Positions 1 to 64,000 of a stretch of 64,000 bases of DNA are shown here, piece by piece. The position numbers and the translations under genes are program-made. The number at the start of each line of letters is the position of its first letter. Positions within the stretch are counted from its first letter, which is position 1. Under the pieces are notes generated by a model. The model did no database searches. It saw only the letters and a list, made by a program, of their open reading frames with translations, and was not told the origin of the DNA. Source of the stretch: Gelidibacter salicanalis (GTDB lineage: Bacteria; Bacteroidota; Bacteroidia; Flavobacteriales; Flavobacteriaceae); NCBI RefSeq assembly GCF_007997285.1, contig NZ_VORX01000004.1:248001-312000 (forward strand), written 5' to 3'.

Positions 1-1818
1 AAAATAATTTAGATTGCAGTTTCTCAATTTCAAAACTTTAAGATTGCTAAGTTTGTCAATATTTAACTCATTGGGATCTATAGGATTGCCAGATAAGTGA
101 AGTTCCTCCAAATTAATTAATCTGCCTATTTTTTCGGGTAGATGTTGAATGGAGTTATCTGAAATATCAAGAATTTTTAAATGTTTTAAATCGAAAATCA
201 CCTCTGGTAAAAAGGTCAAACCCATGCCATTTAATGTTAGTGTGGTTTCTTTTTTATCTATATTATTTTGAATTAGTTTAACACAGGCCGCAAATGGGCT
301 AGCTATAAATCCGTTGAGGAAATTATCGTTTACTGATGATTTTCCAAACACAGATAACGTAGTTCTTTGACTAGAATTAAGAGAATCCATGTAAATATTT
401 ATGGCACTTATTAAATGTTGGTTAGTGATATTTTGTTCAGATAGATAGAGCACTTTAAAAAGGAATTTTGTGAAATATCCATGATCAGTGTCTTCTAATG
501 CCCATTGCGTATCCTTGGCCGCAGTTATGACAACTATATTTTTGGAGATTAAATCGGATGTTGCTTTTTTAATATTGTTTATTTCTTTAAAATCATCTCT
601 AATCAAATTATCTAAATGATATGAAAAATCAGTATCCAAGAGGAGCGTATAAGTACAATCGTTAGGGAATTTATTAATCTGCCTCAAAACTTCCAAAAGA
701 GAAAGCGTTGTAGAATCACTTAATATTAAGGCTTTGTCTTGTATATTTTGAATTATACTTTGAGGTTCAACATGTGATGCGATGTCATTATTTTTTAAAT
801 TATCAATAGAGCCACCTTGTCCAGAATAATAAAAAACAAAAGAGTCGCCACCTTTAATCTCCTTGAAAAGAATGTAGTCAAAATATTCTTGAATTTTATT
901 ATAGTTTGCATGTTCATTGATAAGAAGATGGGTTCTGCAAATATAACCTTCAGCTACATGCTCCTCTAAATAATCACGTATTGCAGTAGAATCATTAACT
1001 GCGGACCGCAGGCGAAGATTATCATAACTTGGATAGTCATTAATGCCCAAAATCAAAGCATGTAGGGTAGGGGTCTTAGATGTATTTGTCTTGATCCCAT
1101 CAAGGATTTTTTTCTTGATATTCGTGGGAAGTTTTATGGTGATCGTTTCTGAGGAATTATGATCTTGACTTAAAAAATCTTTAAGTTTCTCAATTTGAGG
1201 GCTGAAATTTTGTTTTGAATCTTGATCTAACTGCTGATATATATTTAAAAACTCAACCAGTTTTTTTTGTTCGACGGTCAGATTATTATGGTTAAGCACT
1301 TTCAAATAGTAACCCACGGCATTTTTTTGATCGTTGATGTTGTTGAGCCTATTAAATCTATTAACAATATTATGTGTAACGCGCTCTGCCTCAGCAATGG
1401 GATTTAAAATAATATTCCCCTCTATCCTGTAGGATTCAAGATGTTTTAAACTGGGAAAATGTTTTTTACATTCCCAGATGTAGGACAGCATAAAATTCCC
1501 AATTTCTTGAAGAATTTCATTTGCATTGTCCTTGTGCATCATTTTATTTCTCAATTTATCCTGGATGGTTGGGTGGATGATGAACGAGTTGTAACCTATA
1601 CGCTCAATTTCGGGTGATTGCAGTAAATCAGCACATGTAATAGCTCTCAGCTTGTATTTGTTGGTTTCCTCTTCAGGTTCAAATTTCTCAAAAATATTGA
1701 GGTATAGTTTATGGAGAATGTCAATATTGAACCAAGGGAGAATGGCGCCATAGCATGAGAAATTTTCCAATCGCGATTGGCGCTTATGATCTATATGTGG
1801 CATGCCTTGAGCGATCAT
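1..1818 (-). CDS. Caspase-fold protein with lost catalytic dyad and C-terminal leucine-rich repeats (partial)
   Basis: This frame stays open for 606 codons from the ATG at 1818 to the window edge, so the C-terminus is missing. Residues 1-250 are a helical region I do not recognise. Residues about 253-500 follow the caspase (peptidase C14) order: LHALILGINDYPSYDNLRLR, then a strand ending YYSGQGG, then TLLLDTDFSY. The catalytic His of YYSGHG is Gln334 and the Cys of DSC is replaced at Asp397, so it should be proteolytically dead. From about residue 527 there are leucine-rich repeats (LTLNGMGLTFLP, LKILDISDNSIQHLP, LEELHLSGNPI, LKVLKLRNCNL). The upstream vWA gene stops in the same frame one codon before this ATG, so it is the operon's last visible gene. 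I infer a sensor or decoy role through the LRR, not protease activity. The fold call is fairly firm; the role is speculative. Confidence 0.8.
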   Translation of the reverse strand, partial: MIAQGMPHIDHKRQSRLENFSCYGAILPWFNIDILHKLYLNIFEKFEPEEETNKYKLRAITCADLLQSPEIERIGYNSFIIHPTIQDKLRNKMMHKDNANEILQEIGNFMLSYIWECKKHFPSLKHLESYRIEGNIILNPIAEAERVTHNIVNRFNRLNNINDQKNAVGYYLKVLNHNNLTVEQKKLVEFLNIYQQLDQDSKQNFSPQIEKLKDFLSQDHNSSETITIKLPTNIKKKILDGIKTNTSKTPTLHALILGINDYPSYDNLRLRSAVNDSTAIRDYLEEHVAEGYICRTHLLINEHANYNKIQEYFDYILFKEIKGGDSFVFYYSGQGGSIDNLKNNDIASHVEPQSIIQNIQDKALILSDSTTLSLLEVLRQINKFPNDCTYTLLLDTDFSYHLDNLIRDDFKEINNIKKATSDLISKNIVVITAAKDTQWALEDTDHGYFTKFLFKVLYLSEQNITNQHLISAINIYMDSLNSSQRTTLSVFGKSSVNDNFLNGFIASPFAACVKLIQNNIDKKETTLTLNGMGLTFLPEVIFDLKHLKILDISDNSIQHLPEKIGRLINLEELHLSGNPIDPNELNIDKLSNLKVLKLRNCNLNYF

Positions 1819-1821
1819 GGT

Positions 1822-2979
1822 TTATATTGTAGGTTTTGCTTCATGAATGATTTTATGCAAACTTATATCGTCGGGATGACTCATGGGAATCATCATTTGA
1901 AGTCGCTTAGCGGTACAATCATTTAAATACTCAAAAGGAATTGGATTGATCCAATGCACAAAGTCTGAAAAACTTTTAAGATATTTCCATAATCTCACGG
2001 TTGCGGTCATTCGGTCCTTATTTACAATTCCTGAATGACCTCCAGCATCACTTAAAACAAAAAACCAAGTTTTGCTATTCCATTGGGGATTTTTAGAAAG
2101 CTCATTTTTAAAACTTCCAGCGGTTTTAAATTGATATTTCCCGTCAATATATTCTGGCAAATTATTAAAAACATAGTGCTCCACATGACAATGTGGAATT
2201 TGCCGTAAGCTTTCTTTAAAATTATCTTCAATAAATTCATAGGCCAACATAGACCCATTACGATCTGCCAATAAGACCACGTTGGAGTAACTGGCATCAT
2301 CAAATTCATAAGTAAGATCTATAATAAATCCTTTTTGAATGTACTCTATGACCATTTCTGGAATATCTAATCGGTCGGATATAACTTGTTCCGTGGTTTC
2401 CACTTTTCTTCTGAGACGTTGTGCAAAGTTTCGGACCTCAAATGGCATGATTGCTTTATCCGCTAACATAAATTTATGGTTTGGTCGGGTGAATTCAACA
2501 TCGTCGTCTGCGTTTTCTTTTTTGATATCCCGGAGTACCAATTCAAAATCGATCATACCTTCCTCTTTCCTAGTGTCTTCTAATATGTTTTCAGGCTTCT
2601 TTTCGTTTATTAGGTCTTTATCTGGAGAATTGGAAACCTGGGTAGCATCTTGATTATGTAAAACTTCTGGCGTGTTTTCCTTTTCGTTGGGTAACACTTT
2701 CTCAAACAGCACTTCTTTATCAAAAAACAGATTAAAATAGCGATCATATTCTAGCTCGTATTGAGGATTGTTGAGCCAAAATATTTTAGTAAAATTCAAT
2801 AAACTGCTGCGTCCCTCTAATAGATGTTTTTTTTCGCCACTACTTTTGGAAGTATTCACAAGAGGGATTTTATGAATGGCTTCGATTAGATAAAAATATT
2901 GATCGATAGCCAAAGGAGGGCTGAACTTATTTTTTATAAATTCGAAAAATCCCCATAAAGGTGCGACCATTTTATCCAT
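1822..2979 (-). CDS. von Willebrand factor A (CoxE-like) protein, partner of the MoxR ATPase
   Basis: A 385-residue cytosolic protein with an unrecognised N-terminal half, a charged low-complexity linker (about 95-165) and a C-terminal vWA-like domain (about 215-385). The metal-site motif is VVLLADRNGS: Asp239 and Ser243 are kept but the central Ser of DxSxS is Asn. A second acidic loop, FVLSDAGGHSG, holds Asp311, and VHWINPIPFEYL resembles the 'WLNP' end of CoxE-like vWA proteins. It starts one base after the MoxR gene stop, so the two are probably translated together. MoxR and vWA proteins are known to work in pairs, the vWA protein acting as adaptor for AAA+-driven remodelling. Here the pair probably gates the neighbouring caspase and gasdermin proteins; this is inferred from operon context. 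Confidence 0.72.
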   Translation of the reverse strand: MDKMVAPLWGFFEFIKNKFSPPLAIDQYFYLIEAIHKIPLVNTSKSSGEKKHLLEGRSSLLNFTKIFWLNNPQYELEYDRYFNLFFDKEVLFEKVLPNEKENTPEVLHNQDATQVSNSPDKDLINEKKPENILEDTRKEEGMIDFELVLRDIKKENADDDVEFTRPNHKFMLADKAIMPFEVRNFAQRLRRKVETTEQVISDRLDIPEMVIEYIQKGFIIDLTYEFDDASYSNVVLLADRNGSMLAYEFIEDNFKESLRQIPHCHVEHYVFNNLPEYIDGKYQFKTAGSFKNELSKNPQWNSKTWFFVLSDAGGHSGIVNKDRMTATVRLWKYLKSFSDFVHWINPIPFEYLNDCTAKRLQMMIPMSHPDDISLHKIIHEAKPTI

Positions 2980-2980
2980 G

Positions 2981-3985
2981 TCATGAATTTAATTTTAGGG
3001 CAATTTTTTGAAGCTGTGCATCATCAACTAAGTGTTCGAACTTATCACCGTGATGCATCACTCTGAAGACCAGAATTTTTAGCCAATCTAACATTTCACT
3101 TACGGAAGGTGGTTTACTACCGGTTTCTTCTTTTTTTAAGGCAACATACTTGTCCACGAATAAGGCTAGTTGATCTTTTGAAAGTTCGATGAATTCATGT
3201 TCACCCAAATCACTGTAAAACTCTTCCATTTTGACTAGGGCAATTTTATTTAAAAATTCTTTATTAAAACTCGGGATATAATAATACAAACAACGCCTTA
3301 AGAATGCCGGCGGTAGTTCTCTTTCATTATTGCTGGTTATAAAAATTAATGGAATTAATTCTCGTGGTGCTTGGATATAGGTGTCATTTTTTTCATTGAT
3401 TTTAAAGCGCATTTCATCCAATTCCAGCAAGAGGTCATTTGGAAAATCAATATCACCCTTATCAATTTCATCAATTAGCAATATGGTTTTTTTTCCCATT
3501 TGGGAACCCGCGGTAAAGGCTTTGCCCAATGCTTCAAGCGTTATGTAATTGTCCGGATTTGATGCTCTTTTACTTGCTTGTATATCTGAAGAAGAAATGG
3601 TAGCATCACGCATTCTGCCCACATGATCAAAAATATACCCGCCATCTTTAGCTTTACTTTTTGACTTGATATGCCATTCAAAATAATATTTATTGGCTTC
3701 TTCTTTATAAAAATAGGATGCTAAGGCTTGAGCAAGTTTGGTTTTTCCCGATCCTGGTTCTCCCTTTATTAAAAGTGGCCGTCCCGTAACTATGGCAGCA
3801 TTGACCGCAATAGCCAATTCTCTGCTTAACATATAGGCGCTGACAGGTTTGGATTTGCCTTCGAGTTCATTATAATTTAATTTTCGGTGCTCAAAGTCAT
3901 AGGTAATATCATACTCTTTGATATTAATTCTAGGAATTTCTATCTCAAGTACGCCATTTAAGTCAAGAAGTTCAAGTGTCTTCAT
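2981..3985 (-). CDS. MoxR-family AAA+ ATPase
   Basis: A 334-residue ATPase of typical MoxR size. Walker A is GEPGSGKT (residues 75-82), Walker B is ILLIDEIDKGD with Asp172-Glu173, and the sensor region reads FITSNNERELPPAFLRRC, with arginines that fit the sensor and arginine-finger positions. After the ATPase core comes a small helical lid containing PPSVSEMLDWLKIL, a common MoxR C-terminal signature. It lies 9 bp after the CHAT protease gene and 1 bp before the vWA gene. MoxR proteins hydrolyse ATP to remodel or activate partner proteins. In this operon the likely partners are the vWA protein and the caspase-like proteins. Family call is firm; the defence role is inferred. Confidence 0.88.
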   Translation of the reverse strand: MKTLELLDLNGVLEIEIPRINIKEYDITYDFEHRKLNYNELEGKSKPVSAYMLSRELAIAVNAAIVTGRPLLIKGEPGSGKTKLAQALASYFYKEEANKYYFEWHIKSKSKAKDGGYIFDHVGRMRDATISSSDIQASKRASNPDNYITLEALGKAFTAGSQMGKKTILLIDEIDKGDIDFPNDLLLELDEMRFKINEKNDTYIQAPRELIPLIFITSNNERELPPAFLRRCLYYYIPSFNKEFLNKIALVKMEEFYSDLGEHEFIELSKDQLALFVDKYVALKKEETGSKPPSVSEMLDWLKILVFRVMHHGDKFEHLVDDAQLQKIALKLNS

Positions 3986-3994
3986 ACGTATCAG

Positions 3995-5857
3995 TTAAAT
4001 TCGGATAATTTTTTTTGGTGAGATGTTATAGGTGTTGCATACAAATTCTATTACTGACGACGGACAGCACGTTATATATTGATCTAGATTTATTGAGTTT
4101 GCAATGCGCTTCACACTTTGTTCAATTTCATACGTGCTATTTTCTAAATTGTGCCTATCGCACCATCTTTTAATGGACTCAGCGTTAACGGGTTCAGGAT
4201 TTTCAAAATTTTTAATATATGCCCGATTTAGACGGGGGTTCAATTGAAATCCATTGTCCTCCTGTAAAAAGAAAAAATAGGCAGGTTTTATTTCTACATC
4301 TGGGCTTTCTTTAAATTCAATAATCTTTTCAATTTCCAATAAAAAGTTTTTACAGATTTCTGTCCATTTTTGTAAAGGAATATTTCGGTTTTTAAAAATA
4401 AAAATAGCTTCCTCGTCCAAGAGACTCATAAATTTACCTCTTAAACCTTGTTCGTTAATGCCATATGTGTGCTCAATTTCCTTTAAAAGTGTAGAGTTAA
4501 ACATTTCATCTGGATCGCTATAAAAGCTATCCACAACTATCACAGGTCTTTTATAGGAGAATTTCTTTTTAATATTGTTAATGATAAAATTGATCAGGTT
4601 TTCATTGAAAAATCGACCCGTATATATCCTAAGATATTTGTCGTTATATTGAGCGAAATCGGAGTATAAAAAGTTCTTTGACGGAACCTCAAAATCTAAT
4701 GTGATTTGAGTTCTTAAATAGTAGTCTAAGTCATTTGGTAGAAGTTCTGATAAGAATTTATTATTTGCCAAAAGTGGATTATTCTCTAACAATTCAGATG
4801 GTTTAGCCTTGAACTTGTAAATCTTCGTGTTTTTATTTATTTCAGATAATATCTCTGGATTGTTAATGACTTTATTCAAATCGATATTATCCTGAGCACA
4901 AATTAAAACTCGATAATGAGTTATTTCCCAATTAATTTCCTGCAAATGTTCTTTAATTGCCTCTGGCATTTTATTGTCTTGGTCAGTGATAATCAGCAAT
5001 AAAATGGGTTCATGCATCATAAACGCCATTTTATCTTGGTTTAGGAGTTCAATTTCATTTTCAGGAATAACAATGAGTTCTAATCTTTCATTAAGATCAT
5101 TGGCTACAAAGTCTTCTTTAAACTTTTTAATATAATTAGTGTCATTAAACCAAGTGAGCACGACCGGTCTATTGTTGTCTATATCTTCCATTTTTTTTAA
5201 GAAATTGGGAGGTGCCAAATAATGTTGCTTGAATCTTTCTTTTAAAAAAACAATTTGCAGTTTGTTGATTTGAGATTCTTCCACCTCGCTTTTGGCGCCC
5301 TCTCCTCGAGATAATGTAATGGAATTATCAGATGATCCGCGTTCAGAAACGGCAATCAATGCCTGTGCAAATGCCAGTGAAAAAGTTAAGCTATTTTCCA
5401 AAAGACGCTGGTAAAATTCAACTTGAAAGTTTATTGCCCAATCATTGCCAATGTCGTTATGTTCTTTAGTTCCAATGACAATAGGAATATTGTGTTTGTT
5501 GACCAATTGTACTAAATCTGCCGAACGACATGACGAGAAAAAACAAAATTTGATTGACTCGTGTTCCAGTAATTTTGCCAGTTCATCATTTTTAATAATC
5601 CAATCCACATAAGGAATTCCTTGAACTGTGCCATGGCTACTGAAATGCAGGTATAAATCATGTCTATTTTTATGTTTAGTTAGTTTCTGTAAATAGTCGA
5701 ATAACACATCCTTGTTAGGACAAAATTGGACATCAATGTCAACACCAGTACCCGTATTATTTTTATTAAGAATTACTTTATAAAATTGTTTATAATCACT
5801 GTTATTTATTTCAGCATTGTCTTGCGAACCGTTATATAAAACAATGAGCTTTTTCAT
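3995..5857 (-). CDS. CHAT-domain (caspase-like) protease with large C-terminal regulatory region
   Basis: A 620-residue protein. The N-terminal 190 residues form a CHAT/caspase-like fold: LYLHFSSHGTVQG supplies catalytic His75 and KFCFFSSCRSADL supplies Cys110, the spacing expected for CHAT proteases. It continues IPIVIGTKEHNDIGNDWAIN, as CHAT domains do. Residues about 225-620 resemble a STAND-like or adaptor region (RPVVLTWFNDTNYIKKF; RPVIVVDSFYS) but show no P-loop, so it may be a degenerate STAND module of the kind described in vWA-MoxR-associated proteins. The start is 2 bp after the stop of a 42-codon ORF and the stop is 9 bp before moxR. It probably cleaves a partner in this operon, perhaps the gasdermin, when licensed by MoxR-vWA. 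Protease call is good; substrate and C-terminal assignment are inference. Confidence 0.75.
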   Translation of the reverse strand: MKKLIVLYNGSQDNAEINNSDYKQFYKVILNKNNTGTGVDIDVQFCPNKDVLFDYLQKLTKHKNRHDLYLHFSSHGTVQGIPYVDWIIKNDELAKLLEHESIKFCFFSSCRSADLVQLVNKHNIPIVIGTKEHNDIGNDWAINFQVEFYQRLLENSLTFSLAFAQALIAVSERGSSDNSITLSRGEGAKSEVEESQINKLQIVFLKERFKQHYLAPPNFLKKMEDIDNNRPVVLTWFNDTNYIKKFKEDFVANDLNERLELIVIPENEIELLNQDKMAFMMHEPILLLIITDQDNKMPEAIKEHLQEINWEITHYRVLICAQDNIDLNKVINNPEILSEINKNTKIYKFKAKPSELLENNPLLANNKFLSELLPNDLDYYLRTQITLDFEVPSKNFLYSDFAQYNDKYLRIYTGRFFNENLINFIINNIKKKFSYKRPVIVVDSFYSDPDEMFNSTLLKEIEHTYGINEQGLRGKFMSLLDEEAIFIFKNRNIPLQKWTEICKNFLLEIEKIIEFKESPDVEIKPAYFFFLQEDNGFQLNPRLNRAYIKNFENPEPVNAESIKRWCDRHNLENSTYEIEQSVKRIANSINLDQYITCCPSSVIEFVCNTYNISPKKIIRI

Positions 5858-5859
5858 TT

Positions 5860-5988
5860 TTATAATTCAATTAATAAGGGATATTCTCTATTGTTATCGA
5901 TCTCTAATCTCTCGAGTAAATGCATGTCATCTTTAGTGAGGTTTTCAAAACTTTTTTGCTCACCTCTGGCAGATTTTAAATTTTTCAT
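5860..5988 (-). CDS. 42-residue peptide between gasdermin and CHAT protease
   Basis: A short ORF fills what would otherwise be a 130-bp gap in a tightly packed operon. Its ATG (5988-5986) overlaps the gasdermin stop as TGATG, and its TAA ends 2 bp before the CHAT start codon, exactly how coupled genes are spaced. The product begins MKNLKSARGEQKSFENLTKD and ends NNREYPLLIEL; it is charged, probably helical in the middle (DDMHLLERLEI), and has no membrane segment. No family is recognised. It could be an inhibitor, an adaptor, or a protease substrate tag split from a neighbour. It could also be an unexpressed chance ORF, although the spacing argues against that. Confidence 0.55.
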   Translation of the reverse strand: MKNLKSARGEQKSFENLTKDDMHLLERLEIDNNREYPLLIEL

Positions 5989-6707
5989 CAATTGCCGCGT
6001 GAGAACTTGCCCGTTTGTGGATCAATAATCAGTTCCAGAGCACTGAATGCAAAGCTCAAATCATAAGGGGCCTCAAAGGCAACAACATTTTCGGCAGTTT
6101 TGTTCACTTTCACATTGATGTTGAGACCAGAAATAGCTTCTTGAATTAATGGAACTTCAACATTGACACCAATTTCGGATTCTGAAAATGTACTTATCGA
6201 AAAATTATTGGATACCATGACGTCAGTAATAAGGCCCAATTGTACCTTTTTATCTTTAATCGCTTTACTTAGAATGAAATTATCAGGATCTCCTAGTACA
6301 TTATTTTGAGAAAGAATCATCCCAAATTGAAGTGGGTCAATATATCTTCGCCGAACGTTTTGAAAGGAGAATGCCATCTTCTTTGATTTCTTAAAAGCGG
6401 CACCTACTGAAGCTGGATCTACCCCCAATACTTTAAGAAAACCACTTAAAATTTGAAATCCAGTTTCAAAATCTGTTATTTTAGATTGTTTATCTGAAAC
6501 AGATGCTACTGGCTCTTCTTGTATGGGAACATCGTGTGGAAAGCCATTTTTTACCAAATATTTGAATTCTCCTAAATAGGATGGTTTACTTCGGTCAACT
6601 TCCAGCATACAAAGCGGTTGGATCCTAGCTTCAGGAGCTTTTAAAGGGTTAGCACCAAAATGATCCCTGATGTGATCAGTAATGTCGTTTTTGCAAATTC
6701 GTCCCAT
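5988..6707 (-). CDS. Bacterial gasdermin-like pore-forming protein
   Basis: A 239-residue protein without signal peptide. It matches the bacterial gasdermin pattern as I know it: a near-N-terminal cysteine (Cys5 in MGRICKND; bacterial gasdermins carry an acylated Cys here); an early ARIQPLCMLEV...YLGEFKYLV segment; AAFKKSKKMAFSFQNV then IDPLQFGMIL; VQLGLITDVMVSNNFSI; GVNVEVPLIQEA; and VVAFEAPYDLSFAFSALEL near the end. Length is close to the usual 240-280. About 12 residues (IDPQTGKFSRGN) follow the last strand and would be the short autoinhibitory tail that proteases remove. It lies 18 bp after an active-looking caspase gene, the typical partner. Activated gasdermins assemble membrane pores that kill the cell. 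Assignment rests on motif memory, not alignment. Confidence 0.72.
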   Translation of the reverse strand: MGRICKNDITDHIRDHFGANPLKAPEARIQPLCMLEVDRSKPSYLGEFKYLVKNGFPHDVPIQEEPVASVSDKQSKITDFETGFQILSGFLKVLGVDPASVGAAFKKSKKMAFSFQNVRRRYIDPLQFGMILSQNNVLGDPDNFILSKAIKDKKVQLGLITDVMVSNNFSISTFSESEIGVNVEVPLIQEAISGLNINVKVNKTAENVVAFEAPYDLSFAFSALELIIDPQTGKFSRGN

Positions 6708-6725
6708 GATTTATGTATTTTATGA

Positions 6726-9635
6726 CTAATTAATACTTGAGAATTCTTTCATTTTTTTTAGAAAATTCCCAGCAACCTTACCATAACCAATATTGTTGGG
6801 ATGGATTTCATCCATCCATTCATGGTAGGCTACTGTTTTTCGGTTGTTGACATATCCAACAAAGTTAAATTCCTCCTCGTACGCTTTTAATATATCATTA
6901 AATCGGTCCACTAGAAAATGAATGACACGATCTCTCTCTATAGGATTATCAATACCCGCTCCGATCATATATTTATTGGCCCATCCCTTTTCAATAATTT
7001 TCTTATCCCGATCGCCCGGAATGTAATCATAACCATGTATGAAAATTTTCACATTGGGCACTAGCAATTTAATTTTTGAAAAAAACAGGCGGTAACTTTC
7101 ATCCAAAAAATTCATTTTTGCATCCAAAATGTCTTCTTTAATATAGTCTTTGACAGACTGAACATTACTGACGTTTTTACGAAGCATGCTTCGTATCTCT
7201 GAACCCAAAACATCATTCCCACCACCACTAATTAATACAAAATCAGGTTTTATCTCTCCAACTTTAGTAATGAGTTCATTGTTCTTGATGTAATCGGCCA
7301 CATCGTCGCCAGCATCAGCCAGACTGAACACAGCGTATTCATTCATGATATAATCCAAAGTATCCTTTACACCTGGTCTCGGATATAAAAACCATGAATC
7401 TCCCTCCGCAACTACAATATTACCTCCGGATATTCGCTGTTTTCTAAATCGCCTTCTTCTAATGGTATTATATATCTTATTGAGCTGTTTTACAACCCAA
7501 CTATCTGTGGCTTTTTCTGCTGATTGAAATTTATTTTGTTTTAATTGGATTTCAAATTCTTTTCCGTTCCAGAAATCCTCAAAATAAAGTTCTTTGATGA
7601 AGGGCGCGAGCTCTTCGCTTTCTAAATATTCATCGAGAAATGTTTTAAGTCCAGCCGTAATAACGTTAAACGTTGGATTTTTTAATTCAATACGTGTAAT
7701 GCAGGTTCCCCATCTATTTCTGATTTCTTGAAGTTCTTCTGATGATCCCTCTCCTTTAGCTTTATTTTCGAAGGCATTCCTTAAGGGATGAGTAATGGTT
7801 AATGGCGGCGATAAGCTAGGTTGCAGAAAGGAGTGGTTTTGTATAGAAGCGGAAAAATCTTCATAATTATTGATAATGAATTTATAATAAAACCATTCTT
7901 CGCTCCAGTTATAAACTTCCTTATAAGGATCAAAATAGACTTTCGCGATAGATGGGTCTTTTTCTTTGTGATCATAAAATAATTTACTATCGCCTTGCGT
8001 GCCTTTAGGTGATAACTCTATAACATTCCCATCAAAAGGTTTTGAAGTAATTGAAAGATCTGAATTAAGAGTCAGCACTCCAATAAACAGCTTTTCATGA
8101 CTTATATTCCGCACTCTAATTTGAAAGGTGCCGAAAAGATTGGTGTCTTCTTTTTCTCTGGTTTCCGCATTGATGGTTAGAATGCCATTGGTAATATCGC
8201 TCCAACCACCATCTCCAATATTAGCTTCGACTTTAATTGGCGAGATTTTGAAATCCATACTCGGATTCTCAAGCGAATAAAAATGGTTCCATTTTATAAA
8301 TGACAAAAGTTGATTGGACAGTTCGGCTTCCAATTTGATAGAATCATAGTCAATCTGTTTGGAAAGTGGTTGGAATTCTGTTTCTGGCATAGAAAAGTAG
8401 ACCATATTATTAAAGCAATTTACAAAAAATCGAGCTTCTTCTTTAGCCACCAATTCAACACCCTCATATTGTTTTAAAACTTTTGCTACGGCATCGGCAA
8501 TTTCCTGATCATCATCTACATTATTAATATACAGCTCTAAGGGATCATAAGTGCTCCATGGCGTATTAGCCGGATAACTTTTATTGAAATCCATTTTATT
8601 AATGGCGGTCATAGGTAGCTCGAGTATTGCATATTCTGCATGTACTGTTTTTACTTTGCCCACAATCTCCTCGCCATCTAGTATTACTATAATTTTTGCT
8701 CCTTCTTTGATACCAAGCAACATGCCTTTATTATAGAGCCAACCCAGTTTTTTATTATTACTAACCTGCCCATCCATTAATTTAACACCCTCCGGATTGA
8801 AATTTAACCAAGACGAATTTTGACTAAGTTTACCTTCGCCCTGAACGGTGACTTTGGGTGTTTGTTTTTTAGAAGTAATTTTTAAGAGGGTCATTTTGGA
8901 CCATCTTGCAATATCTAAATAGCTGAGGTTTCCATTAGTGGCATTTAGAAGTTGGAGCAAATAATTAGTAAAAACACCTCCTTTACTATCCTCCCAAGAC
9001 GATTCACTCGAAAGGCAGGCCGCCAAATGGATACTATTTTTGTAGGGGATATCCAGAGTTAAGTTGCCATGATTTCGAATTTCAACAGATTTGTCGCCGG
9101 CAAATAAAAATTCTTTGTACGGTCTGGGTGCAAAAACACCACTTAACCGTCTTATGGCACCATTATCGTTGTTTGATTCTTCAACATAGGATCTCACAAT
9201 ATTGCCCGAATGACACGAGTCAATTACACTAATCAGATGAGGATTATGAGTCATGTTGTGGAAGAGATAGCGCAATTCCTTATTAGCAAGAAGATCTGAT
9301 GATGTGGTATTGGTTTGAGAATAAGGTACCAAACAATCCAAAGTGCCGTCATGTTCTTCGGGAAATAGACCATCGGTACTCTCCAATGCGCCATGGCCAC
9401 TGTAATAAAAGAAGGCTACATCGTCATCCTTTGCTTTATAAAGGTGAGATTTTATTTTGTCTACAATGGCAGTTTTGGTTGCTTGATCATCATGGAGCGT
9501 TTCTATTAAAACCTCCTCACATCTGTCTTTTATAGAGTTTAGATACGCTTTTAATTTGTTGGAATCATTAACGCATTCATTGAGTGGATTACCCGAATAC
9601 TTATCTATCCCCACCAGTAGAGCAAATACTTTCAT
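6726..9635 (-). CDS. Caspase (peptidase C14) fused to C-terminal SGNH/GDSL hydrolase
   Basis: A 969-residue cytosolic protein, probably first gene of the operon. Residues 1-270 are an intact caspase-like domain: FALLVGIDKY start, FFYYSGHG with His81, and SVIDSCHSG with Cys141. Residues 270-735 are a long mixed region with beta-rich parts (FGTFQIRVRNISHEKLFIGVL, about 501-521) resembling domains attached to bacterial caspases. A basic stretch (RRRRFRKQR, 727-735) precedes an SGNH hydrolase at about 738-969: VAEGDSW (Ser747), DAGDDV (Gly776), ISGGGND (Asn807) and DEIHPN (Asp942, His945), all four family blocks. SGNH enzymes are esterases or lipases. The protein could therefore cut the adjacent gasdermin and also attack lipid or acyl groups. 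Fusion is seen directly; substrates are inferred. Confidence 0.85.
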   Translation of the reverse strand: MKVFALLVGIDKYSGNPLNECVNDSNKLKAYLNSIKDRCEEVLIETLHDDQATKTAIVDKIKSHLYKAKDDDVAFFYYSGHGALESTDGLFPEEHDGTLDCLVPYSQTNTTSSDLLANKELRYLFHNMTHNPHLISVIDSCHSGNIVRSYVEESNNDNGAIRRLSGVFAPRPYKEFLFAGDKSVEIRNHGNLTLDIPYKNSIHLAACLSSESSWEDSKGGVFTNYLLQLLNATNGNLSYLDIARWSKMTLLKITSKKQTPKVTVQGEGKLSQNSSWLNFNPEGVKLMDGQVSNNKKLGWLYNKGMLLGIKEGAKIIVILDGEEIVGKVKTVHAEYAILELPMTAINKMDFNKSYPANTPWSTYDPLELYINNVDDDQEIADAVAKVLKQYEGVELVAKEEARFFVNCFNNMVYFSMPETEFQPLSKQIDYDSIKLEAELSNQLLSFIKWNHFYSLENPSMDFKISPIKVEANIGDGGWSDITNGILTINAETREKEDTNLFGTFQIRVRNISHEKLFIGVLTLNSDLSITSKPFDGNVIELSPKGTQGDSKLFYDHKEKDPSIAKVYFDPYKEVYNWSEEWFYYKFIINNYEDFSASIQNHSFLQPSLSPPLTITHPLRNAFENKAKGEGSSEELQEIRNRWGTCITRIELKNPTFNVITAGLKTFLDEYLESEELAPFIKELYFEDFWNGKEFEIQLKQNKFQSAEKATDSWVVKQLNKIYNTIRRRRFRKQRISGGNIVVAEGDSWFLYPRPGVKDTLDYIMNEYAVFSLADAGDDVADYIKNNELITKVGEIKPDFVLISGGGNDVLGSEIRSMLRKNVSNVQSVKDYIKEDILDAKMNFLDESYRLFFSKIKLLVPNVKIFIHGYDYIPGDRDKKIIEKGWANKYMIGAGIDNPIERDRVIHFLVDRFNDILKAYEEEFNFVGYVNNRKTVAYHEWMDEIHPNNIGYGKVAGNFLKKMKEFSSIN

Positions 9636-9870
9636 AATGTTGTATTTTAAATTAAGTGGGGAAGAGCAAGCAGGTCAAAATGCCTTATGACGTTTGCACA
9701 CAGCAATTTAAAACAATAATCACACACAAAAAAGCTTTTTATTATTTATCTGTAAGGCTATAGGATAAATAATTTTTGTAGAAAATCATTAGAAATCCGA
9801 CTTGTTTTGAATTACCAATTTTTAACAAACGAGATGATAATATTGTGTTGGTAAAGAAAGGGTTTTCCTG
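9636..9870. other. Leader region upstream of the caspase-gasdermin operon
   Basis: AT-rich DNA directly upstream of the first operon gene on the minus strand. No open frame of note and no convincing TAnnTTTG promoter was found by eye. Because the gene order is tight and all on one strand, the operon promoter should lie here or upstream of the NusG-like gene. The stretch 10141-10315, between the decayed DUF2264 fragment and the NusG-like gene, likewise shows nothing recognisable. Confidence 0.3.
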
Positions 9871-10140
9871 CTAATTGACAGGGTTACGAAGTTTTTTGAT
9901 GGGAATGCATGGCTTACTGATGGTTTATATGGTCATCAACCAGAGATAGTTGAAGCTTAATTTTCTACAGGAAGTCTTTATTTATGTGCAGAGGCTTATC
10001 TATTGCTTGGATTACTGGCCAAAGACCAAATATGGAAAAGAAAAAATAAGGATTGGAAGGCAACATAGCTTTTGGGGAAACAAACCCATAACTATATTAT
10101 TCATTAAGAAAGTACGACAGTTGAAAGGTTCATAAGTTAT
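9871..10140 (+). pseudogene. Decayed C-terminal fragment of a DUF2264-like protein
   Basis: In one plus-strand frame the DNA reads RVTKFFDGNAWLTDGLYGHQ, then PEIVEA, a TAA stop, FSTGSLYLCAEAYLLLGLL, AKDQIWKRKNKDWKAT, a TAG stop, LLGKQTHNYIIH and another stop. The sequence remains protein-like across three in-frame stops, which marks a pseudogene. The pattern DG-x-GY/H...GSlYl...LpLGLp...FW...dW fits the C-terminal end of DUF2264 proteins as I remember them. No start or upstream domain is present, so only the 3' end of an ancestral gene survives. It lies antisense between the caspase operon and the NusG-like gene, suggesting past rearrangement. Identity is moderate; the decayed state is clear. 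Confidence 0.45.
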
Positions 10141-10315
10141 TGAGAACATTTAGCAACTATGCAAACACTAGTTATTAAGGACCACTTATTATTTGTTAAA
10201 AATAAAAATCAACGGCATTACAACTCGATTGCAAGGTTAAATCACGACTATTTATAAACTATGGATAAGATTGGAATAGATTCACGTTACTATCATAAAT
10301 CAGCTGTATGATATT

Positions 10316-10858
10316 CTATATATTTGCACTGCTTTTCGTAAATTTCTGGGGAGACAAATACATGCTCGGCAAATATGCTGTGATATAATGTCGGATAGAT
10401 TCAATTCTAACTATAATTTTACGCTTATTATTGACTTTAATGACTTCGCAATCTAGACCATTTAAGGGTCCATAAGAGATTCTCATTTTTTGACCTTTAC
10501 TAGGAAGGTTGTTTTCGACCTTAATCTCCGAAATGTTTTCAATGTTTAATAATGCTTTTATGTGAAAAATTTCAGTAGCCCTTATGACTGCATATTCGTT
10601 ACCAAATTTTAGATATTTTATAACCCCCTCTGTAGACAATGCATGATAAAATTCTTTTCGAGAGAGGGCGTGAACGAATATATACCTTGGGAAAAGAGGA
10701 GTCCATATTTGCTTCTTACGATCACTCCACACTTTGATAGATTTTATCAATGGCAAGAAGACTTCTATATTTTTTTCTTGCAATAATTGTTCTACTTTTT
10801 TTTCATGCTGATGTTTAACATAGAGTACGTGCCAATGAAGAAGACTAAGAGATTGCAT
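10316..10858 (-). CDS. NusG-family transcription antiterminator (UpxY/RfaH-like paralogue)
   Basis: A 180-residue protein with an N-terminal NGN domain and a C-terminal KOW-type domain. The NGN part has the specialised-NusG pattern: WHVLYVKHQHEKKVEQLL, IEVFLPL, IKVWSDRKKQIWTPLFPRYI. The C-terminal part reads PSKGQKMRISYGPLNGLDCEVIKVN. Such UpxY-type paralogues help RNA polymerase read long operons, usually capsule or O-antigen loci; none is present here. It is an orphan pointing toward the 9.6-kb caspase-gasdermin operon, about 0.7 kb away, and could serve it. A MITE is inserted 14 bp before its start codon, which may have cut it off from its own promoter. Family call firm; target unknown. 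Confidence 0.85.
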   Translation of the reverse strand: MQSLSLLHWHVLYVKHQHEKKVEQLLQEKNIEVFLPLIKSIKVWSDRKKQIWTPLFPRYIFVHALSRKEFYHALSTEGVIKYLKFGNEYAVIRATEIFHIKALLNIENISEIKVENNLPSKGQKMRISYGPLNGLDCEVIKVNNKRKIIVRIESIRHYITAYLPSMYLSPQKFTKSSANI

Positions 10859-10872
10859 AGTATAGATTTTAT

Positions 10873-11099
10873 ATCATTGTTGTCCGATAAAGAATCAAGA
10901 CCGCTGCGCTGTTAGAATAAAGAATTAAGACTTGTTTGCAACTAACTGACAAACAACGATCATTTAAATTAAAATAGCACATTCCCTCTCGGTAGAAACA
11001 GTTTCTAAAATGCAAGGTCTCATTTCGGAAATCTTCTAATGTCCCTTGCTTTAAATGAGTTTGTTAATTTATTATTTATTTTTATCGGACACTAATGAT
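10873..11099. mobile_element. MITE-like element, copy A (227 bp)
   Basis: The ends are inverted repeats: the left reads ATCATTGTTGTCCGATAAA and the right, reverse-complemented, ATCATTAGTGTCCGATAAA. A TTTAT direct repeat flanks both sides (10868-10872 and 11100-11104), as expected for a 5-bp target duplication. There is no transposase gene. A near-identical copy in the same orientation lies at 38042-38289. It is inserted 14 bp upstream of the NusG-like start codon. It is probably a non-autonomous derivative of an insertion sequence; the parent family is not identified. Confidence 0.8.
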
Positions 11100-11291
11100 T
11101 TTATATAGTATTTAAGTGATTTTTTTTGGATACACTTATAGCCAAAAAAATTTAATAGTTGCTATTAATCACTAAGCACCATCGTAGAATAAATTCTCAA
11201 TGCTTATGTATTGTGGAGATAATATAAATGTAAACATTTTTTTTTAATTCAGTGTAAAATGGTGGAAGCATTTAATTATCAGGCATTAACA

Positions 11292-11323
11292 TTTGTCGAA
11301 TTTAAAAAAATAACGTACTTTTA
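11292..11323 (+). promoter_or_regulatory. Candidate promoter for the eCIS operon
   Basis: TTTG at 11292-11295 and TACTTTTA at 11316-11323, with 20 bases between, resemble the Bacteroidota TTTG / TAnnTTTG promoter (last base A, not G). It lies about 135 bp before the sheath start. The surrounding 11100-11457 holds no other recognisable feature; an upstream ATG at 11371 in the sheath frame was not chosen as start. Confidence 0.35.
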
Positions 11324-11457
11324 AATTATATGTGAGAACTTCTACTCATTTATTTTGGTGCCTTTTTTAAATGGTATTCAAAGCGGCGAAGCCTTATTCC
11401 CACTACTTAATTGTATGTTACTTTTCATTTTATAATCTTAATTTAAAATCTCTTATT

Positions 11458-13005
11458 ATGCCAGTACAAACATCTTACCCTGGGGTATATGTAGAAGAGG
11501 TGCCCAGTGGTGTAAAAACCATTTCCGGTGTTTCTACTTCTATTGCCGCGTTTATCGGAAGCGCAACAAAAGGACATGAAAACGAACCGACCACCATTTT
11601 CAATTATGGTGATTACGAACGTGTTTTTGGTGGATTATCAAATGATAGTCCAATGAGTTTTGCAGTTCGCGACTTTTTTCAGCATGGTGGCGGCGAAGCC
11701 ATAATCGTTCGAGTTACAAATTCAGTAACAAAAGCAACTAAATCATTTTTTGATTTTGCAGATGAAGATGGTATCGATACAACCTCTGCCTTCAAAATTG
11801 AAGCGTCATCTAGTGGGGTATGGGGAGATGGTATATGTTTTTGGATAGATTATAAGACTAAAACAGATCCGGATAATGAATTATTCAATTTGTTTATAGA
11901 AGATAAGGATGGTAAAAGTGAGACATTTTTAAATTTATCCATTGTTGAAAATTCGCCAGTTTTTGCCATAAACGTATTAAAGCAAAAATCTGAATTGATT
12001 GGAATGCGAAAGTTGACTGAAAGTGCGACTTCTATACTTCGACCAGCTGCTTCTTCGGTTGATGGAGATGGTGTGATCACTAAACAATCCTTATCGGGGG
12101 GTGGAGATGGTGCCGATATATCATCTACAGAAGTGAAAGGTTCAGAAACAGATAAAACTGGCTTATATGCTCTAGAAAAAACCGATATATTTAATATTCT
12201 ATGTATTCCTCCCTACTCAAAAACTGCTGACATTGAAGCTGCTACCTATAATGATGTGATGCCCTATTGCAAAAGAAGGCGGGCTGTTTTATTAATTGAC
12301 TGTCCAAGTTGGGGAGACATCCAGGCTGCCATAACTGGGTTGGGTAATTTTGACAAAGACAATTATGCTGCGTTGTATTTTCCTAGGCTATTAAAACCAA
12401 ATCCATTGAAAAATAACCAAATTGAGGAATTCGTGCCTTGTGGTGCCGTAGCAGGTGTTTTGGCAAGAACGGACACCGAACGTGGGGTTTGGAAAGCTCC
12501 TGCGGGCACGGAAGCAAACTTGTCTGGCGTCAGTGGGTTTAGCGTTCCTTTAACAGATCAAGAAAATGGAAAATTAAACCAACTGGGCATCAATTGCTTG
12601 CGATCATTTCCCGTTTATGGAAAAGTTGTTTGGGGAGCGCGTACTTTGCAAGGTGCTGATGTTTTAGCCTCAGAATGGAAGTATTTACCAGTTAGACGAA
12701 CTGCTTTATATATTGAAGAAAGTTTGTTTAGGGGATTAAAGTGGGTGGTGTTTGAACCTAACGATGAGCCACTTTGGGGTCAAATTCGGTTGAATGTAGG
12801 GGCATTTATGCATAACATGTTTAGACAAGGCGCTTTTCAAGGACAAAAGAAAGATGCCTATTTTGTAAAGTGCGATTCTGAAACCACTACTCAAAACGAT
12901 ATCAATCTTGGTGCTGTAAACATCGTAGTTGGCTTTGCTCCGTTAAAACCTGCGGAATTTGTAATTCTTAAAATTCAGCAAATTGCGGGTCAAATAGACG
13001 TGTAA
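11458..13005 (+). CDS. eCIS contractile sheath protein
   Basis: A 515-residue phage-tail-sheath family protein. The start at 11458 gives MPVQTSYPGVYVEEVPSGVK, the standard N-terminus of contractile sheath proteins; the longer frame from 11371 adds 29 unrelated residues. The C-terminus (NIVVGFAPLKPAEFVILKIQ) is the canonical sheath ending. In contractile injection systems hundreds of copies wrap the inner tube and contract to drive it through a target membrane. It is the first gene of an 18-gene same-strand operon. Only one sheath gene is present, whereas Afp and PVC carry three paralogues, so this particle should have a simpler sheath. Confidence 0.93.
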   Translation: MPVQTSYPGVYVEEVPSGVKTISGVSTSIAAFIGSATKGHENEPTTIFNYGDYERVFGGLSNDSPMSFAVRDFFQHGGGEAIIVRVTNSVTKATKSFFDFADEDGIDTTSAFKIEASSSGVWGDGICFWIDYKTKTDPDNELFNLFIEDKDGKSETFLNLSIVENSPVFAINVLKQKSELIGMRKLTESATSILRPAASSVDGDGVITKQSLSGGGDGADISSTEVKGSETDKTGLYALEKTDIFNILCIPPYSKTADIEAATYNDVMPYCKRRRAVLLIDCPSWGDIQAAITGLGNFDKDNYAALYFPRLLKPNPLKNNQIEEFVPCGAVAGVLARTDTERGVWKAPAGTEANLSGVSGFSVPLTDQENGKLNQLGINCLRSFPVYGKVVWGARTLQGADVLASEWKYLPVRRTALYIEESLFRGLKWVVFEPNDEPLWGQIRLNVGAFMHNMFRQGAFQGQKKDAYFVKCDSETTTQNDINLGAVNIVVGFAPLKPAEFVILKIQQIAGQIDV

Positions 13006-13054
13006 ATCTGACATATTAGAAAATAATCCATTTATCATTTAAAACCATTTTATC

Positions 13055-13579
13055 ATGCCACAATTTACAGTTAATACCAATCGATTTGATCCATACAAAA
13101 ACTTCAAATTTCGCATTAAATGGGATGGGAAGTATGTTGCAGGAGTTAGTAAAGTAAGCGGCCTTAAAAAAACAACCGAAGTGATTACACACCGTGAAGG
13201 CGGCGACCCGAGTAGCAGCAGGAAATCCCCAGGAAGAACAGAGTTTGAAGCCATTACGGTAGAGCGAGGCGTTACCCATGATACCGAATTTGAAAAATGG
13301 GCGAACAAAATTTGGAACTTTGGAGCTGGTTTGGGAGGCGAAGTATCTTTACAAGATTTTCGAAAAAACATTACGCTTGAAGTTTATAACGAAGCAGGAC
13401 AGTTGGCCATTTCATATAATATATATAGGTGTTGGGTATCTGAATTTAATGCATTTCCAGAATTGGATGCCAATGCCAATGCCGTTGCCATTCAGTCTCT
13501 AAAACTAGAAAACGAAGGCTGGGAGCGAGATTACGCCATTTCAGAACCACAGGAAGTTTCCTTTACCGAACCTGAGTAA
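13055..13579 (+). CDS. eCIS inner tube protein (phage T4 gp19-like)
   Basis: A 174-residue tube protein beginning MPQFTVNTNRFDPYKNFKFR, followed by IKWDGKYVAGVSKVSGLKKTTEVITHREGGDPSSSRKSPG as separate tube signatures; this is the T4 gp19/P2 tube pattern in eCIS. It ends LKLENEGWERDYAISEPQEV, again typical. Hexameric rings of it build the tube that is expelled when the sheath contracts and that can carry cargo. It follows the sheath gene by 49 bp, and its TAA overlaps the next ATG (TAATG). Only one tube gene is seen, so any tube-initiator ring must be made by this or another protein. Confidence 0.92.
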   Translation: MPQFTVNTNRFDPYKNFKFRIKWDGKYVAGVSKVSGLKKTTEVITHREGGDPSSSRKSPGRTEFEAITVERGVTHDTEFEKWANKIWNFGAGLGGEVSLQDFRKNITLEVYNEAGQLAISYNIYRCWVSEFNAFPELDANANAVAIQSLKLENEGWERDYAISEPQEVSFTEPE

Positions 13580-14286
13580 TGACTGCTAATTCAATTCTCA
13601 ATGTTTGGGACCATTGTGTCGGTAAAAATCAAACGTTTAAGGGTGTGGCTCTTGCATCCTTAGCCTTGAATGCAACTGACCATTCAAATATTGTGGATTG
13701 GAGTATTGAAAAAAGAGATATCGCATTATTTCATGTTCGTAAAAAACTCTTCGGAAATCAATTTGATAATATTTCCCATTGCCCTAAATGTAATCAAATG
13801 GTAGAATGGGATTTTAATTTTGAGCAGGTAGGAATTCCAAGCTTATACGATATTCCCGATAATATAGAAATATTGATTGATTCCCACGACGATATCTTGA
13901 TGATTAGATTGCCTAATTCTGATGATCTTTTCACTAATGATGCCAGTCAGATTATTCGAAATTGCATGATAAATCTTAAAGATTTGCAAAGTCAAACATT
14001 TCATCAAAACATTCCCGATGATATAATAAATCAAATCAATGATAAATTTGATACGATATGTCAGGCTTCAAATATTACATACCATCTAAATTGTGTGGAG
14101 TGTTCTCATGAATGGCAAGTCAATTTTGACATTGTCGCATACTTATGGAAGGAGATTGACCATTGGGCAAAAAGCCTTTTAGATGAAATATATGTGTTGG
14201 CAAAAACTTTCGGGTGGTCGGAATCGGACATCATTAATATGTCCGAAAATAGAAGAAACCATTATCTCAATCTTTTAAATTCATGA
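13579..14286 (+). CDS. Zinc-ribbon baseplate protein (T4 gp26/baseplate-like)
   Basis: A 235-residue protein of the type found right after the tube gene in many eCIS clusters and resembling the T4 baseplate hub family. Two CxxC knuckles are visible, HCPKCNQMVEW (about 71-81) and NCVECSHEWQV (about 173-183), which together could bind one zinc ion. The start overlaps the tube stop (TAATG) and the stop overlaps the next start (ATGA), implying coupled translation. Likely a structural part of the baseplate or an assembly factor. The zinc-site reading is direct; the exact T4 counterpart is less certain. Confidence 0.6.
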   Translation: MTANSILNVWDHCVGKNQTFKGVALASLALNATDHSNIVDWSIEKRDIALFHVRKKLFGNQFDNISHCPKCNQMVEWDFNFEQVGIPSLYDIPDNIEILIDSHDDILMIRLPNSDDLFTNDASQIIRNCMINLKDLQSQTFHQNIPDDIINQINDKFDTICQASNITYHLNCVECSHEWQVNFDIVAYLWKEIDHWAKSLLDEIYVLAKTFGWSESDIINMSENRRNHYLNLLNS

Positions 14287-14954
14287 ATCATAATTATCTA
14301 AAAAATCTTTTAGACAGAAGTTCACAAACTCAAAGTATTGTGGAACCGCGGTTAAAAAGTAGATTTGAAGGTAGTGGTGGCTTATCTAGTGAAGCGGGGT
14401 TAATAAATACGCTTGGAAAAGAAGATGTTTCCATACAAGAAAGTAGTCCAAATGTTGCTATACCTACTGAAGCTAAGCAAATTAAGGAAAAATTTTGGAC
14501 AAATAATTCCGAGGGAAAAACCACTAACAACAGTCAAGAAAATCAAACCAATTTTTTAAAAACAACTGAAGACCATTTTTTTTCGTTGGAACCTAAAAAT
14601 GAAGAAAACAGGAAAGAAAGTATGGAGTCGATGCAATCAAAACACCAGGATATTAGGACCAAATCATCTGAAACACCTAATCAGAATGCGGATAATATTT
14701 TGGTAAGTAAGACTTATGGGCTATTAAACAAGCCTAAAAAAACCACATCTATTAATGAAAATAGTGTTAATGTAAACCACGATGGTATTACTGATAATAA
14801 AACTGACGCTACACCTGTGCAACGGTCTATTAAAATATCTATTGGAAGGATAGAAATTAAGGCTGTTAATGCTACTCATAAGGCGCCAACTAATCCAAAA
14901 CCAAAACCCAATCTTAAGTTATCTCTTGAGGATTATATTAATAAGAGAAAATGA
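14283..14954 (+). CDS. Disordered eCIS linker protein, function unknown
   Basis: A 223-residue protein dominated by Ser, Asn, Lys, Glu and Gln with almost no hydrophobic core, so probably disordered. It ends in a short conserved-looking module, PKPKPNLKLSLEDYINKRK, which could dock on another tail protein. The ATG overlaps the preceding stop. A decayed second copy of this C-terminal module occurs after the metalloprotease gene (16172-16258), reading KTKANL-stop-LSLKDFINKN. This shows that the module originally sat directly before the DUF4255 gene. Possible roles are tape measure, cargo adaptor or baseplate tether; none can be shown from sequence. Confidence 0.6.
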   Translation: MNHNYLKNLLDRSSQTQSIVEPRLKSRFEGSGGLSSEAGLINTLGKEDVSIQESSPNVAIPTEAKQIKEKFWTNNSEGKTTNNSQENQTNFLKTTEDHFFSLEPKNEENRKESMESMQSKHQDIRTKSSETPNQNADNILVSKTYGLLNKPKKTTSINENSVNVNHDGITDNKTDATPVQRSIKISIGRIEIKAVNATHKAPTNPKPKPNLKLSLEDYINKRK

Positions 14955-15019
14955 CTGCTGTGAGTTCTCTATAAGCCTTCTGATGCGTTAATCATGCAAT
15001 ACAGTCTAATGTTGATTCA
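14874..15019 (+). repeat. Duplicated gene junction, copy A (contains decayed DUF4255 5' end)
   Basis: This stretch aligns without net gaps to 16173-16318, offset exactly 1299 bp. From GTG at 14960 it reads VSSL, stop, AF, stop, CVNHAIQSNVDS, a decayed version of the DUF4255 N-terminus VSSLKAIGAVTHTLKSILHES at 16259. In copy A the linker-protein end is intact and the DUF4255 start is dead; copy B is the reverse. The astacin-like gene lies between the copies. Confidence 0.75.
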
Positions 15020-15102
15020 ACTTTTAATCAAAATTTCAAATATAATCAGAATGAGACGATGTCGTTAAAAAAATAAATGAGATTAATTTAACATACCAAA
15101 AA

Positions 15103-16155
15103 ATGCAAACCAAAAGACACACACAAAAGGACATCCCTATAAGAAATTTATGTTCCATGCCCATAATGCCTGAGCGAGCACCACGACCAGGACATGACGC
15201 ATTGACGGAACGAATGATTATTCTTATAGCTAAGAAATGGGTGAATGGTACCAATCTAACTTTCTATTTTCAAGATGGTAGTGCTGCCGAAAAGGAAAAA
15301 GTAAGACAAGGATTTAATACATGGAAAAATGTGGGCATAGGACTCACATTTGAAGAAGTTAACAATAGAAATGATGCTATCATAAGGATTGGTTTTGTCG
15401 ATGGTGACGGCTCTTGGTCATATGTTGGAAGGGATTGTTGGAACATTCCCAAAAATCAATTAACCATGAATTTTGGGTGGGATATTAGAAATGATTTGGA
15501 TACTATTTTGCATGAAATAGGACATGCTATGGGTTTTCCCCATGAGCACCAAAATCCTTTTGCAGGGATTGTTTGGAATGAGTCGCAAGTTGTAAATGAT
15601 CTTAGTGGACCGCCAAATAATTGGGATATAGGCACAATAAGGCATAATGTTTTGGACAAAAAAGCTGCTGATGAAATTCAAGGTTCCGAGCTAGATGAAG
15701 ACTCTATTATGATGTATCCTATGCCAGGTGCATGGATTATTCAACCTCCAGAATTAACAGATGGTATCTCGCCAGCTCCTGGATTATCTACTCGTGATAA
15801 GTTATGGGTAAAATCATTTTATCCAGAAGAACCATTTGTTGAAACCAAGGAACTTGAACTTTATAAATGTCACCAATTAAAAATTAAAGCCGGTGAACAA
15901 ATCAATTTTAAATTTATAGCTCCATCAACCAAAGATTATGAGATTAGGACTTTTGGAGATATGGATACAGTGATGGTTCTTAATGAAATAGATCAAAATA
16001 ATAGTAATGAGATCTTTCTAGCAGGGGATGATGATAGCGGTTCGAATTTTAATTCTTACATCAAAATAAAAATGGTCAAAGACAGAAATTATATGATTCG
16101 TATCAGGCTATACAGTAAATCTAAAATAGGGAATACGACTGTTATGGTATATTAA
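15103..16155 (+). CDS. Astacin/matrixin-like zinc metalloprotease, probable eCIS payload
   Basis: A 350-residue protein with the metzincin zinc site HEIGHAMGFPHEH (His137, Glu138, His141, His147) and a Met-turn SIMMYP at 201-206. The HExxHxxGxxHE form points to the astacin family. Upstream, the N-terminal half has the expected YFQDGSAAEKEKVRQGFNTW start of the catalytic domain; a C-terminal beta-rich domain (about 240-350) resembles a pre-peptidase C-terminal domain. There is no signal peptide, unusual for an astacin but right for a protein loaded into an intracellularly built particle. It is bracketed by duplicated DNA inside the structural operon. I infer an injected toxin; a structural or processing protease is the alternative. 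Confidence 0.82.
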   Translation: MQTKRHTQKDIPIRNLCSMPIMPERAPRPGHDALTERMIILIAKKWVNGTNLTFYFQDGSAAEKEKVRQGFNTWKNVGIGLTFEEVNNRNDAIIRIGFVDGDGSWSYVGRDCWNIPKNQLTMNFGWDIRNDLDTILHEIGHAMGFPHEHQNPFAGIVWNESQVVNDLSGPPNNWDIGTIRHNVLDKKAADEIQGSELDEDSIMMYPMPGAWIIQPPELTDGISPAPGLSTRDKLWVKSFYPEEPFVETKELELYKCHQLKIKAGEQINFKFIAPSTKDYEIRTFGDMDTVMVLNEIDQNNSNEIFLAGDDDSGSNFNSYIKIKMVKDRNYMIRIRLYSKSKIGNTTVMVY

Positions 16156-16172
16156 AACTATTGGCAAAAGAC

Positions 16173-16318
16173 ACTCAAAAGTTGCCTGTCAAGCCAAAAA
16201 CAAAAGCTAATCTTTAATTGTCACTCAAAGATTTTATTAATAAAAACAACAACTATTTGTGAGTTCTCTAAAAGCCATAGGTGCCGTTACCCATACATTA
16301 AAATCCATACTTCATGAA
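16173..16318 (+). repeat. Duplicated gene junction, copy B (contains decayed linker-protein 3' end)
   Basis: Counterpart of 14874-15019. The first 86 bases read DTQKLPVKPKTKANL, stop, LSLKDFINKNNNYL, stop, a decayed copy of the linker protein C-terminus. It then runs into the functional GTG start of the DUF4255 gene at 16259. Identity is highest around the shared start (TGTGAGTTCTCT-x-AAGCC). Confidence 0.75.
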
Positions 16319-17482
16319 AGTGTAAGTGATGAAGGGATTAGTTCATTGGGTGCGGTTGTGTTTACTGAACCTTTGGACAGGTTGGAAGCAGAACTAAACA
16401 AATCCGATAATGCGCTAAACCTCTATCTATATATGGTTAAAGAAAATGATGGGTGGCGCAATCAAGATTTAACATCAAGAAATAATTATGGGCAGCGTAT
16501 TTCCAACCCTTATCTGGCGCTGAATTTATATTATGTGTTGAGTGCACATGGCAGTGAGAAAGTAAATGCAGATTTAATGATGGGTTATGGTATGGTGGCG
16601 TTTCATGATAATGTCATTATTGGCAGAGATTTCATAGCCAATACATTAGCGGGCGAAGCCATTTTAGCAGATTCAAATTTATCTGATCAAATTGAACAGA
16701 TTAAAATAACCCCAGAATATCTTAATACCGAAGAGATTTCAAAGCTTTGGACCATGTTTGGAGCAAAATATAGGCTAAGTGTCTATTACAAGGTATGTGT
16801 GGCGTTGTTACGAAAAGACAAATCTGTTAGACAAGCTCTACCGGTTTTGAAAAGCAAATTATATGTAAAACACATTAAGTTCCCGTCTATCCATGATATT
16901 GTGGCACAAGAGCGTGTAGGAAGTGACTATTCGAGCAATCGGATTTTTATTGAAGGTGACACTTTAATTGTTAAGGGCAATAGTTTGCAAGGGGAAGTGA
17001 CCAAAGTACAATTTGATGGCAGTCTTGCCCTACGCACAGATGTTGAACTGGACAGTAAAATAACTCTCCCCATTCCAAATACGTTACGCGCAGGAATTCA
17101 TGGCGTACAAATAGTACACGAGATGTTGCTGGGTGAACCTGAAGTTCCTCATAATGGTTTGAATTCCAATCTGACCGCCTTCGTTTTAAGCCCTATTTTG
17201 AAAAATATAAACCTTGTTGGTTTAGATTTAACCGCGGATGTACATCCGGAAATTGAAGAAGGAAAGCGCTATTCGGTTTTTTTAAATGAAATCGATTTTG
17301 ATACAATAGCACGAAATGCGAATGAATACAGTTTTGAAAACATAGCTGAAACTGATTTAAATGACATTGCTATTAATATAGTTGGTGTGGAAACGGGAAC
17401 TTATTTGGTGCGTATTAGGGTCAATAATGCCACAAGTCCCATTTTCGATAATTTTTCAGGACCTTTAATTATAATACCATAA
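16259..17482 (+). CDS. DUF4255/Pvc16-like sheath-cap protein
   Basis: A 407-residue protein starting at GTG (16259). The N-terminal 190 residues match DUF4255 (Pvc16 N-terminal family): AIGAVTHTLKSIL, LNLYLYMVKENDGWRNQDL, NPYLALNLYYVLSAHGSE, LMMGYGMVAFHDN. The rest consists of beta-sandwich segments, probably Ig-like. In Afp/PVC the Pvc16 counterpart ends the tube and sheath and stabilises the particle's distal end. The gene follows the metalloprotease and is followed without spacing by the AAA+ ATPase, the usual eCIS pairing. The GTG choice is supported by the family N-terminus and by the duplicated junction. Confidence 0.85.
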   Translation: MSSLKAIGAVTHTLKSILHESVSDEGISSLGAVVFTEPLDRLEAELNKSDNALNLYLYMVKENDGWRNQDLTSRNNYGQRISNPYLALNLYYVLSAHGSEKVNADLMMGYGMVAFHDNVIIGRDFIANTLAGEAILADSNLSDQIEQIKITPEYLNTEEISKLWTMFGAKYRLSVYYKVCVALLRKDKSVRQALPVLKSKLYVKHIKFPSIHDIVAQERVGSDYSSNRIFIEGDTLIVKGNSLQGEVTKVQFDGSLALRTDVELDSKITLPIPNTLRAGIHGVQIVHEMLLGEPEVPHNGLNSNLTAFVLSPILKNINLVGLDLTADVHPEIEEGKRYSVFLNEIDFDTIARNANEYSFENIAETDLNDIAINIVGVETGTYLVRIRVNNATSPIFDNFSGPLIIIP

Positions 17483-19450
17483 ATGGACAAAAATAATTCC
17501 TTTTGGCTGGAATTGAATAGAAGCTATTTAATGACTTCCATTCAAATGACCATGGATGAGCTTAGCTTTCATTTTTCAGAAAGCGGAATAGAGAAGCCAT
17601 TTGAAAAATCGGATGAATCTACCAAGCTGTTGGAAGAGATTGGGAATATTAGCCATAGAAAACCAAATTTGGATGTTTTAGTGGAACGATGTCAACTTTC
17701 AGAATTTGAAAAAAACATCTTGTTGGTCTGTGCAGGAATAGAATTAAATTCCACATACAGCCAACTCATTTCAAATATACAGGGGAATCCAGAAGCCGTT
17801 TATCCCTCCTTCAATTTGCTGCTTTCAGGATTTTGTTCAACACATTGGGATGCTATTTCGCCAATTTCACCACTACGGAAATGGGATTTAATCCACTTCA
17901 ATTCAGGAACCCTGTTGGCTAATCAACCCATGAAAATAGATGAAGGCATACTACATTATTTAACGGGCTTTTCTTTTTTGGAAGAGCAATTGGCTTCACT
18001 TATAAAGAGGGATGATGAAAAGTACCTTATTACCGAATCTCAACAATATTTGGTGAAGCAGATTGTAAGCGATTATTCCAAAAATGTTCACTCCCCAAAA
18101 ACAATTGAATTAAATGGTATTGAAACTAAAGACAAGATGGCGGTTGCCAAAAATGTATGCGAAAAATTAGGATTCACGCTTTACAATCTGGATGCAATCT
18201 TAATTCCTCAAAAATTGGAAGATGTTATTATTATCGAAAAGCTTTGGAATCGGCAGGCTAGCTTAAATCGGTTTGCACTATATATTGATTGTTCCAATAG
18301 TACGGATGACCAGCAAGGCAATAACAATACCTTAAATCATTTTGTTAAAAATTGTAAAGACTTGGTCTTTATTGGCCAAGACGCTTCGCAAAAAACACTC
18401 TCGAAAAATCCAAATAGATACGAAGTTGAAAAGCCTAGCCAAAAGGAACAAAAGCTGTTATGGGTTAAATTATTAAATGATGGTGACGAGCACTCCAAAA
18501 TAATTAACACTTTAGTAGAGCATTTTAATTTGTCGGCCAACGGAATTAAGGTTGCTGCGCATGAAATCAACCAAGCGGACAGCCACTCAAACTACGAAAA
18601 CCTATTATGGAAAACCTGCTGTAAACATACCCGCCCTGTTTTGGAGAATCTTGCACAAAGAATAGAGACCTTGGCTACCTGGAGTGATATTGTGCTACCG
18701 CGGGAGGATATTAAAATGCTCAAGGAAATTACAATGCATGTAAAATATAGATCTAAGGTGTATAACGAAGGCGGTTTTGCTAAAAAACAATCGCGAGGTT
18801 TGGGCATTAGTGCTTTGTTTTCAGGAGAAAGTGGTACGGGTAAAACCATGGCTGCGGAAGTGATTGCCAATGATTTGATGTTGGACCTTTATCGGGTTGA
18901 TTTGAGTCAAGTAGTTAACAAATATATAGGCGAAACAGAAAAGAATTTGAAGAAAATATTTGATGCTGCTGAAGAAGGCGGCGCTATTTTGCTTTTTGAT
19001 GAAGCCGATGCATTATTCGGAAAACGAGGCGAAGTGCGGGATAGTCATGATCGGCACAGTAATTTGCAAATTGGCTATTTATTACAACGCATGGAAAACT
19101 TTAATGGTTTGGCCATATTAACCACCAATATGAAAAACGCTATTGATAAAGCGTTTGAAAGACGGATTCGATTTTCTCTCCATTTTGAGCGACCGGATGT
19201 TACTCAAAGAAAACGCATTTGGGAAAAGGCATTTCCTAATAAAGAATGGGTGAATGGTGTTGATTACACCAAATTGGCCCTGGCAAATATTCCTGGAGGA
19301 AATATAAAAAACATTGCTATGAATGCTGCATTTTTGGCTGCTTCAGAAAATGTAAAAATAGGCATGCATCATTTGTTACAAGCTACAAAAAGCGAATACA
19401 AAAAAGTAGATAAGCATTTAAGTAATTCAGAAATAAAGGATTGGGAATGA
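17483..19450 (+). CDS. eCIS AAA+ ATPase (Afp15/Pvc15-like)
   Basis: A 655-residue protein. The first 400 residues are a helical and degenerate ATPase-like region (YLVKQIVSDYS ... LFIDC-type segments). The C-terminal AAA+ module has Walker A SGESGTGKT at about 447-455, Walker B ILLFDEADALFGKR at about 503-516, and sensor/arginine region TTNMKNAIDKAFERRIRF. This two-part layout is typical of the ATPase present in nearly all eCIS clusters, thought to assist assembly or cargo loading; it is not a ClpV-type recycler. The start abuts the DUF4255 stop and the end overlaps the next ATG (ATGA). Confidence 0.9.
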   Translation: MDKNNSFWLELNRSYLMTSIQMTMDELSFHFSESGIEKPFEKSDESTKLLEEIGNISHRKPNLDVLVERCQLSEFEKNILLVCAGIELNSTYSQLISNIQGNPEAVYPSFNLLLSGFCSTHWDAISPISPLRKWDLIHFNSGTLLANQPMKIDEGILHYLTGFSFLEEQLASLIKRDDEKYLITESQQYLVKQIVSDYSKNVHSPKTIELNGIETKDKMAVAKNVCEKLGFTLYNLDAILIPQKLEDVIIIEKLWNRQASLNRFALYIDCSNSTDDQQGNNNTLNHFVKNCKDLVFIGQDASQKTLSKNPNRYEVEKPSQKEQKLLWVKLLNDGDEHSKIINTLVEHFNLSANGIKVAAHEINQADSHSNYENLLWKTCCKHTRPVLENLAQRIETLATWSDIVLPREDIKMLKEITMHVKYRSKVYNEGGFAKKQSRGLGISALFSGESGTGKTMAAEVIANDLMLDLYRVDLSQVVNKYIGETEKNLKKIFDAAEEGGAILLFDEADALFGKRGEVRDSHDRHSNLQIGYLLQRMENFNGLAILTTNMKNAIDKAFERRIRFSLHFERPDVTQRKRIWEKAFPNKEWVNGVDYTKLALANIPGGNIKNIAMNAAFLAASENVKIGMHHLLQATKSEYKKVDKHLSNSEIKDWE

Positions 19451-19722
19451 AACCGAATATTGAATTAAATATTGACCAATTAGTGTTGGAAGGGTTTTCT
19501 AGAAACGAGGCGTTAGCCATTAGTCAATCGATACAAACCGAGTTACACCAAATGATCAAAAATGGCAATTTGGAAAACACATTTACCGAAGATTTTAATC
19601 AAAGAAACATGCATGTCAATGCCATTTCTACAAGTTCCAATTCAAGACCAGAAAGTGTTGGACGGCAAATTGCGCAATCCATTTTTAATGGATTATCAAC
19701 AAACAATCTCAATAACGGATAA
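19447..19722 (+). CDS. Small eCIS-associated protein of unknown function
   Basis: A 91-residue protein beginning MKPNIELNIDQLVLEGFSRN. The ATG at 19447 overlaps the ATPase stop (ATGA), which is preferred over a TTG two codons earlier. Its own TAA overlaps the DUF4157 start (TAATG). It has an amphipathic first half and a polar Ser/Asn-rich tail. The segment DQLVLEGFSRNEALAISQSI resembles short proteins often found between the ATPase and DUF4157 genes in eCIS loci. Possible role: adaptor or chaperone between the ATPase and the DUF4157 protein. No firm family is recognised. Confidence 0.65.
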   Translation: MKPNIELNIDQLVLEGFSRNEALAISQSIQTELHQMIKNGNLENTFTEDFNQRNMHVNAISTSSNSRPESVGRQIAQSIFNGLSTNNLNNG

Positions 19723-22463
19723 TGCTCACTACTGCAAAACATAAAGGCAATAAAGAGAATCAGTCACACGAATTGCATAGCAGATCTGTTGAAACAAAAA
19801 GTGCATTTGTATTGCAGCAAAACAAATTCAATAGGAACCCATTCGATTTCAATCAAATTCCGCTGCAAGCAAAATTACAAATTAATACTCCAGGCGACCC
19901 TTATGAGCAGGAAGCTGATAGGATTGCCGATAAAGTGGTGAATATGAAAGAAGTTGGCAGCATAGAAAAAGGTGGAAAGCCCCAAATTCAAAGGAAATCA
20001 CTTTCTGACGAAATTTCGAACATTAGTAGTTTGACAACGCAAAGAAAATGTTCACAATGCGAGGAAGAGGAAGAAGAGGTGCTTCAACGTAAATCGTTAA
20101 ACACACAGTCAACTACAGCAACATCATCTTTTAATTCTCAATTAAACGCAACGAGAGGGAAAGGGAGTTCGATGGACGCCTCTACCAATCAATTTATGTC
20201 TTCAAGGTTTGGAATCGATTTTAGTGGTGTTAATATCCATAGTGATGATAAGGCGGCTAAAATGAGTCGAGCTATGGGTGCAAAAGCATTTACATCAGGT
20301 AAGGATATTTATTTCAATTCTGGAGAGTACAAACCACAAACCCATGGCGGAAAAGAATTGTTAGCACATGAGTTGGTGCATACGGTGCAGCAAGGCCGAT
20401 CATTTGCAGGAACTGATATTCAAAGAGATGTTTATAGTGGCCCTACAACTGCTGCTGAAATTTTGGAAGAAATTAATAGGAAGTTATCTAATTATGATTT
20501 AATCAGGATAGATGAATTAGTTACTAATTTTGTGTTAATGAGTTCCAATGAGGAAAAAATAGAACATGGAATTGGTTTGGTGGGTAGACTTCTCGAACAT
20601 AATTTAGAAGCAGATGCGAGAAATGTTTTAGATGGCGTTAGTAGCGCATTTATGTTTGCTTTTGCAGTTAGTAGCGAATTGTTGAATAATAGCATATTTT
20701 CTCTTGATAATCCGATTGAGTCATTAATTGAACAAGCGAATAGGCAGGAAGCTCATGGAAATAATGATATTTCAATTGAATTATTAAGAAATGCATTCTA
20801 TATCGCTCAGATTCTTGTTTTGTTAAAAACGGAAAGACTAGACGAAGACATTTCCCAGAGGTTAGCGGATAATCCGGTGGTTGCAAATGCAAGTTTTTTT
20901 GGTATCCTGGGCGTAATGTTATATTATTCTTTTACAACTTTGTATAACATTATGCGAAATGTTGTTACATTTTATATTCAAAAACAAAGACAGGCACAAC
21001 TAGTTGGAAATTCAGTAGCGGCAAGGCAATATGATATATTGGATGGTCGATTAAATGCAGCACTGTCAGAAGATAGGATTTCATTTTCTGGATCTGTAGG
21101 CCGAGGATTAACCGTTATGTCAACAATACCAACCACCCCTGATCCAAATCCTGAACTAATTGGAGCAAATAATACAAGAGAAACAATTAGACCTTTACCT
21201 GGTACTCCCAGACCTGATGAAATTGCCCAACATCCTTATTATTCAATAGAAATGCCAACGCTATTAAATACTATCAGAAATCAGGAATTACTTGTAAATG
21301 AGGTTTTTGCATTTCCAGAAGTTGTTGCAGCATTTCCTGGTCAAACGATTGATTGGGAAAGTCGAAGTGATAGGATTAAACTTTGGAATGCATTGTACGA
21401 TGGATTGGTTCGACTGCATGGAACTACAAATGCTTTGCCGGAATTAATGCATTGGATACAGCGCTATCTGCAAAATTATACTTTCCATACCGAATACGAT
21501 ATTCGGGATTTTGGGAGAAGCTATCTTGATAGTGAAATGCCAACCGATTTAATTGGTAGAGTGGCACGAGATTGTGGTGTCTATGCGGTAACAGTTGCAT
21601 ACGAGATTTACCGAATTGCCAGACATGGATCATTGAATATTAATTTTAGAATCTATACCAGTTTGGACCATGTTATTTTAATAATATTAGATGCTGCAGA
21701 GAACAGGCATTTTGTTTTAAGCAATGATGTTATAGACGGCCCAAATAGCGGAGTATCTGATTCGGAAATTATCAATTCTGTAGGAAACAGTTTTGCAGCC
21801 ATTGGCCAAACTCAATTTGGGGTTTCTCCAATTTTGCACAATGATGCTGGAAATTCTTCAATGGGAGATCGGAGTTTCCAAAGGCAAGCATGGAATAATT
21901 TTCGGCAAATTGGCCACCAGTGGGGCTTAAGAGATAGGGAAGTAAATAATCCTGAAACATCTGAGCCAGAATCACTCACCGATCGGCACTATCAGGACTT
22001 GAGAGCATTTAATCAAAGGTCACTTAGAACAGTTGAAAAAGTTCAGAGAATCGAAGAAGAGTTAGCTAGTGCAACAGATGCAATGGAAAGAAATCGCATT
22101 CTGCAGCGCGATTTAATTCCTTTGGCAAATGCAGTAATTACGGATTTATGGCCATTATTTATGCGTTTGGGAGAATGTGCAGATATTGCTACAACAAGTA
22201 GAAGTTTGGCAAGGCGTTCCAGAGAATTCGTATTTAATTCGGGAGGTGCAGTTCATCCATTAGTTCAGGTAGCCATTAAGCTGTTACAATTTCAAAATAA
22301 TGGTGGCGTATTAGAGGCTCATCAAAATTTCTTTATTTGTTCGTTGCAACGAATAGATATGTTTAATTCCCAATTGCAAACTAGTGGTTTTACATTACCC
22401 GCTTGTTCATCTTCATCAACCACGGATTATAGAAATCTATGTCAGGAATTAATGGCCACTTAA
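19722..22463 (+). CDS. DUF4157 eCIS protein with candidate C-terminal cysteine-protease domain
   Basis: A 913-residue protein. Residues 55-75 carry DPYEQEADRIADKVV. A Cys/Glu-rich stretch (RKCSQCEEEEEEVLQRK) follows, then DUF4157 at about 145-225 with the metal-site motif HELVHTVQQ (His216, Glu217, His220) and FGIDFSGVNIHSDDKA. DUF4157 is an eCIS-linked putative peptidase often fused to toxins. After a helical middle region, residues about 600-690 read ARDCGVYAVTVAYEI (Cys618), SLDHVILIIL (His650) and VLSNDVIDG (Asn668/Asp669). This Cys-His-Asn order with papain or transglutaminase-like spacing suggests a second, toxic enzyme. The DUF4157 call is firm; the cysteine-enzyme call is my inference. 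It could also help set tail length, as no tape-measure gene is obvious. Confidence 0.82.
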   Translation: MLTTAKHKGNKENQSHELHSRSVETKSAFVLQQNKFNRNPFDFNQIPLQAKLQINTPGDPYEQEADRIADKVVNMKEVGSIEKGGKPQIQRKSLSDEISNISSLTTQRKCSQCEEEEEEVLQRKSLNTQSTTATSSFNSQLNATRGKGSSMDASTNQFMSSRFGIDFSGVNIHSDDKAAKMSRAMGAKAFTSGKDIYFNSGEYKPQTHGGKELLAHELVHTVQQGRSFAGTDIQRDVYSGPTTAAEILEEINRKLSNYDLIRIDELVTNFVLMSSNEEKIEHGIGLVGRLLEHNLEADARNVLDGVSSAFMFAFAVSSELLNNSIFSLDNPIESLIEQANRQEAHGNNDISIELLRNAFYIAQILVLLKTERLDEDISQRLADNPVVANASFFGILGVMLYYSFTTLYNIMRNVVTFYIQKQRQAQLVGNSVAARQYDILDGRLNAALSEDRISFSGSVGRGLTVMSTIPTTPDPNPELIGANNTRETIRPLPGTPRPDEIAQHPYYSIEMPTLLNTIRNQELLVNEVFAFPEVVAAFPGQTIDWESRSDRIKLWNALYDGLVRLHGTTNALPELMHWIQRYLQNYTFHTEYDIRDFGRSYLDSEMPTDLIGRVARDCGVYAVTVAYEIYRIARHGSLNINFRIYTSLDHVILIILDAAENRHFVLSNDVIDGPNSGVSDSEIINSVGNSFAAIGQTQFGVSPILHNDAGNSSMGDRSFQRQAWNNFRQIGHQWGLRDREVNNPETSEPESLTDRHYQDLRAFNQRSLRTVEKVQRIEEELASATDAMERNRILQRDLIPLANAVITDLWPLFMRLGECADIATTSRSLARRSREFVFNSGGAVHPLVQVAIKLLQFQNNGGVLEAHQNFFICSLQRIDMFNSQLQTSGFTLPACSSSSTTDYRNLCQELMAT

Positions 22464-22474
22464 TAATTTAATTT

Positions 22475-23125
22475 ATGTCATCCCACCCACGTTCCCCATA
22501 CATCCTAAAAGGCGGTATCGTCCTCTTAAATGCTGAAAACGCATCCATAGAGCGCATCGTGACCCTGCAATACAACCCCGATACATTGACCCGGAACTTG
22601 CAAGTGCAAGGTGCTGGAGAAGATGGCGATCGCTCAGAAGCCTTGCGTTTAACTGGGCCACCTGTGGAAACCTATACTTTGGAAGCAGAAATAGATGCCA
22701 CTGATGGCATGGAGTCCGCAGATGATGTTACAGTTGATGTAGGTATTCAGCATCGGCTAGCGGCCTTGGAAACCATAATTTACCCATCAAGTAGCACCTT
22801 GTTTAACGCGAACCTAATGTCGCAAATAGGAACCATAGAAATTGCTCCTGCCGAAGCACCATTAACCTTGTTTATATGGAACAAGAACCGCGTGGTGCCA
22901 GTTCGGATTACGGAGTTTAGCATTACCGAAGAAGCCTTTGATACGAAGTTAAACCCCATCCGAGCCAAAATCAGTTTAGGGATGCGGGTATTGAGCATCA
23001 GTGATTTAGGTTTTAACCATCAAGGAGGTAATATTTATATGAACTATCAACAAAATAAAGAACGTCTTGCTAAAATGTATTCAGGCGGTAATCTGCAGGA
23101 CTTCGGAATTAACTCTATAACATGA
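22475..23125 (+). CDS. eCIS CIS1-type tube/hub connector (Afp7 N-terminal-like)
   Basis: A 216-residue protein with the signature of the Afp7/CIS1 family: an early YILKGGIVLLN strand and IVTLQYNPDTLTRNLQVQ, then AAPLTLFIWNKN-like and VPVRITEFSITEEAFD segments, and SLGMRVLSISDL near the end. In Afp and PVC this domain links tube and spike hub and carries a C-terminal LysM. Here the LysM is a separate downstream gene whose ATG overlaps this stop, so the ancestral protein is split in two. The sequence just before it (22464-22474) is only a short gap. Confidence 0.78.
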   Translation: MSSHPRSPYILKGGIVLLNAENASIERIVTLQYNPDTLTRNLQVQGAGEDGDRSEALRLTGPPVETYTLEAEIDATDGMESADDVTVDVGIQHRLAALETIIYPSSSTLFNANLMSQIGTIEIAPAEAPLTLFIWNKNRVVPVRITEFSITEEAFDTKLNPIRAKISLGMRVLSISDLGFNHQGGNIYMNYQQNKERLAKMYSGGNLQDFGINSIT

Positions 23126-23472
23126 ACAATCCGTTAGAAACTATATTACAGCAAACAGGGCTTAATAACAGTTATTTTTCACCTACCAGTAGATATTATG
23201 GTTTGGAAACTAAAATATTGGAATCCAAAGACCATAAAAAACATGTTTTTGTTAAAAGACGCTTTATAGCTCAACCTGAAGCCTTCCAGTTGTTGCAGGA
23301 ACATCAGGTAAGCCAAGATGACCGATTGGATACTATAGCTCATCAATATTTGGGAGACGCCGAGCAATTTTGGCGAATTTGCGACTCTAATGCTGTACTG
23401 CACCCAAATAGTTTGACCGAAGAAATCGGGAATATTATTAAAATAACCTTGCCAGAAGGCATGTCAGGCTAA
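23122..23472 (+). CDS. LysM-like baseplate protein
   Basis: A 116-residue protein whose C-terminal half is a LysM/tail-protein-X motif: HQVSQDDRLDTIAHQYLGDA, then EQFWRICDSNAVLHPNSL and IIKITLPEG. The N-terminal half (SYFSPTSRYYGLE) contains the HVFVKRRFI strand common in this eCIS family. The start overlaps the preceding stop by 4 bp. With the CIS1 protein it probably forms the two-part equivalent of Afp7, attaching the tube to the hub. Confidence 0.82.
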   Translation: MNNPLETILQQTGLNNSYFSPTSRYYGLETKILESKDHKKHVFVKRRFIAQPEAFQLLQEHQVSQDDRLDTIAHQYLGDAEQFWRICDSNAVLHPNSLTEEIGNIIKITLPEGMSG

Positions 23473-23478
23473 AAATAA

Positions 23479-24606
23479 ATGTTAAAGGGAATCAATCTTA
23501 CATTAATGATGGGACCAGGAATTGCAGTTCCTGTTCCAAAGATGGTCATCGATGCACTCACCAATGTAAGTGTTACGGTTGGCAAAGCGCAAAGCGGTTT
23601 TCAATTGGGATTCACCATCGGGAAAAATTCACCCTTACAACATACCTTGTTGCCAAGTGGTTTTTTTGATCCTATTATTACCCGAGTTATTATAGTAGTC
23701 ACCATGAATGGGATGCCACAAGTTTTGATTGATGGCATTATTACCAATCATGAATTATCCCCATCAAATCAAGCAGGAGCATCCACTTTAACCATAACTG
23801 GCGATGATTTAAGTGTAATTATGGATTTGGTGGAATACAATAGCTCTTATCCTAGTATGACCGACAATATAAAAGTGATGACAGTGTTGGCAAAATATAC
23901 CGCTTTAGGAATTATTCCGCTGGTAATTCCACCCATTATTCCGGTTATTGCTGCACCTACTGAAAAGTATGAAAGTCAATATTCCACCGACAAGGTTTTT
24001 ATCCAGAAATTGGCAAGAAGAAATGGTTACGTATTTTATATAGACCCAGGCCCTTTGCCAGGGCTGAGCTTCGCATATTTTGGGCCAGATATCAGTATCC
24101 CGATTCCACAAAGTGCATTATCAACAAATTTCGATGCCTTATCAAATGTGGATTCGTTGACTTTTTCGCTGGATGGAATGGCAAAAAAGATTAAAGTATT
24201 CACTATTTATGATCCAGCTACGAAAAAAGTGCCGATTCCTGTGCCCTTGCCTAATGTGAATATTTTTAAACCGCCTTTGGGTGCCAGACCTGTGCCTATT
24301 GCAAAAATTGAAACTGCAAATGATTCTTCTAAATTGGCAGTTGATGAGGCTGCAAGGGATATCTTAAGTTTTTTAATGTCAGGTTCCAGCCCTAGTGTAA
24401 CGGCAAGTGGGGCATTAGACGTGTTGAGATATGGGAAGCCCTTAAAATCACGTATGATAGTTGGCGTTCGAGGTGCAGGTTTAACGTATGATGGTCTCTA
24501 TTATGTTGATACGGTTACCCATACTATTAAAGCAGGTTCCTATAAACAAAATTTCACTTTATCTCGGGACGGCGTTATTTCAAACACACCATTAATGGCA
24601 GTATAA
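23479..24606 (+). CDS. Spike hub protein (gp27/phage late control D-like, Afp8-like)
   Basis: A 375-residue hub protein. Features include KMVIDALTNVSVTVGKAQSG at the start, VLIDGIITNHELSPSNQAG, LTITGDDLSVIMDL, and a middle LARRNGYVFYIDPGP segment typical of gp27/VgrG N-terminal and phage late-control-D folds. The C-terminal part LTYDGLYYVDTVTHTIKAGS ends the family core. It forms the trimeric hub that holds the spike. Seven bases separate it from the LysM gene and the spike gene follows within 2 bp; in Afp the hub and spike are fused, here they are separate genes. Confidence 0.85.
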   Translation: MLKGINLTLMMGPGIAVPVPKMVIDALTNVSVTVGKAQSGFQLGFTIGKNSPLQHTLLPSGFFDPIITRVIIVVTMNGMPQVLIDGIITNHELSPSNQAGASTLTITGDDLSVIMDLVEYNSSYPSMTDNIKVMTVLAKYTALGIIPLVIPPIIPVIAAPTEKYESQYSTDKVFIQKLARRNGYVFYIDPGPLPGLSFAYFGPDISIPIPQSALSTNFDALSNVDSLTFSLDGMAKKIKVFTIYDPATKKVPIPVPLPNVNIFKPPLGARPVPIAKIETANDSSKLAVDEAARDILSFLMSGSSPSVTASGALDVLRYGKPLKSRMIVGVRGAGLTYDGLYYVDTVTHTIKAGSYKQNFTLSRDGVISNTPLMAV

Positions 24607-24607
24607 T

Positions 24608-25126
24608 ATGGACAAAGAGTTTTATGGAAAATACAGAGCCACGGTACTTAATAATATAGATCCCAACCAAAAAGGGCGATTGATGCTTAATATTCCCGAT
24701 GTTCTGGGTCTCATACCAAGTTCTTGGGCAGAGCCTTGTGTGCCACTTGCTGGTCCAACCGGTCCGCCAATGGGCGTTTATATGGTGCCTCCAATAGGGA
24801 CAGGAGTGTGGGTAGAGTTTGAACAGGGAGATCCCAATTTTCCTATTTGGGTGGGGTGTAGATGGGGTGCTGCTTCAGATGTGCCATCTGCAGCGAACCA
24901 AGGATTGCCAACCTCTCCAAACATTGTGATACAATCATTTTTACAACACAATATCGTAATAAGTGATTTGCCTGGACCAACTGGCGGCATAACACTTTCA
25001 AGTGCCACTGGCGCTACCATTAAGATAAATGATATCGGAATAACCATAGACAACGGCAAAGGCGCTAAAATTGAGATGCTCGGACCGGTAATTGATATGA
25101 ACAACGGTGCACTTAAAATAATATAA
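24608..25126 (+). CDS. Spike protein (gp5/VgrG OB-fold and needle)
   Basis: A 172-residue protein beginning with the gp5 OB-fold signature: GKYRATVLNNIDPNQKGRLM, LNIPDVLGL, and MVPPIGTGVWVEFEQGDPNF. The final 60 residues are short beta repeats (ITLSSATGATIKINDIGITI) that would form the triple beta-helix needle. It is shorter than VgrG because the hub is encoded separately. The PAAR-like tip gene follows, as expected. Confidence 0.9.
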   Translation: MDKEFYGKYRATVLNNIDPNQKGRLMLNIPDVLGLIPSSWAEPCVPLAGPTGPPMGVYMVPPIGTGVWVEFEQGDPNFPIWVGCRWGAASDVPSAANQGLPTSPNIVIQSFLQHNIVISDLPGPTGGITLSSATGATIKINDIGITIDNGKGAKIEMLGPVIDMNNGALKII

Positions 25127-25182
25127 TTGGAATTTACAAGGTGAAACATTTTAAACCAATCAATAATTGAATTTAATATAAC

Positions 25183-25506
25183 ATGCCAGGATTTATTTTA
25201 CATCAAGGCGCTACCATACTTTGCGCACACGGGGGGCAAGCACAACCATCAACGATGAATCCTCGAGTGATGGTGAACGGACAACCAATAGTGCTCCAGC
25301 CCAACCCACACATGGTTTCGGCATGCCCGTTTACCACACCGAACGGTAGCCCGCTACCCTGCGTAACGGCAACTTGGATTACTGGTGCAACACGAGTTAC
25401 CTCCAACGGTATGCCTGTTTTACTGATGGATAGTCAAGCTACCTGCGCTCCTAACGGGACGCCCGTAACCATTGTTTCTACACAAACAAAAGTAATGGCT
25501 ACATAA
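25183..25506 (+). CDS. PAAR-like spike-tip protein (DUF4280-type)
   Basis: A 107-residue protein with PAAR-like repeats: MPGFILHQGATILCAHGG, PRVMVNGQPIV, TPNGSPLPCVTATW, TRVTSNGMPVLLMDSQATCA. Conserved Cys/His residues (Cys15, His17, Cys39, Cys51, Cys77) could hold the zinc ion that sharpens the tip. PAAR-like DUF4280 proteins cap the eCIS spike. There is no C-terminal effector extension, so the tip itself is not toxic. It lies between spike and gp25, the standard order. Confidence 0.87.
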   Translation: MPGFILHQGATILCAHGGQAQPSTMNPRVMVNGQPIVLQPNPHMVSACPFTTPNGSPLPCVTATWITGATRVTSNGMPVLLMDSQATCAPNGTPVTIVSTQTKVMAT

Positions 25507-25510
25507 TACA

Positions 25511-25861
25511 ATGACTATTAAATATCCATATCAATTCAATAAACTGGGCAGAACTGCTACTTCTGATGAAGATTTGCATATTAAAGACATGATCTATCAA
25601 TTGTTGTTCACCAATCCCGGCGAACGTGTAAATCGACCAAATTTTGGATGCGGATTGCTACAAGCTGTTTTTGAACCGAACAATAATGAAATGGCTGCTA
25701 CCACACAATATTTGGTGCAAGGTGCATTAAATCAGTGGCTAAGCCATCTTATCCAAGTGAATGAGGTTTTCATAAGCACAATAGATTCTTCATTAGAGGT
25801 CAAAGTGAATTATACACTACTACGAAATAAAAAAAATCAAACCATAGTGTTTCAAAAATAA
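25511..25861 (+). CDS. Baseplate wedge protein gp25-like
   Basis: A 116-residue protein with the gp25/lysozyme-like baseplate fold: DEDLHIKDMIYQLLFTNPGE, then RVNRPNFGCGLLQAVFEPNN, and a closing EVKVNYTLLRN strand. The RxxxPxFGxGL motif is the family hallmark. It nucleates sheath polymerisation on the baseplate. Four bases separate it from the PAAR-like gene. Confidence 0.9.
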   Translation: MTIKYPYQFNKLGRTATSDEDLHIKDMIYQLLFTNPGERVNRPNFGCGLLQAVFEPNNNEMAATTQYLVQGALNQWLSHLIQVNEVFISTIDSSLEVKVNYTLLRNKKNQTIVFQK

Positions 25862-25872
25862 GAATATACAAC

Positions 25873-28464
25873 GTGAAAATTTTTTGCTGTACAGAAAATA
25901 GAAGACGGTTAATAGAGGCTACCACAGATCTTAATGGTATCGATTATATTGAGGTTTTACCTGCTGCTTTGATGGAAGACAAACAGAAATCACTTCAAAT
26001 AACCTTCTTAAGATCGTTGGTAAATCCTATTGAAACGGCTCAGGTTTTTTTAAGTATTGAAGGCCAATGGAGTGGTATTGTGATTGAAGAAATCATTTCA
26101 GGCCCTTCAAATCAAAGTATCACATTGAATCTTTCTGATAGAGGTGATTTCTCGATCTATACGCTCCATCTTATGGAAAGCTGGGAAGAACAGGAGTTTA
26201 TACCGGGTTTTGATAAGCAATTATCGTCTATTGAATTTTCTTTTAAAGTGTCATGTTTTACAGATGTCGATTGCAAGCCCGCAGCTATTAATTGCCAGAA
26301 TGAGGAATTACTAAATATTCCAGAAATAAATTATCTGGCCAAAGATTATGCCTCTTTTAAACAACTTTTATTGGATAGGCTTTCTCTTTTAATGCCCGAT
26401 TGGACGGAGAGAAATGCCGCTGATTTGGGAATTACGCTAGTCGAAATATTAGCCTATGTAGGGGATTACTTAAGTTATAGACAAGATGCCATCAGTACAG
26501 AAGCTTATTTAAGAACTGCACGCAAACGAATTTCAGTAAGAAGGCATGCCCGATTGATTGATTACTATATGCACGACGGGCTTAACGCACGAACATGGGT
26601 TCAGATTCAGGTGGATGAAGAATCGGACAGGGCCATTCTTAAGAAAGTGGATGAAACAGGTTTTATCACCAAATTCTTAACTAAAGGTATGGCGGATAAA
26701 TCGGATACTGCTTTGATGTCCAAAATCCAATTCGATAGCACATTCGAAAACAGTCAACTAGTGTTCGAACCGGTTCATGATATTCAATTGTTTTCAGCAC
26801 ATAACAAAATGTCTTTTCATAATTATGGCGAGCAAAATTGTTGTCTGCCCAAGGGAGCAACCGAAGCGACTTTAGTTGGACGATTGGACGATTTAAAGAT
26901 TAATGATGTGCTGATTTTGGAAGAAATTATCGGTCCAAAAACAGGAGCGACAGTCGATGCAAATCCAGATCACAGACATGCCATAAAAATCACCGATATT
27001 AGTTTCCATACGGATTTTGATTTTACTGATACTTTAGCAGAAGTTATTGATATTACGCTGATTACTTGGAGCGAAGAGGATGCGTTGCCATTCCCTTTAT
27101 GTACTTCAACGGTTTTGGATGTAGAGGATCGGGATCAAGTATTTGAAGTAAGCGTTGCAAGAGGTAATGTGGTGCTAGTGGACCATGGCCATTCTTTTTC
27201 GGATTTGGAAGGTGTTAATGACGCGTTTCCCTTTGAAAATGTTCAAGGCAGTCTGTCTCCAACATTAGTTCCAACAGGCACATATCAATATGCCATTGCA
27301 TCGCCTTCCAATAGGTGTGAGCCTGAAACTATCATGCCAGTATTGCCAAGATTCAATCCTAAATTAGGAGCCGCTCCACTAACACATTCAGAACGATTAA
27401 TCTTTGCTGAAACCGACGCTTCAGATTTAAAAATGTCTGCAAAAAAAATGATAAGGCAAGATATCCGAAATACCATTCCATCAATTTATTTGAGCGAGGT
27501 GGTAGAAACAGGAAGTTCTTTCGAGATCCTCGACGATATATGGATAGCCGTAAAGGATTTATTAATAGACAGCGCTATTTTGGACACTCATTTTGTGGTT
27601 GAAAATGATGCCGACGGCGTTTCATATATAAGATTTGGAAATGACCACAATGGAAAATCACCAGATCCTGGGTCTAAGTTTTTGGCAAATTATAGGATAG
27701 GAAATGGCACCCGAGGCAATATAGGAAGGAATAGTATTGAAAAAGTTGTAAATAACACAACAATCAATATTGTAAGAATAACCAATCCAATGCCGGCCAT
27801 AGGAGGAAAAAAACCAGAGACTAAAGAAGAAGTAAGGCAATATGCGCCGCAAGCTTTTAGAACACAAGAAAGAGCCGTTATTACATCAGATTATGAAGAA
27901 ATGGCAAAACGCTGTAAGGAGGATATTCAGTCGGTATCTGCAAAATTCCGCTGGACAGGAAGCTGGCAAACGGCGTTTATTGCGGCTGATAGATTAAATG
28001 GCAAGAAAGTAACCCCAGAATGGGAAAAAGAACTTCGAGATTGCTTGCAAAAATACCGATTGGCAGGTGTGGACTTGGAAGTTGATGATCCCGAATATGT
28101 TGGATTGGAAATTGATTTAGAGGTTTGCATTCAACCGAATTCTTTTGAAGTTGATATCCAAAGAGAAATTTCAAGTGTTTTGAGCAATCAAACCTTAAAG
28201 AATGGACAAAAAGGATTTTTTCATCCAGACCAATTGGTTTTCGGACAATCCTTATATCTAAGTCGGATATATGCTATAGTTCAGGCGGTAGATGGAGTTG
28301 TTTCGGTAAATATTACAAAATTCAGGCGTTATGGATTGATATCTTCAAGTGGGTTGGACACAGGGAAACTGGATTTCGGAAAAAATGAAATTCCAAGATT
28401 GGATAACGATCCAAATCATATTGATATGGGAATGTTAAAATTACGTATAAAAGGCGGCAGATAA
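25873..28464 (+). CDS. Baseplate J-like wedge protein (gp6-like, Afp11-like)
   Basis: An 863-residue protein starting at GTG. The core signature occurs at about residue 180-230: ADLGITLVEILAYVGDYLSY, RQDAISTEAYLRTARKRISV. The C-terminal third contains VRQYAPQAFRTQERAVITSD, YEEMAKR and ISSVLSNQTLKNGQKGFFHP, matching baseplate J/gp6 wedge proteins. It forms one of two dimerising wedge subunits; the second is the next gene, whose ATG overlaps this stop (TAATG). The middle region holds an inserted domain (FRF-type beta strands, about 270-480) common in eCIS homologues. Confidence 0.88.
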   Translation: MKIFCCTENRRRLIEATTDLNGIDYIEVLPAALMEDKQKSLQITFLRSLVNPIETAQVFLSIEGQWSGIVIEEIISGPSNQSITLNLSDRGDFSIYTLHLMESWEEQEFIPGFDKQLSSIEFSFKVSCFTDVDCKPAAINCQNEELLNIPEINYLAKDYASFKQLLLDRLSLLMPDWTERNAADLGITLVEILAYVGDYLSYRQDAISTEAYLRTARKRISVRRHARLIDYYMHDGLNARTWVQIQVDEESDRAILKKVDETGFITKFLTKGMADKSDTALMSKIQFDSTFENSQLVFEPVHDIQLFSAHNKMSFHNYGEQNCCLPKGATEATLVGRLDDLKINDVLILEEIIGPKTGATVDANPDHRHAIKITDISFHTDFDFTDTLAEVIDITLITWSEEDALPFPLCTSTVLDVEDRDQVFEVSVARGNVVLVDHGHSFSDLEGVNDAFPFENVQGSLSPTLVPTGTYQYAIASPSNRCEPETIMPVLPRFNPKLGAAPLTHSERLIFAETDASDLKMSAKKMIRQDIRNTIPSIYLSEVVETGSSFEILDDIWIAVKDLLIDSAILDTHFVVENDADGVSYIRFGNDHNGKSPDPGSKFLANYRIGNGTRGNIGRNSIEKVVNNTTINIVRITNPMPAIGGKKPETKEEVRQYAPQAFRTQERAVITSDYEEMAKRCKEDIQSVSAKFRWTGSWQTAFIAADRLNGKKVTPEWEKELRDCLQKYRLAGVDLEVDDPEYVGLEIDLEVCIQPNSFEVDIQREISSVLSNQTLKNGQKGFFHPDQLVFGQSLYLSRIYAIVQAVDGVVSVNITKFRRYGLISSSGLDTGKLDFGKNEIPRLDNDPNHIDMGMLKLRIKGGR

Positions 28465-31124
28465 TGAAGCATACTAATTGTGGGTGTTGCGCGGGCATTC
28501 AATTAAGATCTCCAATTAAGATAATAAATCGGGCAGGCTTGTCTGCGATAGATTATCGTATTGGAGATTATAATGATTTTAAAGCGTCCCTGCTCTCAAA
28601 ACTTACCGTAAGCCAATTGGAAACCTTGAAAAAACTCACGACAAGGTCTGATGACGATTTTACAATTGCGCTGATCGATGCTTTTTCCATACTTTCAGAT
28701 GTGCTCACTTTTTACCAAGAAAGAATTGTAAATGAGTCTTACTTAAGAACAGCCACTGAAAGGTTGTCCGTGGCCGAATTGGCAGCCATGATTGGTTATG
28801 AATTAAATCCAGGGGTAGCTGCTACCACTTATCTCTCCTTTACTTTAGACGAAAGCTCCATGCAACCTGGAGCAGAGAGTATTCGGAAAATAAGGGTTTC
28901 TGGCAATGAAAACCCGATTGTTAACATGGTTGAAGGGGTGAAGGCTCAAAGTGTTCCTGAACAGGACGAAGAACCCCAGGTTTTTGAAACGGTTGAAGAT
29001 ATAGATGCAAAATCAGACTGGAATTCTATGCTCGTAAAATCGTTTGTTGAACAGGAAAATCTTGCTAGCTCCAGTATCATATATATCAACGGAATAAACA
29101 ATAATATTAAAAAAGGGGATCAAATTTTAATTGTTGAAGGCGGTAATAAAAAAGTAAGGAAAGTAAATAAGGTTGACCTTTTGAAAGATATTGATACCAC
29201 TGAAATCTTTTTTACAAACCTACCGTTATTAACGGCTTACCTACCTGTTTTTCAGTGGTTTCCGATGGTGGCTTATTATGCAGAGCCTTTCGCATTAAGT
29301 TCTGGTACTGTATCTGGAATTATTGGACCCTTAAATAAGGTAAGTTCCTATGAACTACAATCTGCTTTGACTATTCAAAATTGGAGTCCATATGAATTCA
29401 AAACGAGCGTAAATAGTTCAAAACCTGTGCAAAATTCCGAGATTAAAGTGTATGTTTTTCGTAATAGAGCGGCTTTATTTGGATACAATGCGCCCAAAAA
29501 AATCACGAATATTGCTGCTAACGGGAATGTTACCACGACTGAACACGTCATTGCCGAAACAATAAATGAAATCACTTTAGATGCGGAATATGTTGAAATT
29601 ACAAGTGGTGACGATGGGTATATCGCATTGAAAAAACCTGGAGATTCTGAGTTTACAACATATAAAATTTCATCGTCTGAGCTTGTACCTCAAACAAAAT
29701 ATGGCATCAGCGGCAAATCAACAAAAATAAAACTGGAAGGAAGCCCTGCTTGGTCATTGAGTAATATGGCTCAACTTCGCTCTTCCATTGCATACAACCA
29801 AAGTGAAAAATTGGGTATCGCACTAAAACCAATTACGTCACCTTTAGAAAAAGGAACAACCAAAATCGTATTATCAAAATTCTACGTCGATTTAAAAGTA
29901 AACCAAAAAATCCTTATTTCTGGAGAAGTAAATGATTGGCCAGGTGTTATAAGGACCGAAATCCACACCATCCAGGAGGTTGCTCTAGTGGATAAATACA
30001 CGCAGATTATCACCGAAAAAGGTCTGGAAAATAGTTTTGTAAGGAACACCGTTCGGATTAATGCAAATGTAGCATTGGCGACCCATGGCGAAACGGTTTC
30101 GGAAGTTCTGGGCAGTGGAGATGCCAGGATGTTTTTTCAAAAATTTGAACTCAAACACATTCCGGTTACTTATGTGGCGGACAATTCGGCATCAGGATCT
30201 TCATCATCCATTGCAATTAGAGTCAACGATATTCTCTGGAAAGAAGTGCCTTATTTTTATGGTAGACAGCCAGATGACCATGTTTTTACGGTGCGTAGGA
30301 GCAATGAAGGTAAGACTACGATAAGGTTTGGCGATGGTGTACATGGCTCCCGATTGCCAACAGGAAAATTAAATATTCGGGCTGTATATCGTAAAGGAAT
30401 AGGGTCAAGTGGTTTGTTGAAATCCAATCAAATTTCCCAACTGATTTCAAAACCATTATACCTTAAGACTGTTAATAATCCTGTAGCACCTGAAGGTGCT
30501 CAGAACCCAGAAGAAATTGAAGATGCTCGGCGAAATGCCAATTTATCTATACATACACTCGATCGGATTGTTTCCTTAAAAGATTATGAGAATTTTGCGA
30601 AATCTTTTGCGGGTATTGATAAGGCAAAATCTGTTTGGCTTTGGTCACAAGGTGGTAAAATAGTCCATCTTACTGTGGCGGGTGCCAATGGCTCAGAAAT
30701 TGAAGAAAACAGTAAGTTATTCGATAATTTAAGTGGCGCAATTCAAAAATTCTCTTATCCCGGCGTGCAGCTTCATATACAATCTTTTAGAAAAAGATAT
30801 TTTAGAATTGTTGGAAATTTGAACGTTGGAGAAGACTATGTTTTTCAAAAAGTTCACGATCAGATCGTTGAAAAGTTGAGAAATGCCTATTCCTATAAAA
30901 ACAGCCAAATCGGGAAAAACATCCATTTAAGTGAAGTTATTTCTATTATCGAATCCACTGAGGGCGTTAATTATATCGATATCGATCAACTCTTTATTAC
31001 TGGCGGCGTTGAAAAATTAGAAAAAGTTTTAATTGCGCAAATTATAAATGCCAGTAACACCACCATCACAGCTTCAGAACTTATCATGCTAGACCCATCA
31101 CCATTTACATTCAATGAGATATGA
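28464..31124 (+). CDS. Second baseplate J-like wedge protein (Afp12-like)
   Basis: An 886-residue paralogue of the preceding protein. The baseplate signature FTIALIDAFSILSDVLTFYQ, ERIVNESYLRTATERLSVAE, LAAMIGYELNPGVAA lies at about residues 70-115. Late motifs include RRSNEGKTTIRFGDGVHGSR, LPTGKLNIRAVYRKG and DARRNANLSIHTLDRIVSLK, DYENFAKSF. The N-terminus has CGCCAG, three cysteines that may bind a metal. It should pair with the upstream wedge protein in the baseplate ring. Its stop overlaps the next ATG by 4 bp. Confidence 0.88.
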   Translation: MKHTNCGCCAGIQLRSPIKIINRAGLSAIDYRIGDYNDFKASLLSKLTVSQLETLKKLTTRSDDDFTIALIDAFSILSDVLTFYQERIVNESYLRTATERLSVAELAAMIGYELNPGVAATTYLSFTLDESSMQPGAESIRKIRVSGNENPIVNMVEGVKAQSVPEQDEEPQVFETVEDIDAKSDWNSMLVKSFVEQENLASSSIIYINGINNNIKKGDQILIVEGGNKKVRKVNKVDLLKDIDTTEIFFTNLPLLTAYLPVFQWFPMVAYYAEPFALSSGTVSGIIGPLNKVSSYELQSALTIQNWSPYEFKTSVNSSKPVQNSEIKVYVFRNRAALFGYNAPKKITNIAANGNVTTTEHVIAETINEITLDAEYVEITSGDDGYIALKKPGDSEFTTYKISSSELVPQTKYGISGKSTKIKLEGSPAWSLSNMAQLRSSIAYNQSEKLGIALKPITSPLEKGTTKIVLSKFYVDLKVNQKILISGEVNDWPGVIRTEIHTIQEVALVDKYTQIITEKGLENSFVRNTVRINANVALATHGETVSEVLGSGDARMFFQKFELKHIPVTYVADNSASGSSSSIAIRVNDILWKEVPYFYGRQPDDHVFTVRRSNEGKTTIRFGDGVHGSRLPTGKLNIRAVYRKGIGSSGLLKSNQISQLISKPLYLKTVNNPVAPEGAQNPEEIEDARRNANLSIHTLDRIVSLKDYENFAKSFAGIDKAKSVWLWSQGGKIVHLTVAGANGSEIEENSKLFDNLSGAIQKFSYPGVQLHIQSFRKRYFRIVGNLNVGEDYVFQKVHDQIVEKLRNAYSYKNSQIGKNIHLSEVISIIESTEGVNYIDIDQLFITGGVEKLEKVLIAQIINASNTTITASELIMLDPSPFTFNEI

Positions 31125-33109
31125 ATTTTGATTTAGAAAAGTTATATCAACTTCTTCCTGCCATTTATCGGATTAAGGATTCTGAATTAGTTGATAATGA
31201 CCATGAGCTACCGCCTTTAAAAGCACTTTTTTCCATATTGTCTGAAGAGATTGGCATGCTGGAGGAAAATATGGACCAACTCTATGACGACCAATTTATA
31301 GAGACTTGTTCTGAATGGGCCATACCTTATATTGGTGATCTTATTGGCTTTCAGCCACTGGCACCCATTCACGATCCTAAATATACATCGCGCTCTGAAG
31401 TTGCAAATACCATTGGCTATCGAAGACGTAAAGGCACATTATCCATCTTGGAGCAGCTAGCTAGGGATGTAACAAACTGGGATGCCAATGTTGTGGAATA
31501 TTTCAGATTGTTGGCAACCACGCAATATTTGAATCATTTAAGACCTAATAACATTGCCGTCCCTAATTTAAAAAATTGGGAACAATTGGAATATGTGGGC
31601 ACGCCATTCGATACTATTCCTCGATCTGCGGATTTAAGAAATATCAGTTCGGAACGTGGTAAGTACAATATACCCAACATTGGGATATTTTTGTGGCGTA
31701 TTCAGGCTTTTTCAAGAACAAAGTCCGTGGCATTTCAAGTGGACGGGTCTCGTTACACGTTTCATCCTTTAGGTATAAATACGTCCTTATATAATTTTCC
31801 AAATGCTGAAATCACTATTACTGAATTAGCGAGACCTTACCACATGCCGGTTGCATTCAAAAGGAGACTTTTAAAAGAACATTTAAATTCTCATTACGGT
31901 CAAGGAAAAGATATTTTAATACGTATTGGCCCAGATCGTAATATTTTGGAAAGTGAGCTTTGTATAGGTGATTTGTCAACATGGGATGATCCTGCAACAA
32001 GTCCGCCAGCTGGGCTTGTAGTTATTGATCCAGAATTAGGGAGAATGATGTTTGGTGCTGACTTTGCCACCGAATTAAGTATAAACGACGTCATTGTTTG
32101 GTACAAGTATGGTAGTTTGCAAGAAATTGGTGGAGGGGAATACAGTAGAACATCAAGTTTCTCCAATTTTGAAACCATAGTTACCGTTTCAAAAGATGTT
32201 GATTTAGGCGATTTTTCAACTGTACAAGCTGCCATTAATGCGGTTCAATCTCAACCAAATAACGCCATTGTAGAAGTTTTGGACAGCTATACCTATGAAG
32301 AAAATTTACAAATACTGCTCGGAGTAGGTCAATCTGTTGAATTGAGGGCAGCAGAAAACAAGTGCCCCGTTCTTAAATTTTCAACTGATTTTACCATTGA
32401 AGGAGGCGCACTTTCTGAAGTAACGATTAATGGCTTTATAATTGACGGAGCCAATATAGATGTCCTCAATAATACAGCTCTGGAAAGACTCTCTATTGTG
32501 CATTGCACATTAAAGCCCGATGCCTCTGATAACAGGATTGTTTTAGGCGCAGCTATAACATTGAATATAGAAAACGCCATTGTAGCTCGCATAGATACTT
32601 TTGAAAACGCCTCCATAATTATTGAAAATAGTATTGTTGATGTGCTCAATAAGGAGGAAAAAGCCATTAGTGCCTCAGAAGACCAACGCGCCATACTTAA
32701 AATAAAAAATGCTACCATTTTGGGAGAAGTGGATGTTAAGTCAATATCCTTAGTAGAAAACGCCATATTCACATCGTTGGTGACTGTTCAAGTTCTGCAA
32801 ACGGGTTGTATTCGATACAGTTATCTTCCTTTCAATTCTATCACTCCAAGAAAATATCAATGTTATCCAAAAACGGCTGAAGAAGGACTAGTTATCGTTC
32901 CCGATTTTATGTCCACCATCTATGGAAATCCAGCTTACTTTCAATTGAGTAAATGGTGTAAAACTGAATTTCTTATGGGAGCCGATGATGTGTCGGAAAT
33001 TGGCGTTTACCACAATTTATTTCAGCCACAAAAAGAGTCAAACTTACGGATAAGGCTCAACGAATATCTACGATTTGGAATGGAAGCAGGTGTGTTTTAT
33101 GCTTCATGA
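31121..33109 (+). CDS. Tail protein I-like baseplate protein with beta-helix C-terminus
   Basis: A 662-residue protein. The N-terminal 150 residues resemble phage tail protein I/gp7-like subunits: LYQLLPAIYRIKDSE, LPPLKALFSILSEEIGMLEE, QFIETCSEWAIPYIGDLIGF, and the RRKGTLSILEQLARDVTNWD motif. Residues about 370-600 contain stacked short repeats (ITLNIENAIVARIDTFENAS) suggesting a right-handed beta-helix, as in surface-exposed tail spikes. It probably connects the baseplate wedges to an external fibre. The following gene, also beta-helical, starts 28 bp later. Confidence 0.78.
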   Translation: MNFDLEKLYQLLPAIYRIKDSELVDNDHELPPLKALFSILSEEIGMLEENMDQLYDDQFIETCSEWAIPYIGDLIGFQPLAPIHDPKYTSRSEVANTIGYRRRKGTLSILEQLARDVTNWDANVVEYFRLLATTQYLNHLRPNNIAVPNLKNWEQLEYVGTPFDTIPRSADLRNISSERGKYNIPNIGIFLWRIQAFSRTKSVAFQVDGSRYTFHPLGINTSLYNFPNAEITITELARPYHMPVAFKRRLLKEHLNSHYGQGKDILIRIGPDRNILESELCIGDLSTWDDPATSPPAGLVVIDPELGRMMFGADFATELSINDVIVWYKYGSLQEIGGGEYSRTSSFSNFETIVTVSKDVDLGDFSTVQAAINAVQSQPNNAIVEVLDSYTYEENLQILLGVGQSVELRAAENKCPVLKFSTDFTIEGGALSEVTINGFIIDGANIDVLNNTALERLSIVHCTLKPDASDNRIVLGAAITLNIENAIVARIDTFENASIIIENSIVDVLNKEEKAISASEDQRAILKIKNATILGEVDVKSISLVENAIFTSLVTVQVLQTGCIRYSYLPFNSITPRKYQCYPKTAEEGLVIVPDFMSTIYGNPAYFQLSKWCKTEFLMGADDVSEIGVYHNLFQPQKESNLRIRLNEYLRFGMEAGVFYAS

Positions 33110-33137
33110 ATATTATTAATGTCTTAAACAAAATATT

Positions 33138-35825
33138 ATGTCAAGTGATTATTCTCGATTGATTTTTGATAGAAAAAAACATTACAGTGCTGTGAGAATG
33201 CAGCAAGGAAGGGTGTTATTGGATTCAGATTGGAATGCACAATCTGATTTGTATCAAGATCGACTTCATAAACAGACCGTTGACGTTATAGGGAAAACGG
33301 GAGTTCCTATTCATTCAAACGGCTTTCAACTAGCCTTGCATTCGGCTTCGGAATTATCAATTTCAACAGGGCGAATCTATGTTAACGGCCTACTGTGCGA
33401 ACTTGATGACAAGGTTAATTTCGGAATCAATAATGAGGGAGTTCTGATTCCATCTGGGGGAGTGCACTTGCCCTATGGGTTTATCCATACAAAAATGGAT
33501 GCCGGTCGTTTTCTGCTTTATTTGGAGGCGTGGCAGCGTGAGATTACTTTTTTAGATGACCCGCAAATTCGAGAAAAGGCTTTGGGTGATCCAGACACCA
33601 CCACGAGATTGCAAACAACTTGGCAATTAAAAGCTGCTCACATTGATGATGGTGTACAATGCGAAGATATTCAAATACCGTCCGGGAATATAGGAGGAAC
33701 TTCTACTGGGACTTTGGAAGCCAGAACGGTTTCGTCAGATACTAGTACAGATCCCTGCAGTTTTAATCAAACGGGTGGTTTCAGGAGGTTGGAAAATCAA
33801 TTGTACCGCATTGAAATTCAAACGGGTGGCAATTTATCTGAATCCACTTTTAAATGGTCAAGAGAAAATGCCTCTGTTGCGAGCAATGTTTTGGAAATTA
33901 CAGGTAGTGATGTCGTAAAAGTCAATTCACTCGGAAGAGATGAAGTTCTTGGTTTTTCGGTAGGAGATTGGGTGGAATTCAAAAACCATAAAACAAGTCT
34001 TGGTAGAACTGTTCATAACCTCGTTCAAATAGAGGGGATTAATAGGAATACCATGGAGATAAGTGTTAGTGCATCAGTGGATGGACTCGATGTTCAGGGA
34101 TTAAAAGTTGTCCGCTGGGATCAAAGTAATGAGAACATCCCGTTGAGTTCAAGCTTTGTTCAAATTGAAGATGGTGTTGAGGTGAATTTTAGTACAGGAA
34201 CTTACACGGCTGGAGATTATTGGTTAATTCCGGCAAGGACTATTGATTCTTCCATTGAATGGCCATTGGAGGAGAGAAAACTGCCAAAAGGTGTACATGT
34301 TTCTTATGCCAAGATTGGTGTTGTAGCGGTTGAAGATGGCGAAATCGAATCCATCACAGATTGTAGGAATTTGTTCCCTCCGCTTACCGAATTACCAAAA
34401 ACGGGAGGTGGGTGTTGTACCTATCATGTGAGTCCTGAAGCAGGTTGGGAAAGGGTGTTTGATCACATTAAAGAAAATGAAGATGCCAAAATTTGTTTTG
34501 ATATCGGAGTTTACACACTTGAAAGCACTGTAAATATTAAAAATAAAGGGCATTTATTAATTACCGGTTGCGGACAAGGCACTATCATTCAGGCAACAAA
34601 ACTTCAAGTGGCTTTTAGAATTGATGGCTGTAACAGTGTGGATATATCCCATATGGCTTTTAAAACAAATCAAGTAAAAAACCAAGATAAAGATGATGTA
34701 GTTAGTCGAAAAGGGGCGGTAACAGTTGTTAATACCCCGTCACTGTCAATTGACAAACTACATATAAGTTGTGGACATGGCAGGAAGCCGCAAGCCTCAT
34801 GCATTTCGTACTATAATACTGAACAAAACCCTGGTGCCATTCTAGTTACCAATTGTAAATTAAATGTAGGCTTTTATCAACACGGTTTAGTAATCGTCAA
34901 CTCAAAGCGGAGTGTGGTTGAAAACAATCTCATTTCGATGAGATTAAAACCCGAAAGTTTTACTGTTCGCGATCGGATTAAAAAAGACAACCGTACCCGT
35001 AAGGCTTTTATGGAGGTTTTTATGTCCAATATCAGTGAGAAATCGAATTCAAACACCAATGAAACAGTAAGATTTGGAAATCAAAGTCTCAGCTTTAGAA
35101 CCAATTCCGATCTTAGAAATGCCAAGGTATGGCATGCATTAATTAAAAAAAACCCTCCCTCAGATAACATCAGCACAATTGATGAACTTAAAAAACATTT
35201 GCAACTGACCGTTTTAAAATATGTCCACAGTAAAGATAATAAACTGCCAGAACTGAGCAAGTTTGTAGATTTGCTAAGTGAGCAGGATCCATCGGTGGGG
35301 TTTCAAGGCATTGTTATTGGTGGGAAAGTATCCACGGACGTCCATGTGATTAGAAATAGAATTGAAGATTTTTTACAAGGCATCCATATTGGGTTGAGCC
35401 ACCAGGACAATTCGCGCGAGGATTTCGATATAATAAATACTGTAAAAATAGAAAAGAACTTTGTACGCAATACGCTTCCGCTTTTGAACAATTATGCTCG
35501 GCACGGCATATTTGTAGGTAATTGTGAACGGTTGTTTATTGATAATAACCAACTGGATTTGAATAGAATGACTAGAGCCAATAAAGTTCCTATTCATGCT
35601 ATAAAAGTTTGGGGGGTATTAGGTAGAAAAGGAACCATTACTAATAATGATATTTATAGTACTTCCAGACCTGCTAACAGTTATCACACAGGAATTAGAA
35701 TTAATAAATTACGGCAGAGTGAAAAGGTCATCCATTGGAACATCACTTGGAATTCCATTATAGCAACAACAGACCTTGATGTAACGGGGAATTTTTTTGA
35801 TAGTTATTTAGATACAAATCTATGA
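33138..35825 (+). CDS. DUF6519 protein with beta-helix domain; possible receptor-binding tail component
   Basis: An 895-residue protein, last gene of the eCIS operon. The N-terminus MSSDYSRLIFDRKKHYSAVR, MQQGRVLLDSDWNAQSDL is the DUF6519 signature found in injection-system clusters. Middle residues include GGFRRLENQLYRIEIQTGG and STFKWSRENASVAS. From about residue 430 a pectate-lyase-like right-handed beta-helix is suggested (GHLLITGCGQGTIIQATKL, VENNLISMRL, VIRNRIEDFLQGIHIG, GIFVGNCERLFIDNNQLDL). Such folds bind glycans, so it is the best receptor-binding candidate; no Afp13-like fibre is present. A terminator lies about 170 bp downstream. Confidence 0.75.
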   Translation: MSSDYSRLIFDRKKHYSAVRMQQGRVLLDSDWNAQSDLYQDRLHKQTVDVIGKTGVPIHSNGFQLALHSASELSISTGRIYVNGLLCELDDKVNFGINNEGVLIPSGGVHLPYGFIHTKMDAGRFLLYLEAWQREITFLDDPQIREKALGDPDTTTRLQTTWQLKAAHIDDGVQCEDIQIPSGNIGGTSTGTLEARTVSSDTSTDPCSFNQTGGFRRLENQLYRIEIQTGGNLSESTFKWSRENASVASNVLEITGSDVVKVNSLGRDEVLGFSVGDWVEFKNHKTSLGRTVHNLVQIEGINRNTMEISVSASVDGLDVQGLKVVRWDQSNENIPLSSSFVQIEDGVEVNFSTGTYTAGDYWLIPARTIDSSIEWPLEERKLPKGVHVSYAKIGVVAVEDGEIESITDCRNLFPPLTELPKTGGGCCTYHVSPEAGWERVFDHIKENEDAKICFDIGVYTLESTVNIKNKGHLLITGCGQGTIIQATKLQVAFRIDGCNSVDISHMAFKTNQVKNQDKDDVVSRKGAVTVVNTPSLSIDKLHISCGHGRKPQASCISYYNTEQNPGAILVTNCKLNVGFYQHGLVIVNSKRSVVENNLISMRLKPESFTVRDRIKKDNRTRKAFMEVFMSNISEKSNSNTNETVRFGNQSLSFRTNSDLRNAKVWHALIKKNPPSDNISTIDELKKHLQLTVLKYVHSKDNKLPELSKFVDLLSEQDPSVGFQGIVIGGKVSTDVHVIRNRIEDFLQGIHIGLSHQDNSREDFDIINTVKIEKNFVRNTLPLLNNYARHGIFVGNCERLFIDNNQLDLNRMTRANKVPIHAIKVWGVLGRKGTITNNDIYSTSRPANSYHTGIRINKLRQSEKVIHWNITWNSIIATTDLDVTGNFFDSYLDTNL

Positions 35826-35917
35826 TCTCAAAATTGGAAATATGCGTTTGTTTTTGTATATTTAAAATCACGTCTTATTGCACGGTAGCGTCGATTGGTG
35901 CGAGATAAGTGAATTCT

Positions 35918-35985
35918 GTTAGAGCATGAAGTTTTGATAGTAAATGCGGTTCTTAAAGTATAGATAGGGTTCGAGTCCCATGGCG
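35918..35985 (+). pseudogene. tRNA-like relic beside the eCIS right end
   Basis: Contains a D-arm-like TGTTAGAGCA, an anticodon-loop-like TTTTGATA, and a T-arm-like GGGTTCGAGTCCC (35967-35979) in tRNA order and roughly tRNA spacing. Acceptor and several stem pairs do not form, so it is not a functional tRNA. Possibly a decayed tRNA or an integration scar. Confidence 0.3.
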
Positions 35986-35992
35986 TAAACTG

Positions 35993-36025
35993 CGAGTCAT
36001 TCCACAAGGTTTGACTCGTTTTTTT
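35993..36025 (+). terminator. Rho-independent terminator after the eCIS operon
   Basis: Stem CGAGTCA (35993-35999) pairs with TGACTCG (36012-36018), loop of 12, followed by seven T residues. It lies about 170 bp after the last eCIS gene and would end the operon transcript. Confidence 0.75.
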
Positions 36026-36610
36026 ATGGAATACTATTACCTAATTCGCATTTGACTTGAACCAGCTAGGCACAATTCACGAAGATGTCGATTTATATTA
36101 CGTCTAAGAAATACTAAAACCACAATTAATAGTATCACAGAATTACTGAAGTGTTCATTTAATTTTGACCCCAATACGAGAATGCTTTTATATCGAAGAC
36201 AAGCATATCCTGTTCCTCATTAACAATCCTTTCCTGCTGATTGTTCAGCTTTATAGTTTTGATTTTATAAATTTGAAGAACCATTTTGTTCTTAGTATCT
36301 TTTCTAAAATATAAATTGAGTTGTTTCGAGGCCTGAATATTTAGATATATACAATTCTATCACGCTCTTTTAAAGTTAACATACTAATGAATATTTTTAA
36401 ATAAATATTACAGATTCGGTGAGTATATCCATCTAATTATTCACGCACCTAATCCCTCACCGAATATTTGAATTTATATAAATCTGATTGATTTTGAAAA
36501 AAAATTAGCAATCTAAAAATATATCGCTATTTGGTGAAATTTAATGCAATCGTTGTGGAGACAACGGGTTCAGAACCATTGATTATATATTCATTCAAAA
36601 TATCGTATAA
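36026..36610. other. Intergenic stretch between eCIS terminator and tRNA-Ser
   Basis: AT-rich DNA with no convincing gene. One 41-codon minus-strand ORF (36159-36284, beginning MVLQIYKIKTIKLNNQQERI) stays open upstream of its ATG and looks protein-like, so it may be a gene remnant. Nothing else is recognised. Confidence 0.3.
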
Positions 36611-36646
36611 AAAAACCCTGACCATCAATTGATTGTCAGGGTTTTA
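36611..36646 (-). terminator. Terminator downstream of tRNA-Ser
   Basis: Stem AAAACCCTGAC / GTCAGGGTTTT around a 12-base loop lies directly 3' of the minus-strand tRNA-Ser. The A/T-rich stem ends make it usable in both directions. Confidence 0.75.
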
Positions 36647-36647
36647 G

Positions 36648-36732
36648 CGGAGAAAGAGGGATTCGAACCCCCGGAGGTGTGACCCTCAACAGTTTTCAAG
36701 ACTGCCGCATTCGACCGCTCTGCCATTTCTCC
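36648..36732 (-). tRNA. tRNA-Ser (anticodon UGA)
   Basis: Read on the minus strand, the 85-nt sequence begins GGAGAAATGGCAGAGCGGTC and ends with T-arm GGGGGTTCGAATCCC and acceptor TTTCTCC plus discriminator G; CCA is not encoded. Acceptor strands GGAGAAA/TTTCTCC pair fully. The anticodon loop is CTTGAAA with anticodon TGA, decoding UCA. The long variable arm (GAGGGTCACACCTC) is the class II feature of serine tRNAs. Confidence 0.96.
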
Positions 36733-36801
36733 AGTGTCTCTTGCGTTTGCCTTTTTCGAAGCTACCAACGCTTTAAACAATAACAGTTCTCAGCGGGCTT
36801 G

Positions 36802-36835
36802 CCCGAATAAGCAAATAGTTGTTTGCTTAGGCGGG
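36802..36835. repeat. Inverted repeat upstream of tRNA-Ser
   Basis: AAGCAAA and TTTGCTT form a 7-bp stem around TAGTTG, extended by outer CCCG/CGGG. It lies about 70 bp upstream of the minus-strand tRNA and could be a leader-processing hairpin or a protein site; no function is shown. Confidence 0.4.
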
Positions 36836-36933
36836 TGCAAATATAGAACCCTTTTTTAATTCTTTCAAATAAAATCACAACTTTTTAGTCAAATAAATTA
36901 GACCATAGAATTTAATGATTAAAATGCCCTCTA

Positions 36934-36959
36934 TTTGTAAATCACATCCCGTATTTTTG
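36934..36959 (+). promoter_or_regulatory. Candidate promoter of the nitroreductase gene
   Basis: TATTTTTG at 36952-36959 matches the Bacteroidota -7 element TAnnTTTG exactly, 22 bases before the start codon. The TTTG at 36934-36937 is closer than the usual -33 spacing, so only the -7 element is convincing. Confidence 0.45.
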
Positions 36960-36981
36960 TCCTTATATTTAACGTGTACCA

Positions 36982-37611
36982 ATGGATATTATAGAAAGTT
37001 TACAGTGGCGCTATGCTACTAAAAAATTTAACCCTACCCAAGTGCTCTCTTCTGAGAAGTTGCATATACTCAAACAAGCCTTCAATTTAACGGCGACGTC
37101 CTTTGGTTTGCAGACCATTTCATTGCTCATCATTGAAAACAAGCCGTTGCGCGAAAAATTATTGCCCGCGGCCTACCATCAAAGTCAAATTGTAGACGCA
37201 TCCCATTTGTTGGTACTGTGTATTAAAGACCACGTAAATACAGATGATATTGACGATCTATTTGACAATGTGGGGGAGTTACGAAATACGCCAGAAACCA
37301 TTTTAGAACCTTACAGAAACGATCTGAAGTCCATCATGAACAAGATGACCCAGGAAGAACAGCAACAGTGGGCCATAAAACAGGCCTATATCGCCTTGGG
37401 CAATTTAATGACCGTATGTGCCGTAGAACGTATTGATTCCTGCCCTATGGAAGGTTTTGACCGTCCAGCCTTCGATCGTATTTTAGAGCTCCAACAGAAA
37501 GAATTAAAGTCTGTGCTCTTATTGCCCGTAGGTTACAGGTCAGAAGAAGACATGTTCGCGGGCTTTAAAAAAGTCAGAAAAGCGTTAGAACATAGTATTA
37601 TCGAGATGTAA
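36982..37611 (+). CDS. NAD(P)H-dependent nitroreductase family oxidoreductase (NfsB-like)
   Basis: A 209-residue flavoprotein of the nitroreductase family. The N-terminal SLQWRYATKKFNPTQVLS carries the FMN-binding Arg/Lys residues, followed by the family helix FNLTATSFGLQTISLLIIEN. Later segments are WAIKQAYIALGNLMTVCAVE (the A/G-rich helix near FMN) and DSCPMEGFDRPAFDRIL, then LLLPVGYRSEEDMF. Such enzymes reduce nitro compounds or quinones with NAD(P)H. It stands alone, with a TAnnTTTG promoter element 22 bases upstream. The physiological substrate is unknown. Confidence 0.9.
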   Translation: MDIIESLQWRYATKKFNPTQVLSSEKLHILKQAFNLTATSFGLQTISLLIIENKPLREKLLPAAYHQSQIVDASHLLVLCIKDHVNTDDIDDLFDNVGELRNTPETILEPYRNDLKSIMNKMTQEEQQQWAIKQAYIALGNLMTVCAVERIDSCPMEGFDRPAFDRILELQQKELKSVLLLPVGYRSEEDMFAGFKKVRKALEHSIIEM

Positions 37612-37644
37612 TAAATGTCGCTAACGCAATTTTAACGCTTTGAT

Positions 37645-38025
37645 TTAGTCGATTATTTTTTTTCCAGACGTTTTAAAGTCTTCTCCCATTCCTGATACAT
37701 AGCCTTTAAAGAGCAAGCTGTCAAAAGTACCGCTAAGATTAAATTCAGCATCCTGAATCGTAAATCCGGCGGAAAGGGTATCGTCCACCAATTTGAAATC
37801 ATAGAGATCGAAGTCGCCCAAATCTGAACTTAAGTTTCCGGAATAGGTGCCTTCTGCACTTTTCATAATTTTGATAATTGCGGAAACATCACCTTGTGGT
37901 GTATCTTCTACCAACATATTCCATGAGCCTACATAAAGATCCACCGGTGTAACACTTTTTCCCGGACCACAACTGATGATCATCATTGAAAACAATAAAA
38001 TAACTAATAGAGAGCATTTTTTCAT
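37645..38025 (-). CDS. Small lipoprotein of unknown function
   Basis: A 126-residue protein starting at 38025. The N-terminus MKKCSLLVILLFSMMIISCG is a lipoprotein signal with lipobox IISC (Cys19). The remaining 107 residues (VDLYVGSWNMLVEDTPQGDV ... FDSLLFKGYVSGMG) look like a small beta-barrel similar to lipocalin-like periplasmic proteins. An in-frame upstream ATG at 38205 lies inside the MITE and would add unrelated residues in front of the signal, so it is rejected. The MITE ends 16 bp upstream of this start, the same arrangement as at the NusG-like gene. Confidence 0.75.
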   Translation of the reverse strand: MKKCSLLVILLFSMMIISCGPGKSVTPVDLYVGSWNMLVEDTPQGDVSAIIKIMKSAEGTYSGNLSSDLGDFDLYDFKLVDDTLSAGFTIQDAEFNLSGTFDSLLFKGYVSGMGEDFKTSGKKIID

Positions 38026-38041
38026 AGTACTTATATTTTTT

Positions 38042-38289
38042 ATCATTGTTGTCCGATCAAGAATCAAGACCCTGCCTCCTCGGCAGGCAGGCGCTGCGCT
38101 GTTAGAATAAAGAATTAAGACTTGTTTGCAACTTACTGACAAACAACGATCATTTAAATTAAAACCGCACATTCCCTCTCGGTAGAAACAGTTTCTAAAA
38201 TGCAAGGTTTCATTTAGGAAATCTTCTAATGTCCCTTGCTTTAAATGAGTTTGTTAATTTATTATTTATTTTTATCGGACACTAATGAT
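38042..38289. mobile_element. MITE-like element, copy B (248 bp)
   Basis: Nearly identical to 10873-11099 and in the same orientation. Terminal repeats read ATCATTGTTGTCCGATCAA and, inverted, ATCATTAGTGTCCGATAAA. A TTTTT repeat flanks both sides, weak evidence because it is homopolymeric. It differs mainly by a roughly 21-bp insert with a CCTGCC/GGCAGG hairpin near the left end. No transposase. Confidence 0.8.
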
Positions 38290-38439
38290 TTTTTATGAAT
38301 TGAATTTACAAAAAGTTTATCAAAAACAACTATTTATAATGAGGGCTTATCGAGCTATTAAATTATGAAGTTTCACTTTTTCAATGACTATAGAAACCGT
38401 AATTTTGTTCTTACAATTAAGAAAATATATAGTATAGTT

Positions 38440-39633
38440 ATGCCAGGATTTGAATTGTTTGGAAATGCGGAACGCAAAGAAGTAAATGATGTATTAGATA
38501 GTGGGGTGTTGATGCGCTACGGCTTTGACGGCATGCGCAACGGACACTGGAAGGCAAAGGAGTTAGAAACGGAGTTGCAGGCCACTCTTAAAGCCCAGCA
38601 TGTGCAGTTGGTATCTAGTGGTACGGCGGCGGTTTCTGTAGCCTTAGCGGCGGCAGGCGTTGGTGCAGGCGATGAGGTCATCATGCCCTCATTTACATTT
38701 GTGGCCAGCTTTGAAGCTATCATGATGATGGGAGCTATCCCAGTGTTGGTGGATATTGACGACACCCTGGCTTTAGATCCTAAAGCGGTCAAAAATGCCA
38801 TTACGCCAAGAACTAAAGCCATCATGGTGGTTCAGATGTGCGGTAGTATGGGCGACATGGCCGCGCTCCAGGCCATTAGTGATGAACATGACTTGATCTT
38901 GATTGAGGATGCCTGTCAGGCCATTGGCGCTACTTATAAAGGTCAAGCGTTAGGGACTATCGGTCACTTGGGCTGTTTTTCGTTTGATTTTGTCAAAACC
39001 GTGACTAGCGGTGAAGGTGGGGCAGTGGTTACCAATAATAAAGCGTTTTATGTCAATGCCGATCAGTACTCTGACCATGGGCATGATCACGTTGGGAATG
39101 ACCGTGGTGCTGAAACTCACCCGTTCTTAGGCTATAACTTTAGGATTTCTGAACTTCACGCAGCCGTAGGCTTGGCTCAGGTCAGGCGTCTGCCAGAGTT
39201 TTTAAACATTCAAAAACAAAATTATACAGTGCTTAGAAAGGCCCTTTCAGAAATTCCTGAGGTGACCTTCAGAACAGTGCCTGAAGGGGGCGAGGAAAGT
39301 TATGCTTTTCTCAATTTTTTTCTACCTGATTTGGAAACTTCCAGGAGGGCTTCGGCAACTTTAAAAGCGGCAGGTGTCGATGGCTGTTTTCATTATTATG
39401 ACAACAGTTGGCATTATGTTCGAAAGTGGGAGCACCTAAAAAATCTAAACACTTTGTATCCAATTTCACAAGAAGTTAAGGAGGGATTGGCCTCTCTTCA
39501 AACCAAAACTTTTAAGCAGTCTGATCACTATATCGGGCGGAATATATCCTGTTTAATCAAGCTTTCCTGGTCGTCTCAAGATCTAGAGGTACGAGCAAAA
39601 AATATGGTAGCAGCTATTAGAGCTTCTGTTTAA
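38440..39633 (+). CDS. DegT/DnrJ/EryC1-family PLP-dependent sugar aminotransferase
   Basis: A 397-residue protein when started at MPGFELFGNAERKEVNDVLD (38440); an upstream ATG at 38365 adds 25 residues of non-family sequence. PLP signatures include LVSSGTAAVSVALAAAGVGA, DEVIMPSFTFVASFEAI, LILIEDACQAIGATYKG and SFDFVKTVTSGEGGA, whose Lys should form the Schiff base. The family transfers amino groups to keto-sugars for surface polysaccharides or secondary metabolites. No sugar-biosynthesis neighbours are present, so the substrate is open. It lies just beyond MITE copy B. Confidence 0.9.
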   Translation: MPGFELFGNAERKEVNDVLDSGVLMRYGFDGMRNGHWKAKELETELQATLKAQHVQLVSSGTAAVSVALAAAGVGAGDEVIMPSFTFVASFEAIMMMGAIPVLVDIDDTLALDPKAVKNAITPRTKAIMVVQMCGSMGDMAALQAISDEHDLILIEDACQAIGATYKGQALGTIGHLGCFSFDFVKTVTSGEGGAVVTNNKAFYVNADQYSDHGHDHVGNDRGAETHPFLGYNFRISELHAAVGLAQVRRLPEFLNIQKQNYTVLRKALSEIPEVTFRTVPEGGEESYAFLNFFLPDLETSRRASATLKAAGVDGCFHYYDNSWHYVRKWEHLKNLNTLYPISQEVKEGLASLQTKTFKQSDHYIGRNISCLIKLSWSSQDLEVRAKNMVAAIRASV

Positions 39634-39869
39634 TTAAGAAGTGTTAAGACTCTGATTAATAAATGTCTATAGTTTTAAAATATTTAAAATCACAGTTTAG
39701 GATTCTGCGTTTATTTGACCTTTTTTCATAAGTTTAAGAAAAAGAAGTCGCCCTATAAAGCCGAGCGCGTTCTTTGCGTAATACTGTCAGTTTAGACCGT
39801 ATGATACAAGAGATTTGCCTAACAATTGGTATATTGAAGGTGGGGGATTACTCTAAAAATTTAGGAGAA

Positions 39870-41018
39870 TTAATAATCGACGTGATCCACAATTTCTAAA
39901 CCATATCCGATAATTCCTACACGTTTGGTGTGTTCGCTATTGGACATTAAAAGGAGTTTGTGAATGTTCAAATCATGAAGAATTTGAGCGCCAATTCCAA
40001 AATCTTTAGAGTCCATAGAAATGCTCGGGGCCTTAATCACATCTTTATGATTCTGCTCTTGTTTTAGCGTTTTCAACCGGTTTAATAGGTCGGTAGATTG
40101 GTGCTGCTGATTGATAAAAAGAATGGCGCCTTTGCCTTCTTTATTGATCAATCTAAACATGTCATCTAGTTTCTTGTCCGCATTATTGGTAAGAGTGCCT
40201 AAAATGTCGTTGTTGACTAAGGTGGAATTGACTCTGGTTAACACCGGCTCATTGGTTTTCCAAGCACCTTTAGTTAAGGCAATATGTACCTGACTATTGG
40301 TCGTCTGTTGGTAGGCTCTCAATCTGTATTTCCCAAAACGGGTCACAATTTCAAAATCTTCCTTCTTTTCAATCAACGAGTCGTGTTGCATTCTATAAGC
40401 CACAAGGTCTTCAATAGACACAATCTTGACATCAAATTTCTCTGCCACTTTCATCAATTCTGGTAAGCGTGCCATAGTACCATCCTCATTCATGATCTCC
40501 ACAATCACTCCCGCAGGTTTTAAGCCCGCTAAACGCGCAAAATCGATAGCAGCCTCCGTGTGTCCCGTACGTCTTAAAACGCCGCCTTGTTTCGCTACAA
40601 GAGGGAAAATATGGCCAGGACGTCCTAATTCGTGAGGTTTTGTATCTGGATGAATGAGTGCTTTGACTGTTTTAGCGCGATCACTCGCTGAGATGCCCGT
40701 AGTGACACCATTACCACGTAAATCTACCGAAACCGTAAAAGCAGTCTCCATAGGATCTGTATTATTATGGACCATAGGATGCAAATCCAATTCTTTGCAG
40801 CGCTTTTCGGTCAGTGGGGTACATATCAATCCGCGTCCGTGGGTAGCCATAAAATTAATCATTTCTGGAGTTACCATTTCAGCAGCAGCTACAAAATCAC
40901 CTTCATTTTCTCTATCGGCATCGTCTACAACAATAATAACTTTCCCATTCTTTATATCTTCAATGGCTTCTTGAATGGTATGTAATTTTATATCAGATGT
41001 GTATGTGCTTGTGGTCAT
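39870..41018 (-). CDS. ribB: 3,4-dihydroxy-2-butanone-4-phosphate synthase with GTP cyclohydrolase II-like C-terminus
   Basis: A 382-residue protein (MTTSTYTSDIKLHTIQEAIE start; an upstream ATG at 41039 adds 7 residues). The N-terminal 200 residues are RibB: VIIVVDDADRENEGDFVAAA, FMATHGRGLICTPLTEKRC, GVTTGISASDRAKT, HIFPLVAKQGGVLRRTGHTE. This converts ribulose 5-phosphate to dihydroxybutanone phosphate for riboflavin. The C-terminal half keeps the GTP cyclohydrolase II fold (FGIGAQILHDLNIHKLLLMS) but lacks the zinc-binding cysteines, so the second activity is probably lost, a form common in flavobacteria. It is 9 bp from the LptF/G gene on the same strand. Confidence 0.92.
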   Translation of the reverse strand: MTTSTYTSDIKLHTIQEAIEDIKNGKVIIVVDDADRENEGDFVAAAEMVTPEMINFMATHGRGLICTPLTEKRCKELDLHPMVHNNTDPMETAFTVSVDLRGNGVTTGISASDRAKTVKALIHPDTKPHELGRPGHIFPLVAKQGGVLRRTGHTEAAIDFARLAGLKPAGVIVEIMNEDGTMARLPELMKVAEKFDVKIVSIEDLVAYRMQHDSLIEKKEDFEIVTRFGKYRLRAYQQTTNSQVHIALTKGAWKTNEPVLTRVNSTLVNNDILGTLTNNADKKLDDMFRLINKEGKGAILFINQQHQSTDLLNRLKTLKQEQNHKDVIKAPSISMDSKDFGIGAQILHDLNIHKLLLMSNSEHTKRVGIIGYGLEIVDHVDY

Positions 41019-41048
41019 GTTTTTTGAAATTATATGCAAAGATATAGC

Positions 41049-43082
41049 TTATTTTACATTTTGGATAGCGCTACGGTCTAAGTCTTCCTTGATTTTGTTC
41101 TTAAGTAAAAAGTGGGAAACTCCATAAAAGGGAAGTCCCATGAGCATTAAAAATGGGTTTAAAGCTTTAATGTTTAAGCCAAGGTGTTTGTAGAATGCTG
41201 TGGCTTTTACAAAGGTTACCACATAATACAACACATAAATGAGTAGGGAGATAATGCCCAAATTGATGGCTGATGCTGCCGTTTCAGGGAGGCCATTATT
41301 TTTCAATATGAAATGCACGCCAATTAATACGAGGCCAATCAGATAAAAAATAATCGCAAAATTTGAATAGCCGATGGTGTCTAGGGCATCTTTTCTAGAT
41401 TTAATATAGGTGTCCGTGATGGCAATGCCTTGTTTTTGAAGGTCTTCAACACTTTGATTGCGCTTTAATAGTTGGTTTAAGGCGAAGGGTTTCACACTTT
41501 GATCAAAATCGAGCTCGTCATGATTTTTAATCACTTCAATCAATTTTTCATTGTGATAGCCATCTAAGAAACTATACTGCACCAGTTCACCATCCACCAT
41601 AACCGAATTTTTAGGGCGGAGGTTGAGAAAACTTTTGATGGGATTGAGATAACTGTCAAAATCGAACAGACCTTTGTCATTGGTTGCGCGTGTGGTGAGG
41701 TAAACGCCCAAGGGAAGCATGATTAACGTGGAAAGCCAAGTGGCTAATATTGGATTCAAAGTCCCATCTTCGGCACTGTTTTTAGCGAAAATCCCAATAA
41801 AATGGTAGGTCAGAAATAGGAGGATAGCGATTACTAAGGGCAAGCCGATCCCTCCTTTACGGATCAATGCGCCCAGTGGTGCACCCACAAAAAACAAGAT
41901 AAAACAGGCAAAGCCCAACACATATTTTTCATGGAGGGCAATTAAATGTTTGTTTAGATTTTTCTCGGATACTTGTAGAAACTGCTGCTTGGTATCCATA
42001 ATTTGAGTGGTGCTGTTCACCGTATTCAAAGCCAAATTCACCAATTGCAACTTGGTTTTCGTATCGTAAAGATCGGTAATGTCGCCTTCAAAAGGCGGGA
42101 TGGGTTTAGAGATGTCTTCGGGGGTGTTTGGTACCGTTTCTGAAATAATTTTACGGTCCAGAATCAGATTGGAATTGATTGTTCCTATTGACGTCCTTGT
42201 GTATAAGGTTTCTGAAAAATCTTTGTATTCCTGAGATTTGGTGGTATATAAACTGTCAATTGTATAATTAAGCCCACCAACATCTAACATATTGTACCGG
42301 CTGGTGTAATTCTTTTCGTCCAAATCGACATCGTTCAATTCTTCCAAATCGACATTCATAGTGTAGGTCTCAAAATAGCTTCTAACGTGGGGCTTCTTTT
42401 CTATTTCAGCCGGTTTTTTACTAAACACTTCTTCGTAATAATTACCGTTGAACAACACCAATTGCAGAATATTGGAGTTGGGACTGCTTTTTAATTCTCC
42501 AGACTCCGCAATAATCACCGTGTGGTTGCCCGGCCTGTTGTTTTTACGTTGGTGCATGATGACCTTAGTCAGAAACTGTCCGCGATCGCCCGTTTTTTTA
42601 TCTACTTTGATATTGAAATCGCCTAACTCATTGAATTGGCCTTCGGCAATGGCCATTTGGGGCTTAACCTTGGCAATGTTTTTCCGCAAGTTATAGGCAT
42701 TGTATTCCGCCCAGGGGATGACATTGTTTGCAAATAGGAAGGTAGTGACTGAAAGTAGGATGATAAAAATACTCAACCCTCTCATAGCGCGTTGCAACGA
42801 AATACCTGTGGATTTCATGGCTGCAAACTCATAATTTTCGGCAAAACTTCCGAAAACCATGATCGAGACCAATAAAATGGTCAGCGGTAATATTAATGGG
42901 ATTAGGGTAGGTGTAATGTAGAGCAAGAATTTGAAGATGACGTCAACGTCCAAATCTTTTCCTGCCAATTCAGAAATATAAAGCCAAACAGCTTGTAAAA
43001 CAAAAATGAGCATGAGTATAACAAACACGCTCAAAAATGTTTTTAAGTAGGTCTTAAGTATATACCTATCCAGTATTTTCAT
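41049..43082 (-). CDS. LptF/LptG-family permease (YjgP/YjgQ)
   Basis: A 677-residue membrane protein, longer than the roughly 360 residues of enterobacterial LptF/G. N-terminal membrane segments begin at ILDRYILKTYLKTFLSVFVI, with FAENYEFAAMKSTGISLQRA, the coupling-helix motif of the family. A periplasmic beta-jellyroll domain follows, then three C-terminal segments (VLGFACFILFFVGAPLGALI, GLPLVIAILLFLTYHFIG) and an extra cytosolic plus membrane extension after residue 480. LptF/G form the LPS-extracting permease with LptB. It lies between lolA and ribB on one strand. Whether it is LptF or LptG cannot be told. Confidence 0.88.
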   Translation of the reverse strand: MKILDRYILKTYLKTFLSVFVILMLIFVLQAVWLYISELAGKDLDVDVIFKFLLYITPTLIPLILPLTILLVSIMVFGSFAENYEFAAMKSTGISLQRAMRGLSIFIILLSVTTFLFANNVIPWAEYNAYNLRKNIAKVKPQMAIAEGQFNELGDFNIKVDKKTGDRGQFLTKVIMHQRKNNRPGNHTVIIAESGELKSSPNSNILQLVLFNGNYYEEVFSKKPAEIEKKPHVRSYFETYTMNVDLEELNDVDLDEKNYTSRYNMLDVGGLNYTIDSLYTTKSQEYKDFSETLYTRTSIGTINSNLILDRKIISETVPNTPEDISKPIPPFEGDITDLYDTKTKLQLVNLALNTVNSTTQIMDTKQQFLQVSEKNLNKHLIALHEKYVLGFACFILFFVGAPLGALIRKGGIGLPLVIAILLFLTYHFIGIFAKNSAEDGTLNPILATWLSTLIMLPLGVYLTTRATNDKGLFDFDSYLNPIKSFLNLRPKNSVMVDGELVQYSFLDGYHNEKLIEVIKNHDELDFDQSVKPFALNQLLKRNQSVEDLQKQGIAITDTYIKSRKDALDTIGYSNFAIIFYLIGLVLIGVHFILKNNGLPETAASAINLGIISLLIYVLYYVVTFVKATAFYKHLGLNIKALNPFLMLMGLPFYGVSHFLLKNKIKEDLDRSAIQNVK

Positions 43083-43098
43083 AAAGTGTACGCCTTAT

Positions 43099-43740
43099 CT
43101 AGTCAAGCTTATTGATATAATAACCCTTGTACTTATTGGCGTCAAAAGTAAATAAGGTTTTTGAGATAGGCTCATTAGTTTTAAAACTATTTACAGTTAA
43201 TGTAGTTTGCGTTCCGTTTTTGCCTACTTCAATCAGATTGTAAATATGTTTGGTTTGCGCATCGATGCCCAAAAGCACTTGCTTGATCTCTGAATTGCTG
43301 TCCATTGGCGTTAATTTGACATACTGAATTTTACGTCCGTTGACATTCTGAACGATATCCATGGCATAGTTGTAGCCTTCTTGATAAAACGAAAGCATTT
43401 TACTTGGTGTAATCGTGTTTTCGTCCTCTGTGTTGTTCTTAGAAATAGTCACCTCTTCATCTTCAGGATTGATGGTGTAAAGGGTTTTGCCATCAAAAAT
43501 ACGGGTGACGCCAAGAATGTTTAGTAAATACTTATCACCTTCAATAACCACATCACCACGAGTTTCCTGATTGATGTTCTCACTGGTGTTTTTAAGTACA
43601 TATTTAAAATCGATACCAATATTTTGGTATCCTTTTACTTTAGCGTTGACCTCGTTAAGCAAGACTTTCGCTTTTGCGGCGTCCTGTGCGTAGGTGGTAA
43701 ATGATAATAATACAATTGCTAATCCAAATAGTTTTTTCAT
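43099..43740 (-). CDS. lolA: LolA-like outer-membrane lipoprotein carrier
   Basis: A 213-residue periplasmic protein starting MKKLFGLAIVLLSFTTYAQD, a clean signal peptide; the longer frame from 43800 overlaps the end of ftsK and is rejected. The mature part has the LolA fold: AKVLLNEVNAKVKGYQNIGI, RGDVVIEGDKYLLNILGVTR, IFDGKTLYTINPEDEEVTIS, and LTVNSFKTNEPISKTLFTFD. It should carry lipoproteins through the periplasm. It lies directly after ftsK and before the LptF/G gene, a common flavobacterial order. Confidence 0.85.
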   Translation of the reverse strand: MKKLFGLAIVLLSFTTYAQDAAKAKVLLNEVNAKVKGYQNIGIDFKYVLKNTSENINQETRGDVVIEGDKYLLNILGVTRIFDGKTLYTINPEDEEVTISKNNTEDENTITPSKMLSFYQEGYNYAMDIVQNVNGRKIQYVKLTPMDSNSEIKQVLLGIDAQTKHIYNLIEVGKNGTQTTLTVNSFKTNEPISKTLFTFDANKYKGYYINKLD

Positions 43741-43789
43741 TATTCTGTTTTTTAAAATCCCTTGGGAATTAATCCTGTTATCAAAAAAA

Positions 43790-46216
43790 TTAAATTTCAT
43801 TGGCTAAATGCTGGTCGAGTGCCACTAAATCAGGTACCAGCACTTGTCGGGCCTTACTGCCTTCAAACTGTCCGACAATGCCGGCAGCTTCCAATTGGTC
43901 AATTAATCGACCGGCTCTATTATAGCCTAATTTCAATTTACGTTGTAATAAAGAAGCGGAGCCTTGCTGTGCGGTGACAATAACTTCAGCCGCTTCCCTG
44001 AACAGTTTATCTCTGTCCGAGATGTCTATATCAAGACTTGTGCCATTCTCTTCGCCAACATATTCTGGCAAGAGATAAGCATCCGGATAGGCCTTCTGAT
44101 TGCCGATGTACTCTGTGATCAGCTCCACTTCAGGAGTATCGACAAATGCACATTGAATTCTGGTGAGTTCATTTCCTTGGGTAAATAACATATCCCCACG
44201 GCCAATCAATTGATCGGCTCCAGAATTATCTAAAATAGTCCGGGAATCAATTTTTGAAGTCACCCTAAAAGCGAGTCGCGCCGGGAAGTTCGCCTTAATA
44301 ATACCAGTAATAACATTTACAGAAGGTCGTTGGGTGGCAATGATTAAGTGAATCCCAATGGCTCGCGCCAATTGCGCCAAACGGGCAATAGGGGTTTCAA
44401 CTTCTTTACCTGCGGTCATAATCAAATCAGCAAACTCATCAACCACAAGAACGATATAGGGTAAGAACTGATGGCCTTCTTCAGGATTGAGTTTACGCGC
44501 CTTAAATTTATCGTTATACTCTTTAATGTTACGACACATGGCGTTTTTTAACATCTCATAGCGGTTGTCCATCTCAATACATAGCGAATTCAGGGTGTTG
44601 ATTACCTTCGTATTGTCTGTAATAATGGCGTCTTCACTATCTGGTAATTTGGCCAAATAATGACGCTCTATTTTATTGAATAAAGTCAGTTCTACTTTTT
44701 TAGGATCGACCAGCACAAATTTTACTTCGGCAGGATGTTTTTTATAAAGCAAGGAGGTCAATACGGCGTTCAATCCTACCGATTTCCCTTGTCCGGTAGC
44801 TCCTGCCATCAGTAAGTGGGGCATTTTTGCTAAATCCACCACAAAGGTTTCATTACTGATGGTTTTTCCAAAAGCAATTGGCAGTTCCATTTCTGACATT
44901 TGGAATTTTTGGGAAGCAATTACCGAACGCATGGATACGATCGTCGAGTTTTTATTTGGTACTTCAATACCGATCGTTCCCTTGCCAGGAATTGGGGCAA
45001 TAATACGAATACCCAAGGCAGCCAAGGATAGAGCAATATCGTCTTCTAAATTTTTAATTTTAGAGATCCGTACGCCGGCGTTTGGCACAATTTCATAAAG
45101 GGTTACGGTTGGTCCAATGGTCGCCTTAATGCTGCTAATGCCAATATTGTAATTGTTGAGGGTTTCAACAATTCGGTTCTTTTTTTCTTCAAGTTCGTCC
45201 TGATCAATGGTGATGCTTTCAGAATCGTAGCGTTTAAGTAGGTCTAAAGGAGGAAATTGATATTTGCTCAATTCTAAGGTCGGATCGAATTGTCCAAAAT
45301 CGGCCACCAGTCTGGCGGATAAATTGTCACTTTCTGAAGCTTCTTCGGCCACCTGTTCTACTTCCATTTCTACCGCTTCAACGGCAACAGGCTCCTGTTT
45401 TACTTGAGGCACTTCAATGTTAAGCTTAGGGACGGTAACTGGAGTTTCGGTACGTGGCTTAACGGGGGCGATAACTTTTTCCTTTTGGGGAATTTCCTTT
45501 TGTTGGGCGGGTTTTAAATCGAAGGCAGTCTTAATGTCTTCAGCTTCCGCCGATAGATCGTTATCTAGTGGCGCATAGCCGTCTGACGATTGGGAATTAG
45601 TGTTAAAATCGTCTACCATTTCGTTCTTGGCCGATTTGAAAAAGGCAACAATAGATTGGCCTGTAACATTCCACTTGATGGCGGCATAAATAATCAAACC
45701 AAAAAAGAGAAGGAGGGCGGTACCAATTACGCCGATATAATCTTGAAAAAAGGAATTCATTTCAAACCCAATAGTGCCGCCGAGGGCATCGTATTTATGG
45801 GTGAAAAATCCGAAGAAAATGGACAGCCAAATGGCGGTAAGGGTTCCCCAAATCCAATTGCTTCTTAACTTCGCTCTATTAATGTCTAAGGTAACGTAAA
45901 TGCCAGTCAGGAAAACCAAGCCGGCAAAGATAAAGGCGGCGACTCCAAAGCCCTTCATGATAATGAAATCGCTTACCCAAGCGCCCAATTTATTCAGCCA
46001 ATTTTCGGCAACCACGTCCCGTGTTCCAATTTCTGTAAGTGTACTTTGATCTGCTTCCCCTGTAAAGAAGAACGATAGAAAAGCAATGGAAAGTAAAATG
46101 CCAATAATCATCAACAAGCTTCCAAAAACAAGTTTCTGTTGACTTGTCAATTTGAATTTTGGCTTTTTAGTTTGTGTTGTAGTGCTGCTTTTAGTCTTGA
46201 TTTTCTTCTTCGCCAT
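43790..46216 (-). CDS. ftsK: DNA translocase FtsK/SpoIIIE
   Basis: An 808-residue protein. The N-terminal 185 residues hold four membrane segments (FGSLLMIIGILLSIAFLSFF and others), then an acidic/Pro linker to about 300. The motor spans 310-730 with Walker A AGATGQGKS (471-479), Walker B YIVLVVDEFADLIMTAGKE, and RLAQLARAIGIHLIIATQRP. A C-terminal winged-helix gamma domain reads SASLLQRKLKLGYNRAGRLI, DQLEAAGIVG. FtsK pumps DNA toward the dif site at division. An inverted repeat sits 7 bp upstream of the start. Confidence 0.96.
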   Translation of the reverse strand: MAKKKIKTKSSTTTQTKKPKFKLTSQQKLVFGSLLMIIGILLSIAFLSFFFTGEADQSTLTEIGTRDVVAENWLNKLGAWVSDFIIMKGFGVAAFIFAGLVFLTGIYVTLDINRAKLRSNWIWGTLTAIWLSIFFGFFTHKYDALGGTIGFEMNSFFQDYIGVIGTALLLFFGLIIYAAIKWNVTGQSIVAFFKSAKNEMVDDFNTNSQSSDGYAPLDNDLSAEAEDIKTAFDLKPAQQKEIPQKEKVIAPVKPRTETPVTVPKLNIEVPQVKQEPVAVEAVEMEVEQVAEEASESDNLSARLVADFGQFDPTLELSKYQFPPLDLLKRYDSESITIDQDELEEKKNRIVETLNNYNIGISSIKATIGPTVTLYEIVPNAGVRISKIKNLEDDIALSLAALGIRIIAPIPGKGTIGIEVPNKNSTIVSMRSVIASQKFQMSEMELPIAFGKTISNETFVVDLAKMPHLLMAGATGQGKSVGLNAVLTSLLYKKHPAEVKFVLVDPKKVELTLFNKIERHYLAKLPDSEDAIITDNTKVINTLNSLCIEMDNRYEMLKNAMCRNIKEYNDKFKARKLNPEEGHQFLPYIVLVVDEFADLIMTAGKEVETPIARLAQLARAIGIHLIIATQRPSVNVITGIIKANFPARLAFRVTSKIDSRTILDNSGADQLIGRGDMLFTQGNELTRIQCAFVDTPEVELITEYIGNQKAYPDAYLLPEYVGEENGTSLDIDISDRDKLFREAAEVIVTAQQGSASLLQRKLKLGYNRAGRLIDQLEAAGIVGQFEGSKARQVLVPDLVALDQHLANEI

Positions 46217-46223
46217 AGTGCCT

Positions 46224-46239
46224 TTCCGTGACCACGGAA
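46224..46239 (-). repeat. Hairpin just upstream of ftsK start
   Basis: TTCCGTG and CACGGAA form a 7-bp inverted repeat with a 2-base centre, 7 bp before the ftsK ATG. It could be an operator or a hairpin limiting translation. Function not shown. Confidence 0.4.
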
Positions 46240-46342
46240 ATCTATTAATTCTTAATTATATTACTGAAATAGGTTAGGATTGCATGTTTGCCTAAGGAAA
46301 CAAAAATACAAATTACTAACGTTAATCCTAACGGAAATAGTA

Positions 46343-46714
46343 TTAAAAAAGCTTTGGATAATAAATGATTGCGGCCACGATAATAGCGGCAATGGAGGCG
46401 ATAAAAACAGCACCAGCGGCCACATCTTTTATGCGGCCAATACTGGTGTGGAATTCTGGATGAATAAAATCAGCAATATATTCAATGGTCGTGTTGACTC
46501 CTTCAATACTCATCACCAATCCAATCATGGCAACTTGAAAAAGCCACTCCGTTTTGGATATGTCAAAGTAAAAACCGGCGATGGTGACCGCAATAGCCAC
46601 ACAAAATTGAATCTGGATGCTGGCTTCAGTGCGGAGCAACAGCCATGCCCCTTTAAATGCCCAACCGACGCTCTTGAGGCGATTGACCAAAAAGGAATCT
46701 TTTTTACCCGACAT
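46343..46714 (-). CDS. dgkA: Diacylglycerol kinase family membrane protein
   Basis: A 123-residue membrane protein. The N-terminal amphipathic part FLVNRLKSVGWAFKGAWLLL, RTEASIQIQFCVAIAVTIAG is followed by EWLFQVAMIGLVMSIEGVNT, IEYIADF, and KDVAAGAVFIASIAAIIVAA. The E-A-S-x-x-x-Q, EGVNT-x-IE and KD-x-AAGAVF motifs are those of the prokaryotic diacylglycerol/undecaprenol kinase family. It probably phosphorylates undecaprenol or diacylglycerol in the inner membrane. It lies 9 bp after tpx on the same strand. Confidence 0.93.
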   Translation of the reverse strand: MSGKKDSFLVNRLKSVGWAFKGAWLLLRTEASIQIQFCVAIAVTIAGFYFDISKTEWLFQVAMIGLVMSIEGVNTTIEYIADFIHPEFHTSIGRIKDVAAGAVFIASIAAIIVAAIIYYPKLF

Positions 46715-46723
46715 ATATTGAGA

Positions 46724-47224
46724 TTAAGACAGCGTGTTTATAACTGCTTCGTAATTAGGTTCTTCTGTGATTTCTGAAACTTGTTCCGTGTAAATGACTT
46801 CAGCATCTTCATTTAAGACCACCACACATCTTGAGTGTAAGCCCTCTAAAGGACCATCCACAAATGTTAAACCATAGGATTTTCCGAAATTACCATCTCT
46901 AAAATCTGAAAGACTTTCCACATTTTCTAAGCCTTCGGCACCACAAAAACGGGCGAGGGCAAATGGTAAATCTTTAGAGATACATAATACTTTGGTATTG
47001 TCTAATTGACTCGCTTTTTCGTTAAACGTTCTTACAGATTGTGCACAGGTGCCTGTGTCAATGCTTGGGAATATATTAAGGACCACTCGTAACCCTATAT
47101 AATCATTTAGGGATCTTGACGATAAATCAGTAGCGACCAATTTAAAATTAGGAGCATCAGTACCCGTTTTTGGAAGTACTCCAGAAGTTGTTACCGGGTT
47201 GCCTTTAAGTGTGACTGTTGACAT
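46724..47224 (-). CDS. tpx: Thiol peroxidase (Tpx)
   Basis: A 166-residue peroxiredoxin. The catalytic stretch is IFPSIDTGTCAQSVRTFNE with peroxidatic Cys60; the resolving cysteine is Cys94 in ALARFCGAEG, the spacing typical of Tpx. Other family parts are PNFKLVATDLSSRSLNDYIG and DFRDGNFGKSYGLTFVDGPL. It reduces peroxides using thioredoxin in the cytosol. It forms a pair with dgkA on the minus strand. Confidence 0.95.
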   Translation of the reverse strand: MSTVTLKGNPVTTSGVLPKTGTDAPNFKLVATDLSSRSLNDYIGLRVVLNIFPSIDTGTCAQSVRTFNEKASQLDNTKVLCISKDLPFALARFCGAEGLENVESLSDFRDGNFGKSYGLTFVDGPLEGLHSRCVVVLNEDAEVIYTEQVSEITEEPNYEAVINTLS

Positions 47225-47298
47225 AGTGTGTGTGTTTTGGTTAAGATGTTAAAATTAAGAATTATTTGAGGCTTTACTATTAAATAAAACATAATTTT

Positions 47299-47327
47299 CA
47301 AACAAAACGATAGCTTTTCGCTACCGT
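47299..47327 (-). terminator. Rho-independent terminator after pheT
   Basis: On the minus strand ACGGTAGC (one G-U pair) pairs with GCTATCGT around loop GAAAA, followed by TTTGTTTG. It begins about 40 bp after the pheT stop. Confidence 0.65.
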
Positions 47328-47366
47328 TCTGTTGTTTATTAAAGTAATCTCTACTTGTAAAAAATG

Positions 47367-49793
47367 CTATCTTAATTCTGCGCCCAATTTCTCTTCAAAA
47401 TTAGATTGCAACTTGCCCATAATTTTATCTATCTGCTTATCGGTCAATGTGCTATGCTCATCTTGAAATTTAAAACTCACGGCATAACTTTTCTTTCCTT
47501 CCGGAAGATGCTCACCTTGATACACATCAAATAAATCGACATCTTTTAGTAAACGTTTTTCGGTTTGATTGGCAATAGTGTCAATATCTTCAAAAGTGAC
47601 GGCATTGTCCAATAATAGGGCGAAGTCGCGACGGATAGATGGGTATTTTGCCAGTTCCTTAAAGCTAGCGCTGTTGTGTTTCGCCAGGTCAATAACATTG
47701 TCCCAATTAAAGTCAGCGTACAACACGTCTTGGGAGATATCAAAATGTTTTAAGATTTTTTTACTCACTAAGCCAAATTCAACCAAGGTCTTATTTCCTA
47801 AGACTAAGCTAATGCCCTCGCTGAATACGTCATTCTGAAGTGCAGCTGATTTAACTCTGTTTAAACCTAAGCGTTCTAAAATGGCTGCAATAATTCCTTT
47901 TAATTGGAAGAAATCGCTCGGTTGCTCGGCGGCATTCCAACGGGTGGCCGTTTTATTGCCATTTAAAAATAAGGTGAGATGTTTATTCTCAACCCGATTT
48001 TCCGGATAACTGTGGTACGATTTGCCAAATTCGAATAATTTCAAGTCTGAACGTCGTCTATTTACATTCCGACTGATGGCTTCCAAGCCTGAAAACAACA
48101 AACTTTGGCGCATCACACTTAAATCTGTGCTTAGCGGATTAAGCATCACCACGTTGTGTTCTTCTTTTAAGTTTTCCGTTAATTTAACATAGTCAGGTGT
48201 GGTTAAGGAGTTGGATAATATCTCATAAAACCCTTGTCCTACCAATTGGTTGCCCACAATATTCTGCAGTTTATAATCTTCAAATTTAGTACTGTTAGAA
48301 ATGGAGGCGTTGAGTTTTTCGTGGGTGTTGATATTATTATATCCGTAAACCCTCAGAATTTCCTCAATAATGTCCGCCTCACGCACCACATCATTACGAT
48401 AAGCAGGAACAGTAAGTCCTAAGCCGGTTTCTGTGACATTGTTGATTTTGATATCTAAAGACATCAAGATGCTTTTGATCACATCTTTAGGAATCTCTTC
48501 GCCGATTAATTTTTGAGCGTTTTCAAAACTTAAACGTACCTGAAAATCTTCTATGCGCTTCGGATAAAGATCTACCAAATTACTGGTCACATGGCCGCCA
48601 GCAACTTCCTGAATCAATAAAGCTGCACGTTTTAAAGCGTATTCAGTAATATGAGGGTCAACGCCACGCTCAAATCGGAAGGAAGCGTCCGTATTTAAAC
48701 CATGACGTTTGGCTGACTTTCTAATGCTTACTGGATTAAAATAAGCGCTCTCTAAGAAAATACTGGTGGTATGCTCCGTAACTCCAGAGAGTTCACCACC
48801 AAACACGCCTGCAATACACATCGGTTTGGCAACATCACAAATCATCAAATCCTCTTCATGAAGTTCGCGTTCAATCCCATCTAAGGTTTTAAATTTAGTG
48901 CCCTTAGGCAAGGTTTTAACGATTACTTTATGGCCCTCAATCTTATTGGCGTCAAAGGCATGCAACGGCTGACCTAAATCGTGTAAAACATAATTGGTTA
49001 CGTCAATAATATTGTTTTTGGGAGTCAACCCAATCGCTTTTAATCTGTTTTGAAGCCAAGCAGGAGAAGGTCCTACTTTAACATCTGAAATGGTCAGTCC
49101 ACAGTAGCGCGGTGCCAGTTCTTTATCTTCAACTTCAACATCTACTTTTAAAATGGTGTTATCCACCCGAAATGCACTCACTGAAGGGGTGATCATTTCC
49201 ATATTGATGTCTTTTTGCAACAAGCCCGCCTTTAAATCCCGCGCAGTTCCAAAATGGCTCATCGCGTCAGCGCGATTTGGCGTCAGTCCGATTTCGAAAA
49301 CGTGGTCATTCTCTACGTCGTAAAGTTCCGCGACCAAGGTCCCAACCTCAGTGGCTTCATCCAATACTAAAATGCCGTCGTGAGAGGCACCCAAGCCTAA
49401 CTCGTCTTCGGCACAGATCATTCCGTGACTTTCCTCGCCTCTAATTTTTCCTTTTTTGATGGTCCAAGCTTCACCTTTATCTGTATAAAGAGTAGTTCCG
49501 ATAGTGGCTACCGGAACTTTCTGTCCTGCAGCAACGTTAGGAGCGCCACATACAATTTGCAAAGGAGCGCCATCGCCAATGTTTACCGTGGTAATTTTAA
49601 GACGATCAGCATTAGGATGTTGAATGCAGGTCAGCACTTCACCTACAACAATGCCTTCCAATCCGCCTTTCACAGATTGAAATTTCTGAATGCCTTCAAC
49701 TTCCAGGCCTAAATCTGTGAGGAGTTCTCCTGTTTCTTCTGGAGTCCAATTAATATTGACAAATTGCTTTAACCAATTATAGGAAATTTTCAT
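47367..49793 (-). CDS. pheT: Phenylalanyl-tRNA synthetase beta subunit
   Basis: An 808-residue protein of normal length. It begins MKISYNWLKQFVNINWTPEE, then the tRNA-binding domain (VVGEVLTCIQHPNADRLKIT), B3/B4 region with DVTNYVLHDLGQPLHAFDAN, a B5 domain (VPAYRNDVVREADIIEEILR, VYGYNNI), and the C-terminal anticodon-binding FDX-ACB domain (YPSIRRDFALLLDNAVTFED ... SFKFQDEHSTLTDKQ). With PheS it charges tRNA-Phe. It stands alone on the minus strand with its own terminator. Confidence 0.97.
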   Translation of the reverse strand: MKISYNWLKQFVNINWTPEETGELLTDLGLEVEGIQKFQSVKGGLEGIVVGEVLTCIQHPNADRLKITTVNIGDGAPLQIVCGAPNVAAGQKVPVATIGTTLYTDKGEAWTIKKGKIRGEESHGMICAEDELGLGASHDGILVLDEATEVGTLVAELYDVENDHVFEIGLTPNRADAMSHFGTARDLKAGLLQKDINMEMITPSVSAFRVDNTILKVDVEVEDKELAPRYCGLTISDVKVGPSPAWLQNRLKAIGLTPKNNIIDVTNYVLHDLGQPLHAFDANKIEGHKVIVKTLPKGTKFKTLDGIERELHEEDLMICDVAKPMCIAGVFGGELSGVTEHTTSIFLESAYFNPVSIRKSAKRHGLNTDASFRFERGVDPHITEYALKRAALLIQEVAGGHVTSNLVDLYPKRIEDFQVRLSFENAQKLIGEEIPKDVIKSILMSLDIKINNVTETGLGLTVPAYRNDVVREADIIEEILRVYGYNNINTHEKLNASISNSTKFEDYKLQNIVGNQLVGQGFYEILSNSLTTPDYVKLTENLKEEHNVVMLNPLSTDLSVMRQSLLFSGLEAISRNVNRRRSDLKLFEFGKSYHSYPENRVENKHLTLFLNGNKTATRWNAAEQPSDFFQLKGIIAAILERLGLNRVKSAALQNDVFSEGISLVLGNKTLVEFGLVSKKILKHFDISQDVLYADFNWDNVIDLAKHNSASFKELAKYPSIRRDFALLLDNAVTFEDIDTIANQTEKRLLKDVDLFDVYQGEHLPEGKKSYAVSFKFQDEHSTLTDKQIDKIMGKLQSNFEEKLGAELR

Positions 49794-49990
49794 CTTTTAA
49801 ATCTTATGCTTTAAGGAGTTAGGGTTTTTAATACGCTTTATACGCCGATAAATCGAAATACCTGAATATTGTGTCCTGTTTAAATTCGGCGTAAAGATAA
49901 TAATAGTATATAGTTATAGAAATTGTAAATTATGTTATTTTCCATGTTTTTCTTATTAATTTCGGCCACCAACCAAAGTCACAGTGCGAT

Positions 49991-51202
49991 ATGAAATATT
50001 TCCTCCTAATTCTTTTTGCGGTTCCCATGCTCTCTTGTCAAAACAAACCCTCAGACAAAATGAAACAAGGGGAGTGGTTAGGGTACTTGCAATTAAATGC
50101 GGATGTCCGATTGCCGTTCAATTTTGAAGTTACCTCAGACCACAGTTTAAAAATAATTAATGCAGATGAGATCATATTAGTTGATGACATCAGCTATCAA
50201 AATGATTCCATTCGCATTCAGATGCCGGTATTTGACGGGTACTTTCAGGTAAAGCTCAGCGATGAACGCATGGTTGGGGTCTATGTTAATGAAAGCATGA
50301 ACATGGAAATTCCTTTTACAGCAGAATATGCGATTAAAGAACGGTTTGAAACACAAACGCCTCCGCAGATCAATGTTACTGGGAATTGGGAAGTGTTATT
50401 TACTCCAAAAGGGGATGGTGAAGGCTATGCCGCCAAAGGTGTTTTTGGGCAGCAAGGAAAGCGGGTCACCGGAACGTTTCAAACTAAAACTGGCGATTAC
50501 AGATATTTGGAAGGTGTGGTAGATGGCGATCAGTTGAAATTATCCACTTTTGATGGTGCCCACGCTTATTTATTTTTGGCAGCGGTAAAAGATAGCACCT
50601 TACAAGGTATATTTTATTCGAGTACGACGTGGCAAGCGGACTTTGAAGCGCAACGAAATGAAGATTTTCAGTTGCCAGATGCGAACACGCTCACGACGTT
50701 TAACGATACCTATGAGCGATTAGAGTTCAGTTTCCCTGATGAGAACGGTCAGTTGGTTTCCTTGACAGATGCCCAGTTTAAAGATAAGGTGGTAGTCGTG
50801 CAGTTAATGGGAACTTGGTGCCCTAATTGTCTGGATGAGAGCACTTATTTTACTGAATTTTATAAAAACCATGCCAACAAGGATATCGCTTTTGTAGCAT
50901 TGGCTTTTGAAAATGCGAAAACCGAGGCTCTGGCTTTTGCTGCAATCAAGCGATTAAAAGACAGATTAGGGATTACCTATCCTATTTTGTTGGCGCAACA
51001 CGGCGGCTCCGATAAATTGGCGGCTCATAAGAAGCTGCCGATGCTTAGTGAGGTGATGTCGTATCCCACCACGATATTCTTGGATAGAACAGGAACCGTG
51101 CGTAAAATCCATACCGGTTTTAACGGGCCTGCAACCGGAGAAAAGTATGTGGCGTTTAAAAAGGAGTTTAGCAGTTATTTAGATGAGCTTTTGGCCGAAT
51201 AG
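49991..51202 (+). CDS. TlpA/ResA-like thioredoxin-fold lipoprotein
   Basis: A 403-residue envelope protein. Signal MKYFLLILFAVPMLSCQNKP has lipobox MLSC (Cys16). Residues about 25-230 are beta-rich with two related halves (GEWLGYLQLNADVRLPFNFE; GNWEVLFTPKGDGEGYAAKG). The C-terminal domain (about 245-400) is thioredoxin-like with active site GTWCPNCLDES and cis-Pro segment SYPTTIFLDRTG. It probably reduces disulfides or assists cytochrome maturation at the periplasmic face. This architecture is common in Bacteroidota; the substrate is unknown. Confidence 0.87.
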   Translation: MKYFLLILFAVPMLSCQNKPSDKMKQGEWLGYLQLNADVRLPFNFEVTSDHSLKIINADEIILVDDISYQNDSIRIQMPVFDGYFQVKLSDERMVGVYVNESMNMEIPFTAEYAIKERFETQTPPQINVTGNWEVLFTPKGDGEGYAAKGVFGQQGKRVTGTFQTKTGDYRYLEGVVDGDQLKLSTFDGAHAYLFLAAVKDSTLQGIFYSSTTWQADFEAQRNEDFQLPDANTLTTFNDTYERLEFSFPDENGQLVSLTDAQFKDKVVVVQLMGTWCPNCLDESTYFTEFYKNHANKDIAFVALAFENAKTEALAFAAIKRLKDRLGITYPILLAQHGGSDKLAAHKKLPMLSEVMSYPTTIFLDRTGTVRKIHTGFNGPATGEKYVAFKKEFSSYLDELLAE

Positions 51203-51253
51203 ACCGACATAAATCTCAATTAAAACCAATGTTGTTGCTGTACTTTCTACCGG

Positions 51254-51835
51254 TTAGCCATGAATGCTTTCGCTTTTCCCGTAGCTTTTGATGAGTTCGC
51301 CCTCAAAATCTACCAATTCCTTCCAGCGTTTATCTACATCAATGTCTTTACCATACTTCCGGGCAAATCCAATAAATAATGTGTAGTGCCCTGCCTCACT
51401 GACCATCAGGTCATAATAAAATTTTGATAATTCAGGGTCTTGAATGTGTTCGGACAACATTTTAAAACGTTCACAGCTTCTGGCTTCAATCATTGCGGAA
51501 AATAGAAGCCTGTCTACCATGCTTTGAAGGTGATTCCCACCTCTGTTCATAAATTTGTATAGCTCATTGACGTAGCTGTCCTTACGCTCTCTTCCCAACG
51601 TGTAGCCCCGTTTTTTAATGATGTCGTGCACCATTTGGAAGTGTTCTAATTCTTCCTTGGCCAATTCCAGCAGTTCGGTTACGAGGTCTTCGTATTGTGA
51701 ATTGTGGGTGATGATGGTAATGGCATTGGTTGCCGCTTTCTGCTCACACCAGGCGTGGTCCGTTAAGATTTCTTCAATATTTTCTTCGGCAATCACCGCC
51801 CAACGCGGATCGGTCTCTAGTTTTAGATGTAACAT
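51254..51835 (-). CDS. miaE: tRNA-(ms2io6A)-hydroxylase-like diiron protein (MiaE family)
   Basis: A 193-residue ferritin-like protein. The diiron ligands are expected in HAWCEQKAA (Glu31), LAKEELEHFQMVHD (ExxH), AMIEARSCERF and SEAGHYTLFIGFAR (ExxH). The sequence order and length match MiaE, which hydroxylates the ms2i6A base next to the anticodon of tRNAs using O2. It is a single gene between two plus-strand operons. Family call good; activity in this organism is inferred. Confidence 0.85.
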   Translation of the reverse strand: MLHLKLETDPRWAVIAEENIEEILTDHAWCEQKAATNAITIITHNSQYEDLVTELLELAKEELEHFQMVHDIIKKRGYTLGRERKDSYVNELYKFMNRGGNHLQSMVDRLLFSAMIEARSCERFKMLSEHIQDPELSKFYYDLMVSEAGHYTLFIGFARKYGKDIDVDKRWKELVDFEGELIKSYGKSESIHG

Positions 51836-52011
51836 AGGATGAAATTAAATTCGAAGTGCTGATTTTCGAATAGTAAGGGCCGAAGATACCACTATTTTTG
51901 AAGATGCAAATGGAGTAGATTCTACAGTAGCAGGAGTAAAATATCGGTTGTTAGCGTAATTGAGCGATAAAAAATCTCAAGCATTTAATTTGTTATGTAA
52001 TGCAGAACCGT

Positions 52012-54114
52012 CTAGGAAATGTAATTCCAAATATTCTTATACTTGCTCAATTGGGCATACGTGTAACGCAGGACGACATTTTCTGGTGCGGATAGGGAAG
52101 GATCTGCCTTTAAAATGGCTTTGGCGTAATAGCGTGCATGCTGTAAAATGTCTTTATCCTTTATAACATCGGCAATTTTGAGGTTTAAGACACCACTTTG
52201 TTGTGTCCCCATCAAATCTCCAGGACCCCGCAAACGCAAATCGACTTCGGCAATCTCAAATCCGTCGTTGGTGCTGACCATAGTTTGCAGCCTGGTTTTG
52301 CTGTCCTCACTTAATTTGTGACTCGTCATTAATATACAATAACTTTGTTCAGCACCACGGCCTACGCGGCCTCTTAATTGGTGCAATTGGGAGAGGCCAA
52401 AGCGTTCCGCGCTCTCAATAATCATTACGGAGGCGTTCGGCACGTTGACCCCAACTTCAATAACTGTTGTGGCTACCATGATTTGAGTTTCTCCTTTAAC
52501 AAAGCGCTGCATCTCAAAATCTTTATCTGCCGGCTTCATTTGACCATGTACAATGGAGATTTGATAGGTAGGAAGTGGGAATTCTCTAGAAATGCTTTCG
52601 TAACCATCCATCAAATCTTTGTAATCCATTTTTTCACTTTCTTGAATTAAGGGATATACAATATAGATCTGTCTGCCTTTTTTTATTTCATCTCGGATAA
52701 ACCCAAACACTTTTAGCCGATTTTTATCGTAGCGATGCACCGTTTTAATGTCTTTTCTGCCCGGCGGTAATTCGTCAATTACAGACACATCCAAATCGCC
52801 ATATACGGACATGGCCAAGGTTCTCGGAATGGGGGTAGCAGTCATGATTAAAATGTGAGGTGGCGAGGTGTTTTTATGCCATAATTTACTCCGCTGAGCA
52901 ACCCCAAATCGATGCTGTTCATCAATGACGGCAAGCCCCAAATTCTTGAATTTCACCTTGTCTTCCAAAAGAGCATGTGTGCCAATTAAGATGTCCAATT
53001 CGCCATTCTCTAAAGATTCATGAATTTTTCGTCTCTCTGAAGTTTTGGTTGAACCGGTGAGTAGTGCAACACTGATATTCAATTTGTTAAGTAACTCTTG
53101 TAGTCCATGGTAGTGTTGTACTGACAAAATTTCAGTCGGTGCCATTAAACAGGCCTGAAAACCGTTGTCAAGTGCCATTAACATTGACATTAACGCAACA
53201 ATAGTCTTCCCAGAACCCACATCACCCTGTAAAAGCCGATTCATTTGGGCATTGCTACCAAAATCTGCCCTGATTTCTTTTAAAACGCGTTTCTGTGCGT
53301 TGGTGAGTTGGAAGGGTAAATGCTCTTGAAAAAACGTGTTAAAATGTGCTCCCACGTGTTCAAAATTATAGCCTTTAATTTTTGATTTATGGATCAGGTT
53401 TTTGATGATTAATTGCAGCTGAATATAGAATAATTCTTCAAATTTCAAACGGAATTGTGCCTGCGCTAAGAGCTCACTATTCTCGGGAAAATGGATGTTA
53501 AAAAGTGCTTTGCTTTTGTCAATTAATTTCAGTTCTGAAATGAGGCGTGGGGATAAGGTTTCTTCAAATCGTCCATGAGTTTCCAGGAACAATTGCTGCA
53601 TAATTTTGTTCAAAACCCGATTTGAAATCCCTTTATTGGCCAATTTTTCAGTAGACGGATAAATAGGTTGCATGGCAGACCGTAAGTTCTTCTCATGCTC
53701 CTCCAAGGCTTCCATTTCGGGATGCGGCATGCTAAAAACGCCGTTAAACCAATTGGTTTTTCCAAAAATGACATACTTGGTGCCTGGGGTGATGCTGTCT
53801 CTAATCCATTTATGGCCCCTAAACCATACCAATTCTAGGATGCCCGTGTCGTCTTTAAAGGTCGCTACCAAACGTTTCGCACGGCCTTCACCAACGTCTT
53901 TAAACCCCGTAATGACACCAATAATTTGAACATCCGCGCCATTGCGTTGTAATTGGTTGATTTTATAGTAGTTGGTTTTGTCTATATACCGATTGGGAAA
54001 CAGGTTGATCAGATCTTGATAGGTGTGTATGCCAAGCTCAGAACGAAGTAAAGCCGCTCGATTGGGGCCGACGCCCTTCAGGTAGTCAATGGGGGTTTGC
54101 AATTTGGCATTCAT
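52012..54114 (-). CDS. recG: ATP-dependent DNA helicase RecG
   Basis: A 700-residue protein from the ATG at 54114 (MNAKLQTPIDYLKGVGPNRA); an in-frame ATG at 54186 adds 24 non-family residues. The wedge/OB domain holds VQIIGVITGFKDVGEGRAKR. The helicase core has LLQGDVGSGKTIVALMSMLM (Walker A), VIDEQHRFGVAQR (DEQH box), TATPIPRTLAMSVYGDLDVS, and motif VI QLRGRVGRG. RecG reverses stalled forks and branch-migrates recombination intermediates. No neighbours on its strand; family and function are clear. Confidence 0.96.
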   Translation of the reverse strand: MNAKLQTPIDYLKGVGPNRAALLRSELGIHTYQDLINLFPNRYIDKTNYYKINQLQRNGADVQIIGVITGFKDVGEGRAKRLVATFKDDTGILELVWFRGHKWIRDSITPGTKYVIFGKTNWFNGVFSMPHPEMEALEEHEKNLRSAMQPIYPSTEKLANKGISNRVLNKIMQQLFLETHGRFEETLSPRLISELKLIDKSKALFNIHFPENSELLAQAQFRLKFEELFYIQLQLIIKNLIHKSKIKGYNFEHVGAHFNTFFQEHLPFQLTNAQKRVLKEIRADFGSNAQMNRLLQGDVGSGKTIVALMSMLMALDNGFQACLMAPTEILSVQHYHGLQELLNKLNISVALLTGSTKTSERRKIHESLENGELDILIGTHALLEDKVKFKNLGLAVIDEQHRFGVAQRSKLWHKNTSPPHILIMTATPIPRTLAMSVYGDLDVSVIDELPPGRKDIKTVHRYDKNRLKVFGFIRDEIKKGRQIYIVYPLIQESEKMDYKDLMDGYESISREFPLPTYQISIVHGQMKPADKDFEMQRFVKGETQIMVATTVIEVGVNVPNASVMIIESAERFGLSQLHQLRGRVGRGAEQSYCILMTSHKLSEDSKTRLQTMVSTNDGFEIAEVDLRLRGPGDLMGTQQSGVLNLKIADVIKDKDILQHARYYAKAILKADPSLSAPENVVLRYTYAQLSKYKNIWNYIS

Positions 54115-54311
54115 AATTGCGAATTTAACAATTTCCGGTGAATGTAAAACTGAAGAAGTTGTTCCAATCGGGTTTTTAAAACGCAAAGAGCGAACAATCT
54201 CAATCTTATATTAAATTCAGCTCAGCGGCTTTTGGGTGAATATCGCCTGGCCTCAAACGCTATTAGCGATTTATTTTCTTAATTTGGTCTCAGTTTAGTA
54301 AATACTTGTTT

Positions 54312-56306
54312 ATGAGATTGTTTTTAATGACCTGTCTTGCGCTGATTACGGTGCAGGCCTTCGCGCAGCAAACCGAAGTTGTCGACTTTCAGAGCCTCAA
54401 GGCGGATCTTGAGTTTTTGAATCTAGGAGCGCTTTCCGGCGATGTATCCGTGAAGTTTGCTGTATTAAAGGATAGTGATTCCGTGTACTTGGACGCCGTC
54501 GGAATGACTTTTAATAGGTTGAAAATTAAAAATTTAGATGCTGCAGCCTATCAAGACCTAAAGTATAAGGTATATCCGGACAAGGTGGTTTTCTATCGCA
54601 ACTTTAAACAACAGGGCGAGTATGAGGTGCAATTCTCCTATACTGCAAAGCCAACTCAAGCGCTTTATTGGATAGGTGATCAAGTTTGGACCCAAGGTCA
54701 GGGCAAGTACACCAGTCATTGGTTGCCTAGCAGTGATGATGTTAACGATAAAATTGAATTTGATCTGTCCATCATTCATGATGAAGGCTACACTGTGCTG
54801 GCAAACGGTCTGCTTGTCAAAAAGGAAATCTTACCCGAAGGACGCCTGAAATGGTCATATGATATGGAGGCGCCAATGAGCAGTTATCTTGTGGCACTTG
54901 TTATTGGCGAGTACGAAGTCAAATCTGAAATTTCTAATAGAGGCATTCCTTTAGAGTATTACTATTACCAAGACGATTCCGCCAAAGTAGACGCTACTTA
55001 TCGCTATAGCAAACAGATGTTTGACTTTTTGGAATCCGAAATCGGGGTCGATTTTCCTTGGAAAACATACCGACAAGCACCTGTGAAGGATTTTCTGTAT
55101 TCGGGGATGGAAAACACAACGTTAACCATTTTCTCTGATGCGTTGGTGGTGGATGATATCGCATTTAACGATAGAAATTATGTCAACGTCAATGCGCATG
55201 AGTTGGCGCACCAGTGGTTTGGCAATTTAGTTACTGCTAAGAGCAGTACGCACCATTGGTTGCAAGAAGGATTTGCTACCTATTACGCGCTTTTAGCGGA
55301 ACGAGAGGTGTTTGGTGAGGACTATTATTATTGGCGCCTGCACGAATATGCTCAGCAGTTATTGGCGCAGGAAAACGCGGGGAACAACACGTCATTGCTC
55401 GATCCTAAATCTAGCAGTCTGACCTTTTATCAGAAGGGTGCTTGGACTTTACATGTGTTGCGAGAGCAAGTAGGGGACGAGGCGTTTAGGACTGCCGTAA
55501 GAAACTATCTTGAAGAGCACAGTTTTCAAAACGTAGAAACATCTGATTTTATATCTGAAGTTGAAAAAGCCAGTGGTCAGGAATTGTCTGATTTTGTCAA
55601 AACTTGGTTGGAAGATGTAGCCTTGCCTCAAGATGCTATGGTGAAAAGTTTAAAGGCCTCTGCGTTTATTCGGGAATATATGGAGGTGAGTTGTGAAAGG
55701 CATCCGGATTTATGCAATGATTATTTGGTATCTGATATTTCTGATCAAGCCAAAATAAAAATTCTCTCCCATGAGTCCTATGTTGTTAAATTGGAAGATT
55801 TTAATAACAGTATGGAAGTGCGGCAAGCTATTGCACAAAAATTGACCACCGTTCCTCTAGATTTTAAGCAGCGTTACGAGAGTTTGCTGCAAGATGCCTC
55901 TTACTTAACTAAGGAGGCGGCACTGTACAATTTATGGGTTAATTTTTCGCAAGACCGTGCTCGGTATTTGCAGCAAACTAAATCTATAGTTGGTTTTAGT
56001 GATTATAACGTTAAGTTGCTTTGGCTCGCTTTGCATTTAAATACGGTAGAGTATCAGCCTGATCAGAAAGAAGCAATTTTTGATGAGCTCAACGGCTATA
56101 CAGATCCGGAATTTGGGTTTGAATTGCGGATGAATGCATTTCATTATGTGAAGCTGATCAATGGCTTTGACGAGCGATCATTGGGTAATTTAATTCAGGC
56201 CACCAAACACCATAATTGGCGATTTAAAAACTTTGCTATACAGTTGCTTGAGGAGTTGAGATCCGTGGAAGCATATGCTCATATTATAGATAAACTAACT
56301 AATTAA
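54312..56306 (+). CDS. M1-family aminopeptidase
   Basis: A 664-residue exported zinc peptidase. Signal MRLFLMTCLALITVQAFAQQ is cleaved; the ATG at 54312 is preferred to a TTG at 54306. The catalytic core reads YSGMENTTLTIFSDALVVDD (the GxMEN substrate-binding motif) and AHELAHQWFGNLVTAK with His296, Glu297, His300, and zinc-binding Glu319 in LQEGFATYY. A C-terminal helical domain follows. It removes N-terminal residues from peptides in the periplasm. The patatin gene follows 24 bp later on the same strand. Confidence 0.94.
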   Translation: MRLFLMTCLALITVQAFAQQTEVVDFQSLKADLEFLNLGALSGDVSVKFAVLKDSDSVYLDAVGMTFNRLKIKNLDAAAYQDLKYKVYPDKVVFYRNFKQQGEYEVQFSYTAKPTQALYWIGDQVWTQGQGKYTSHWLPSSDDVNDKIEFDLSIIHDEGYTVLANGLLVKKEILPEGRLKWSYDMEAPMSSYLVALVIGEYEVKSEISNRGIPLEYYYYQDDSAKVDATYRYSKQMFDFLESEIGVDFPWKTYRQAPVKDFLYSGMENTTLTIFSDALVVDDIAFNDRNYVNVNAHELAHQWFGNLVTAKSSTHHWLQEGFATYYALLAEREVFGEDYYYWRLHEYAQQLLAQENAGNNTSLLDPKSSSLTFYQKGAWTLHVLREQVGDEAFRTAVRNYLEEHSFQNVETSDFISEVEKASGQELSDFVKTWLEDVALPQDAMVKSLKASAFIREYMEVSCERHPDLCNDYLVSDISDQAKIKILSHESYVVKLEDFNNSMEVRQAIAQKLTTVPLDFKQRYESLLQDASYLTKEAALYNLWVNFSQDRARYLQQTKSIVGFSDYNVKLLWLALHLNTVEYQPDQKEAIFDELNGYTDPEFGFELRMNAFHYVKLINGFDERSLGNLIQATKHHNWRFKNFAIQLLEELRSVEAYAHIIDKLTN

Positions 56307-56330
56307 GTATAAATGCATAATTTATAATAT

Positions 56331-57245
56331 ATGAGGGCATTAGTAATTTCGGGTGGAGGGAGTAAAGGGGCATTTGCGGGTGGTGTAGCTCAATATCTTA
56401 TTGAACATAAAAAACTCGATTATGATCTGTATATCGGCACCTCTACCGGTAGTCTGTTGGTGTCTCATTTGGCGCTAAAAAAAGTGCAGGAGATCAAGGA
56501 GATTTACACCAATGTGACCCAGGATTCCATTTTTAATGTCTGTCCGTTTAACATCAAAAGAAAGAAAGGAATTGAAACCATTAGCATCAATCACTTTAAT
56601 GTTTTGCGTAATTTGTTCAGTGGCAGCAAAACCTTTGGAGAAAGCCAAAACCTGAAGAAATTGATCTATTCGCACGTTACGGAAGAGGGATTTAATGTCT
56701 TGAAAAGTTTGAAGTCTGATATCGTGGTCACCGTTTCCAATTTATCTTTGAATCAGGTGGAATACAAGTCGGTTAAAGATTTTGATTATCACGAATTTAT
56801 AGACTGGGTATGGATTTCCTGCAATTACACCCCGTTCATGTCCTTGGCAAAAAAAGATGGCTGCGAATATGCTGACGGTGGTTTGGGATCTATGGTGCCT
56901 ATAGAAGAAGCTATTAAGCGCGGCGCCACGGTGGTAGATGCAATCATATTACAGACGGAGGTGACCCAGGTCAACCGGATGCCTTCTTTAAACGCCTTTT
57001 CATTATTGACAAACATGTTTGCGTTTATGCTGGATCGGATAGAATTTCAGAACATTCGCATCGGAAAATTTGTGGCCAACAACCAAGGTGCGATTATTAA
57101 TTTCTACTACACGCCAACGGTTTTGACTACCAATTCATTGGTTTTTAATAAAGAGAAAATGAATTTATGGTGGCAGAGCGGTTTTGATTTTGCCAAGTAC
57201 AAAGATTCTGAAACAAGTCCGTTAAAGCCCGAAAAAACGGAATAG
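56331..57245 (+). CDS. Patatin-like phospholipase
   Basis: A 304-residue protein with the patatin hydrolase signatures: oxyanion loop SGGGSKGAFAGG (residues 7-18), nucleophile GTSTG (Ser38) and catalytic Asp182 in YADGGLGSMVP. There is no signal peptide. Patatins cleave acyl chains from membrane lipids. It shares an operon with the M1 aminopeptidase. It is unrelated in position to the caspase-gasdermin operon. Family call firm, substrate unknown. Confidence 0.93.
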   Translation: MRALVISGGGSKGAFAGGVAQYLIEHKKLDYDLYIGTSTGSLLVSHLALKKVQEIKEIYTNVTQDSIFNVCPFNIKRKKGIETISINHFNVLRNLFSGSKTFGESQNLKKLIYSHVTEEGFNVLKSLKSDIVVTVSNLSLNQVEYKSVKDFDYHEFIDWVWISCNYTPFMSLAKKDGCEYADGGLGSMVPIEEAIKRGATVVDAIILQTEVTQVNRMPSLNAFSLLTNMFAFMLDRIEFQNIRIGKFVANNQGAIINFYYTPTVLTTNSLVFNKEKMNLWWQSGFDFAKYKDSETSPLKPEKTE

Positions 57246-57432
57246 AGATTGAGAGTGTAGATGGAATGATTTGTAGTAAGATTTTGATTTTACATTCTCA
57301 TCCATTAATCCTAATAAAGTAATTACGCTGATGCAATAAGTCAGTATTTCATGTCTCACTGATGGGGATATGGTGTGGTGATGTTGATTTTAAGTATGCT
57401 TCAAGAATCTTGGAAGTGGAACTGATCATAGG

Positions 57433-57957
57433 TTACCACATCTGACTTGCCTCTTGTTTGATGTAGGATAATGCCGTATCGCTAGGGGCGCGTTTCTCCA
57501 TCATTTCATTTAAAATAACCTCTCTCAGCTTGTCAGCAGAATCAATTTTTTCTGAAAGACTGGCTTTCCGAATTAATTGAATGGTGGCGTTTTTTGCAGC
57601 GGAAATAATGCTCCAACAATCGTCAGAAATGTAAATTTGTTGTGCTAAATTATGCTCAAATTCCTGTTCAATGTTTGCTATAAGTAAATTTTCGTAACTG
57701 TCTTTATTAGAAGATGTTGGTACGACTCTAACAATGAGTTTTGTGGGAGTGATGCGCTCTAGGAAAATGGCCATACGTTCATAGGCTTGGAGGCGCAATG
57801 GCATGGCGTTAACCTGCATATCTTTTTGCAATAAAAAGCGTCTTCTTCCATCTTCATTCTTGGTGTGCTCCTTAAAAAAGTAATAAGCTACTAAACCTGT
57901 AATCAACGCAGGAATTGCGTAAAGTAATGCATCAATTAATTTCGTTCCAAATTCCAT
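57433..57957 (-). CDS. Single-pass membrane protein of unknown function
   Basis: A 174-residue protein with one hydrophobic segment near the N-terminus (DALLYAIPALITGLVAYYFF, about 9-28), then charged, probably helical residues containing NAMPLRLQAYERMAIFLERI and EFEHNLAQQIYISDDCWSII. The layout resembles small inner-membrane proteins common in flavobacteria but I recognise no named family. It lies alone on the minus strand between the patatin and AsmA-like genes. Confidence 0.72.
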   Translation of the reverse strand: MEFGTKLIDALLYAIPALITGLVAYYFFKEHTKNEDGRRRFLLQKDMQVNAMPLRLQAYERMAIFLERITPTKLIVRVVPTSSNKDSYENLLIANIEQEFEHNLAQQIYISDDCWSIISAAKNATIQLIRKASLSEKIDSADKLREVILNEMMEKRAPSDTALSYIKQEASQMW

Positions 57958-58121
57958 AGTGGACTTTTAAATTTCATCAAACATAAGATGTTTTTTTTAA
58001 AATTTCGTAAAGTATTTTAAAAAAACAGACCTTTATAACCTGAAGGAATAGTGCTCTGTGTATTTCTGATTATTTTAATTTTATTTTAAACCATATACGG
58101 CTAAAATCATATCTTTAACTC

Positions 58122-59690
58122 ATGACAAAACCTGTAAAAATTACATTGATAACGGTACTGACGCTATTGGTGATCGGTGTTGTGGGTTATTTTGTGGCGA
58201 ATGCCATGATCACATCCAAGCTTGAAAATTTTCTGGATAATGAGCTTCCTGAGACCATTTCTCTGGATTATGAATCCTTAGATGTTAATCTGTGGGGCGG
58301 CACCGTGATCATAGTCAAACCTAAACTAGTCAACAGAGGCACGCACAGCTCGAAGATTAATTCTGAATTGGAGTTGGATTCGCTTTTAGTAGATGGGTTT
58401 GGGTATTGGAACTATTATTCTTCGGATAATATTAGTGTAGAGAGTGTGCAATTAAGGAGCCCGAAATTGCTTTACAATCATAATAGTACAATTCCTAAAA
58501 AGGAATATAAATATTCAGCTTTAGAGAAGTTGAAGAAAGAAATAAAAATAGGGCGCTTTAACATTCAAAATGGCGAACTCCGTATTAACGATATAGATAC
58601 AGACTCGCTCATCTTACACACCACAAAGCTGACTGCAAACGTGATGGGTATAAAAGCAAATAATACCTCAGTAAAACAGCGCATCCCGTTTGCTTATGGT
58701 GATTATAACCTCTCTTTTAATGATGTACATCTTAAAATGGGACCGTATGAAGATTTGAGATTGGCATCCGCTGTGATAACTCAAGATCGTGCCAATTTTA
58801 ATCAGTTGCAGGTGTATACTAAATATTCAAAAGCAAAACTTAATCAAATGATCAGTGTGGAGCGTGATCATTTTGATGTGACTATTCCGTCGTTGAGTTT
58901 GGAGGGTCAAGAATTTGGTTATGAAAAGGATTCGGTGTTTTTCTTTAGAAGTCCGAAAGTAGTTTTTGAGAGTCCGGATATGTACATCTATAGAAACAAA
59001 TTAGTTGCAGATGATTTTACACGTAAAAATTTGTATAGTAAGATGTTAAGGGAGCTTAAGTTTGATTTAACTTTAAGTGAAGTTCAGTTAAAAAATGCCA
59101 GTATTGTATATGCTGAAAAGGTAAATGCAAACATGGCCGCTGGAGAAATTTCCTTTACAAAGATGAATGTTGATATTAAAAATATCAGTAATACTTATGC
59201 GAGTCCAGAAAAAACAAGGGTAGCCATTGATGCCGTTTTTATGTCTAGAACACCCTTAAAAGTTGATTGGGAATTTGATGTCAATAATTTAAATGACGCG
59301 TTTGTATTTAGAGTAGACATCGGCAAACTTCCGGCACCAGATTTAAATCCGTTTTCGCAGCGTAATTTAAAAGTTAAATTTGAAGGCGAGCTGCTCAAAA
59401 CCTACGCTACAATTTCTGGTGATGTCAATACATCTCGGGTAGACATGAGGGTCAACTACGATGCTTTTAAAGTTATTGTCCTAGACAAGGAAGGCAAAAA
59501 TAAAAACAAGGTATTGTCCGCAATCGCCAATCTTTTTATTAAAAAGGACAGCGAGGCTTCTGCAGATAATTTCAGAGAAGGCGCAAAAGAAGGTATTGAG
59601 CGCGACCATACCAAATCTGTTTTTAATTTCTTATGGCTTAGTGTCCGTTCAGGACTGGTCAGTGTCTTGACTGGCGATGGGAAAAAATAA
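58122..59690 (+). CDS. AsmA/DUF748-like envelope protein
   Basis: A 522-residue protein. An N-terminal membrane anchor (ITLITVLTLLVIGVVGYFVA, about 6-25) is followed by a long beta-rich region of short repeats: LDYESLDVNLWGGTVIIVKP, KIGRFNIQNGELRINDID, LSEVQLKNASIVYAEKVNA. The pattern of an anchor followed by extended beta strands fits the DUF748/AsmA-type proteins that may form lipid-transfer bridges. No partner is evident nearby. Moderate certainty about the family. Confidence 0.7.
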   Translation: MTKPVKITLITVLTLLVIGVVGYFVANAMITSKLENFLDNELPETISLDYESLDVNLWGGTVIIVKPKLVNRGTHSSKINSELELDSLLVDGFGYWNYYSSDNISVESVQLRSPKLLYNHNSTIPKKEYKYSALEKLKKEIKIGRFNIQNGELRINDIDTDSLILHTTKLTANVMGIKANNTSVKQRIPFAYGDYNLSFNDVHLKMGPYEDLRLASAVITQDRANFNQLQVYTKYSKAKLNQMISVERDHFDVTIPSLSLEGQEFGYEKDSVFFFRSPKVVFESPDMYIYRNKLVADDFTRKNLYSKMLRELKFDLTLSEVQLKNASIVYAEKVNANMAAGEISFTKMNVDIKNISNTYASPEKTRVAIDAVFMSRTPLKVDWEFDVNNLNDAFVFRVDIGKLPAPDLNPFSQRNLKVKFEGELLKTYATISGDVNTSRVDMRVNYDAFKVIVLDKEGKNKNKVLSAIANLFIKKDSEASADNFREGAKEGIERDHTKSVFNFLWLSVRSGLVSVLTGDGKK

Positions 59691-59716
59691 GTTTTTTTAA
59701 TTACAACCCGCGCATT

Positions 59717-60991
59717 TTAGTTCTGATTTAAATAGTCTAAGGCTAGTTGGGTCAGCGTTTTGATGCCCAATAGCATGCCGCTTTCATCAATCACGAAGTC
59801 TGGGGTGTGGTGCGGAAATGCCTCTGTATTTCCTGGAGTCATGCCACCTAAAAAGAAATAGAGTCCGGGAACCACTTCTTGAAAATACGAAAAATCCTCA
59901 CCACCCGTTACCGCTTTTGTGAGTACAACCTTTTCAGTACCAGCTACCTTTTGGAGGGTAGGGAGCATTGCAGCGGTCAAATCAGGGTCGTTATAGGTTA
60001 TGGAGGTGTTGTTTTCAAAGCTTATAGTAGCTGTGCCACCGTAAGCTTTAGCAATGGTTTCAGTCATTTCCGTCATGCGTTTAATGATCTTGGTTTTCAT
60101 TTTAGGATCTAAGGAGCGTACAGTCCCAATGAGTTCAGCACTTTCAGGAATGATGTTAAATCGAACCCCACTCGTTATTTTCCCTACGGTTATGACGGCC
60201 GCTTCCTCGGTAAGGTCTAATTCTCTGCTGACAATGGTTTGCAGGCCATCAATAATCTTTGCAGAAATTAAGATAGGATCTACACCAGACCAAGGTTGAG
60301 AGCCGTGCGTCTGTTTGCCTTTTACGGTGATGACAAACCGCTCTACCGCAGCCATAATGCCTCCAGATTTGTATTTTAGGGTGCCCACAGGGGTAGCGGA
60401 GTTGATGTGCAACCCAAAAATAGCATCAACTTTAGGGTTTTCTAACACGCCTTCCTTAATCATCAATTTGGCACCGCCCTCTTCCCCTGGAGGTGGTCCT
60501 TCTTCGGCCGGTTGAAATATGAACTTTATGGTGCCGTTAATTTTATCTTTATGCTTAGACATTACTTCCGCCACGCCCATCAAAATGGCGGTATGTGTAT
60601 CGTGGCCACAGGCATGCATGACTCCGGTTTTGACGCCCATAAATTCTGCCACTACATCCGATTTAAATGGCAATGCATTGCGTTCAGTGACGGGCAGTGC
60701 ATCAATATCCGCTCTTAAAGCCACGACCTTTCCGGGAGAATTACCTCTTAAAAGTCCTACCACTCCGGTTTTTGCCACGCCTGTGGTGACTTCCATGCCC
60801 AAGGATTTTAAATGTGCTGCAATTTTTTCAGCTGTTTTAAACTCCTGATTGCTGAGTTCTGGGTGTTCATGAAAATCGCGCCGCCACTCAATGACTCTGG
60901 CTTCTACAGCTTTTAAATCAGCCTCAAGCTCATTTTGCGCATTACAAATCATAGAAGCGAAGAGGCAAGTTATAAGAGAAATGTATTTCAT
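59717..60991 (-). CDS. M20-family amidohydrolase/peptidase, exported
   Basis: A 424-residue protein with signal MKYISLITCLFASMICNAQN. M20 metal-binding motifs: MHACGHDTHTAILMG, QPAEEGPPPGEEGGAKLM, and GLHINSATPVG; a dimerisation domain lies at about 215-330 and the closing metal ligand region reads GGMTPGNTEAFPHHTPDF. Such enzymes (hippurate hydrolase/IAA-amino acid hydrolase type) cut amide bonds of N-acyl amino acids or amides. It faces the UvrD gene divergently. Substrate unknown. Confidence 0.93.
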   Translation of the reverse strand: MKYISLITCLFASMICNAQNELEADLKAVEARVIEWRRDFHEHPELSNQEFKTAEKIAAHLKSLGMEVTTGVAKTGVVGLLRGNSPGKVVALRADIDALPVTERNALPFKSDVVAEFMGVKTGVMHACGHDTHTAILMGVAEVMSKHKDKINGTIKFIFQPAEEGPPPGEEGGAKLMIKEGVLENPKVDAIFGLHINSATPVGTLKYKSGGIMAAVERFVITVKGKQTHGSQPWSGVDPILISAKIIDGLQTIVSRELDLTEEAAVITVGKITSGVRFNIIPESAELIGTVRSLDPKMKTKIIKRMTEMTETIAKAYGGTATISFENNTSITYNDPDLTAAMLPTLQKVAGTEKVVLTKAVTGGEDFSYFQEVVPGLYFFLGGMTPGNTEAFPHHTPDFVIDESGMLLGIKTLTQLALDYLNQN

Positions 60992-61137
60992 GATATTTAC
61001 AATTGGGTTAGTATTTTAAAGGTATTCAAAATATTTTAAAGTGTTAAAACAATCGCAATTGTTTATAATTAATCATCAAAATGCTTACTAAAAACAGAAG
61101 CTTTGGTTAATTTCACACTCTTAAAATTGAAGGAGAT

Positions 61138-63453
61138 TTGGAAAAGTATTTAAGTCAGTTAAACGAAGCGCAACTAGCACCAACATTGCAGAAGGAAGGC
61201 CCTATGATTGTGATTGCGGGAGCCGGTTCTGGTAAAACCCGTGTGTTGACATTTAGGATTGCCTATTTAATGAGTCAGGGTGTGGACCCGTTTAACATCC
61301 TTTCTTTGACGTTTACCAATAAAGCTGCTCGCGAAATGAAGGGCAGAATTTCAGAAATTGTAGGCACTAGTGAAGCAAAGAATTTGTGGATGGGTACATT
61401 TCACTCTGTCTTTGCTAAGATTCTGCGAATTGAAGCAGATAAATTAGGGTATCCTAGCAATTTTACCATTTATGATGCACAGGATTCCCAACGTCTGATT
61501 GGGGCCATTATTAAGGAAATGGGACTGGATAAGGATATTTATAAAACCAAACAGATCAGCTCTCGAATTTCCTCCTACAAAAACAGTCTGATTACCGTAA
61601 AAGCCTATTTTCAGAATGCTGAACTTATTGAGGCAGATACCATGGCCAAACGCCTGAGATTAGGCGACATCTATAAGAATTATGTAGACCGTTGTTTTAA
61701 GGCGGGGGCTATGGATTTTGATGATTTGCTTTTAAAAACTAACGAGTTACTGACTCGTTTTCCGGATGTATTGGCAAAATATCAGAACCGGTTCCGCTAC
61801 ATCTTGGTAGATGAGTATCAGGATACTAACCATTCTCAGTATTTAATTGTAAGGGCTTTATCTGATAAATTCCAAAATATTTGTGTGGTGGGAGATGATG
61901 CCCAAAGTATTTATGCCTTTAGGGGTGCCAATATCAATAATATTTTAAATTTTCAAAAGGATTACGATGATGTAAAGATGTTCCGTTTGGAACAGAATTA
62001 CCGATCGACCAAGAATATTGTCAATGCAGCCAATTCCATCATCGATAAAAACCAGACTAAACTTGAGAAAGTGGTGTGGACAGCAAACGATGACGGCCCT
62101 AAAATTAAAGTCAACCGATTAATGACCGATGGGGATGAAGGCCGTTTTGTTGCAAGTTCCATCTTTGAAAATAAAATGGAGCACCAGCTCGATAATAGTG
62201 ATTTTGCGATTCTCTACCGTACCAATGCACAATCCCGTGCTATGGAGGACGCCTTGAGAAAACGAAACATTCCCTATAGAATTTACGGAGGACTTTCTTT
62301 CTATCAACGAAAAGAGATTAAAGATGTGCTATCCTACTTACGCTTGATTATTAATCCGGCCGATGAAGAAGCGCTGAAACGTGTGATTAACTTTCCGGGT
62401 CGTGGTATTGGTCAAACGACAATAGATCGCTTGGTTGTGGCCGCCAATGGTTATAACCGCTCCATTTTTGAGGTGATGAAGCATGTGGTTAAAGTAGATA
62501 TCAACATTAATTCGGGAACAAAAAATAAATTAAAGAATTTTGTCACCATGATCGAAAGTTTTCAGGTGATGAACCAAACGGCCAATGCTTTTGATTTGGC
62601 CGAGCACGTAACGAAGGTGACTGGTCTGATCAAGGAATTCAAAAATGACGGGACGCCAGAAGGCATAGCCAAAATGGAAAACATTGAGGAGTTGCTCAAC
62701 GGGATTAAGGATTTTGTGGAAGGTCAGGAAGAATTGGCTGATGCCACTGGATCTCTTCCGGAGTTTTTGGAAGATGTCGCACTGGCAACAGATTTGGATG
62801 CCAATAAAGGCGATGCCGATCACGTGGCGCTGATGACCATTCACTTGGCGAAAGGTTTGGAGTTTCCTTATGTTTATATCGTGGGGATGGAAGAAGATCT
62901 CTTCCCGAGTGGTATGAGTATGAACACCCGTAGTGAATTGGAGGAGGAGCGCCGTTTATTTTATGTCGCGTTAACCAGAGCTGAAAAGCAGGCGTATTTG
63001 ACCTATACGATGTCGCGCTACCGTTGGGGAAAATTAATTGATGCAGAACCGAGCCGTTTTATTGAGGAAATTGACGAAAATTTCTTGGAGATCTTGACAC
63101 CAATTGATGACCGACGATTCAATCCGATGTTATCTGCAGATATTTTTGGAGATATTGAGCCCAACCAAATCCGTTTCAAAAAACCGACCAAGCGAAAATC
63201 TGAAGAAAAACCCGCAAAATTTATTCCGCCAGCCAAGTTAAAACCTATAGGCAAATCGACAGGAAGTCCTGATGTGAATCTTTTTGATGGCAAATTGACC
63301 GTAGGCAATGTGGTAGAACACATGCGTTTTGGAAAAGGGGAAGTTTTAAAAATAGAAGGTGTTGGTACCGATACCAAAGCTGAAATAAACTTTGAACACG
63401 GTGGCGTCAAAAAATTATTATTACGATTTGCCAAATTGGATGTGCTAGGATAA
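61138..63453 (+). CDS. UvrD/PcrA-type superfamily 1 DNA helicase
   Basis: A 771-residue helicase beginning at TTG (61138), with AAGGAG close upstream; this start matches the family N-terminus EKYLSQLNEAQLAPTLQKEG. Motifs: Walker A IAGAGSGKTRVLTFRIAYLM, motif II ILVDEYQDTNHSQYL, QNYRSTKNIVNAANSIIDKN, and motif V/VI MTIHLAKGLEFPYVYIVG, VALTRAEKQAYLTY. The last 100 residues form a Tudor-like tail (VEHMRFGKGEVLKIEGVGTD). It unwinds DNA in nucleotide excision and mismatch repair. Single-gene unit; function clear, uvrD versus pcrA naming arbitrary. Confidence 0.95.
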   Translation: MEKYLSQLNEAQLAPTLQKEGPMIVIAGAGSGKTRVLTFRIAYLMSQGVDPFNILSLTFTNKAAREMKGRISEIVGTSEAKNLWMGTFHSVFAKILRIEADKLGYPSNFTIYDAQDSQRLIGAIIKEMGLDKDIYKTKQISSRISSYKNSLITVKAYFQNAELIEADTMAKRLRLGDIYKNYVDRCFKAGAMDFDDLLLKTNELLTRFPDVLAKYQNRFRYILVDEYQDTNHSQYLIVRALSDKFQNICVVGDDAQSIYAFRGANINNILNFQKDYDDVKMFRLEQNYRSTKNIVNAANSIIDKNQTKLEKVVWTANDDGPKIKVNRLMTDGDEGRFVASSIFENKMEHQLDNSDFAILYRTNAQSRAMEDALRKRNIPYRIYGGLSFYQRKEIKDVLSYLRLIINPADEEALKRVINFPGRGIGQTTIDRLVVAANGYNRSIFEVMKHVVKVDININSGTKNKLKNFVTMIESFQVMNQTANAFDLAEHVTKVTGLIKEFKNDGTPEGIAKMENIEELLNGIKDFVEGQEELADATGSLPEFLEDVALATDLDANKGDADHVALMTIHLAKGLEFPYVYIVGMEEDLFPSGMSMNTRSELEEERRLFYVALTRAEKQAYLTYTMSRYRWGKLIDAEPSRFIEEIDENFLEILTPIDDRRFNPMLSADIFGDIEPNQIRFKKPTKRKSEEKPAKFIPPAKLKPIGKSTGSPDVNLFDGKLTVGNVVEHMRFGKGEVLKIEGVGTDTKAEINFEHGGVKKLLLRFAKLDVLG

Positions 63454-63536
63454 CTTTCGCAAGCGCATCAAAGCAACTCATTTATACAAATGTCCAGATT
63501 TAGGGTTTTCGTGGTAGCGCAAAAGATTTAAGGATC

Positions 63537-63735
63537 TTATAAGACCTCAAGCAGTTGATCCTTAATTACGTTATTAAAATCAGCCTCTTTTTCGGTAAAA
63601 TAGTTTTTATGATTGATGGATTTGCGAAATAGGTTGTCTTCCGTTTCCTTCCGCTAAGACTGAGATAGTTGAGAACGTCATCATCTGAATATGGGATAGC
63701 ATCCCATTTTTATAGGTTTAAAAGGTCTTCAAGGG
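63537..63735 (-). pseudogene. Possible decayed ORF in the uvrD-Sua5 gap
   Basis: The 63454-63820 gap holds no intact gene. On the minus strand a protein-like reading, WDAIPYSDDDVLNYLSLS then after a frameshift RKETEDNLFRKSINHKNYFT and VIKDQLLEVL before a TAA, runs with one stop and one frameshift. No family recognised. It may be a gene remnant or chance. Confidence 0.3.
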
Positions 63736-63820
63736 ACGCTCTCGCCCACTAAAACAAGATTTATACCCTTCATAATAAAATATTTAATTACTTTGTAAAT
63801 AAACTCATAATCTTTACAGT

Positions 63821-64000
63821 ATGGCTGAATTTATTAGAATTTACGAAGAGAACCCCAACGCCAAGGAAATTAAGAAAGTCATTAAAGTGCTTAAAGCTGG
63901 CGGACTTATCATTTATCCTACTGATACCGTTTATGGATTGGGCTGCGATATCAATAATATAAAAGCTTTAGAGCGGGTAGCGCAGATTAAGGGGGTGAAA
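63821..64000 (+). CDS. Sua5/YciO/YrdC-family protein (partial)
   Basis: The first 60 codons of a gene cut by the window end. The product begins MAEFIRIYEENPNAKEIKKV and continues IKVLKAGGLIIYPTDTVYGL, then GCDINNIKALERVAQIKGVK. The PTDTVYGLGCD motif and the K-x-R-like helix are those of the YrdC domain, which makes threonylcarbamoyl-AMP for the t6A base of tRNA, or the related YciO group. The rest lies outside the window. Confidence 0.9.
   Translation, partial: MAEFIRIYEENPNAKEIKKVIKVLKAGGLIIYPTDTVYGLGCDINNIKALERVAQIKGVK

Follow-up and report, generated by a model that had tools for sequence, protein, structure and literature searches.

A gasdermin operon merged with a MoxR-vWA module in Gelidibacter salicanalis

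RESULTS

Gene content and layout of the operon

We analysed a window of 64,000 nucleotides of the Gelidibacter salicanalis genome (contig NZ_VORX01000004.1, positions 248,001 to 312,000), whose left 9.6 kb form a tight minus-strand unit in which neighbouring genes overlap by 1 base or are separated by gaps of at most 18 bases. Read from the 5' end, the unit comprises genes for a caspase-SGNH protein, a gasdermin, a 42-residue open reading frame (ORF), a CHAT-iSTAND protein, a MoxR ATPase, a vWA protein and a dead-caspase-LRR protein. Every protein of the original prediction was located on this strand where it had been reported, and the catalytic pairs His81/Cys141 and His75/Cys110 occupy the positions given there.

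6726..9635, minus strand: caspase-SGNH protein, 969 residues (Pfam C14, PADLOC caspase)
5988..6707, minus strand: gasdermin core, 239 residues (NCBIfam, PADLOC, PDB)
5860..5988, minus strand: 42-residue ORF, the gasdermin C-terminal tail in another frame (gapless alignment with the L021 and L089 gasdermins)
3995..5857, minus strand: CHAT protease domain followed by a C-terminal P-loop-less AAA/STAND-like domain (CHAT-iSTAND), 620 residues
2981..3985, minus strand: MoxR-type AAA+ ATPase, 334 residues (AAA_5; Walker A and B)
1822..2979, minus strand: predicted CoxE-like vWA protein, 385 residues (orthologue match below cutoff, and motifs)
1..1818 plus 705 bases past the left edge of the window, minus strand: dead caspase, leucine-rich repeats and CHAT-like end, 840 residues in total

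Beyond the last of these genes lies a 117-residue ORF without a significant family match. Promoter and terminator scans of positions 9500-11400 gave no signal above shuffled sequences. A NusG-type protein (10316-10858, minus strand; PF02357, 1e-19) is encoded in line with the operon, 680 bases upstream, and could govern this long operon; its gene had no homologue at E 1e-3 among the ORFs of the loci compared. To the left of the window, a 1786-residue protein (L002:2254-7614) with DUF7379/LCAT-like hydrolase regions and a CHAT domain represents a further caspase-type protein near the operon, and it is followed by a peptidoglycan-binding-domain protein. Positions 11371-35825 (plus strand) hold a cluster for an extracellular contractile injection system (eCIS), with tail sheath, AAA ATPase, eCIS_core and astacin-like metalloprotease recognised by Pfam, and tube and baseplate-like proteins recognised by eye.

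The caspase-SGNH protein

The first protein is composed of a caspase domain (residues ~1-265, with His81 and Cys141), a middle region and an SGNH hydrolase domain (~740-960, with Ser747, Asn807, Asp942 and His945). The caspase matched Pfam Peptidase_C14 (6.8e-22) and the PADLOC caspase model (2.6e-33), while the SGNH part matched GDSL_2 below the cutoff in the window (5.2e-6) and above it in the Runella orthologue (2.4e-9). The model of an EACC1-associated caspase (NF047832) reached 42.1 bits, short of its cutoff of 140. The six catalytic residues recur without exception in the 39 full-length proteins aligned, namely the window copy and those of 38 of the 45 loci introduced below; seven loci (L057-L061, L063 and L064) match the query in part and were excluded from both the residue count and the tree. 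This protein is presumed to combine an executor protease with an envelope or lipid esterase. One Runella executor (L019:8585-12436) carries an N-acetylmuramoyl-L-alanine amidase domain (amidase_2), a caspase and an SGNH hydrolase in a single chain.

The 239-residue protein is a bacterial gasdermin

Sequence comparison identifies the 239-residue protein as a bacterial gasdermin, as had been predicted, and thereby as a relative of the pore former by which infected human cells are killed. It matched NCBIfam NF051890 at 206.7 bits (cutoff 100), PADLOC bGSDM at 192.5 bits (2.2e-57) and the gasdermin structures 8sl0 and 7n51 in the PDB at ~1e-18 (7n51, E 1.7e-18), and gave no match in Pfam. Furthermore, when the AlphaFold model of its 281-residue orthologue from L021 (pLDDT 68.3) was compared with the PDB, all 12 matches with E <=0.001 were gasdermins. 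A cysteine near the N-terminus, Cys5, is invariant in the 13 aligned gasdermins, the window copy included; in most bacterial gasdermins, an N-terminal cysteine is the palmitoylation site. The gene is flanked by proteases, with the caspase-SGNH gene 18 bases upstream and the CHAT gene downstream, and the gasdermin core would act as an inner-membrane pore former.

In the window, an ORF of its own encodes the gasdermin tail

The 42-residue ORF, formerly taken for a micro-peptide gene in its own right, pairs without gaps with the last 42 residues of the gasdermins of L021 (45% identity) and L089 (43%), and we therefore regard it as the gasdermin tail rather than as a separate gene. An end consisting of PLLI followed by acidic and hydrophobic residues is common to 14 of 14 tails. 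In all 13 aligned relatives (12 plus L089, whose start is missing at a contig edge), core and tail form a single ORF; the window copy alone is split, so that its gasdermin has no tail in the same chain. Here core and tail lie in different frames, with the core stop codon overlapping the tail start codon.

We compared the identity of the tail with that of the core. For the window, the ratio was 0.75 against L021 and 0.74 against L089, versus 0.83 for the intact pair L021-L089. Against two Aquimarina proteins, the window gave 0.51 and 0.54, and L021 and L089 gave 0.54-0.81. As judged from these sequences, the tail does not appear clearly decayed, and a slight relaxation is possible. The L021 model provides no confident position for the tail, its pLDDT being below 50 from residue 239 on.

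The CHAT-iSTAND protein

The window copy of the CHAT protein had no Pfam CHAT match, and it was the Runella orthologue that upheld its assignment as a CHAT protease (CHAT, 5.9e-10). Each of the 9 proteins compared has both His75 and Cys110. A second, C-terminal AAA/STAND-like domain, lacking a Walker A motif, had been missed in the original prediction. We did not observe a Pfam iSTAND match in the window, Runella or other CHAT-iSTAND proteins checked, nor was an iSTAND entry listed in the fold comparison of the model, which has low confidence (pLDDT 57.6) and a Z barely above the level that the tool regards as a common arrangement; the missing entry does not count against an iSTAND fold. Fold matches to dehydroquinases and to sugar-binding proteins were set aside as reflecting Rossmann-like arrangements of a widespread kind, and Foldseek alone ranked NtrX, Rif2 and a glycosyltransferase first. 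With low confidence, the C-terminal domain may be iSTAND-like.

MoxR, vWA and dead-caspase-LRR proteins

The MoxR protein matched AAA_5 (8.7e-9) and, at 62 bits against a cutoff of 475, the MadB family. It has the Walker A motif GEPGSGKT and the Walker B motif LLIDEID, and no other P-loop ATPase was found in the operon. Both Walker motifs were present in 12 of 12 MoxR proteins and VMAP-like N-terminal motifs in 0 of 12, as searched with regular expressions written after the published description, with L100 possibly lacking its N-terminus at a contig edge. The operon thus holds an active-looking MoxR AAA+ ATPase devoid of VMAP-type N-terminal motifs. Neither the window vWA protein nor that of L099 matched Pfam; the predicted vWA assignment finds some backing in the Runella orthologue, which matched VWA_CoxE below the cutoff (2.1e-4), and in the D-x-x-G-S-M and S-D motifs, which all 5 proteins compared retain.

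The last gene extends beyond the window. At full length (L002:11296-13818) it encodes 840 residues matching C14 (1.4e-10) and LRR_8 (2.4e-16), with neither the catalytic His nor the catalytic Cys in the window copy. The caspase fold, the LRRs and the missing catalytic pair agree with the dead caspase-LRR originally described; the 705 further bases and a CHAT-like C-terminal end had escaped that description. This end is similar to the Runella CHAT protein (1.9e-5) and, by eye, lacks the usual second histidine. Among nine homologues, two have no alignable caspase region and none of the other seven keeps both residues, with L028 and L131 retaining the histidine. The Lewinella protein at this place (L028; 1439 residues, with a caspase fold) has no LRR according to Pfam.

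The catalytic residues kept in the caspase-SGNH and CHAT proteins, and lost in the caspase-LRR protein, therefore point to two active-looking proteases and one pseudo-protease. No Pfam trypsin match was obtained in the operon at E up to 1.

The same order recurs in two other genomes

The caspase-SGNH proteins of the window and of the Runella locus were scanned as a pair against one genome per GTDB 220 species, yielding 45 loci. A gasdermin ORF directly follows the caspase-SGNH gene in 12 of them, L021 from a Saprospiraceae metagenome-assembled genome (MAG) and 11 loci from Aquimarina.

Relatives with the full combination are confined to two fragmented Bacteroidota MAGs, whose caspase proteins are 51-52% identical to that of the window. 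In the Saprospiraceae MAG (G910), the L021 contig runs from caspase-SGNH through gasdermin and CHAT-iSTAND to MoxR at its end, and a second contig (L099) carries the end of MoxR, vWA and dead-caspase-LRR, so that MoxR spans two contig ends. In a Cytophagales MAG (G909), the closest locus (L020, 52%) breaks ~27 residues into the gasdermin, and a second contig (L089) starts inside the gasdermin and continues with CHAT, MoxR and vWA. Assuming adjacency across the contig breaks, three genomes share the order of the window, G909 up to vWA. The three caspase-SGNH proteins form one clade with SH-aLRT 100 in a quick 44-row tree, which has long branches elsewhere and in which the L020 label depends on the two-contig assignment.

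Since the same order is found in two MAGs, the combination of a gasdermin with a MoxR-vWA module is no accident. Gene content and recurring order thus bear out the predicted merger, which is shared by three lineages; these are the only three genomes with the full combination, and two of them are MAGs broken inside the operon. The suggested survey of other Bacteroidota neighbourhoods accordingly returned neighbours co-conserved in two further genomes, next to a gasdermin whose fold is supported.

Parts of the operon occur apart and recombined

Two Runella loci (L042 and L131) encode caspase-SGNH, CHAT-iSTAND, MoxR, vWA and LRR proteins and no gasdermin, with a CHAT and nSTAND1 pair upstream of the same executor in L042. 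The same five genes, again without a gasdermin, are present in Lewinella (L028), and the genomes of L028 and L042 (G911 and G914) gave no gasdermin match anywhere. Two loci from the genus of Runella aurantiaca (L132 and L133) show the switch without the executor in the stretch read. On the other hand, the 11 Aquimarina loci combine caspase-SGNH, gasdermin and CHAT-type proteins with a large STAND protein, of the nSTAND1-WD40 type in 4 of 4 checked. In G912 (L031 and L100), caspase-SGNH, CHAT and switch are accompanied by a gasdermin on another contig that lacks them. A MoxR/CHAT/caspase-SGNH locus (L134) includes a 1607-residue protein (L134:5094-9917) joining vWA to LRR-Roc-COR-TIR, and L041 and L046 have MoxR genes that are more distantly related (119-122 bits).

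Gasdermins were found in 7 of 395 genomes of an order sample and 3 of 395 of a phylum sample, the own genome included. Two of the seven order-sample matches are weak (7.8e-4 and 1.7e-4). Two of the four other matches were fetched with wider surroundings (L016 and L017) and are 233-residue gasdermins of another type; their stretches contain no homologue of the other operon proteins, with L017 ending ~250 bases past the gasdermin. In the family of Runella aurantiaca, 10 of 150 genomes have a gasdermin. Among loci from nine of these ten, three have a caspase-SGNH neighbour and L078 and L077 a CHAT-like one, with CHAT plus STAND in L079, and none of the nine shows MoxR or vWA in its stretch. Two of these genomes (G834 and G878) bear a MoxR-vWA switch elsewhere. 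The two strongly matching gasdermin loci examined in the genus Runella (L080 and L081) had no MoxR-vWA in the stretch. At L080:6943-10537, the gasdermin adjoins an LRR-Roc-COR (ROCO) protein, and L081 is similar by length and start.

A single-sequence search with the vWA protein detected 2 of 390 genomes, the own included. In a profile search at E 0.001, the family of Runella aurantiaca gave matches in 48 of 150 genomes and the class in 11 of 375, falling to 5 and 2 (own included), respectively, below 1e-50. The remaining profile matches, mostly to the central vWA region only, are probably general vWA proteins. Viral contigs yielded 39 candidate stretches and 0 relatives. No similar operon was found there or on plasmids, the one plasmid record being from Gloeothece at 23% identity; this plasmid gasdermin homologue (L011:12004-12960, 318 residues) lies ~5 kb from type III-B CRISPR genes.

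The executor is thus found with MoxR-vWA or with STAND, and with or without a gasdermin. These findings are most simply read as one executor cassette that is combined with various exchangeable switch modules, the gasdermin being an optional executor part. The merger is real and yet not entirely isolated: caspase-SGNH homologues are also found beside just one of its two halves.

DISCUSSION

The operon brings together parts of several known systems. Bacterial gasdermin-protease systems were reportedly described by Johnson et al. 2022. With those represented by PDB 7n50-7n52, the window shares the fold, the N-terminal cysteine, the short tail (in its relatives) and an adjacent caspase-like protease. 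The window operon differs in that its protease and an SGNH hydrolase make up one protein, its tail has an ORF of its own and a CHAT-iSTAND/MoxR/vWA/LRR switch comes next. In the CARD-NLR gasdermin systems (Wein et al. 2025, as described in PMC13236601), an ATPase-controlled protease activates the gasdermin. In contrast, the window operon has no NLR-like P-loop ATPase and no Pfam trypsin, its ATPase being MoxR and its proteases caspase and CHAT.

The iSTAND-type MoxR-vWA ternary system (Kaur et al. 2020, PMC7159879) shares with the window operon a MoxR without VMAP motifs and an inactive caspase; its CoxE-like vWA protein, and its third component uniting a caspase-type peptidase with a P-loop-less STAND-like domain, have putative counterparts here. 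The window operon additionally has individual genes for a gasdermin and a caspase-SGNH protein, and gasdermin is never mentioned in PMC7159879 (0 occurrences). The paper also reports that caspases in MoxR-vWA (VMAP) systems can be inactive and that caspases can be fused to iSTAND. The Aquimarina loci (L022 and ten others) have a homologous executor cassette in the same order, whereas a STAND protein replaces MoxR-vWA-LRR and the gasdermin is one chain. Among the matches listed in open-licence papers, we found neither a gasdermin in a MoxR-vWA operon nor a two-chain bacterial gasdermin. Two of these papers contain both gasdermin and MoxR: PMC10907252, with gasdermin in its reference list only, and a review on mycobacterial cell death (PMC12519786). 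PMC9612521 has a figure of a Runella zeae gasdermin operon.

We consider that the operon probably constitutes a regulated cell-suicide system of the abortive-infection type. From the observed gene content, order, catalytic residues and separate tail ORF, we build a model in which trigger, order of activation, substrates, pores and phage defence are all putative. MoxR, vWA, dead-caspase-LRR and CHAT-iSTAND would together act as sensor and switch in the manner of a MoxR-vWA ternary system. Once a trigger is sensed, probably by way of the LRR protein, MoxR-vWA would remodel and license the CHAT-iSTAND protease, which may activate caspase-SGNH or act beside it. One of these proteases would then remove the gasdermin C-terminal tail. 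The freed core would open inner-membrane pores and the SGNH hydrolase attack lipids or the envelope, as a holin-endolysin-like pair; PMC9612521 draws this analogy for gasdermin operons with lysozymes or amidases. The signalling order first proposed, from LRR/vWA sensing through MoxR licensing and protease to pore, is reasonable as a prediction. LRRs are not a constant feature of the protein encoded by the last gene, the Lewinella homologue having none by Pfam, so that their role as sensor is only a guess.

The tail deserves separate consideration. According to PMC9612521, a C-terminal peptide of ~20 residues keeps known bacterial gasdermins inactive, and a neighbouring caspase-like protease cuts ~20 residues from the C-terminus. 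The 42-residue tail is presumably autoinhibitory too, in which case the tail in the window genome would have to hold the core in trans, or else the operon would be disarmed. With no tail in cis, the core might otherwise be constitutively active, or the locus broken. Either the window copy reflects a recent frame change or an assembly error, or its gasdermin is inhibited in trans by a co-translated peptide. We give close to an even chance to the view that this operon is decaying or disarmed, a recent frame change (real or in the assembly) having detached the tail, and that the system works in relatives only; this concerns the copy, and is compatible with a cell-suicide function, which concerns the system. 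That core and tail are one ORF in all 13 aligned relatives and split only in the window speaks in its favour. However, neither core nor tail is truncated, and in length the tail equals those of L021 and L089; the chain is broken where core meets tail, at a stop and a start codon that overlap, and the reading frames of the other genes are intact; the tail-to-core ratios are 0.75 and 0.74, against 0.83 for the intact pair, which would allow a slight relaxation; and an unrestrained core should be counter-selected. As the break sits at a domain boundary and leaves both halves complete, a two-chain gasdermin stays in play. We tentatively propose, as a possibility somewhat short of even, that core and tail are made separately by termination-reinitiation and join after synthesis, with a switch that releases or destroys a 42-residue inhibitor acting in trans instead of cutting a linker. 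CHAT, the caspase or a MoxR-vWA remodeller might, just as tentatively, release or destroy this inhibitor, making the two chains a toxin-antitoxin-like pair under a MoxR-vWA ternary system.

Other explanations concern the system as a whole. The operon adjoins the eCIS cluster, with the NusG-like gene alone between them, and could serve as a lysis module that frees injection particles by killing the producer, for which a CARD-NLR-like system for gene transfer agents in Caulobacter offers a precedent (PMC13236601). We find this very unlikely, given that 13 window eCIS proteins, compared with the ORFs of the loci (flanks of ~10-12 kb at most, often shorter), had as their sole match outside the sheath loci, the window's own among these, a 641-residue AAA protein in the solitary-gasdermin locus L016. 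Furthermore, a homologue of the sheath is present in 5 of 8 other genomes of the genus, with 37-41% identity over the best segments, and 0 of 8 matched the window gasdermin. MoxR-vWA might instead be a maturation chaperone for caspase-SGNH, with no role in sensing, like metal-insertion pairs: the Runella vWA orthologue resembles CoxE, with a match below the cutoff, and cofactor insertion is the task of established MoxR-vWA pairs such as NorQ-NorD. Yet caspase-SGNH is paired with STAND and has no adjacent MoxR in the 11 Aquimarina loci, and so needs no dedicated chaperone nearby, while L132 and L133 have a MoxR-vWA unit without caspase-SGNH in the stretch; we regard this role as improbable. That two independent systems merely adjoin seems hardly credible to us: each half does occur without the other, but within the operon the gasdermin gene is enclosed by those of the two proteases, and this interdigitated order recurs in three genomes.

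The distribution of this family amounts to a natural swap experiment: homologous caspase-SGNH/gasdermin executors are joined to MoxR-vWA-LRR in certain Bacteroidota and to STAND proteins in Aquimarina, and MoxR-vWA is also found without a gasdermin. What turns on bacterial gasdermins is described as an open question in PMC9612521. The role in conflict systems predicted for MoxR-vWA in 2020 becomes testable, with gasdermin cleavage and membrane leakage as read-out. If functional, a two-chain gasdermin would represent a cleavage-independent way of restraining and releasing a gasdermin.
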